A stretch of DNA of 34,320 bases. Source: Clostridia bacterium. Lineage in GTDB: Bacteria; CBDUZB01; JAGLHV01. The notes beneath the pieces were generated by a model, which was not told the DNA's origin, did not search any database, and was given only the letters and a program-made list of their open reading frames with translations. The stretch is taken from positions 1 through 34,320 of the forward strand of contig JAUVLC010000016.1 of the NCBI GenBank assembly GCA_030595925.1, written 5' to 3'. A program made the translations under genes and the position numbers. Position 1 is the first letter of the stretch; each line of letters opens with the position of its first letter. This document shows, one piece after another, positions 1 through 34,320 of this stretch.

Positions 1-1
1 A

Positions 2-421
2 AAGAGTGCTGGTGGATTAATGGAAGTTATGAGAAACAGGAAAGAGGGAATAAAAGAGCAGGCGGATGAAAGGGTCTTAGGTAGCGGAGGATTTGTAGAA
101 AATGTATTAAGGGGATTAGAAGAAAAGGATAAAATAAAAGAGAAAGTAAAGAGAGAGTTAGATATAGAAAAATTGGCAGAAAAGGTATCAAAATATTATG
201 GTATAAAAGTTAAACAAATAAGAGGGGCATTCCGAAAGAGAGAAATAGCGAAAGCGAGGGCAGTGTTTGTGAATTTAGGAATAGATTATCTTGGGTTGAG
301 TGGAAGCAGGTTTGAAAAAGAATTGAAAGTGAGTTCAAGTGGAATAAGTAAATTATACAGAAGAGGAGAAGAAGTAACTAAAAACGAACCAGAAGTGATA
401 CAAAGAATAATTAGTTCCTAA
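2..421 (+). CDS. REP-associated (Y1/IS200-like) transposase, C-terminal part
   Basis: The frame is open to the first base of the window (codons before the ATG at 20 read KSAGGL), so the gene starts outside and only the last 140 or so residues are visible. The stretch GGLMEV...DERVLGSGGFVENVL is typical of the end of REP-associated tyrosine transposases (the catalytic HUH/Tyr domain lies upstream, outside the window). The last 80 residues look like the DnaA-C-like helix-turn-helix tail of these proteins (AKARAVFVNLGIDYLGLSGS, then a VSSSGISKLYRRG helix). Such enzymes mobilise short palindromic repeats as single strands. The TAA stop directly touches a methyltransferase frame. Whether the enzyme is active cannot be judged without the missing half. 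Confidence 0.75.
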   Translation, partial: KSAGGLMEVMRNRKEGIKEQADERVLGSGGFVENVLRGLEEKDKIKEKVKRELDIEKLAEKVSKYYGIKVKQIRGAFRKREIAKARAVFVNLGIDYLGLSGSRFEKELKVSSSGISKLYRRGEEVTKNEPEVIQRIISS

Positions 422-2851
422 AGTACGCAACGTCCCCTATTACCCCTTTTCAAAAACAATCCCGAGGTTTTTCATTCAGGAGACCCGGAAAAAGATGCTA
501 ATTATCTCAAAGAAATAACCCAGAAGATTCTTGACCGCATAATTTTTATGCGTTTCTGTGAAGATCGCTGTTTAATTCCCCGGCGTCATTTAAAAGAACT
601 CTTTGAAGAAAGAACCGAGAGTGTAGGTACAAGCACGATGGTATTTCTTAGAGAAGAATTCAAACATTATAATATCATCTTTGACAGTGACATATTTAGT
701 CCCCGGGAATGGGAAGATAATTTAGCCATTGATTTTAAGGTTATGAAAAATATCATCTTAGAGACCTATAATCCGTATCAATTTGATGTTATTCCTTTAG
801 AGGTTTTGGGAAATATTTATGAACAGTATTTGGGTTACACTATAAGATTAACCGAACATCAAGTTAAATATGAATTAAAACCGGATTTCCGAAAGGCAAA
901 CGGTGTCTATTATACACCGGAATATATTGTTGATTACATCGTTAAAAATACTGTCGGTAAGTTACTGCAGGAATTATCACCTAAAAAAATAAAAAATCTG
1001 CGGATATTAGACCCTGCTTGTGGTTCAGGAAGCTTTCTTATAAGAGCTTATGAAGAAATGTTGAATTATTACCAAAATCAGAAGAAACAACATAAAAGAT
1101 TAAAAAAAGAACAAAAAGAAGAATTTGATGTAGATTATGAAAAAAATAAGCGTCGTCTGACGATTCATGAGAAAAGCGAAATTTTGCGTAATCATATCTT
1201 TGGTGTAGACATTGATGAACAGGCAGTAGAAGTCACAAAACTTTCTTTAATGCTGAAAATGCTTGAAGGTGAGTATGGATTTGTTCCCGGCCGTGCAATT
1301 CTTCCAATGCTTAATAAGAATATTCGCTGCGGTAATTCGCTAATTTCCGGTGATACATTGGAACTTAAGAAACACTTTGGTGATGACTGGTACAAAGTTA
1401 AAGCTTTTAACTGGAATGAAAAATTTAGAAAAATTATGGTTGATGAAGGTGGCTTTGATGTTGTAATTGGAAATCCACCCTATATCAAAACTCAAATGTT
1501 ACAAAGTTCACAGGCAACAAACATTGAATTTTATAATAAGAATTATAATACATCAATTAAAGGAAGTTTTGATATATACATTCTTTTTATTGAAAGAGCA
1601 TTACAGTTATTGTCAAAAAATGGCCTAATGGGCTATATATGTCCACATAAATTTTTTAACTCTAATTATGGAGTAAATATAAGAAAACTAATTTCAGAAA
1701 GAAAAAATATAGTTAAGATATTAGATTTTGGAATTAATCAAGTATTTGAAAATGCGACCACCTATACTTGTTTATTATTCTTATCAAAAAATTATAGGAA
1801 GAGTTTTCAATATTTTAAATTTAAAGATGATGTTTCAAGTTTACAAGATGAGGTTTGTAAAAAAGTTCCTTTTTTTGAGGTAAATTCAAAAAAAAGTATT
1901 CTTGATAATTGGATTTTTGTAGAACCTTGGGAGGATTTATTTTTATCAAAATTAAAAAATGATAAGCCGACTTTAAAAGAAATAACTACCAATATTTTTC
2001 AGGGTCCGATATCGGGGGCTGATAATGTATTTATAATTAAAATTTTAAATTTGGGAGTTGAAAAATGTAAATGTTTTTCAATTTCTCTGCAAGAAGAGTT
2101 TTTCATTGAAAGAAAGATTATTCAACCCTGGGTTAAAGGTAAATTTATTAAAAGGTATTTTATTAAAAAAAATGATCAATATATTATTTTTCCTTACGAT
2201 AAAAATGGGAATCTAATTCCAGAAGATGTATTATATAATCAATATCCTTTGGCTCATCAATATTTGTCTAAAAAAGACAACAAGAGTATTCTTCTCAACA
2301 GGGAGAGTGGGAAATTTAAAAATATATGGTGGTCATATAGTCGTCCTCAAAGTTTACAACAATTAGAAAAAATTAAAATACTTACTCCTTATAATGCTTT
2401 CAAAAGTTCATTTGCTTTTGATGAGAATAGAGATTTTATTTTTAGTGCAGGTGTTTCAGGGGCTTATGGAATTTTACTTAAAGAGAATATAAAAATAAGT
2501 TATAAATATTTACTCGCTATTTTAAATTCATCATTATTAGAAAGGTATTTAAAAACCATTTCAACTGCATTAAGGGGCGGATTTTATTCTTACGAAAAGA
2601 AGTATATAAAACAATTACCTGTTTGTCTTCCCAACTTAACTGAAAAAGGATTATATGATGACATTGTAACTTTGGTGGATGTGATACTTGATTTGAATAA
2701 AAAAATCCAGGATGCTAAAGGCAATGAAAAAGAACAAATTCAGCAGCAAATTGAAAAAACCGATAAAGAAATTGACCAAATGGTTTATAAACTTTATGGC
2801 TTAACAAAAGAAGAGATAGAAATTATAGAAAGTGAAACTATAGGAAAATAA
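422..2851 (+). pseudogene. N-terminally truncated Type IIG-like adenine methyltransferase/specificity protein
   Basis: The frame 422-2851 has no ATG, GTG or TTG before 548, yet it already encodes family-like sequence there (KEITQKILDRIIF just before MRFCEDR). Homology therefore begins upstream of the first usable start, and the 5' end has been lost at the junction with the transposase stop codon at 419-421. Counting from ATG 548 (767 aa): GVYYTPEYIVDYIV at 119-132, SAM-binding DPACGSGSF at 155-163 and catalytic NPPY at 309-312, then a TaqI/Eco57I-like C-terminal target-recognition region at about 470-740 and a charged coiled tail. The N-terminal nuclease domain expected in Type IIG enzymes (full length usually over 1000 aa) is absent. 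What remains could still methylate N6-adenine if expressed from 548, but no ribosome binding site precedes that ATG. An orphan methyltransferase is the alternative reading. Confidence 0.8.
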
Positions 2852-2908
2852 AGTTAAAGGATATAACAAGATTGTAGAGCGTTGAGTCTTGCTTTATTCT
2901 TTAGGAAA

Positions 2909-2934
2909 TAAATAGGGACAGTTGTCCCTATTTA
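2909..2934. repeat. 12-bp perfect inverted repeat with GGGACA core
   Basis: Arms TAAATAGGGACA and TGTCCCTATTTA are separated by GT. The hairpin sits between the methyltransferase stop and the next gene. It has only a short T run and could be a weak terminator or a REP-like remnant. Related GGGGACA words occur at 4967-4973, 5017-5023 and 10158-10164. Confidence 0.6.
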
Positions 2935-2956
2935 ACTTAAAGGAAGTGAATATATT

Positions 2957-3844
2957 ATGGCATATCTCAGGAGTTTCAGAGAAGGATGGCGTACCGAACA
3001 TTTAGCTAGATTTATTCTTTCTAAGTTTGCTTTTATGTCAGAACCTATTGCTGTCTCGGATGATATAGGAAGCGATTTTATTTGTACTTTATTTGATATA
3101 AAAGACAAAAAATATTTGTTTCCTAAAAATTCATTTGCGATACAAATTAAAAGCAAAGGGGAGATAATGGGATGTAAAAATATAATTGAAATGACGAATA
3201 AAATTGATTATTTAAATGGTTTAGAACTTCCCTTTTTTGTTGGTGTTGGTGACAAAGATAGCTTGAAATTAGAAATATATTCTAGTGAAGCAATACCACA
3301 ATTTTTTAGTCATAAGGGATTACCTCAAAAGCTTGAAATTGAATTATGTGATTCTTTTACAGGAACATCTCATTATACAAGTAATGAAAATAAAGATGGA
3401 TATATATTAAAATTTCCTAAGGTTACAGAATTAAGTATAAATTTGGATGATGAAGACGATGTGAGCAGAAAAATAAAGGAAATGGAAACTACTTGCAATT
3501 TGGTGCAGAGAAGTATAGCATCAAGGATAACGAAAGAATATATGTTTATGTATAAAGAAGAAAAAGATAAAGTGAAAGTAAACATAGTGGGGGGTGTAGA
3601 TTCTTATAATGCATGTCGTGATAATTTATTTAGGAGACTTTACGCAATTTTTTATAACATACATTGGGCGATAAAAAAAACAAAGGATTTTTCTTCACTC
3701 AAGAAAGAATTTGATTTTTATAAAGAAATATACAATAATTCAAGAAATATCTATGATAGACCACCAACAATTATAAGTATACAAGACTATGATAGGTTAA
3801 TAAGTGATATAGATGTTAAATTAAATCCCAAGAATCACGCTTAA
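2957..3844 (+). CDS. Hypothetical protein, possible PD-(D/E)XK nuclease-like (DUF4365-like) N-terminus
   Basis: A 295-residue protein starting at ATG 2957, with a weak AAGGAAG ribosome site 10 bases upstream. I do not recognise a named family with certainty. The first 70 residues carry a pattern seen in DUF4365-type nuclease folds: E14 in a helix (RTEHLARFIL), an acidic D-x-G-S-D loop ending at D40, and AIQIKSK (Q63, K65) on a following strand. The rest is charged and partly helical with no signal peptide or membrane segment. It follows the truncated methyltransferase by about 105 bp in the same direction, so it might be a nuclease partner or simply another island passenger. The catalytic reading is inference from motif spacing. 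Confidence 0.45.
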   Translation: MAYLRSFREGWRTEHLARFILSKFAFMSEPIAVSDDIGSDFICTLFDIKDKKYLFPKNSFAIQIKSKGEIMGCKNIIEMTNKIDYLNGLELPFFVGVGDKDSLKLEIYSSEAIPQFFSHKGLPQKLEIELCDSFTGTSHYTSNENKDGYILKFPKVTELSINLDDEDDVSRKIKEMETTCNLVQRSIASRITKEYMFMYKEEKDKVKVNIVGGVDSYNACRDNLFRRLYAIFYNIHWAIKKTKDFSSLKKEFDFYKEIYNNSRNIYDRPPTIISIQDYDRLISDIDVKLNPKNHA

Positions 3845-3923
3845 CTTTTTGTCGTCCACTTAAATATGCTAATTTGGAAAAGATAAGAGGGATTAACGCT
3901 GCGGTCTCAAGATAATAAGTTAA

Positions 3924-3952
3924 TTGACAAAAAAAGGCAGGTTTTGTACAAG
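3924..3952 (+). promoter_or_regulatory. Possible promoter upstream of the DUF3800 gene
   Basis: TTGACA at 3924-3929 and TACAAG at 3947-3952 with a 17-base spacer. A closer TATAAT lies at 4026-4031 but lacks a good -35 box. Either could serve the gene that starts at 4060. Confidence 0.35.
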
Positions 3953-4059
3953 GAAAATGGAATTAAAGGATAGATAGTTCAATAAGTCCCTTATATCTGT
4001 TCGTGTATTTGATTAAATAGTTTAGTATAATAGTAGTAAAAATAAAGAGATAATTAATT

Positions 4060-4767
4060 ATGAAATATTTTATTTATTGTGATGAAAGTGGTGAGACAAG
4101 TTTTTCTGAGAAAAGTACCTCTGATTATTTTTCTATTTGCACGCTAACAATAGAGGAGACTAAAAGAAAAAAAATACAAAATACATTAAGAAGAAAAAAG
4201 AGTAAATTATATAAAATTGGGTGGCCAAAGGGGATAGAAATTAAGGCGAATGTTTTACATGGGTTACGATTCAACCCCAACATCCCACAAGAAATAAAAA
4301 AAAATATTAACGGAGATGAGTTTATTAAAGAAGTTTTAGATAGTGTAAAAAATTCTTGTTTTCCTAGAGTTGATTATATCATTATAAAAAAAGATGGACT
4401 AACATCTCCCTCTTTTATGAAAGCGCCCTACGGCATTGCCTATAATTATTTTTCTGGAATAATATTGATCCCTCGTATTTTGGATTGTAAAGATTGTTAT
4501 TTAACTATTGATAAACGTAACAAAGAAATGCATAATCATAAGCATTTTGATGGGTATATTGAAACACATGCCAGAGGAAAGGCTTTGGAGCAAAAAATTG
4601 ATATAAATTTAGAAATAAAACATGCTGAATCGCACCTAGAATATGGATTACAAGCAGTGGATTTTTTTTCCTGGAGTATTTATAGGAACTTTGCAAGTAA
4701 GGATAAACAATTTTTAGATATTTTTAAAAACCTTGTTAAAATAGGGCAAAAATGGTATTGTGAATAA
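4060..4767 (+). CDS. DUF3800 domain protein
   Basis: A 235-residue protein with the DUF3800 signature. The N-terminal strand ends in YCDESGE (D8, E9), there is a central acidic strand (LTIDKRNKEMH), and the C-terminal helix is GLQAVDFFSWSIYR with the conserved Q-x-x-D. These conserved acidic residues are commonly taken as an RNase-H-like metal site. The family is frequent in phages, plasmids and defence islands but has no settled function. It is a solitary gene flanked by 200-340 bp of non-coding sequence, which fits an island passenger. No signal peptide. Only a weak ribosome site (AAAGAGAT) precedes the ATG. Confidence 0.75.
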   Translation: MKYFIYCDESGETSFSEKSTSDYFSICTLTIEETKRKKIQNTLRRKKSKLYKIGWPKGIEIKANVLHGLRFNPNIPQEIKKNINGDEFIKEVLDSVKNSCFPRVDYIIIKKDGLTSPSFMKAPYGIAYNYFSGIILIPRILDCKDCYLTIDKRNKEMHNHKHFDGYIETHARGKALEQKIDINLEIKHAESHLEYGLQAVDFFSWSIYRNFASKDKQFLDIFKNLVKIGQKWYCE

Positions 4768-4770
4768 AAA

Positions 4771-4860
4771 AAAGAGAAGCGTAGCATCTTAAGAAGGCTG
4801 CGGATACGCAGCTTATGTCCTATAGGGCACTTCTTAAAACGACTTACGTCACCCCTCTTT
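4771..4860. repeat. Multi-branched palindromic element (REP-like or structured RNA)
   Basis: Nested inverted repeats can be drawn by eye: outer stem AAAGAG (4771-4776) with CTCTTT (4855-4860); GCGTA (4779-4783) with TACGT (4845-4849); TTAAGAAG (4789-4796) with CTTCTTAA (4830-4837); and two internal hairpins, GCTGCG-GATA-CGCAGC (4797-4812) and GTCC-TATA-GGGC (4817-4828). It starts four bases after the DUF3800 stop. It is too branched for an ordinary terminator and has no T-tract directly after it. Confidence 0.6.
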
Positions 4861-5109
4861 CAACATTTTAGCACAAATAGAATTAATGTCAAGTGTTTTT
4901 TTATTTTTGAAATTAATTCAAACTTCCATAGCAAACTCTTAAAATCCTTGAAAAAATAAAACACAGGGGACATTTTTTATTATATAACGTTTATAAAAGT
5001 ATAAATAAGTTGACATGGGGACAAAAAGAGAAATTGGGTAATCTTTAAATTTAAAAATTTGCTCACAAATGTTTTACCATAGAACAAATATTAGATTTTT
5101 GGAGGTAAC
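4861..5109. other. AT-rich gap with GGGGACA fragments
   Basis: Together with the element before it, this is the 342-base gene-free stretch between 4768 and 5109. No open frame looks coding. It contains two short GGGGACA words (4967-4973 and 5017-5023) resembling borders of small transposons, and TTGACA at 5010-5015 without a convincing -10. A good GGAGG ribosome site at 5101-5105 belongs to the next gene. Confidence 0.4.
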
Positions 5110-5661
5110 ATGTTTGGTTATTACGAGAGAAATTTTTGGGAAAATTTCAAAAAACAAAACATAACTCCGATAGAGTTTTTAATTCAGAATAAGCATGATG
5201 TAGTTGCGGCAAAGTTGATTTGTAGTACTATTGATGCTCTCTCTGGTTTTTGTGTGGGTAGAGTTAAACCTGGAAAAATAAAAGATTCCTTTATAGCGTT
5301 CTTAAAAAAATATATGCCTAAATTTTTTGAAATAGATTATGAAAAAAAACTATATTTTAGAACAAATAATAAGGTAGTTAAAAATGCTGGTAATATTCTT
5401 TATTATGCTTTTAGGAATGGGTTAATACACGACGGTTCTTTGGGTTTGGGTGTAAAAATTTACAGAAATAAAAATATTACTATATTGTGGGAAGGAGAGG
5501 GAATAGAAATAATGAAATTAAATATTTTAGGTTTCTGGGAATATTTTAAAAAAGCACTCAAAGATTATGAGTTAGATTTGGAAAAAGATGGAAATTTATA
5601 TGAAAAATTCAAAATGAAATATAAAGAAATGTTACAACCAATTTTTGAGTTAAAACAATGA
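5110..5661 (+). CDS. Hypothetical protein with HEPN-like R-x4-H motif
   Basis: A 183-residue soluble protein with a strong GGAGG site five bases before the ATG. I do not recognise a named family. It looks helical, with an ALSGF-type turn after helix two (IDALSGFCVG) and RNGLIH at 102-107, which matches the R-x4-H signature of HEPN ribonucleases. HEPN proteins act as RNA-cleaving toxins or abortive-infection effectors. No nucleotidyltransferase partner is adjacent, and repeat copy A begins 15 bases after the stop. The HEPN reading rests mainly on that motif. Confidence 0.5.
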   Translation: MFGYYERNFWENFKKQNITPIEFLIQNKHDVVAAKLICSTIDALSGFCVGRVKPGKIKDSFIAFLKKYMPKFFEIDYEKKLYFRTNNKVVKNAGNILYYAFRNGLIHDGSLGLGVKIYRNKNITILWEGEGIEIMKLNILGFWEYFKKALKDYELDLEKDGNLYEKFKMKYKEMLQPIFELKQ

Positions 5662-5676
5662 AAAGAAACATATTCC

Positions 5677-5831
5677 GGGGAACCTATCTTAAAATTTTAA
5701 AGTACGGACAAAAAAAACAAGAAGTGTATTTGGCGAATAAATATGTGAAGTAATTCTTTGAGAAGTTAGGGGAAATTATTAGGGATTGAAGAACAGATAC
5801 TTCAATAAATTAAAACTTAAAACAATGTCCC
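5677..5831. repeat. Island repeat copy A, about 155 bp
   Basis: The left end GGGGAACCTATCTTAAAATTTTAA is an imperfect inverted match to the right end AAAACTTAAAACAATGTCCC. It shares with copies B and D the words TTATTAGGGATT, and with D GATACTTCAA. One frame reads LANKYVK, stop, FFEKLGEI, matching the other copies. It lies in the 314-base gap between two HEPN-like genes. Confidence 0.65.
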
Positions 5832-5975
5832 TTAGATTCTGGGTTTTCTTAAAAGTCAGGAGGAAGATAGTTGGGGTTGCATATGAAAGGCTTAAATTGT
5901 CTCTCATAGAAGACATTATGTTTAGTGTCTTAGTCAGCTAGTTATAAATAGCGGAAAAATAGGAGCAATTTTAAA
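5832..5975. other. Leader of the second HEPN-like gene
   Basis: The remainder of the gap after repeat A. No coding frame is evident. AGGAG about 11 bases before the ATG at 5976 is the only clear signal. Confidence 0.35.
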
Positions 5976-6761
5976 ATGTCTATCGATAATGGCATTAAAA
6001 GATCTTTCGAGATCGCCGATGATGGGATGCAAGGTATTGTTGGGTATTTCCATTATGTTAAAGCATGTCAAAATATTGCAGAACAAAGTGAAATTATAAA
6101 AAAATTGCCATCAAATCAAAATAGAATTCTAAATGAATTTGAAAGGGCAATTAAAATTACTTATGAGTGGGAAAGAAAGTATGATCCTACAGAATTATGT
6201 CAAACTATGCAGAAGGTGTTTTTATCCCACCATGCTCGGATTGCACTCATTTCCTTGATAAGTATCTTTGAGGGGGCACTGAAGAATTTTATTAACAGAC
6301 TACTGAAAATAAAAAAAATTAGAAATCACAAACACGATGGCTATAAAAAAAGGCTTAGATGGGTATTTGACATAGTAAAGGAATCAAAATACGGACCAAA
6401 TAGTATGATAAATAGAATTCCTAGTCTTTGCTTGAATGTCGATCATGCAAGGAGAGTAAGGAACCTTTGGATGCACAACAATGGTCTTTTTAATGAAAAA
6501 TATGGAACAGATGGGATTTCCATCAATGGATTACAACCTATAACTGTTTCTGAATATAAAACCTTTCTGGATGACAAAAGTAAGTTAATCTGTTTTATTC
6601 TAAATCCAGAGGCTTTTAAAGATTTTAGTTTTTCTCATATTGAGTTGCTCCATCAACTTCATGACATAATTCAAAAATTTTTTTTTGGGCAAACAGAATC
6701 CTATAACTACGAAATTGAACATAAAAAAATTGAATGGAATAGATTATTAGGAGAAATTTAG
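5976..6761 (+). CDS. Hypothetical protein with HEPN-like R-x4-H motif
   Basis: A 261-residue helical protein without signal or membrane segments. The helix HHARIALISLISIFEGALKN (85-104) followed by RVRNLWMHNNG (R162-x4-H167) resembles HEPN-fold proteins in which a central helix precedes an R-N-x-x-x-H catalytic motif. It is not clearly similar in sequence to the protein at 5110 beyond this motif. It is a solitary gene bracketed by repeat copies A and B, so the two form cassette-like units. A toxin or RNase role is inference from the motif and setting. Confidence 0.5.
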   Translation: MSIDNGIKRSFEIADDGMQGIVGYFHYVKACQNIAEQSEIIKKLPSNQNRILNEFERAIKITYEWERKYDPTELCQTMQKVFLSHHARIALISLISIFEGALKNFINRLLKIKKIRNHKHDGYKKRLRWVFDIVKESKYGPNSMINRIPSLCLNVDHARRVRNLWMHNNGLFNEKYGTDGISINGLQPITVSEYKTFLDDKSKLICFILNPEAFKDFSFSHIELLHQLHDIIQKFFFGQTESYNYEIEHKKIEWNRLLGEI

Positions 6762-6765
6762 GACC

Positions 6766-6902
6766 TTAGAGGACAACATTGCTTAAAATTTTAAAGTTTG
6801 ACAGAAAAACCGAGAAGAGTCTTTGGCGGATAAATATGTGAAATAACTATTTGAGAAGGTAGGGAAATTATTAGGGATTAAAGATTGGATATTAATATTT
6901 TG
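6766..6902. repeat. Island repeat copy B
   Basis: Begins about five bases after the preceding stop with ACATTGCTTAAAATTTTAAAG, nearly the same left end as copy D. Its internal frame reads LADKYVK, stop, LFEKVGKLLGIKD, with the in-frame TAA at the same place as copy A. The right terminal repeat is not recognisable. Confidence 0.65.
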
Positions 6903-6931
6903 TCGCAAAAAATATATACTTTTTACGACAA
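6900..6931. repeat. Hairpin TTGTCGCAAAAA / TTTTTACGACAA
   Basis: 12-base arms with one mismatch and an 8-base AT loop, located where the right end of repeat B is expected. It may be a separate small palindrome inserted into or replacing that end. Confidence 0.5.
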
Positions 6932-7014
6932 GATTTAGAGGAGTTTAAACTGCAAAGCATTTATAATAAAGTAATTAGCAGAATACATGGCAAGAAGAGA
7001 GGTTAGGTGGTTAC
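6932..7014. other. AT-rich spacer
   Basis: Part of the 494-base gene-free stretch 6762-7255, which otherwise holds repeat B, the hairpin, repeat C and a palindrome. Nothing else is recognisable here. Confidence 0.3.
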
Positions 7015-7122
7015 AGGGGAATCTTGAGGGATCCATCTTAAGGATTTAAAGTATGGATAGAAGAAACAAGAAGTGTTTTTGGCGAGTAAATATCTGAAGA
7101 AATCAGCTATCAAGATAGGAAA
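7015..7122. repeat. Island repeat copy C (divergent)
   Basis: The left end GGGGAATCTTGAGGGATCCA is followed by CATCTTAAGGATTTAAAGTA. The core AACAAGAAGTGTTTTTGGCG matches copy A. The internal frame reads KKQEVFLASKYLKKS, the same frame as the other copies, but the right end has diverged into a C-run. Confidence 0.5.
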
Positions 7123-7180
7123 GCTGGTTGCCCCCTTTCATCTTCCATGTTGATAATAGGATATTTTGCACTGGCATTGC

Positions 7181-7200
7181 AAATTTGTCTTGACAAATTT
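7181..7200. repeat. 9-bp perfect palindrome AAATTTGTC-TT-GACAAATTT
   Basis: Lies 55 bases upstream of the HNH-like gene. It could be an operator or a small terminator. No T-run beyond the arm and no promoter boxes that I can assign. Confidence 0.5.
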
Positions 7201-7255
7201 TTCATTCTAGCAGTGAGGGGTGGCCAAATTTGTTTAAGGAAATTGTATCAATAAA

Positions 7256-7888
7256 ATGAAGAAAATAAGATTCTGCTATCTTTGTGGGAAGCCGGGTGCT
7301 GATACGAAAGATCATATTCCTCCCAGAGGAGTATTTCCTAAATACCCTTTCGGCCAACTGATTACTGTTCCTGCTCATAAAGAATGTAATAACCAATTTT
7401 CTAAAGATGATGAATGGATTAGGAATTTTATAATTGCGGTAAGCTGGAAAAGTCCTAAAGCACGAGAGGCATGGAAAGAACAAGTTCTTCCATCCTGGGA
7501 GAAGAATCTTGGAGCTAAAAAGGCGTTTCAACAACGACTTATAAGTATTGGAGTTAAAGAACCACTATCGGGTACAATAACAAAACAAATGGGAGCAAAG
7601 ATAGAAGAAGCAATTATGAATCGTCAAATTGCTCGTTGGACAAGAGGTTTATTCTATCACCGCTTTAAAAAACCGATTCCAGTTAATATTAAAGTTTCGG
7701 TTGAAAAACTTACACCGGAAGCATTTGTTTCCCTAATAAAAGTGGGAATTCGTCCTGAATGGATAACTGTAGAACCGGGTGTTTTTAAATATACATATAT
7801 TGTTTCAAATGATAATGACCATATAGGTTTTGCTGTTTTTATTTTTTTTGATACAGAAATTTATTTAGGTTCGACAGATACAATCTAA
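7256..7888 (+). CDS. HNH-like zinc-binding putative endonuclease
   Basis: A 210-residue protein. The first 55 residues contain CYLCGKPGADTKDHIPPRG and HKECNNQFSKDDEW, that is C7-x2-C10, D19-H20 and a later C44-N45-N46. This is the zinc and catalytic layout of one HNH endonuclease group (C-x2-C, D-H, C-x-N). The remaining 150 residues are mixed and unassigned. No good ribosome site precedes the ATG, so the start could differ by a few codons. It is solitary in the island between repeat C and the AbiE pair. DNA cleavage as a defence or mobile-element function is inferred from the motif. Confidence 0.6.
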   Translation: MKKIRFCYLCGKPGADTKDHIPPRGVFPKYPFGQLITVPAHKECNNQFSKDDEWIRNFIIAVSWKSPKAREAWKEQVLPSWEKNLGAKKAFQQRLISIGVKEPLSGTITKQMGAKIEEAIMNRQIARWTRGLFYHRFKKPIPVNIKVSVEKLTPEAFVSLIKVGIRPEWITVEPGVFKYTYIVSNDNDHIGFAVFIFFDTEIYLGSTDTI

Positions 7889-8001
7889 TTTATTTTAAAT
7901 TTAAGGTATATTGAGGAGAAGGAGGAGTTGAGTTGATTGACATATAGTTGGTTTCCATTTAGCTACAAATGGCAATTACAAATGTTTAAAAAAGCGGGTC
8001 G

Positions 8002-8117
8002 GGGGAACATTTTCCCGTAGGTTTCCCATATGGGAAAATAGCTAAATATAGGAAAATTTTCTTTCTTTTTATAGTTTTACTATATGGTATATTTAGGTAA
8101 AAAAAGAAAATTTTCCT
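8002..8117. promoter_or_regulatory. Three dyads upstream of the AbiE promoter (possible operator)
   Basis: In order: GGGAA-CATT-TTCCC near 8003-8016; a perfect 16-base palindrome TTTCCCATATGGGAAA at 8022-8037; and a long inverted repeat with arms at 8050-8070 and about 8099-8117 (AGGAAAATTTTCTTT). The promoter begins two bases later. AbiEi antitoxins are known to bind inverted repeats in front of their own operon, so an operator role is reasonable but inferred. These dyads are the main content of the 303-base gap 7889-8191. Confidence 0.5.
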
Positions 8118-8118
8118 C

Positions 8119-8147
8119 TTGACAAATATTTTACAATATATTATAGT
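8119..8147 (+). promoter_or_regulatory. Sigma-70-type promoter for the AbiE pair
   Basis: TTGACA at 8119-8124, 17-base spacer, TATAGT at 8142-8147. The expected start near 8154 leaves a leader of about 38 bases before ATG 8192. Confidence 0.75.
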
Positions 8148-8191
8148 TATGTTATAAACAAGAATTTATATATTTTCTAAAGGATTTGTCA

Positions 8192-9319
8192 ATGACTGCG
8201 AGAGAAATTATTGAACAATTAAAAGAAGGAACTCCTTTTAAAGGGCTAAGAGGTGTTAGTGTTATTAGCACTTCAGCAGAACAAAAAAAGTCCTCCGGAG
8301 AAAATACTATAACAAGGCCGGATGTTAGGTTAGAGATAGATTTTTCCGGAGTAGTAGTTACGGTATTGGGTGAGATAAAAACTCAAATTACTCCAAAGGT
8401 CTTAGAACAGGTAGGTCCTTGGTTAGCACGTATTAAAAGATCAAACCCAAAGGAAATATATATATTAATATGTCCTTTTTTATCTTCCACGAGTCAAAAA
8501 TACTGTCAGGAAAATGAAATTGATTTTGTAGATATGTCCGGGAATGTGTTTATTCAGATTCCCGGTAAAGTAGTTATTCAGAGATTAGGACAACCCAATA
8601 AATATAAAGAAAAAAGATTATTCCGTAATCCTTTTGGAGGAATGTCATCAAGAGTAGTGCGTGTTTTACTTCAGTTTCCCCAAAAAAAGTGGACTATTAC
8701 AGCAATACAAAAGGAATTGCAGGAAGAATCAGAACGGCAGAAAAAAGATTTAGATTTTAACTTAAGTCTTTCTTCTATTTCTAAAACAGTTCAATCTTTA
8801 GAGGAAGAATTACTTATTCGGCGTGATGGTCTACAAATAGCAGTGCCGGAACCGAGTCAGTTACTCTTTCGCTGGAGTGAAAAATATAAAGAACGGTACA
8901 AATGGGCAAAAAGAAGTGCCTGGAAAGTTAATAATCCTTATGGTCTTGATATAAAATCTTCCGTAAATAAGCTATTATTAGATTATCAAAACTTAGATTA
9001 TGTTATAACCGGGGCTACAGCTGCTAATCTTATAGCTCCTTTTGTAGATATTGATAGAATAGATATATTTATTTTACCTAACCAATCCAAAGAAAAAGTA
9101 TTTCAATTGAAAGATAAAGAAAGTGTCGGTCCCGATTTTTATTTTATCTATCCCTATGATAATGGAGTATTCATATATGCTAATAAAATTGATAACCTTC
9201 TTGTTGCTTCTGATATCCAGACTTACCTGGATTGTTACGCAAGGGGAGGCAGAGATTTAAAGCAGGCAGATTATCTTTTATCAAATGTAATTGAAAAAAG
9301 ATGGGGTAAAAATGATTAA
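8192..9319 (+). CDS. AbiEi-family antitoxin / transcriptional regulator (Type IV TA)
   Basis: 375 residues from ATG 8192, chosen because AAAGGA at 8179-8184 is seven bases away; the upstream TTG at 8186 would sit almost on the ribosome site. Layout: an N-terminal domain to about 135 with a V-x-G-E-I-K strand (nuclease-fold-like, possibly inactive), a winged helix at about 145-215 (SSRVVRVLLQFPQKKWTITA), and a C-terminal nucleotidyltransferase-like domain with ITGATAANLIAPF and DIDRIDIFI. This arrangement matches AbiEi-type antitoxins, which repress their own promoter and neutralise the AbiEii nucleotidyltransferase. It overlaps the next gene by 8 bases, showing translational coupling. The partner carries a premature stop, so this antitoxin may now stand alone. 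Confidence 0.7.
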   Translation: MTAREIIEQLKEGTPFKGLRGVSVISTSAEQKKSSGENTITRPDVRLEIDFSGVVVTVLGEIKTQITPKVLEQVGPWLARIKRSNPKEIYILICPFLSSTSQKYCQENEIDFVDMSGNVFIQIPGKVVIQRLGQPNKYKEKRLFRNPFGGMSSRVVRVLLQFPQKKWTITAIQKELQEESERQKKDLDFNLSLSSISKTVQSLEEELLIRRDGLQIAVPEPSQLLFRWSEKYKERYKWAKRSAWKVNNPYGLDIKSSVNKLLLDYQNLDYVITGATAANLIAPFVDIDRIDIFILPNQSKEKVFQLKDKESVGPDFYFIYPYDNGVFIYANKIDNLLVASDIQTYLDCYARGGRDLKQADYLLSNVIEKRWGKND

Positions 9320-10151
9320 GGAGCCACAATTAACCTATTTATTAGAGCTTTTCACAGAATTAGGCAATATGTCTAATGATTTTGTATTGGCTGGTGCTCA
9401 GGCAATGCAGTTTATGGGTAAAGATATTAGACCGACTAAAGATTTTGATTTTGTAGTTGATGTTCTGTCGTTAAAAAACAAGGAGTAATCAGCAGCTAAA
9501 ATTTTAGATAAATTAAATTATCAGGTTGATCCGAAAGCAAGAAATTTTCAATTTGAGAAAGAAATACCAAATAGCAGGGAAAAAATGCGTATAGAATTTT
9601 TGGCTCCCGATGAAGATATTAGACCTAATCAAATTAGGGTTAATATACAACAGGGATTGCATGGACGTTATTGCCGTGGTTCAGAAATTGCATTAAAAGA
9701 ATCAATCTATAAAACGATTAAAGGGACAGTTCCTAATGGTCAAACCGCAGAGATATTGATTAGGGTAATACAATCGTATACATTACTTATCTTAAAATTA
9801 TATGCTATGGATGATCGATATAAAAATATGAGAGGGCCCAAAAAAACGGATCATGATAGAAATGAAGCAAGAATCCATACAGCAGATATTATATCGATTA
9901 TTCATGATAATATAATGAGCCAAAATTGGATACAATCATTTTGGACTCAATTTGATAAACAAGAAGAGTTAAAGCAAGAAGCTTTTAAAATATTATCAGA
10001 ATATTTTAAAGATGTAAATGCTTTAGGTGTTCAACTATATATTGAATTTTTACGTATGCAGCAAAGTGCAAATATATATAAAGAGGAAGAATCAATGTTT
10101 ATTAATCAAGCTCTAAGGGAAACAGGGGTGCTATTAAAAGCTTATGCCTAG
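9312..10151 (+). pseudogene. AbiEii-type nucleotidyltransferase toxin, interrupted by in-frame stop
   Basis: ATG 9312 overlaps the antitoxin stop. The first 58 codons include FVLAGAQAMQFMG and TKDFDFVVD, the nucleotidyltransferase G-x-x-x-x motif and D-x-D metal pair. A TAA at 9486-9488 then ends translation, but the same frame continues without interruption (SAAKILDKLNYQVD...) to 10151, including the basic and helical C-terminal part expected of AbiEii. Total length would be 279 residues. A single C-to-T change (CAA to TAA) explains the break. Internal ATG 9585 could give a 188-residue fragment lacking the catalytic motifs. Related toxins transfer nucleotides to RNA (some to tRNA acceptor ends); the substrate here is unknown. 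Confidence 0.7.
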
Positions 10152-10172
10152 AATATAGGGGACATGGATTTA

Positions 10173-10334
10173 GGAAACATTGCTTAAAACTTTAAAGTAT
10201 TAACAGAAAAAACGAGAAGTGTATTAATGCATTTGGAGAGTAAATATCCGAAGAAATCAGGTGAAAAGTTAGGAGAATTATTAGGGATTAAAGAAAGAGA
10301 TACTTCAACAAATTAAAACTTTAAGCAATGTCCC
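10173..10334. repeat. Island repeat copy D, about 160 bp, with 12-bp perfect terminal inverted repeats
   Basis: ACATTGCTTAAA (10177-10188) is the exact reverse complement of TTTAAGCAATGT (10320-10331), and the match extends imperfectly inward. The internal frame reads SKYPKKSGEKLGELLGIKE and ends at TAA near the right end; copies A and B show the same peptide with a stop. This is MITE-like architecture. Target-site duplications were not found by eye. Confidence 0.7.
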
Positions 10335-10364
10335 GTATATTTTCGTATATTTTCCGTATATTTT
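10334..10364. repeat. Three tandem copies of CGTATATTTT
   Basis: Units at 10334, 10344 and 10355 (one extra C before the third), directly abutting repeat D and upstream of the deacetylase-like gene. Confidence 0.6.
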
Positions 10365-10415
10365 ATATGGAACAGGGGCATATCGTTCTCCAAATTAATT
10401 GATTTGAAGGTAGAA

Positions 10416-11459
10416 ATGTTTAATAAAAGAATTTTTTTTTTAGTTATTATTGTTGTTGCTTTTACAAGATTATTAAGTGGGAGTGAGATTATAATGAATA
10501 CAAATAAAATTCCAATAATCTATACCCAAGAGTATGATATTGGTTTGTTGAATATTGAAAAATTACATCCGTTTGATACAGCAAAATATAGTAAGGTTTA
10601 CAAATATCTTGTTGAAAAGTGTGGTATTTCTAAAGAACAATTTTTTATGCCCCAAATGGCTTCAGATGAAGATTTATTATTAATTCACACTTCCCAATAT
10701 TTAAATTCCCTAAAAAAATCCAAAAATATAGCAGAAATTATAGAAATAGGAATTTTGTCAATTATTCCCAATTTCATTTTAAGAAAAGCAATACTTAGAC
10801 CTATGAAATATGCTACAGGTGGTACTATATTAGGTTGTAAGCTTGCGTTAAAATACGGTTGGGCAATAAATTTATCAGGTGGCTATCATCATGCAAAAGT
10901 CGATTCGGGTAGTGGATTTTGCTTTTTTGCGGATATTCCTATAGCAGCAAATAGATTAAGGGAAAATAATCCAAATCTTACAATTTTAATAATTGATTTG
11001 GATGCACATCAAGGTAATGGTCTTGAAAGTATTTTCAAAGATGATCCAAAAGTATATATATTTGATGTATATAATGAATTTATTTATCCTCAAGATCACC
11101 AGGTAAAGAAATATATAGATTTTAATTATCCTGTTGAAATGGGTATTAATGATATGAAATATTTGTCAATATTGTATAATCATCTTGCAGATGCAGTTGA
11201 AAAGGTAAAACCAGATATTATAATTTATAATGCAGGTACGGATATTTATGAAAAAGATCCATTAGGTGCTTTAAATATTTCTATGCAGGGAATTATAAAA
11301 AGAGACGAAATAATTTTTAGAGAAGCTATAGAAAATGAAATTCCAATATTAATGGTTTTATCAGGAGGTTATACTAAACAAAGTGCAAAAATTATTGGTA
11401 AATCAATAGAAAATATACTTAACAATGTGATTGGATATAACAAGAGTGGGGGATATTAA
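10416..11459 (+). CDS. Histone deacetylase / acetoin-utilisation superfamily protein (class IV-like)
   Basis: Zinc-dependent deacetylase fold. From ATG 10416 (347 aa; GAAGG site five bases upstream): GGYHHAKVDSGSGFCFF with H158-H159, LIIDLDAHQGNG with ligands D196 and H198, YNAGTDIY with ligand D276, and LSGGYT with Y319. The N-terminal IYTQEYDI...LHPFD pattern resembles HDAC11-like members. Residues 1-22 are hydrophobic (RIFFLVIIVVAF), suggesting a signal or anchor, but a second start at ATG 10494 with GGGAG ten bases before it would produce a cytosolic enzyme starting MNTNKIPIIY, where the fold normally begins. The substrate (acetyl-lysine, polyamine or small amide) cannot be told. It lies just after repeat D at the island edge. 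Confidence 0.85.
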   Translation: MFNKRIFFLVIIVVAFTRLLSGSEIIMNTNKIPIIYTQEYDIGLLNIEKLHPFDTAKYSKVYKYLVEKCGISKEQFFMPQMASDEDLLLIHTSQYLNSLKKSKNIAEIIEIGILSIIPNFILRKAILRPMKYATGGTILGCKLALKYGWAINLSGGYHHAKVDSGSGFCFFADIPIAANRLRENNPNLTILIIDLDAHQGNGLESIFKDDPKVYIFDVYNEFIYPQDHQVKKYIDFNYPVEMGINDMKYLSILYNHLADAVEKVKPDIIIYNAGTDIYEKDPLGALNISMQGIIKRDEIIFREAIENEIPILMVLSGGYTKQSAKIIGKSIENILNNVIGYNKSGGY

Positions 11460-11563
11460 GGAAAGAAGAAGGAAATTAGTTAAAGAAGACATATTAGAAT
11501 TTGTAGAAATCTATTATAAAGGGAATAAAGAGAATGAGGATAGGGGGAGGATAAAGAATTAAA
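11447..11563 (+). CDS. Short orphan frame, possibly a gene remnant
   Basis: A GTG-started frame of 38 codons overlaps the deacetylase end by 13 bases and reads KERRRKLVKEDILEFVEIYY, then a polar tail. The sequence is protein-like (amphipathic helix) but has no ribosome site and no family I can name. It may be the tail of a lost gene or chance. Confidence 0.2.
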
Positions 11564-11709
11564 AGGCCCGCTTAAAAAATCGAATAATAACAAAAAAAAA
11601 TCAGATTCCAACAAAAACTTATTGATAAAAGCTTCAATTTAAATTATAATTTAAATGTGTTTTTTGAAAATATTCAAAAAAATAATTTTAAAAAAGGAGA
11701 AAACAAAAA

Positions 11710-12216
11710 ATGAAGTTAAAATATATTCTTTCTGTTCTATTGCTAAGTATTCTAATAGCAATGGTTGGTTGTGATTATGGGCCGGTATTTATTTTGCCGG
11801 AAACAATTAAAAAGATAAGTATTCCGTCTATGCAGAATAAAACAGTTTATTATGGAATAGAAGAAAAATTAACCAATCTGGTAATAGAGGAATTTTTACA
11901 AGACGGTAAACTGAAAATAACAGATAGAGCAGAAGCAGATGTTTGTTTGGAAGGGGAAATTGTTAATTATGTTTTGCGGCCTTTAAGTTTTGATAAAGAG
12001 AACAAGGTAGAAGAATATGAATTGGAAATACAGGCATTTTTGGTTTTAAAAGATTTAGCAACGTCACAAAACTTAATGGAAAACACTTTCCGGCAGTTTA
12101 CCCGCTATTTTCCGCAAGGAGTAGAGGAGCAACGGGAAGAAGAAGCCAGGGAAATAGTTTTAAAATATTTAGCGAGTGATGTTGTCAGAAAAATTGTAGG
12201 CAGACGAAAAAAATGA
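11710..12216 (+). CDS. lptE: LPS-assembly lipoprotein LptE
   Basis: 168 residues. A lipoprotein signal (MKLKYILSVLLLSILIAMVG) ends at lipid-modified C21, followed by the short beta and helix pattern of LptE (IKKISIPSMQNKT, KLTNLVIEEFLQDGKLKI, ADVCLEGEIVNY). LptE plugs the LptD barrel that inserts LPS into the outer membrane. AAAGGAG lies 10 bases before the ATG. Its stop overlaps the next start by four bases (ATGA), giving an lptE-holA pair, an order seen in many diderms. The residue after the cysteine is aspartate. lptD is not in the window. Confidence 0.75.
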   Translation: MKLKYILSVLLLSILIAMVGCDYGPVFILPETIKKISIPSMQNKTVYYGIEEKLTNLVIEEFLQDGKLKITDRAEADVCLEGEIVNYVLRPLSFDKENKVEEYELEIQAFLVLKDLATSQNLMENTFRQFTRYFPQGVEEQREEEAREIVLKYLASDVVRKIVGRRKK

Positions 12217-13211
12217 ATATTAATGAACTCAATTCTGAAATAGCCAGAAAAAAAATAAGGGCCTGTTATCTTTTTTCCGGGGAAGAAGATTTTCAAAAAG
12301 AAAGTATTTTAAAAAAAATTAAGGAAGTATGTAACGAAGGTCGGGATTGGGAAGATTTTAATTATAATTTGTTTTATGGGCAACAGACAAAAAGCAAAGA
12401 TATTGTTGCGTGTGCCCGGACGGTTCCTTTTATGGCTCAACGGAGAATGATCGTAGTAAAAAATGCGGAAAAATTTAGTGCGGATGATGAAAAAAAGATG
12501 GTTATTTATTTAACGGAACCAGCTGATTTTACCTGTTTGGTTCTTTTAGTGAATGATTCAAAGAAAAAATTTTTTAAAGAAATTCAAACGTTTGTAAAAC
12601 ATATCGTTTTTAAACATCCTTATGAAAACCAAATTTCTTCCTGGATAAAAAGAGAAACTTCTAAATATGGTAAAACTATTTCCCAGGAGGCTTGTTTTTA
12701 CTTAAAAGAAGAAGTAGGAATAAATTTAATTGATTTGCATAATGAAATAGAAAAATTAGCCATTTATGTGGATGATAGAAGGGAAATTGTTCTGGAAGAT
12801 GTGCAATCTATAGTTGGACATACCAGAGAGGATAACATTTTTCAGTTATTAAATAGGTTAGGAGAAAAGAAAGGGAAGGATACCTTAATAGTTATGAGGA
12901 ATTTAGTTAAGAAAGGAGAAAAACCAATAGCAATTTTAATTAGAATTGCGAAGTATATGAGACAATTAATTAAAGCAAAATTATTTTTGGAAAAAGGGAA
13001 AACAAATGAAGAGATAAGAAGTTCTTTAAGAATAAATAATTTCTATTTTAAGGGATTTATGGAGCAGTTAAATAATTTTTCTCTTCAGGAGTTGAAAGAT
13101 AACTTTCGGTTGCTATTATTGGCTGATAAGGAAATAAAAACAGGAAAAAAAGAAGCATTCCTTTCTTTAGAAATGCTTATTTTGAAATTAACCTGCCAAT
13201 CTTTACGCTGA
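12213..13211 (+). CDS. holA: DNA polymerase III delta subunit
   Basis: 332 residues of the HolA type: the N-terminal YLFSGEEDFQKESILKKI (Walker-like but degenerate, as in delta), a central RRMIVVKNAEKF and TCLVLLVNDSKKK, and the lid and collar domains with IDLHNEIEKLA, REDNIFQLLNRLG and a C-terminal LLLLADKEIKTGK, a family hallmark. Delta opens the beta clamp within the clamp loader. It is translationally coupled to lptE. The 3' end overlaps the 3' end of rpsT on the other strand by nine bases, so the convergent genes share a boundary without a visible terminator. Confidence 0.9.
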   Translation: MNINELNSEIARKKIRACYLFSGEEDFQKESILKKIKEVCNEGRDWEDFNYNLFYGQQTKSKDIVACARTVPFMAQRRMIVVKNAEKFSADDEKKMVIYLTEPADFTCLVLLVNDSKKKFFKEIQTFVKHIVFKHPYENQISSWIKRETSKYGKTISQEACFYLKEEVGINLIDLHNEIEKLAIYVDDRREIVLEDVQSIVGHTREDNIFQLLNRLGEKKGKDTLIVMRNLVKKGEKPIAILIRIAKYMRQLIKAKLFLEKGKTNEEIRSSLRINNFYFKGFMEQLNNFSLQELKDNFRLLLLADKEIKTGKKEAFLSLEMLILKLTCQSLR

Positions 13212-13502
13212 GCTTACGTCCTGGCTTTTTTGAATAGATATTTTTTTAGATAGTCTTGCTTTTTTTCGGGAAGCGGTGTTTTTATGTATTATGTTTTTCC
13301 CGGCTGCTTTGTCTAAATTAGAAAAAATATAATTTAAAGTAGATTTTGCTTCAGGCAAATTTTTATCCGTAATATTTTTTTCTAACTTTTTAATTAGTGT
13401 CTTTATTTTAGATTTTGTTGATTTATTGCGTAAATGACTTTTTTCGCTTTTGCGAAAAGCTTTAATAGTAGAAGTATGCCGTCCTGTTTTTAATTTAGCC
13501 AT
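13203..13502 (-). CDS. rpsT: Ribosomal protein S20
   Basis: 99 residues, highly basic. MAKLKTGRHTSTIKAFRKSEKSHLRNKSTKSKIKT is the S20 N-terminal helix that binds 16S rRNA, and NTASRKKARLSKKI is the typical end, followed by a short tail. The usual length is 85-95 aa. An AGGAG site lies about 12 bases before the start on the minus strand, and a good promoter (13558-13586) precedes it. It is monocistronic and convergent with holA, a common neighbour. Confidence 0.92.
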   Translation of the reverse strand: MAKLKTGRHTSTIKAFRKSEKSHLRNKSTKSKIKTLIKKLEKNITDKNLPEAKSTLNYIFSNLDKAAGKNIIHKNTASRKKARLSKKISIQKSQDVSSA

Positions 13503-13557
13503 GGTTACTTATTCTCCTTTATACTGTTATAATCTTTAAATTTTTAATATGTCACTC

Positions 13558-13586
13558 AAAATAACATATTAATGTGAAAAAGTCAA
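13558..13586 (-). promoter_or_regulatory. Promoter of rpsT
   Basis: On the minus strand: TTGACT (13581-13586), 17-base spacer, TATTTT (13558-13563). This leaves a leader of about 50 bases. Confidence 0.6.
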
Positions 13587-13639
13587 GACAAAAGAAATAT
13601 TAGTCATTTAAAGATGAAAAGTGAATTGTTTTTATAAGA

Positions 13640-13665
13640 TTTAAAGTTCAAAAGTGAACTTTAAA
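13640..13665. repeat. 11-bp perfect hairpin TTTAAAGTTCA / TGAACTTTAAA
   Basis: Loop AAAG. It lies between the rpsT promoter and the next element, part of the 365-base gap 13503-13867. It could be a regulator site or a small palindromic repeat. Confidence 0.55.
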
Positions 13666-13680
13666 AATAAAGGCAAAAAG

Positions 13681-13773
13681 TGGTAGCCGCAACCTTTAGG
13701 TTGCGTTATCGTCGGAAGCTTTCCACAGGCTACTTGTTCGCCAGTCTGTAAGGAGGAAAGCCTGCGACTACCA
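13681..13773. repeat. Branched palindromic repeat element (REP-like), about 93 bp
   Basis: Outer stem GGTAGCCGCA (13682-13691) with TGCGACTACC (13763-13772), one mismatch. The inner hairpin is CGCAACC-TTTA-GGTTGCG. The second branch has GCTTTCC with GGAAAGC, then ACAG with CTGT, and a GGC/GCC tip. The ends TGGTAG/CTACCA are complementary. GTAGCCGCAACC-type palindromes are, from general knowledge, common interspersed repeats in several uncultured diderm genomes. Confidence 0.65.
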
Positions 13774-13867
13774 AAAATGACAGTTATGACACAATCTGTA
13801 AACAATAATGACAAGTTATTGCTAAATATAGGTAAAACAAATAGTCGTTTAATAATAGGAGAATAGT

Positions 13868-15406
13868 TTGTTAAAGCATAAGATGACCGGATATGTAGGG
13901 AGGATTAGTTCTGCTACTCTGTTGAGTAGAATTTTAGGATATATAAGAGATATGTTGATTGCGAATATGTTTGGGGCAACGTTAGTGGCAGATGCTTTTT
14001 ATGTTGCTTATCGTATTCCCAATTTACTCAGGCGTTTACTGGGGGAAAACGCCTTATCCAGTTCTTTTATTCCTGTTTTTACCCAATATTTGACCAATAA
14101 GTCTAAAAAGGAGTCACAACAATTAGTAAGTGTAGTAGTTACGGTTTTATTGCTCGTTTTATCTGTTTTAACTGTAGCCGGGATGATTTTTGCTCCGGTT
14201 TTAGTGCATTTGATTGCTCCCGGGTTTGCTAAAGATCCTCAAAAATTAGCCTTAACCATTCAACTTACCAGAATAATGTTTCCTTTTATGACTGCTATAG
14301 GTTTAGCTGCCCTTACTATGGGAATTTTAAATTCGTTACATAAATTTATTATTCCGGCCTTAGCTCCGTGTTTTTTAAGTATTTCCGAGATATTTTTTAT
14401 TTTAACCATCTGTCCATTGATGGATACCCCGATAAAAGGATTAGCCGTAGGAGTTTTAATTGGCGGATTCGGACAATTAATTTTTCAAATACCTTCGGTG
14501 ATAAAAAGTGATTTTTTGGTTAAATTGAAATTAGATTTATCTCATCCGGGGTTGAAAAGAGTCGGATTTTTAATGTTACCCGCGATTATAGGGCTTTCTG
14601 TAAATCAGATTAATATTTTTGTCGATACTATTTGTGCTTCGTTATTAAAAGAAGGGAGTATAACGGCTTTGTATTATGCCAATCGTTTGGTGCAATTTCC
14701 CTTGGCTTTGTTTGGTACGGCTATTGCTACGGTAACACTTCCTCTTTTGTCCAGGAGTATAGCGGAAAACAACTTAGAAGATATGAAAAGAACCCTTTCT
14801 TTATCTTTAAGAATGGTTATTTTTACTATAATTCCGTCTGCTATCGGATTAATTATTCTGGGGAAACCGATTATCACGGTATTATTCCAAAGAGGGGAAT
14901 TTTCTTCACTGGCTACAATGATGACTTCGTCGGCTCTGTTTTTTTATTCGTTGGGATTATTTGCCGATGCCTCAGTGAAGATAGTGGTTTCAGCTTTTTA
15001 TTCTTTTCAGGATACACGTACCCCTGTGAAAACGGCGAGTATTTGTATGATCATAAATATAGTTTTGGATATAATTCTGATGAGAATTTTGCAGGTTGGG
15101 GGGTTAGCTTTAGCTACTGCTATTGCTTCTTTTGTTAATATGTTCCTTCTCTTTATTTTATTACGCAAGAGAATCGGGCAATTGGGTGGGAAAGAAATTG
15201 TTAAATGTTTCATTAAGACTGCCATAGCCGGGATAATAATGGGTGTTATTTGTTATTTCGTTGCTTTTTTCTTGTTTGAAAATAAATATTTGAAGGTTTC
15301 TATTTCTTTGCTTTTGAGTATAATTGTTTTTATTGCTGCCGCGCACATTTTAAAAATAAAAGAAATGGAGTCTGTTTGGAAATTATTTGCTAAAAAGGAA
15401 TCGTGA
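13868..15406 (+). CDS. murJ: Lipid II flippase MurJ (MviN)
   Basis: 512 residues, about 14 membrane helices, MOP exporter superfamily. The start is TTG at 13868 because AGGAGA (13857-13862) is five bases upstream; ATG 13883 would be too far. Hallmarks are the N-terminal SSATLLSRILGYIRDMLIANMFG and DAFYVAYRIPNLLRRLLGE with the conserved arginines, and a mid-protein region LYYANRLVQFPLALFG. It flips the lipid-linked peptidoglycan precursor across the inner membrane. It is followed by uvrC 21 bases later, so the two may share a transcript. Confidence 0.92.
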   Translation: MLKHKMTGYVGRISSATLLSRILGYIRDMLIANMFGATLVADAFYVAYRIPNLLRRLLGENALSSSFIPVFTQYLTNKSKKESQQLVSVVVTVLLLVLSVLTVAGMIFAPVLVHLIAPGFAKDPQKLALTIQLTRIMFPFMTAIGLAALTMGILNSLHKFIIPALAPCFLSISEIFFILTICPLMDTPIKGLAVGVLIGGFGQLIFQIPSVIKSDFLVKLKLDLSHPGLKRVGFLMLPAIIGLSVNQINIFVDTICASLLKEGSITALYYANRLVQFPLALFGTAIATVTLPLLSRSIAENNLEDMKRTLSLSLRMVIFTIIPSAIGLIILGKPIITVLFQRGEFSSLATMMTSSALFFYSLGLFADASVKIVVSAFYSFQDTRTPVKTASICMIINIVLDIILMRILQVGGLALATAIASFVNMFLLFILLRKRIGQLGGKEIVKCFIKTAIAGIIMGVICYFVAFFLFENKYLKVSISLLLSIIVFIAAAHILKIKEMESVWKLFAKKES

Positions 15407-15427
15407 AATTCGGGTGAATAATGAATT

Positions 15428-16732
15428 ATGGAAATAAAAGAAAGAAACAATTTAACAATTGAATTGGAAAAAATACCTTCCCGTTGCGGTGTTTATTTAA
15501 TGCAAGACAAAGAAGAGGAAATTCTTTATATCGGAAAAGCGCGTTCTTTAAAAAAAAGAGTTTCTTCTTATTTTCACAAAAAAAATATTGAACCTAAAAC
15601 AAAATTTTTAATAACACAGGTTAGGAATATTAAATTTTTAATTACAGATTCCGAAAAAGAGGCCTTGATTTTAGAAAATGAACTCATTAAAAAATTTATG
15701 CCTAAATATAACATTGAAAGAAAAGATAATAAAGCCTATCCATATCTTAGATTGACTGTTAAAGATGATTTTCCCCGGATTGGTATTGCCCGCAAAATAA
15801 AAAAAGATAATTGTCAATATTTCGGCCCCTATCCTGATGGTGTTCATCTTCGCAAAAATTTATATTTAATTAAAAGGATATTTCCCATTAGGAGTTGTAA
15901 GTATACTAAATTGCCGAAAAAAGCTTGTTTGAATTATTATATCCAGCGGTGTTTTGGACCGTGCATTGGAAAAATAAGCAAGGAAGAGTATCAAAAAAAA
16001 ATAAAAGAAGTAATTCTTTTTTTAAGCGGAAAAAGAGAACAATTGTTAAAAAAATTAAATTGCCAAATGCGAGTGGCTGCCGGTAAATTAGATTTTGAAA
16101 AAGCCAACAGGATAAAAAAAGAAATCAGTGAAATAAAAAAAATTACGCAAAAAATAACAGTTTGCCGGATAGGAAAAGATGAGGTTTTTAGAAAATTAGA
16201 AAAGACAAATTTGCTTTTGAGTTTAAAAAAAATTTTGGAGATGAAACAATTTCCATATCGAATCGAAGCATTTGATATTTCCAACATCAAGGGGATGCAG
16301 GCTGTTGGGTCCATGGTTGTTTTTGAAAATGGACGGCCGCGAAAAAATAAATACCGTAGATTTAAAATCAAAACAGTTTTTAAAATAGATGATGTTGCTA
16401 TGTTAAGGGAGGTTATTAAAAGAAGATTTGAAAATAAAGAGAGGGTGGTGAAAGATAAGAATATTCCTGATTTAATTGTTGTAGACGGAGGGAAGGGGCA
16501 GGTAAATGGAAGTAAAAAAATTTTAGAAGATCTTTTTTTAGAAAATATTCCTTTGATCGGATTAGCTAAAAAAGAAGAACATATTTTTTTACCACAGAAA
16601 TCTAAACCTTTAATTTTAGCGAAAGAATCTAAAATATTACATTTTATTCAGGAAATCAGAGATGAAGCACACCGGTTTGCCGTTACTTACCATCGGGTTT
16701 TGAGGAGAAAAAAAATATTGTCTAAAAAATAA
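15428..16732 (+). CDS. uvrC: Compact UvrC nuclease subunit of nucleotide excision repair
   Basis: 434 residues against about 600 for usual UvrC. Visible in order: GIY-YIG nuclease (GVY at 21-23, YIG at 34-36, R39, E84); four cysteines C157, C167, C175, C179 for the Fe-S cluster; a UVR motif at about 203-238 for UvrB binding; and the RNase-H-like nuclease with D283 (AFDIS), D353 (VVDGG) and H415 (DEAH). Missing are about 100 residues normally between the UVR motif and the RNase H domain, and the C-terminal helix-hairpin-helix pair that binds DNA (the protein ends KKILSKK). All catalytic residues I can check are present, so this is a streamlined enzyme rather than debris. It makes the two incisions around a lesion with UvrAB. 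Confidence 0.9.
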   Translation: MEIKERNNLTIELEKIPSRCGVYLMQDKEEEILYIGKARSLKKRVSSYFHKKNIEPKTKFLITQVRNIKFLITDSEKEALILENELIKKFMPKYNIERKDNKAYPYLRLTVKDDFPRIGIARKIKKDNCQYFGPYPDGVHLRKNLYLIKRIFPIRSCKYTKLPKKACLNYYIQRCFGPCIGKISKEEYQKKIKEVILFLSGKREQLLKKLNCQMRVAAGKLDFEKANRIKKEISEIKKITQKITVCRIGKDEVFRKLEKTNLLLSLKKILEMKQFPYRIEAFDISNIKGMQAVGSMVVFENGRPRKNKYRRFKIKTVFKIDDVAMLREVIKRRFENKERVVKDKNIPDLIVVDGGKGQVNGSKKILEDLFLENIPLIGLAKKEEHIFLPQKSKPLILAKESKILHFIQEIRDEAHRFAVTYHRVLRRKKILSKK

Positions 16733-16738
16733 TAATTT

Positions 16739-17491
16739 ATGTTTAAAGAATGGTTAAATAAAAAAAAAAAAATGTTTTTTCTTGCATTATTTATTGGAAT
16801 ATGCTATATTTTTAATGTGAGATTTGTAAGTAGATGCATAATCGTTTTTTTGTTGGTGTTTTTTAATGGATTTGTTTGGGCAAAAGAAGCAAAAATTATT
16901 TTGAAAAATGGTGGTTTGTTGTATGGAGAGGTAGTTCAGGAAGAGGATGATTGGGTGTTAGTAGAAATAGCAGAGGGTGGTTCTTTAGGGTTATATCGAG
17001 ACGAAATAAAGTCTATTGTTTATAATCCAGCAGGAAAAGTGAAGAAGAAGAATTATATTACAGTTTCCGGCCAAACTACTTACCTAGTAGGACTTACCTG
17101 GGAAGATAATTGGGATTCTCTTATAAAAAAAGCAGCAAAAAGATATCGATTAGATCCCTTTTTAATTAAAGCGGTAGCAAAAGTAGAATCTAATTTTGAT
17201 CCATATGTTATTTCCCATAAAGGAGCAAGTGGATTGATGCAATTAATGCCGGTGACGGCTAAGGATTGCAGAGTAGATGATATTTTTGACGCGGAAGAAA
17301 ATATTGAAGGGGGAACTAAATTTTTACGTTATTTATGGGATATTTTTGATGGCGATTTGAAATTGGTTTTAGCAGGATATAATGCCGGGCCCAATGCCGT
17401 TAGGAAGTATAAGGGAGTTCCTCCCTATCGGGAAACACGCAATTACATAAAGAAAGTTTTGTTTTATTATAGTTATTACAAAGATGAGTAA
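16739..17491 (+). CDS. SLT-family lytic transglycosylase
   Basis: As drawn, 250 residues. The lysozyme-like SLT domain covers about 122-245: catalytic glutamate E150 in KVESNFDP, GASGLMQLMP (163-171) and AGYNAGPNAV (212-221). It cleaves peptidoglycan glycan strands in the periplasm. Before it, about 50-100 is a small beta module (KIILKNGGLLYGEV). The start is uncertain: ATG 16739 lacks a ribosome site and gives two hydrophobic stretches, whereas GTG 16817 gives a clean signal peptide (MRFVSRCIIVFLLVFF...VWA) and lies just after a good promoter. It overlaps the next gene by eight bases. Confidence 0.85.
   Translation: MFKEWLNKKKKMFFLALFIGICYIFNVRFVSRCIIVFLLVFFNGFVWAKEAKIILKNGGLLYGEVVQEEDDWVLVEIAEGGSLGLYRDEIKSIVYNPAGKVKKKNYITVSGQTTYLVGLTWEDNWDSLIKKAAKRYRLDPFLIKAVAKVESNFDPYVISHKGASGLMQLMPVTAKDCRVDDIFDAEENIEGGTKFLRYLWDIFDGDLKLVLAGYNAGPNAVRKYKGVPPYRETRNYIKKVLFYYSYYKDE
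16782..16810 (+). promoter_or_regulatory. Promoter inside the annotated 5' end of the transglycosylase gene
   Basis: TTGCAT (16782-16787), 17-base spacer, TATATT (16805-16810). The expected transcription start near 16817 coincides with the in-frame GTG that begins a signal peptide. Confidence 0.45.
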
Positions 17492-17870
17492 GAAAAAAAG
17501 AAGGAATAATATTAGGAATGATTTTAAAGTAATGAATTTAAAAGAAATACAAAAAAAATTAGAAAGTTACTCTCCTTTTTTCCGCAAAGTTTGGGCGGTA
17601 ACTGCGACAATTCTTCCTGGACAGATAAGATCTTATCAGTGGGTAGCCAATAAAATAGGTAATTCTGAGGCGGTAAGAGCTGTTGGTCAGGCTTTATCTA
17701 AAAATCCGTTTCCCGGTATAATTCCTTGTCATCGAGTAATTTGTAAAAACGGGGAAATAGGAGGGTTTTTTCAAGGAAAGAAAAAAAAGGAGAGGTTACT
17801 AAAAAGAGAAGGGGTTTTATTTTATAGAGCCGGTTCTCTGAAATTTTTAAAGAAAGGAGATTCGAAATAA
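17484..17870 (+). CDS. ogt: Methylated-DNA--protein-cysteine methyltransferase (Ogt/MGMT)
   Basis: 128 residues covering only the C-terminal DNA-binding and active-site domain. It has IRSYQWVANKIGN (helix-turn-helix with wing), AVRAVGQALSKNPFPGIIPCHRVI with acceptor cysteine C82 in PCHRV, and GEIGGFFQGKKKKERLLKREG. It repairs O6-alkylguanine by irreversible transfer to C82. The N-terminal ribonuclease-like domain of classical Ogt is missing, as in ATL/MGMT minimal forms, but the cysteine is present, so it is not an ATL. It overlaps the transglycosylase and ends directly at the ATG of the first cold-shock gene. Confidence 0.88.
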   Translation: MSKKKRRNNIRNDFKVMNLKEIQKKLESYSPFFRKVWAVTATILPGQIRSYQWVANKIGNSEAVRAVGQALSKNPFPGIIPCHRVICKNGEIGGFFQGKKKKERLLKREGVLFYRAGSLKFLKKGDSK

Positions 17871-18071
17871 ATGAAAGGTAAAGTTAAATGGTTTAATGAA
17901 TCCAAAGGATTTGGATTTATTGAAAGAGAAGATGGAACGGGTGATGTGTTTGCACATTATTCCTCTATTGGTGGTGATGGATTTAAAACACTTGCTGAAG
18001 GTGATGCGGTGGAATTTGGCTTAGAAGATTCTGACCGGGGACCTAAAGCTTCTAATATAGTGAAAATATAG
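17871..18071 (+). CDS. Cold-shock protein, copy 1
   Basis: 66-residue CspA-like OB fold: [20 protein letters not shown] with RNP1 KGFGFI and RNP2 VFAHY (the usual form is VFVHF). It binds single-stranded RNA or DNA and melts RNA structure. The AAAGGAG ribosome site lies inside the end of ogt, and the ATG follows the ogt stop without a gap. It is 300 bases from, and nearly identical to, copy 2. Confidence 0.95.
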
Positions 18072-18105
18072 GTATAAACGGAATATTTTTTATTAAATTA
18101 GAAAA

Positions 18106-18140
18106 AGAGGGATGGTTTTGGTTTTTAAAATTATCCCTCT
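18106..18140 (+). terminator. Hairpin after cold-shock copy 1
   Basis: AGAGGGAT (18106-18113) and ATCCCTCT (18133-18140), followed by GTATTTTT. It probably attenuates or ends transcription between the two copies. Confidence 0.6.
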
Positions 18141-18170
18141 GTATTTTTAAAGAAAGGAGATTCAAAATAG

Positions 18171-18371
18171 ATGAGAGGTAAAGTTAAATGGTTTAATGAA
18201 TCCAAAGGATTTGGATTCATTGAAAGAGACGATGGAGCAGGTGATGTATTTGTACATTATTCTTCCATTGGTGGTGATGGATTTAAGACACTTGCTGAAG
18301 GTGATGCGGTAGAATTTGAATTAGTAGATTCTGACCGGGGACCTAAAGCTTCTAATGTGACAAAAGTATAA
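18171..18371 (+). CDS. Cold-shock protein, copy 2
   Basis: 66 residues, differing from copy 1 at about eight positions (for example VFVHY for VFAHY, ELVDS for GLEDS). The 28 bases upstream repeat the 3' end of ogt with its ribosome site (ATTTTTAAAGAAAGGAGATTC at 17843 and 18143), so the second copy arose by tandem duplication of a 300-bp unit. It is closed by a strong terminator. Confidence 0.95.
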
Positions 18372-18390
18372 ACACTGTAATCGTAAAAGA

Positions 18391-18425
18391 CCCTCCTGAA
18401 TTTTTTATCCAGGAGGGTTTTTGTT
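18391..18425 (+). terminator. Rho-independent terminator of the cold-shock pair
   Basis: CCCTCCTG (18391-18398), 11-base loop, CAGGAGGG (18410-18417), then TTTTTGTTTTTT. Confidence 0.85.
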
Positions 18426-18515
18426 TTTTATGAAAAAAAAAATTAGCAATGATTTACAGTTATTCAAAGCTTTTATTCTTTCCCTTTTTAAATTTTTTCC
18501 AAAAAATAGCAAAGG

Positions 18516-18544
18516 TTTACTTTTTGGATAAAATGTGTTAGAAT
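18516..18544 (+). promoter_or_regulatory. Promoter of secA
   Basis: TTTACT (18516-18521), 17-base spacer, TAGAAT (18539-18544). The leader is about 100 bases and AT-rich. Confidence 0.6.
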
Positions 18545-18648
18545 GAATTTCGTTAAAAAATATTCAAAATTATATTTTATAATTAGAGACAGTTGATATT
18601 TTATTAGAAAAAAGTAAAAAATAGTTTTTAAAAAATGCGGAGAAAAAA

Positions 18649-21306
18649 ATGATTAAATGGATTTTATCTAAAATTTTTGGAAGCAAACAGAAGAGGAATA
18701 TAAAAAAAATACAATTAACAGTGGATTTAATTAATGAATTAGAACCGCAATTTGTGTCTTTGTCCGATGAGAAATTAGCAGAAAAAACTAAAGAATTTAA
18801 AAACCGTTATCAACAGGGAGAAAGTTTGGATGACCTTCTCCCGGAAGCTTATGCTTGTGTACGTGAAGCAGCTAAAAGAGTTTTGAATATGAGGCCTTTT
18901 GATGTTCAGTTAATGGGGGGTATTGTTTTACACCAAGGAAAGATTGCCGAGATGAAAACAGGGGAAGGAAAGACGTTAGTCGCCACTTTACCTGTTTATT
19001 TAAATAGTTTAACCGGTAAAGGGGTTCATTTGATTACAGTAAATAATTATCTGGCTAAACGTGATAGTGAATGGATGGGTCCGGTTTATAAATTTTTAGG
19101 GTTGACTGTTGGGTTAATTCAACATGATATGAATAATAATCAACGCAGGGAAGCTTATAAATGTGACGTTGCTTATGTTACTAACAATGAAGCGGGATTT
19201 GATTATTTACGCAATAATATGGTAATAAGCAAAGAGGATAAGATATTACCTCAACACCATTATGCCATTATAGATGAAGTTGACAGTATTCTTATTGATG
19301 AGGCCCGAACTCCGTTAATTATCTCAGGGCCATCGGAAGAGTCTACGGATAAATACTATATTATTAACCGGTTAATTCCCAATTTAAAAGGGAAATTTAT
19401 TACTGAAACAGAAGAAATAGAAGCGAAACATGAGGGAATAGATTTGGGTAAGGGTTTTGATTTTTTAGTAGATGAAAAGGCTCAGACGGCTGTTTTAACC
19501 GAAGAAGGTGTTACTAAGGCGGAAAAGTTATTGAATGTGGAGAACCTTTATGATGATATTCAATCAGAATGGACGCATCATATAAATCAGGCTTTAAGGG
19601 CGCACAATTTGTTTAAAAGGGATGTAGCCTATGTAGTTAAAGACGGAGAAGTAATTATTGTTGACGAGTTTACAGGAAGGTTAATGCCTGGCCGGAGATG
19701 GAGTGAAGGGCTGCATCAGGCAATAGAAGCAAAAGAAAATTTAAAAATTGCCGAAGAAAATCAAACTCTTGCTACAGTTACTTTTCAAAATTTCTTTCGT
19801 CTTTATGAAAAATTAGCCGGAATGACCGGTACTGCGGTTACGGAAGCCGCGGAATTTTGGGAAATTTATAAATTGGATGTAATAGCAGTTCCTACCAATC
19901 GACCCTTGATTCGAACTGCTTATGCTGATGTAATTTATAAAACGGAAAAAGAAAAAAACGATGCTATTGTTGATGAAATTGAAGAATTGTATAAAACCGG
20001 AAGGCCTGTTTTGGTCGGGACCCGTTCGATTGAAAAGAGTGAAAAATTTAGTAGACTTCTTAAAAGAAAGGGAGTTGTTCATAATGTTTTAAATGCCAAG
20101 TATCATCAACGGGAAGCGGAAATTATTTCTCAGGCAGGCAGTAAACATGCTGTTACTATTGCTACTAATATGGCGGGAAGGGGAACGGATATCGTATTAG
20201 GGGGAAATCCTCCGGACATTAAAGGACATAAAGAGGTTGTTGCTTTGAATGGTTTACATATTTTAGGGACAGAGCGGCATGAATCAAGGCGTATTGATAA
20301 TCAGTTGCGTGGCCGTTCAGGCAGACAGGGTGATCCGGGCTCATCCCGTTTTTATTTATCTTTAGAGGATGAACTAATGCGATTATTTGCTCAGGACAAG
20401 TTACAGTTGATGAATAAATTACCCTGGGAAGAAGGGCAGAATTTAGAAAGCACATTTCTTTCTAAAATAATTCAAATGGCGCAAAGCAGGGTAGAAGCGG
20501 CAAATTTTGACGTAAGAAAGCGTTTATTGGAATTTGATAATGTAATGAATAAACAACGGGAAGTTATTTATGGTCAGAGAGATGAAATATTAGAGGGAGA
20601 AGATTTAAAGGGTGAAGTTTGGAATATGATAGAGGATTTAATAAAGGAAAAACTGGAAATATATACCTCTGCAAAAAAATATCCTGAAGAATGGAATTGG
20701 CAGGGCATAAATAGTTGGTTAAAGCGGATGTTTAATATAAAGAGTTTTTTAAACAAAGAAGATATTGAGGAAATAAAAAAAATAAATCAATTGGAAGAAA
20801 CCTTAAAACAGTTTATTACCAATACTTATGAAAAAAGGGAAAAAGAGTTAAGTTCGGAGATGCTGAGAAATTTGGAGCGGATGATAATGCTGCAAATGAT
20901 TGATACTTGTTGGAAGGAACATCTTTATAATTTGGATCAGTTAAAAAAAGGTATATTTTTACGTGGTTATGGACAAAAGGATCCTTTGATAGAATACCAG
21001 CGAGAGTCTTATCTTATGTTTGTGAATATGATGCACCGTATTTCAGAAGAGACAGTAGAATATCTTTTTAATATGCAATTAGTGAAAGAAGGAGCAAGGG
21101 TTTCTTCCCGTTTTACTAATTCAGAGGAATCAATTAATTTTTCATCACCATCTTCTCCCTCTGCACTTTCTCCTTCATCATCATCTCCCGATTCTTCTTC
21201 CTCCTCTCCATCGCCTTCTTCGCTGAAAAAATCCGCAAAAATCGGTCGTAACGATCCTTGTCCGTGTGGTAGTGGAAAGAAATATAAAAAATGTTGCGGG
21301 AAATAA
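18649..21306 (+). CDS. secA: Preprotein translocase ATPase SecA
   Basis: 885 residues. Walker A GEGKT at 105-109 (EMKTGEGKTLVATLP), DEVDSILIDEARTPL (Walker B region), the preprotein cross-linking domain, VGTRSIEKSE, ATNMAGRGTDI and LRGRSGRQGDPGSS of the second motor domain, and the C-terminal scaffold. The tail (about 834-862) is a run of Ser/Pro from TCA/TCT/CCT-rich DNA, then GRNDPCPCGSGKKYKKCCG, the SEC-C zinc motif (C871, C873, C882, C883) that contacts SecB and lipids. It drives secretory proteins through SecYEG. GGAG lies 10 bases before the ATG. lnt starts immediately after its stop. Confidence 0.97.
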   Translation: MIKWILSKIFGSKQKRNIKKIQLTVDLINELEPQFVSLSDEKLAEKTKEFKNRYQQGESLDDLLPEAYACVREAAKRVLNMRPFDVQLMGGIVLHQGKIAEMKTGEGKTLVATLPVYLNSLTGKGVHLITVNNYLAKRDSEWMGPVYKFLGLTVGLIQHDMNNNQRREAYKCDVAYVTNNEAGFDYLRNNMVISKEDKILPQHHYAIIDEVDSILIDEARTPLIISGPSEESTDKYYIINRLIPNLKGKFITETEEIEAKHEGIDLGKGFDFLVDEKAQTAVLTEEGVTKAEKLLNVENLYDDIQSEWTHHINQALRAHNLFKRDVAYVVKDGEVIIVDEFTGRLMPGRRWSEGLHQAIEAKENLKIAEENQTLATVTFQNFFRLYEKLAGMTGTAVTEAAEFWEIYKLDVIAVPTNRPLIRTAYADVIYKTEKEKNDAIVDEIEELYKTGRPVLVGTRSIEKSEKFSRLLKRKGVVHNVLNAKYHQREAEIISQAGSKHAVTIATNMAGRGTDIVLGGNPPDIKGHKEVVALNGLHILGTERHESRRIDNQLRGRSGRQGDPGSSRFYLSLEDELMRLFAQDKLQLMNKLPWEEGQNLESTFLSKIIQMAQSRVEAANFDVRKRLLEFDNVMNKQREVIYGQRDEILEGEDLKGEVWNMIEDLIKEKLEIYTSAKKYPEEWNWQGINSWLKRMFNIKSFLNKEDIEEIKKINQLEETLKQFITNTYEKREKELSSEMLRNLERMIMLQMIDTCWKEHLYNLDQLKKGIFLRGYGQKDPLIEYQRESYLMFVNMMHRISEETVEYLFNMQLVKEGARVSSRFTNSEESINFSSPSSPSALSPSSSSPDSSSSSPSPSSLKKSAKIGRNDPCPCGSGKKYKKCCGK

Positions 21307-22860
21307 ATGTTTACTATTGTTAGATTTAGAAAAATTTTTTTAGCAATTCTTTCCGGTATTTTATTTATTTTAATTTTCCCTTCTTGTAATTATTCATTCC
21401 TTGCCTGGATAAGTTTGGTTCCATTACTTATTGCCATAGAAAACAAAAATTCAATTACTGTTTTTTGTCTGGGTTTTTTAACCGGAGTTATTGCTTATGC
21501 GGGAATTTTATATTGGTTGGGAGAAGCCCTGATAAAGTATGGTCAATTATCGGAAATAGTTAGCTATTTGATTTTGTTAGCTTTGGTTTTTTATTTAGCT
21601 TTATATGTAGGTGTTTTTTGTTTATTACAAAGATTTTTTGTTTTACATGTATCTTCGTGGATATTACAGGTGCTTTTTGGAGGGTTTTTGTGGGTTTTTT
21701 TAGAGTTATGCCGTACTTATTTTCTTTCGGGTTTTCCCTGGGCACTTTTAGGCTATTCGCAATGGGAAAATACATTTTTGATTCAAATTGCGGAAATTAC
21801 CGGGTGTTACGGTATTTCTTTTTTGGTTGTAATAAGTAATATCACTTTTAGTAAGATATTAGATGCTCAATGGCAAGGAGAAAAACTGCATAAAAAAATA
21901 AAAATTCTGGTTTTTGCAGGAATTGGTTTGAGTATCTGTTATGGTTATGGATATTTTGTGATTAATCAAGCAGAAAACAATGCTCAATCTTCACTTAAAG
22001 CGGTTGTTTTGCAAGGGAACATTCCTCAAAAAATGAAATGGGACAGTGCCTATAAATTGCAAATTATGACTATTTATGAGAAATTAGTAAAGGAGGTGAA
22101 GCCGTTAAATCCACAATTAATTGTATGGCCGGAAGCGGCTCTACCCGGATATATAAAATATGACAGAGATTTAAATTGTTGGTTGGAGACACTAATAAAA
22201 AAAAGTGAGTGTAATCATATTATAGGGGGGCCGGATGTAGAATATAGTAAAAATAATTTGGAAAAAGAAAAATATTATAATTCGGCTTTTTTATTTTCAT
22301 CCGATGGGAGAATCTTAAATCAGCATAATAAAATACATTTAGTTCCTTTTGGGGAAACGGTTCCCTTGAAATGTTTATTTTCTAAAGTAATAAGTGTCTT
22401 AAATGAAATAGGAGATTTTAATAAAGGGAAGGAAATAAGGATTTTAAGACTTCCTGTGGGAAATACAGGAACAATTATTTGTTTTGAAATTATTTTTCCT
22501 TACCTGGTAAGGCGTTTTGTAAAAGGGGGAGCAAAAATAATGATAAATATTACCAATGATGCCTGGTTTGGAAAAACTTCCGCTCCCGAACAACATTTTT
22601 CTATCTGTGTATTTCGTGCGGTAGAAAATAGGGTAAGTATTGTTAGAGCTGCTAACACCGGTGTTTCCGGATTTATAGATGCATTTGGAAGAGTAAAAAA
22701 AAATATTCCTTTATTTGAAGAAGGATGGCACTGTGAGGATGTTTATCTGTCAGAAAAAAAATCTTTTTATACTGAATATGGAGATGTGTTTGCTTATGGA
22801 TGTTCTATTATGATGATAATTTTGATGGCAGTTGCAAAAAAAAAAGAAAGAAGAAAATAA
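21307..22860 (+). CDS. lnt: Apolipoprotein N-acyltransferase
   Basis: 517 residues. N-terminal membrane helices to about 220, then a nitrilase-like domain: catalytic E276 (WPEAALPG), K342 (NKIHLVPFGE) and C392 (IICFEIIFP), and NITNDAWFGKTSAPEQHF with the usual W-F-G loop. It adds the third acyl chain to lipoproteins such as LptE in the inner membrane. The ATG follows the secA stop without a gap, so translation is coupled. The normal length is 500-540 aa. Confidence 0.93.
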   Translation: MFTIVRFRKIFLAILSGILFILIFPSCNYSFLAWISLVPLLIAIENKNSITVFCLGFLTGVIAYAGILYWLGEALIKYGQLSEIVSYLILLALVFYLALYVGVFCLLQRFFVLHVSSWILQVLFGGFLWVFLELCRTYFLSGFPWALLGYSQWENTFLIQIAEITGCYGISFLVVISNITFSKILDAQWQGEKLHKKIKILVFAGIGLSICYGYGYFVINQAENNAQSSLKAVVLQGNIPQKMKWDSAYKLQIMTIYEKLVKEVKPLNPQLIVWPEAALPGYIKYDRDLNCWLETLIKKSECNHIIGGPDVEYSKNNLEKEKYYNSAFLFSSDGRILNQHNKIHLVPFGETVPLKCLFSKVISVLNEIGDFNKGKEIRILRLPVGNTGTIICFEIIFPYLVRRFVKGGAKIMINITNDAWFGKTSAPEQHFSICVFRAVENRVSIVRAANTGVSGFIDAFGRVKKNIPLFEEGWHCEDVYLSEKKSFYTEYGDVFAYGCSIMMIILMAVAKKKERRK

Positions 22861-22897
22861 GGAATAAATATTTTTGTAAAAATCGGGTAAAAAGATG

Positions 22898-22926
22898 TTG
22901 ACAAGCAGTTTTCTTTTTAGTAAAAT
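22898..22926 (+). promoter_or_regulatory. Promoter of greA-purE
   Basis: TTGACA (22898-22903), 17-base spacer, TAAAAT (22921-22926). It implies a leader of more than 200 bases before greA, in which I see no known riboswitch. Confidence 0.75.
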
Positions 22927-23147
22927 TTTATTCATAAATTAAAGTAATTCTGTATGTTGATTTTTAACAAATACAGGGTTAATTAATAAAAGATAAAAAA
23001 TCAATACTTTCAATTTAATGATTAGGTTAGGAAGGTGTTGGTTTTTTGTTTTTATATAATATTATGTTAATTGATGTTTTTGGGGTGGGGCGTTGTAATA
23101 TTTTGTAAAAATTTTGATGGATGGCAAAAAGGGAGGATTTTAACGTG

Positions 23148-23621
23148 ATGGAAAACAGGACATATTTGACCGAAGAAGGTTTTGAGAAATTAAAGAAAGA
23201 CTTAGAATATTTAAAAAAAGTAAAAAAGCCGCAGTTGTCCAAGGAAATTGGTATTGCCAGAGAGCTTGGTGATTTAAAAGAAAATGCGGAATATATTGCA
23301 GCAAAAGAGACTTTGGGGCATGTAATGGGTAAAATTGTTCAGTTGGAAACGAAATTGAGTATGGCTAAAATTATTGATAAAGATAAAGTTTCAACTGATA
23401 AAGTATGTATTGGAGTAATTGTAGAAATCCAGGATGCAAAAACAAAGGAAAAATTAAAATATAGTTTAGTGGGAACAGGGGAGGTAGATTTGGCTCAGAA
23501 TAAAATTTCCATTAATTCTCCTGTAGCGAGAGCATTACTGGGAAGTAAGGTGGGAGACATTGTGGAGTTCAATGCTCCGCTCGGAATATTTAAATATAAA
23601 ATTTTAAATATATCAAAATAA
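23148..23621 (+). CDS. greA: Transcription elongation factor GreA
   Basis: 157 residues from ATG 23148 (MENRTYLTEEGFEKLKKDLE), the usual GreA start and length. GGGAGG at 23131-23136 fits this start or the GTG just before it, not the upstream ATG at 23121. It has an N-terminal coiled coil with the tip acidic pair (RELGDLKENAEY), which enters the RNA polymerase secondary channel to stimulate cleavage of backtracked RNA, and a C-terminal FKBP-like domain (YSLVGTGEVD, ARALLGSKVGDIVEF). purE follows after 37 bases and probably shares the transcript. Confidence 0.93.
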   Translation: MENRTYLTEEGFEKLKKDLEYLKKVKKPQLSKEIGIARELGDLKENAEYIAAKETLGHVMGKIVQLETKLSMAKIIDKDKVSTDKVCIGVIVEIQDAKTKEKLKYSLVGTGEVDLAQNKISINSPVARALLGSKVGDIVEFNAPLGIFKYKILNISK

Positions 23622-23658
23622 CATTGTTAAATGATGATAAAATTATAATGGGAGGATT

Positions 23659-24162
23659 ATGAATATAAAAAAAAATGTTTTAGTGGGGATTGTTATGGGA
23701 AGTGATTCTGACCTGGCTGTAATGAAAGAAGTCTCTTTTGTCCTGGATAAATTTGATATAGGTTATGAAATAAATATTATTTCCGCTCATCGTACTCCAC
23801 AGGCAGCACATGAATATGCTTCCACTGCTGAAAGGCGTGGTTTGCAGGTAATTATTGCCGGTGCAGGAGGTGCAGCACATTTAGCAGGGGTAATTGCTTC
23901 TTTGACCCCTTTGCCGGTAATCGGTGTTCCGATGGAAACACAGAGTCTGGGAGGAATGGATTCGCTTCTTTCTATTGTGCAAATGCCTTCGGGTGTACCG
24001 GTAGCTACTGTAGCCATTGGTAAAATCGGAGCAAAAAATGCAGGTATTTTGGCGGCTCAGATAATAGGAATTAGTTTGCCCCGGATAAGGGAAAAAATCA
24101 AGTTTTATAAAAAGGAAATGGCAGAAAATGTTTATAGAAAGAATAAATCTTTAAAAAAATAA
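23659..24162 (+). CDS. purE: N5-carboxyaminoimidazole ribonucleotide mutase, class I PurE
   Basis: 167 residues. MGSDSDLAVM, the substrate loop SAHRTP with catalytic histidine, GAGGAAHLAGV and GVPMETQSLGGMDSLLSIVQMPSGVPVATV. This set matches class I PurE, which converts N5-CAIR to CAIR in purine synthesis and normally works with PurK. PurK is not in the window. GGGAGG lies just before the ATG. Confidence 0.95.
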   Translation: MNIKKNVLVGIVMGSDSDLAVMKEVSFVLDKFDIGYEINIISAHRTPQAAHEYASTAERRGLQVIIAGAGGAAHLAGVIASLTPLPVIGVPMETQSLGGMDSLLSIVQMPSGVPVATVAIGKIGAKNAGILAAQIIGISLPRIREKIKFYKKEMAENVYRKNKSLKK

Positions 24163-24275
24163 AATAAATTATTAATATAAAGGAGTAAGTGAAATATTCC
24201 TATTAGTTTGTTTAAAGGTTAAAAAGAACAGGGAAATAAAACTAATTAACGAATAATTTATTTATTTGGGTTTGT

Positions 24276-24304
24276 TTGACAAAATGATAAGATTTTGTTA
24301 TACT
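24276..24304 (+). promoter_or_regulatory. Promoter of the predicted barrel gene
   Basis: TTGACA (24276-24281), 17-base spacer, TATACT (24299-24304): near consensus. Confidence 0.8.
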
Positions 24305-24369
24305 TTTATTAAATTTTCGTGTTTATTAAGATAAATTAATAGTGCGGATATTAAGGAGTAAAACGGGTA

Positions 24370-25092
24370 ATGAAAAAAAATATTAATTTTTTCCTGATGA
24401 GTATGGTTTTATTGGTAAGTTTATTTTGTTCTTCTATTCTGTGGGGGGAGGAACATTTTAACTTGATTGACACCCCTACCGCGGGAATTTTGGGATATGG
24501 TGAATATAATTTAAATTTTAGAATGTATGAACAGGGGAGTGTTTTATCCAGGGCTATTTTTGGGGTAATAGACAAATTTAATTTTGGATTTTATTTTGAC
24601 GTAGAGCAGGTAATCGGAAGACAATCATCAAGAGGGAGACCGCCTCAATTGTTTATTAAATTTAGAGTGTTTAATGGTATGGGCTTTTTTCCTGCTACAG
24701 CTATTGGATATGATGGGCAGGGGTATGGTGCGTATAATGAGGAATCAGATGAATATTCAGAACGGGAAGATGGGATTTATTTGGTTTTCAGTAAAGAAAT
24801 GCTTGTTCCCGGATTGGAATTTGATATAGGATGCAATATATATGAGTTTGAAAATGCTACAATTGATGATGATGTATATTTATTTGCAGGTGGGTCTTAC
24901 AATGTAAGGAATAAAATTGTTTTTTTAGCTGAATATGATAATATAAATACATCTACCGACAATAGGTTTAATATCGGTTTGCGGGTGTTTATGTCTCCGG
25001 ATTTTAGCGTAGAACTTTCCGGTAAAAGTCTTGGAAGAGAAAGTGAAGAAACCGAAAGAATTGTTCGGATTGATTTTATAAATTCCTTCTAA
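24370..25092 (+). CDS. Predicted outer-membrane beta-barrel protein
   Basis: 240 residues with a signal peptide (KKNINFFLMSMVLLVSLFCSSILWG, cut near residue 26). The mature part has alternating aromatic beta strands (GEYNLNFRMYEQG, FNFGFYFDVEQVIG, IFLAEYDN-like strands) and ends in IVRIDFINSF with a terminal phenylalanine, the beta-signal for insertion by BAM. The motif NLIDTPTAGILGYGEYN resembles YjbH/porin-like proteins, but I cannot name a family. Its own near-consensus promoter suggests substantial expression. Role unknown, probably structural or a channel. Confidence 0.6.
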   Translation: MKKNINFFLMSMVLLVSLFCSSILWGEEHFNLIDTPTAGILGYGEYNLNFRMYEQGSVLSRAIFGVIDKFNFGFYFDVEQVIGRQSSRGRPPQLFIKFRVFNGMGFFPATAIGYDGQGYGAYNEESDEYSEREDGIYLVFSKEMLVPGLEFDIGCNIYEFENATIDDDVYLFAGGSYNVRNKIVFLAEYDNINTSTDNRFNIGLRVFMSPDFSVELSGKSLGRESEETERIVRIDFINSF

Positions 25093-25134
25093 AATTTTAT
25101 GTAAATATTAAATAATATGGGATAAGGTGATAAA

Positions 25135-26154
25135 ATGGCATTTTTAGACTTTGAAAAACCAATAATCGAAGTAGAGAAAAAGATAAAAGAGTTTAAAATC
25201 ATAGGAAAAGATAAGCAGGTCGATTTTTCTTCGGAAATCATTAAGTTAGAAAAAAAATGTTTAAAATTGAAGAAAGAAATTTTTAGCAAACTTAGTCCCT
25301 GGCAAAAAGTTCAATTATCGCGGCATCCTGATCGTCCCTATACCCTGGATTATATAAAAGGATTAATGTCTGATTTTATAGAGTTGCACGGGGATAGAAA
25401 TTTTGCCGATGATAAAGCTATTGTCGGGGGAGTAGCTTTTTTTGGGAAGGAACCAGTAGTAGTTATAGGGCATCAAAAAGGCAGGACTCTTCAGGAAAAT
25501 AAGGAAAGAAATTTTGCTATGCCTCATCCTGAAGGTTATGGAAAAGCCTTAAAACTAATGCAGTTAGCAAATAAGTTTGGAAGAACAGTGATTATTTTTA
25601 TTGATACCCCGGGAGCTTATCCCGGTATTGCAGCAGAAGAAAGGGGCCAAGCGGAATCTATCGCAACAAATTTGAAAGAAATGGCTGGTTTTGGAGTTCC
25701 TATAATTTGTGTGGTAATAGGAGAAGGAGGTAGTGGAGGAGCTTTAGCGGTAGGGGTAGGGAATAAAGTGTTAATGCTGGAAAATGCTATATATTCTGTC
25801 ATTTCTCCTGAAGGTTGTGCTTCTATTTTATGGAGGGATTCATCTGAGGCGAAGCAAGCAGCGGAAAAATTAGCACTTACTGCCTCGGATTTGTTAAAAA
25901 ATGGAATAATAGATGAAATTATTACTGAACCTTTAGGTGGGGCTCATTGTGATTATAATTATGTGATAGAGCAGGTTAGAAAAAGTCTAATTAGAAATAT
26001 TTCAGAGTTTAAAAAATTTACTCCGGAGGAATTAAAAGAACAACGGTATAATAAGTTTAGAAAAATCGGTCAAGTAAAAACAGGTAAGGGAAAGAGACCG
26101 ATAAATCAGTCAAAGCAACGAAAAAAACAATATTCCAAAAGAAATATAAAGTAG
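25135..26154 (+). CDS. accA: Acetyl-CoA carboxylase carboxyltransferase subunit alpha
   Basis: 339 residues: an N-terminal helical part with LSPWQKVQLSRHPDRPYTLDYI, then IELHGDRNFADDKAIVGG, HQKGRTLQENKERNFAMPHPEGYGKALKLM, FIDTPGAYPGIAAEERGQAESIA, GEGGSGGALAVGVGN and YSVISPEGCASILW, the crotonase-fold carboxyltransferase signature. It works with AccD (not in the window) to make malonyl-CoA. The last 25 residues are a lysine-rich tail beyond the usual end. Confidence 0.96.
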   Translation: MAFLDFEKPIIEVEKKIKEFKIIGKDKQVDFSSEIIKLEKKCLKLKKEIFSKLSPWQKVQLSRHPDRPYTLDYIKGLMSDFIELHGDRNFADDKAIVGGVAFFGKEPVVVIGHQKGRTLQENKERNFAMPHPEGYGKALKLMQLANKFGRTVIIFIDTPGAYPGIAAEERGQAESIATNLKEMAGFGVPIICVVIGEGGSGGALAVGVGNKVLMLENAIYSVISPEGCASILWRDSSEAKQAAEKLALTASDLLKNGIIDEIITEPLGGAHCDYNYVIEQVRKSLIRNISEFKKFTPEELKEQRYNKFRKIGQVKTGKGKRPINQSKQRKKQYSKRNIK

Positions 26155-26352
26155 TTGGAATTTTAAATACATAAAAAAAGAGTTTTGCAAAATATATATA
26201 TTCTGTCTGTTCCCCGTTGTTTTATCCTCTGCCTTGGGAGGAGATAAGTTGGGCATGTGAGGTGGGGGATTCCGTAGGTAATATGGGACAGGAATGATAG
26301 CAATGATAAAAAAGCTATTTTACTACCTAAAAATAAAGGAGGAGTAAGAAAT

Positions 26353-27381
26353 ATGGTTAAGCGGATTGGAATTCTTACCGGAGGGGGAGATTGTCCCGGG
26401 TTAAATCCGGCTATCAGGGGTTGTGTAATGAGGGCGATGGATTATAAATTTGAGATTATGGGAATAAGAGAAGGATGGAAGGGTTTAGTTGAGGGGGACG
26501 CAGAACCACTTAAAATAGGAGATGTGGAAGATATTGTAAATAAAGGTGGGACTATTTTAGGTACTTCACGTACTAATCCTTTTAGAAAAGAAGGGGATAT
26601 AAAAAAATGTCAGGAAAATATAAAAAAATTAGGATTGGATGCAATTGTAGCTATGGGAGGGGAAGATACGTTGGGTGTGGCGAATAAACTTGGTAAAAAA
26701 GGTATTTCTTGTATAGGGGTTCCTAAAACCATGGATAATGATCTTTCTGCTACTGATTATAGTTTTGGGTTTGATACTTCTGTTACGGTAGCTGTGGATG
26801 CAGCAGAGCGGTTAAAGGATACAGGGGCTTCCCATCGTCGGATTATGGTTTTAGAGGTAATGGGTAGACATGCAGGGTGGGTAGCTTTATTTGTAGGGCT
26901 TGGTGCAGCAGCGGATTGGGTATTAATTCCGGAAAAAGAAATAGAAATAGATAAAATGTGTGAGCAATTAAAGAAGGATTATGATAGAAAGAAAACAGCT
27001 TTAGTAATAGTTTCCGAAGGGGCAAAAATCCCGAATATGAATGGAGCGAAAGAAGAATTAGACCCATTCGGACATATGATTTTGAAAAAAAGGGGAATAG
27101 GGGAAGATATAGCTAATATAATTGAAGAAAAACTAAAAGTAGAAACAAGGGTTGCGGTAATTGGACATATTCAGAGAGGAGGTTCTCCGACTTTATTTGA
27201 TAGAATATTGGGAACGAGGGTTGGAGTAAAGGCTGCTGATTTAGTAGCAGAGGGAAAGTTTGGACAAATGGTGGCCTTGCAGGGAAATCAAATTGTGAGT
27301 GTTCCTTTGGAAGAGGCAGTATCTAAGTTGAAAACTGTTCCTGATGAATGGTGGGATTTAATTCAGGTGTTTTTTAAATAA
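26353..27381 (+). CDS. pfkA: 6-phosphofructokinase, likely pyrophosphate-dependent
   Basis: 342 residues. GGDCPGLNPAIRG at 11-23, GTSRTNPF at 70-77, MGGEDTLG with D105, GVPKTMDNDL with K125 and catalytic D128/D130, VMGRHAGW at 169-176, and a C-terminal IGHIQRGGSPT. In this family a D at the 104 position and a K at 124 (Amycolatopsis numbering) go with pyrophosphate as phosphoryl donor; glycine goes with ATP. Both PPi-type residues are present, so a reversible PPi-PFK is predicted. GGAGG lies before the ATG and a strong terminator follows. Confidence 0.9.
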   Translation: MVKRIGILTGGGDCPGLNPAIRGCVMRAMDYKFEIMGIREGWKGLVEGDAEPLKIGDVEDIVNKGGTILGTSRTNPFRKEGDIKKCQENIKKLGLDAIVAMGGEDTLGVANKLGKKGISCIGVPKTMDNDLSATDYSFGFDTSVTVAVDAAERLKDTGASHRRIMVLEVMGRHAGWVALFVGLGAAADWVLIPEKEIEIDKMCEQLKKDYDRKKTALVIVSEGAKIPNMNGAKEELDPFGHMILKKRGIGEDIANIIEEKLKVETRVAVIGHIQRGGSPTLFDRILGTRVGVKAADLVAEGKFGQMVALQGNQIVSVPLEEAVSKLKTVPDEWWDLIQVFFK

Positions 27382-27416
27382 AATTTGATTAAGTAAAGAA
27401 ATAGTTGCAGATTAAA

Positions 27417-27459
27417 AGAAAGATTTTTGATATAAATATTCAAAAATCTTTCTTTTTTT
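27417..27459 (+). terminator. Rho-independent terminator of pfkA
   Basis: A 14-base perfect stem AGAAAGATTTTTGA (27417-27430) with TCAAAAATCTTTCT (27440-27453) and six following T. Confidence 0.85.
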
Positions 27460-27472
27460 AACGCTTGTTAAA

Positions 27473-27491
27473 GGGTGGGCAAGCCCACCCC
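27473..27491. repeat. Hairpin GGGTGGGC-AA-GCCCACCC
   Basis: An 8-base perfect stem a few bases after the pfkA terminator, followed by CTACGCG. The first of several small palindromes in the gap 27382-27914. Confidence 0.6.
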
Positions 27492-27578
27492 TACGCGAAA
27501 AATTTGCTATATCGTTCGAAACACATTTCAGCTTTATTTTTTTTGTTTCGAATTTGGTTTTTTGAATTTATTTTTTAG

Positions 27579-27673
27579 TTTGTAGTTGTAGAGTTTATTT
27601 TGCTGTTCTTTTGTTTCTCTTTCCCTTGCGGGAGGCCTGTCCGTTTTGCCCAATAAATTGGGCAACTACAAAT
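27579..27673. repeat. Composite inverted repeat with nested hairpins
   Basis: TTTGTAGTTG (27579-27588) is the exact complement of CAACTACAAA (27663-27672). Inside lie TCCC-TTGC-GGGA (27622-27633) and GCCCAAT-AA-ATTGGGC (27648-27663). Confidence 0.6.
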
Positions 27674-27914
27674 AAACTTTCCATTTATAATCTTTTGTCT
27701 TTGTCCTTTGTTTTGAATTTTGAAGTTGGGAATTTGAATTTATTATTTATCTGTTGTCTATGGACTATGGACTGTTTTTTGTCTTTGTTTCTTTGTCTTT
27801 TAACTTTGCTGGAGCAGAGCGACAGTCCGCCAATCTTTAAGGCGGATGCCTGTCTTTATTTTTTGTCTTTGTCTTTAACCAATCTAAACTAATTTAAACC
27901 AATTCAACTGTCTT
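27674..27914. other. T-rich repetitive gap with a GACAG/CTGTC hairpin
   Basis: Non-coding on inspection: many TTTGTCTTTG words, a doubled CTATGGACTATGGACTG, and a hairpin TCCGCC-AATCTTTAA-GGCGGA enclosed by GACAG/CTGTC near 27820-27853. A long frame here on the plus strand has simple-sequence composition and is not a gene. Confidence 0.5.
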
Positions 27915-28898
27915 TTAACTGTCTTTAATTTTTTGATTTGATTGTAATTGTTTCCAGGAAAGATTTTCCTTCCACAAAAAAAAGAAACCAAGACACATTA
28001 TTAATGAAAATTGCAAACTGTGGATAACTACGGTATAAGGAATGGCCTGGCTTTTAGGTACGGACAATAGCTGTAAAGCGGTAATACTAAAATACTCGTA
28101 TACCCCGATAAAACCAGGAGAAGAAGGAATAATTAATCCTAAGCAAATTAATCCCATTACAAATATAGCTCCAAAAAAGGAAATAGATAGATGAAAAGCA
28201 CAACCAATCAGATAAAAAGTGGTTGCTTCGGCAAACCAAATCATAAAGGAAAAAAAACAAACCAAAAAGAGTTCTTTTTTGTGGTGGAGGATTTTTAGTC
28301 CGCAAACAAATGAATGGAGCAACGTGGTTGTTTTTTCTTTTAAGGGAGGAGGTAAAAAGAAAATAATTTTCTGAAAAATTTTTATCGTAGGTTGTTTCCA
28401 TCGTAATAAACTATATAAAAAAATAATCAACACAGAAAGGAAGACGGAAAAAATAATGCCGGTTTTTTTGACCCAGGCAGGAAAAGGAAAAAAGAAAGAG
28501 ATTGCACTCAAAAGAAATAAAATAGTTATTCCATCAAAAATTCTTTCTACGACCAGTGTGGCAAAAGAGGTGCTTTTGCTAACTTGTTCCTTTTTACCTA
28601 TGAGATAGGCACGAATGAATTCTCCCATACGTACGGGAAGAAGGTTATTAGCCATAAAACCAATAACTAAAGAGGAAAATAAAGAAGGAAAATGAATCTT
28701 TTTTAAAGGGGAAAAAATATATTTCCAACGTATACTTCTCAGGATATAAACAAGCAAATAAGAAATGGTCGCCGGAAAAAGCCATAAAAAATCGGCTAAT
28801 ATAAATGCTTGTTTTATTTCTTGAAAATTTATTTTTCTAAAAGTAAGATAAAGGAAAATTATACTAAAACCTATCCCTACCCAAAAACTCTTTTTCAC
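27915..28898 (-). CDS. Lysylphosphatidylglycerol synthase TM-domain (UPF0104/AglD-like) membrane protein
   Basis: 327 residues, about eight membrane helices. The family pattern includes RSIRWKYIFSPLK, LLPVRMGEFIRAYLIGKK, FATLVVERIFDGITILFLL and GLIIPSSPGFIGVYEY. These proteins share the flippase domain of MprF and are thought to move or modify lipid-linked substrates; no aminoacyltransferase domain is attached. It is alone on the minus strand, with its 3' end towards pfkA. Confidence 0.8.
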   Translation of the reverse strand: MKKSFWVGIGFSIIFLYLTFRKINFQEIKQAFILADFLWLFPATISYLLVYILRSIRWKYIFSPLKKIHFPSLFSSLVIGFMANNLLPVRMGEFIRAYLIGKKEQVSKSTSFATLVVERIFDGITILFLLSAISFFFPFPAWVKKTGIIFSVFLSVLIIFLYSLLRWKQPTIKIFQKIIFFLPPPLKEKTTTLLHSFVCGLKILHHKKELFLVCFFSFMIWFAEATTFYLIGCAFHLSISFFGAIFVMGLICLGLIIPSSPGFIGVYEYFSITALQLLSVPKSQAIPYTVVIHSLQFSLIMCLGFFFLWKENLSWKQLQSNQKIKDS

Positions 28899-29192
28899 TG
28901 TTGATCTTTTTCTCCCAAATTTTAATTTAAAGCAAGAATAATAGAACTTTTTTTCTTTTTATACTAAAATTAAATCTGTTTGTCAAGTATATGACAGTTA
29001 TAGTAGTGTCAAGAACTTTTGGGGGCATTTTCTTCCATGTAAATCTTCCGACATAAGAGGAGAGATTTTTCTGTTAACGGCAACTCTACACTTTTTTATT
29101 CTTTTTCAGTTTTTTATCTTTACGGGAAAAAATTCTCTCCCAATATTTACCTCTAAATATTACAGTAACATATTACCGGAATATAAATTTTC
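28899..29192. other. Intergenic stretch between divergent genes
   Basis: This is most of the 440-base gap 28899-29338. No coding frame. It holds GTAGTGTCAAGAACTTTTGG near 29003, whose first ten bases recur at 34096; such words look like a transposon border. The last part contains the ABC gene promoter and dyads. Confidence 0.35.
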
Positions 29193-29229
29193 TTGACAGA
29201 AGTATGAAATTTATAGTAAATTACTGTAA
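29160..29229 (+). promoter_or_regulatory. Promoter flanked by two TTAC(A/T)GTAA dyads
   Basis: TTGACA (29193-29198) with TAAATT about 18 bases later. TTACAGTAA (29160-29168) lies upstream of the -35 and its exact complement TTACTGTAA (29221-29229) just after the -10. This is a likely repressor operator pair for the uptake genes downstream. Confidence 0.5.
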
Positions 29230-29338
29230 GAAAGTGATTTAATGTGATGGTGAAAAATGAATAGTGATAAGAAACATTGTAAATAAATATGAAGGGGAAC
29301 CTTTAATAAATGACAATCAAGGAAATTAAAAAAAAGTA

Positions 29339-30331
29339 ATGCTAAAAAAAAGAGGTATAGAATATAAAAAAGTAGTATTTTTTTTATTATATTTTGGGAT
29401 ATTTTTTATAGGAAAAACAGAAGCAATATCTTTAGATAAAACAATAAACCTTTATGTTGTTAATAGTTTAAATATTGAACCATATAATAACGCATTGACG
29501 GGGTTTTTTTATGTGCTGGAAGAAAAAGGATATAATGAAGGGGAAAACTTAGTCTTAAATTATTATTTATTAAAGGGGGAAAAAGATGTAAAAAACATTG
29601 TTAAGGATATTAAGCAGAATAATCCTGATTTAATATTAACAGTGGGAACCGAAGCAACTAAAAAAATTTTAGAAGCGGAAATCAAAAATATTCCGGTAAT
29701 ATTTTTGATGGTGTTAGATCCAAAAGAAAATGGTTTTGTGGAAAGTAATCAACGTCCGGGAAAAAACTTTACCGGGACCACAATGAAAATTTCTGCTAAA
29801 ATGCAGTTAAAAGCAATAAAATCAGTTATTCCTAAAATAAAAAAAGTTGGAGTAATTTATAATCCGGAGGAAACAGGAAAACTAATTGAAGGGGCTGTTT
29901 CTTTTTCTAAAAAAAACAAGATAGAATTAAAAGCAATAAGTGTTTTTTTTCCAAAAGAGGTTCCGGATGTTCTTAATGTTTTAATCAGGGAAATAGATCT
30001 TTTATGGGTAGTTCCGGATGAGACGGTAATTAGCGAACAGTCTTTGTGTTATATATTGTCATTTACCTTTAAAAAGAGAATTCCTGTTATGGGGTATGCC
30101 TCTCATATTGTACAAAGGGGAGCGTTGTTGGCATTAAGTTGTGATTATGAAGATATTGGCCGTCAGGGAGGGGAATTGTTTTGGGAGGTAATAAACGGGA
30201 AAAATCCAGGGATATTACCTGTTACTTTTCCCAGAAAGGCTTTTTTGTCAGTGAATGTCAGGGTTGCTGAACAAATGGGAATAGAAATACCTGTTCAGGT
30301 TTTAGAAGAGGCATATAAAATTTTTAATTAA
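29339..30331 (+). CDS. ABC transporter substrate-binding protein (PF04392-like)
   Basis: 330 residues. An N-terminal hydrophobic segment (VVFFLLYFGIFFIG), then a two-lobe periplasmic-binding fold: NPDLILTVGTEATKKIL, IPVIFLMVLDP, GTTMKISAKMQLKAIKSVIPKIKKVGVIYNPEE, DLLWVVPDETVISEQ, IPVMGYASHIVQRGALLALSCDYEDIGRQGG. This is the ABC_sub_bind family (TrpX-like) whose members bind tryptophan or other small molecules. No permease or ATPase is next to it. It is followed 59 bases later by a TonB receptor, with dyads around its promoter. Confidence 0.8.
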   Translation: MLKKRGIEYKKVVFFLLYFGIFFIGKTEAISLDKTINLYVVNSLNIEPYNNALTGFFYVLEEKGYNEGENLVLNYYLLKGEKDVKNIVKDIKQNNPDLILTVGTEATKKILEAEIKNIPVIFLMVLDPKENGFVESNQRPGKNFTGTTMKISAKMQLKAIKSVIPKIKKVGVIYNPEETGKLIEGAVSFSKKNKIELKAISVFFPKEVPDVLNVLIREIDLLWVVPDETVISEQSLCYILSFTFKKRIPVMGYASHIVQRGALLALSCDYEDIGRQGGELFWEVINGKNPGILPVTFPRKAFLSVNVRVAEQMGIEIPVQVLEEAYKIFN

Positions 30332-30390
30332 ACAATCAGGATTTGAAAATTAGGGATTTTATATAATTTATTTAAAAAGGAGGGGAAAGA

Positions 30391-32355
30391 ATGAAGAAAT
30401 CTTTTTTAGGTTTGAAGTTTGTTTTTTTTGTAATAATTCTGGCTGTTAGCAGTAGTTTGGTTTTTGCATCAGAGCTTCTTTTATTTAGTGAAGAAGAGCT
30501 GGTGGTTACTGCATCCCGGCACGAACAGAAAATAAGTGAAGCACCTTCTGCAATCACTGTTATTACTGCTGAGGACATTCATCAGTCGGGAGCAACAAAT
30601 ATCCCTGATGTTTTAAGAATGGTTCCCGGTTTGGACGTTATGTTTCTTACTGCTTTGGATCCTAGTATTTGTGCGCGTGGATTAAACCATCGTCTTTCAA
30701 ATAAAGTATTACTACTGATTGATGGACGTCCAAGTTATTTGAAGCTCTTGGGTAATATTTTTTGGGAGGCATTTAGTATCTCATTGGAAGAAATTGAAAG
30801 GATTGAAATAATTAGAGGTCCCGGCTCAGTTTTATATGGAACCAATGCTTATTGTGGAGTAATTCATATTATCACTAAGTCTGCTGAAGAATTAAAAGGG
30901 ACAGGAATTTCGTTTACCGCGGGAAATTATAATACTTATTTAGGTTCCTTGATTCATGCAGGGGAAGTGGATAAATTAGATTATAAACTGTCTTTGGGTT
31001 GGTATCAAACGGATCAGTGGACAAAGGAAAAAGAACATTTAGATGGAATTCCACGGGGGAATATGTCATTAGGCTATAAATTAAACGATACTTCTAAAAT
31101 AGCCCTTTCCGGTGGACATGGAGAGATAGAAGGAGAAATGGCTGCTGGAGATCTCCCTATGGAGAAAGATGGGGAAATGAATTATCTTCAACTCAATTAT
31201 GAATTGGGAAGCGTAAAGTTTCTCACATATTGGGAAGAGGTGAATGGAGAAACCATTAATAAGCAGACCCTTATAAAAGACAAACAACATACAGATACTT
31301 ATGAGTTAGAAATGCAACACTCTTTGAATTTATTTAAAACTCATTCAATTATTTGGGGAGGAAGTCTAAGAAAATGTGATGTTGAAAGTGGTATGATAAA
31401 AGATGGTAAAAAAAGTCAAGATACATGGGCTTTTTATTTGCAAGATGAATTCAAACCCAGAGAAAATTTTTCAATAGTTGTAGGTGGAAGAAATGATTAT
31501 CATCCACTTTACGGTAACCATACAACACCAAGAGCTAGTGTGGTATACTCTCCAATTAAGAAACACACTTTTCGAGTATCTGCGGCGACGGCATTTAGGG
31601 CACCTACTTTTTTTGAGTCGTATTTAGATTTAGTAACTTCTATAAGTATTCCCGCAATATCCCCGTCTTTCCATTTATTAATACCTGTTCAAGGAATTGA
31701 AGATTTAGAGCCGGAGAAGATTACTTCCTATGAAATGGGGTATTACACGTTTCTTATGGATAGAATTAAAGGGAGAATAGATTTATTTTACAACCAATAT
31801 AAAGATTTTATTGAAGCAACTTACGAACTATATGGCACAGAAGAGATTCTTCCAGGTATCCCGGGGGGGACTTTGCCCAAACGATATTACTATCACAATA
31901 TAGGGAAAACTGATGCACGGGGAGGAGAGATAAGTTTAGACTTATTTATAAATAAATGGTTGACAGGAATGATTAATTATTCCTGTCAGAAAATTGTTAG
32001 TCGTGCAGATATTCCTGATACAGTTGAAAATGACGAAAATAAACGCAAGAAAGAATCACCCTTGAATAAGGCCAACGTGGGATTAAAATTTAAATTTGAA
32101 AATGGGTTATCTTTAAATATACTTGCACATTATGTTGATAGCGTTGAGTGGTGGGATTACCAGGAATTAGATCCGTATACAATAGTCAATGTGAGATTAG
32201 GTTATAAATTTACTAATAATATAGAAATAGCGGCAGCAGTATTTAATCTTTTCAATGATGAACATTATGAGTATACACCGGGAAATTTGAAGACTTTAGT
32301 TTTTGGAGAAAAGATCGCAAGAAAAATCACGGGGAATATAAACTATAAATTTTAA
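30391..32355 (+). CDS. TonB-dependent outer-membrane receptor
   Basis: 654 residues with a signal peptide (to about 26). A TonB-box-like EEELVVTAS near 35-42 precedes the plug (SAITVITAEDIHQSGATNIPDVLRMVPGLDV, VLLLIDGRPSY, ERIEIIRGPGSVLYGTNAYCGVIHIIT), then a 22-strand barrel ending in NINYKF with terminal phenylalanine. The cargo (siderophore, cobalamin or other) is not readable from the sequence. AGGAGGGG lies before the ATG. It probably forms an operon with the binding protein, the pair importing one substrate. A terminator follows. Confidence 0.92.
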   Translation: MKKSFLGLKFVFFVIILAVSSSLVFASELLLFSEEELVVTASRHEQKISEAPSAITVITAEDIHQSGATNIPDVLRMVPGLDVMFLTALDPSICARGLNHRLSNKVLLLIDGRPSYLKLLGNIFWEAFSISLEEIERIEIIRGPGSVLYGTNAYCGVIHIITKSAEELKGTGISFTAGNYNTYLGSLIHAGEVDKLDYKLSLGWYQTDQWTKEKEHLDGIPRGNMSLGYKLNDTSKIALSGGHGEIEGEMAAGDLPMEKDGEMNYLQLNYELGSVKFLTYWEEVNGETINKQTLIKDKQHTDTYELEMQHSLNLFKTHSIIWGGSLRKCDVESGMIKDGKKSQDTWAFYLQDEFKPRENFSIVVGGRNDYHPLYGNHTTPRASVVYSPIKKHTFRVSAATAFRAPTFFESYLDLVTSISIPAISPSFHLLIPVQGIEDLEPEKITSYEMGYYTFLMDRIKGRIDLFYNQYKDFIEATYELYGTEEILPGIPGGTLPKRYYYHNIGKTDARGGEISLDLFINKWLTGMINYSCQKIVSRADIPDTVENDENKRKKESPLNKANVGLKFKFENGLSLNILAHYVDSVEWWDYQELDPYTIVNVRLGYKFTNNIEIAAAVFNLFNDEHYEYTPGNLKTLVFGEKIARKITGNINYKF

Positions 32356-32393
32356 GTAAGACAGAGAGAAAATAGCTTTGGTAAGGAATGGTT

Positions 32394-32424
32394 AGAAAGA
32401 GGGGGAATTTTCCCCTCTTTCTTT
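32394..32424 (+). terminator. Terminator of the TonB receptor gene
   Basis: GAAAGAGGGG (from 32395) and CCCCTCTTTC (to 32421), then TTTAATG. Confidence 0.75.
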
Positions 32425-32482
32425 AATGATTGACAAAAAAATAGTTTATTAGTTGGATAGATGCGGCTGGTGAATTGATAGA

Positions 32483-33088
32483 TTATTTGATTAAATTCAT
32501 TGAATTTTCCAGCTCAACTAAATCGAAATCGGTATTAACGCAACCATCTTTAGTTAAAGGAACGAATTGGACAATAATGCCATGTTTTTCACATTCAGTC
32601 ATACCGATTAATCCTTCGTAAAAGCAGGCTACCCCAATAAGTGCTTTAGGGTGAACCTCCTTAATTATTTTTGAAATGACACTTCCGCCTTTGAGCAAAT
32701 AAACTCCTTTGTAACCTAATGTTTTTGCTTTTTGGATAATAAGAGTAATTTTACATGCACCGCAATGTTGACATTCATATAATGTGCCGATTTCTTTAGC
32801 TTTACATTGGTCGATGTTACGAAGACACTGAGGTAGCAGAATTATTCTTTCCGAAAAAGGAATTGCTGCAAATTTCGGAATGTTTTTTTTGCTTTTTTGA
32901 ATAACGGAGGTTTTGTAAAATTCCCGCAGATCAGTTCCCTGAGGGTCTGACCCTTTTAGAATACTAATTAATTCTGTAAATTTATCCGCCTTTTCCTGAT
33001 TATTTCGTTTTTTCTTAAAATAACCAATTAATTTTTTTAACAAAAGTATATTCCTTGTGTAAGTGATTGTTTTATTTTTCTCAAACAA
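32483..33088 (-). CDS. DUF116 family protein
   Basis: 201 residues. LLPQCLRNIDQCKAKE, then YECQHCGACKI and ALIGVACFYEGLIGM is the cysteine-rich signature of DUF116 (C-x7-C, C-x2-C-x2-C, final A-C). The cysteines suggest a metal or Fe-S site; the biochemical role is not established. The N-terminal 45 residues are basic. The start at 33088 is a TTG without a strong ribosome site, so it may differ. It is isolated on the minus strand, divergent from thyX. Confidence 0.75.
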   Translation of the reverse strand: MFEKNKTITYTRNILLLKKLIGYFKKKRNNQEKADKFTELISILKGSDPQGTDLREFYKTSVIQKSKKNIPKFAAIPFSERIILLPQCLRNIDQCKAKEIGTLYECQHCGACKITLIIQKAKTLGYKGVYLLKGGSVISKIIKEVHPKALIGVACFYEGLIGMTECEKHGIIVQFVPLTKDGCVNTDFDLVELENSMNLIK

Positions 33089-33148
33089 CCCTATTTTAAA
33101 TTATCCGGATAATTTTTGTCAAGAGTAAAAAGGAGATTTTTTAAATGT

Positions 33149-33177
33149 TTGACATTTATTATGAATTATGGCATAAT
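33149..33177 (+). promoter_or_regulatory. Promoter of thyX
   Basis: TTGACA (33149-33154), 17-base spacer, CATAAT (33172-33177). The leader is about 95 bases. Confidence 0.7.
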
Positions 33178-33278
33178 TTCTTCTCAAAAGAAAACTGCTT
33201 TTTTGATGAGATAATAGGTCCTATAAAGAAATTAAGCAGGGGGATAAGCGAAAATAATTTTTAAGGGAAAAAGAAAAA

Positions 33279-34019
33279 ATGGCTCAAAAAAGGCTAAAGG
33301 TAAAATTTCTTTCCATGACCAATGATGCAGTTAATTTGATTTACTCCTCTTGCAGGCAATGTTATTCGGATAAATTTGCTGCTGATGTTTTTTCTAAAAA
33401 AGACGAAAAAAATATTGTCGGGGACAGAAAAAAAGAAGATTTTATAAAAAAGATAATTAAATCCGGACACGAAAGTCCTCTGGAGCATGTAAGTTTTTCT
33501 TTTGCAGTAGAAGGAATATCCCGTGCCTGCAGTCATCAGTTGGTAAGACATCGTTTAGCTTCTTATTCTCAGCAAAGTCAACGATATGTTCGGGCAATAG
33601 ATTTTGATTACATTATTCCTTCCTCTATTAAAAATGATTCAGAACTTCTAACGGTATTTGAAAATTCAATTTACGCTTGTCAGGAAGGTTATAAACGGCT
33701 GATTGAAATATTTGAAGCAAAAGGAATTGTAAAAGAACAGGCAAATCAGGATGCTCGTTTTTTACTTCCTATGGCCGTAGAAACTAAAATTGTAATTACG
33801 ATGAATTGTAGAGAGTTATTACATTTTTTCAAGGTTAGATGTTGTAATCGTACACAATGGGAATTGCGTAATCTGGCTAATGAAATGTTAAAAATAACAA
33901 AAGAAAAGATTCCCTGTGTTTTTTCCCTGGCGGGAGCAAAGTGTGAAAGTTTAGGTTATTGTCCCGAAGGAGAAAAGTTTAATTGTGGAAAATATCCTCC
34001 TGGACCAAAACTAAAATAG
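33279..34019 (+). CDS. thyX: Flavin-dependent thymidylate synthase ThyX
   Basis: 246 residues. The ThyX motif is RHRLASYSQQSQRY at 90-103 (R-H-R-x3-S-x5-R-Y class), preceded by SGHESPLEHVSFSF and followed by QANQDARFLLPMAVETK and LLHFFKVRCCNRTQWELR. It makes dTMP from dUMP with FAD, NADPH and methylene-THF. The C-terminal tail has four cysteines (KCESLGYC, FNCG), sometimes seen in this family. Its presence usually means that classical ThyA is absent, which the window cannot show. Confidence 0.95.
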   Translation: MAQKRLKVKFLSMTNDAVNLIYSSCRQCYSDKFAADVFSKKDEKNIVGDRKKEDFIKKIIKSGHESPLEHVSFSFAVEGISRACSHQLVRHRLASYSQQSQRYVRAIDFDYIIPSSIKNDSELLTVFENSIYACQEGYKRLIEIFEAKGIVKEQANQDARFLLPMAVETKIVITMNCRELLHFFKVRCCNRTQWELRNLANEMLKITKEKIPCVFSLAGAKCESLGYCPEGEKFNCGKYPPGPKLK

Positions 34020-34131
34020 TATGCGTTTTTAGGGGGGGAGAAGAAGGACTTTATTTTTCAGGGGTAATTTTTTTGATATTATTTAAAGGAATGGGGTAGT
34101 GTCAAAAATTAGATGAAAAAATATGAAAAGT

Positions 34132-34167
34132 AATTTCCCCCTTTGAAAAAGGGGGTTAGGGGGATTT
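34132..34167. repeat. Palindromic C/G-run repeat before the DUF559 gene
   Basis: CCCCCTTT-GAA-AAAGGGGG (34137-34155) followed by TTAGGGGGATTT. The C-run can pair with either of two G-runs. This kind of repeat is, from general knowledge, frequent in genomes that carry DUF559 genes. Confidence 0.6.
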
Positions 34168-34229
34168 ATTTAGGGTGTTAAAATATAACATGGATTTTAA
34201 AACATAGTGTTTGTCGATTACACAGGGAA

Positions 34230-34320
34230 ATGACAGATAGTGAGAGGGCATTATGGGCACGGTTACGGGGAAAACAAATTTTGAAGGTTCAATTTTATCG
34301 GCAGAAACCTACTGGGGGCT
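34230..34320 (+). CDS. DUF559 endonuclease-like protein, cut by window end
   Basis: Only the first 30 residues are visible. MTDSERALWARLRGKQ followed by VQFYRQKPTGG is the classic DUF559 start (T-x-x-E-x-x-L-W-x-x-L-R). DUF559 is related to very-short-patch-repair (Vsr-like) endonucleases and often accompanies mobile repeats. The frame is open upstream to 34179 and reads ILKHSVCRLHRE, which matches the usual N-terminal helix of the family, but no ordinary start codon is there. ATG 34190 lies in another frame and soon stops, so a 5' frameshift is possible. Function unproven. Confidence 0.7.
   Translation, partial: MTDSERALWARLRGKQILKVQFYRQKPTGG

Follow-up and report, generated by a model that had tools for sequence, protein, structure and literature searches.

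Domain organization of the compact UvrC

This locus raises the question of whether a UvrC of 434 residues, which lacks both the domain that full-length proteins carry between UVR and RNase H and the C-terminal helix-hairpin-helix (HhH) region, can be the working excinuclease subunit of its cell. It lies in a draft genome of a Clostridia bacterium, and the whole stretch of 34,320 nucleotides that was analysed is referred to here as the window. Taken together, the sequence evidence makes it probable that the protein is the cell's working, naturally compact UvrC with an ordinary function. The gene and its parts are as follows.

15428..16732, + strand: compact uvrC, a complete open reading frame of 434 amino acids (TIGR00194, 442.1 bits) and the only UvrC found in the genome
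15485..15712, + strand: GIY-YIG nuclease domain, residues 20-95 (PF01541, 44.9 bits), predicted to make the 3' incision
15896..15964, + strand: cysteine cluster C157, C167, C175 and C179, the predicted Fe-S ligands from the alignment
16037..16141, + strand: UVR motif, residues 204-238 (PF02151, 20.2 bits against a cut-off of 21.5), degenerate, the predicted UvrB contact
16142..16225, + strand: 28-residue linker between UVR and RNase H, in place of the PF22920 RNase H-like domain, from comparison with the full-length relative L008
16226..16684, + strand: RNase H/EndoV-like domain, residues 267-419 (PF08459, 187.2 bits), predicted to make the 5' incision
16685..16729, + strand: 15-residue basic tail from the end of the Pfam RNase H domain to the protein end, where (HhH)2 would follow

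The TIGR00194 model, an equivalog of excinuclease subunit C, was matched well above its cut-off of 285.45 bits. The longer model NF001824 was not reached (387 against 451 bits), as expected for a short protein. The Cho model was also matched, at 62.8 bits against a cut-off of 367 and over the N-terminal half. This match and the reduced length would suit a Cho-like accessory nuclease that is not the main UvrC. Cho is described as devoid of the EndoV/RNase H module in excerpts of PMC1564403, whereas the domain in the window protein is complete, with PF08459 (UvrC_RNaseH_dom) covered end to end (profile positions 1-159 of 159). An accessory nuclease would also need a separate full-length UvrC beside it, and searches of the window genome with the protein and with PF08459 returned one locus and no second UvrC. 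The genome is a draft of 193 contigs with a completeness of 97%, and we regard the accessory nuclease as extremely improbable. The search for a full-length paralogue that had been proposed with the original prediction thus ended in its favour.

The coordinates and the length of 434 residues in the original prediction were exact, and our alignment confirmed both nuclease sites and the four cysteines. The GIY-YIG catalytic residues Y23, Y34, K37, R44, E83 and N95 are retained, as are the RNase H active-site residues D283, D322, D353 and H415. The latter four positions are kept in all 16 alignment rows of proteins that lack both the middle insert and HhH. The fourth cysteine is found in 14 of these rows and the other three in all 16. 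The UVR motif had also been predicted and it does align, with its key aromatic F223 kept (F or Y at this position in 16/16 of the same rows), although its Pfam score falls short of the cut-off; the sequence is best described as recognisable though degenerate. Furthermore, all 38 near-invariant columns (conservation of 95% or more among the 128 full-length rows, counted only where the window UvrC has a residue) are unchanged. The short UvrC is an inherited form and appears to be constrained.

An AlphaFold model of the window UvrC (pLDDT 78, pTM 0.45) was compared with known structures by Foldseek. It matched the C-terminal UvrC halves 8b0q, 2nrt (42% identity) and others, and the UvrC GIY-YIG structures 1yd6 and others. 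The model supports both predicted nuclease folds and not their mutual arrangement, which is too uncertain to use at this pTM. Among solved structures, a sequence search with the window UvrC matched UvrC fragments only, and excerpts of a 2021 and a 2022 paper state that a full-length UvrC structure is unavailable.

The missing middle domain and HhH region

No match to PF22920 or to any HhH family was observed in the window UvrC by Pfam at E values up to 1. In the full-length relative L008 the Pfam order is UVR (204-238), PF22920 (252-369), RNase H (389-541) and HHH_5 (557-606). The same two absences are seen in our alignment of 164 distinct proteins, obtained from 181 matching loci after removal of 17 that were identical or contained in others. 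UVR and RNase H lie 52 residues apart in the window protein against at least 149 in the 140 insert-bearing rows, and the tail past the RNase H domain measures 7 residues against at least 55 in the 134 HhH-bearing rows. The predicted absence of the C-terminal HhH is therefore borne out.

The inter-nuclease segment is likewise absent as predicted, but the original estimate of roughly 100 residues was too low, since about 115-120 residues are missing, and they form a domain. In the predicted structure of L008 (pLDDT 80.6, pTM 0.43), residues 253-344 follow the order strand-strand-strand-helix-strand-helix-strand. Residues 248-368 superpose on 2qh9 with a Z score of 9.9 over 108 residues (rmsd 2.7). 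This entry is listed without an assigned function and we take it to be EndoV-like. The name of PF22920, 'UvrC Ribonuclease H-like domain', and the predicted L008 fold with its 2qh9 match agree that the missing segment is, as modelled, a second RNase H-like domain in its own right. In a 2023 study on Deinococcus UvrC the middle domain was reportedly called an inactive RNase H domain.

The original prediction had also seen no HhH coding sequence before position 16739. Just six bases separate the uvrC stop codon from the next open reading frame, which encodes a lytic transglycosylase, and thus no in-frame or frameshifted HhH follows. The missing domains could instead act in trans, with another protein supplying the HhH or the RNase H-like domain, and HHH_5 does match three times elsewhere in the window genome at E 0.001; the frames that hold these matches measure 206, 407 and 894 residues. 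The shortest of these frames is still 206 residues long, so that no small stand-alone HhH was seen in this genome, and the gene next to uvrC is the transglycosylase. A displaced PF22920 domain was not found by profile search of the window genome. PF22920 was in fact unmatched in all 20 no-insert genomes tested (the three of the window genus and 17 further ones, with G013, G070 and G153 excluded), whereas it was present in 6/6 insert-bearing genomes tested. Supply in trans is accordingly judged very unlikely. Among the controls of the profile search, Thermotoga maritima gave a PF08459 match without a PF22920 match, and its domain may be lacking or divergent.

Conservation of the short form and its gene neighbourhood

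Two other, independent assemblies of the genus, JAGLYT01 and JAGLHV01, carry the same UvrC architecture with the same ends, at 90% and 77% identity. The genus has one short UvrC in each of its three genomes, in frames of 431-435 residues, and these three are all the genomes of the window's phylum in the survey set. The short architecture was also observed in L007 ('Elusimicrobia bacterium fen_1175'), whose UvrC is 46% identical to that of the window, and in all five genomes of L007's phylum including L007 (frames of 429-440 residues). In the L007 protein no UVR match was found by Pfam at E values up to 0.1. The survey of the clade that had been suggested for the short form is hence positive in 3/3 and 5/5 genomes respectively.

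These counts bear on whether the short gene results from an assembly error, a frameshift or a recent pseudogenisation of a full-length gene. A draft genome in 193 contigs leaves room for such an artefact. The identical ends in two genus assemblies at 90% and 77% identity, the frame without an internal stop and the complete set of near-invariant columns all speak against it, and an artefact has in our judgement a negligible probability. A natural, compact gene is the reading that we retain.

The genes on either side of uvrC are as follows.

13868..15406, + strand: murJ (PF03023), the upstream neighbour, a synteny marker with no part in the repair function
16739..17491, + strand: lytic transglycosylase, SLT (PF01464), directly downstream
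17484..17870, + strand: short O6-alkylguanine-DNA alkyltransferase-like gene, MGMT, with a PCHR motif (PF01035, 102.7 bits), a conserved neighbour

The murJ gene adjoins uvrC also in L005, L006, L007, L068, L069, L070 and L054, and SLT follows uvrC also in L005, L006, L007, L067, L068, L069 and L070. The complete order murJ-uvrC-SLT-MGMT is common to the window, L005, L006, L007, L069 and L070. Partial orders were noted as murJ-uvrC-SLT in L068, uvrC-SLT-MGMT in L067 and murJ-uvrC-MGMT in L054, in a comparison where some stretches stop at contig ends.

The alkyltransferase-like gene lies two genes past uvrC, and PF01035 occurs near uvrC also in L005, L006, L007, L067, L069, L070, L057 and L054. 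Alkyltransferase-like proteins are not known to carry the cysteine, which the window gene (17484-17870) has. According to excerpts of PMC7835731, alkyltransferase-like proteins feed nucleotide excision repair. Downstream of this gene, positions 17871-18071 hold a cold-shock gene (PF00313) of which 18171-18371 is apparently a tandem copy, and the first of these frames matches two adjacent places in L005. Elsewhere in the window, positions 548-2851 encode an Eco57I-type restriction-modification methylase with a TaqI-like specificity domain.

The UvrA and UvrB partners

The window genome encodes a complete UvrA (1-924 of 924) and a UvrB covering 1-657 of 658 with its C-terminal UVR intact. In the other two genus genomes, which are drafts, only part of UvrA is present (positions 1-302 in G001 and 98-923 in G002, of 924) and the UvrB of G001 is split across two contigs. 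Of the 22 genomes whose UvrC is without the middle domain, 21 gave a UvrB match at E 1e-50, and in 20 the cut-off was exceeded. G001 and G005 match UvrB only in part, and G009, a metagenome-assembled genome from L007's phylum, gave no UvrB match.

Distribution of UvrC forms across bacteria

The survey sample consisted of 193 genomes chosen as relatives, nearly all of them related only at domain level. The UvrC RNase H domain was found in 185 of these, three of which belong to the window genus, and no match was obtained in the other eight. The remaining 182 genomes represent 163 family codes, and their UvrC forms were classed by gap and tail length in the alignment. Both domains are present in 145, the middle domain without HhH in 22, neither in nine and HhH without the middle domain in six. 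Five of the 22 (L132, L220, L243, L239 and L246) are uncertain owing to a contig end, a broken frame or RNase H match, or an intermediate tail. By length, the middle domain is absent in 15/182 and HhH in 26 of the 177 classifiable genomes. The distance between UVR and RNase H is bimodal, at 38-63 or at least 149 residues with none between, apart from a value of 7 in two proteins that have no UVR.

The two losses co-occur (Fisher p 2.3e-5, odds ratio 12.8) among the 177 genomes of certain class, by a plain Fisher test that ignores kinship, over genomes that for the most part belong to separate families. Absence of the middle domain also goes with a smaller genome, with a median of 1.7 against 2.65 Mb (p 6e-4, kinship again ignored). 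A small genome is not required for the short form, because it also occurs in the single-contig genome G146 of 6.4 Mb. These observations suggest that the loss pattern described in Helicobacter recurs, with both domains missing together above chance and in smaller genomes.

Several individual proteins depart from these forms. In L011 (8001-9026, Candidatus Paceibacterota) and L016 (5241-6266, uncultured bacterium) the UvrC is also without the UVR segment, in an open frame of 362 residues. The uvrC stop codon of L011 overlaps the start of uvrB, and the UvrB of L011 retains its own C-terminal UVR-like end. The Amesbacteria UvrCs (L013, 7950-9173, and L014, 7950-9176) show an alignment gap at the fourth cysteine, and the UVR of L013 scores above the cut-off (32.7 bits). 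L058 (G144) has HhH without the middle domain and no cysteine was seen in its usual Fe-S region. In L042 (G092) the UvrC is 535 residues long and, judged by length, carries both accessory domains, and its stretch from GIY to the fourth cysteine is 45-50 residues shorter than usual.

Evolution of the short form

A core tree of 68 rows was built from the complete sets of 24 no-insert rows and 12 rows with the insert and without HhH, together with 32 of the 128 full-length rows, of which 30 were picked randomly. In this tree 11 rows form a single branch (SH-aLRT 93, with weak resolution within it), and all of them lack both domains. The branch comprises the window genus, L007 with its relatives, G067, G078 and G083. 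The window genus and L007's group are joined with an SH-aLRT of 95, and deeper branches are weak. Judging by these sequences, the short form is passed vertically within the clade and is no recent truncation.

The number of changes needed for the no-insert form was eight on a quick tree of all 164 rows and seven on the 68 rows, of which the starred branches force only two. A single clade of no-insert forms was not rejected by the AU test (p 0.408), and repeated loss is likewise compatible with the data. An independent-pairs test of the two losses on the 164-row tree found just one pair on starred branches. Since the tree is unrooted, it is frequency alone that points to loss rather than late gain, and the short core may be the older form, with PF22920 and HhH as later additions.

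Compensation by basic charge was considered and set aside. The mean charge of the RNase H domain is +7.8 in proteins without insert and HhH against +3.8 in full-length forms, and that of the stretch from the fourth cysteine to the end of UVR is +4.4 against -1.4. No conclusion is drawn from this difference, since the protein looks lysine-rich and the genome AT-rich, and the rows are related.

Proposed mode of action

We propose that UvrA and UvrB would locate and verify the lesion and that the UVR of the compact UvrC would dock on the UVR of UvrB. The GIY-YIG domain would then cut 3' of the lesion and the RNase H domain 5' of it. The two missing domains, RNase H-like and HhH, would be accessory parts with which this lineage dispenses, and contact with DNA would be left to UvrB, the RNase H surface and the Fe-S region. 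Both the cutting on two sides and the mode of holding DNA are inferred for the compact UvrC, whose remaining contacts probably suffice. Against this best reading stand the UVR of the window, which scores under its cut-off, and the UVR of L007, which was not matched up to E 0.1; the UvrB contact may thus be weakened. The incomplete UvrA of both genus mates, the split UvrB of one of them and the missing UvrB match in G009 also count against it.

The original prediction concluded from the missing HhH that DNA binding must be handled differently. The Helicobacter proteins indicate that this wording was too strong. Excerpts of PMC9426483 (2022) report that in all Helicobacter UvrCs aligned the DNA-binding region is cut to one HhH or missing and that Helicobacter felis and H. 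suis are without the middle region. Disruption of the single HhH of H. pylori is described in the same excerpts as not raising UV sensitivity markedly, and the active-site mutants were not UV tolerant. In the discussion of that article, as excerpted, further contacts to DNA are assigned to the Fe-S loop and to a conserved patch on the RNase H surface.

These mutants also help to weigh a different possibility, namely that damage-dependent cutting by the compact protein is efficient on one side only, probably 3', while the 5' cut is inefficient for want of HhH or is made by another nuclease. This would agree with the contribution of HhH to incision in E. coli, for which Moolenaar 1998 and Verhoeven 2002 are cited in the literature. 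The 5' residues D283, D322, D353 and H415 are nevertheless kept in the window protein and in 16/16 rows of the same architecture, which would be unexpected if the 5' cut were dispensable, and the UV tolerance of the H. pylori HhH mutant contrasts with its loss in the active-site mutants. A single cut is for these reasons rather improbable, though it is the alternative to which we give most weight.

Returning to a compact UvrC that cuts on both sides, a more specific form can be put forward tentatively. The middle and HhH domains might be one functional unit, prone to joint loss, that acts as a regulator or as a module for lesion flexibility. The core of 434 residues, together with UvrA and UvrB, might excise as a natural minimal dual-incision UvrC, possibly over a narrower lesion range. 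Natural UvrCs of about 430 residues with both active sites offer small test proteins for the requirements of dual incision.

Comparison with known systems

The window UvrC shares with canonical UvrC (E. coli, T. maritima and B. caldotenax) the order GIY-YIG, Cys4, UVR (in degenerate form) and RNase H and the catalytic residues, and the UvrA and UvrB partners of canonical UvrC are encoded in its genome too. It differs in having 434 instead of about 600 residues, without the PF22920 middle domain and the (HhH)2 tail. Excerpts of PMC1564403 give the UvrC order as C4-UvrBb-EndoV-HhH, describe Cho as carrying a different domain where UvrC has UvrBb-EndoV-HhH, and mention a G. violaceus form that is UvrC-like without EndoV and HhH. 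Cho resembles the window protein in its N-terminal GIY-YIG and Cys region, and differs by the absence of the RNase H domain that the window protein has. The G. violaceus named above is presumably of the genus Gloeobacter.

Among the short forms of the survey, the UvrC of L007 has the architecture and neighbourhood of the window, although Pfam shows no UVR in it up to E 0.1, unlike in the window protein. The minimal UvrCs of L011 and L016 have GIY-YIG, Cys4 and an active RNase H as in the window and are also without insert and HhH, and they differ in having no UVR.

The closest precedent is Helicobacter, where losses of the middle region and of HhH are reported as in the window; the likeness is one of description. 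H. pylori retains a single HhH, whereas the window protein has none, and the excerpts of PMC9426483 do not spell out which species lack both regions. No report of a compact UvrC in this lineage, or of the wider loss pattern, was among the matches listed in the open-licence literature, and an earlier report may exist. The window UvrC is a new, well-conserved lineage of the reduced UvrC already known from Helicobacter, and the survey and the co-loss of the two domains are what is added to prior knowledge.
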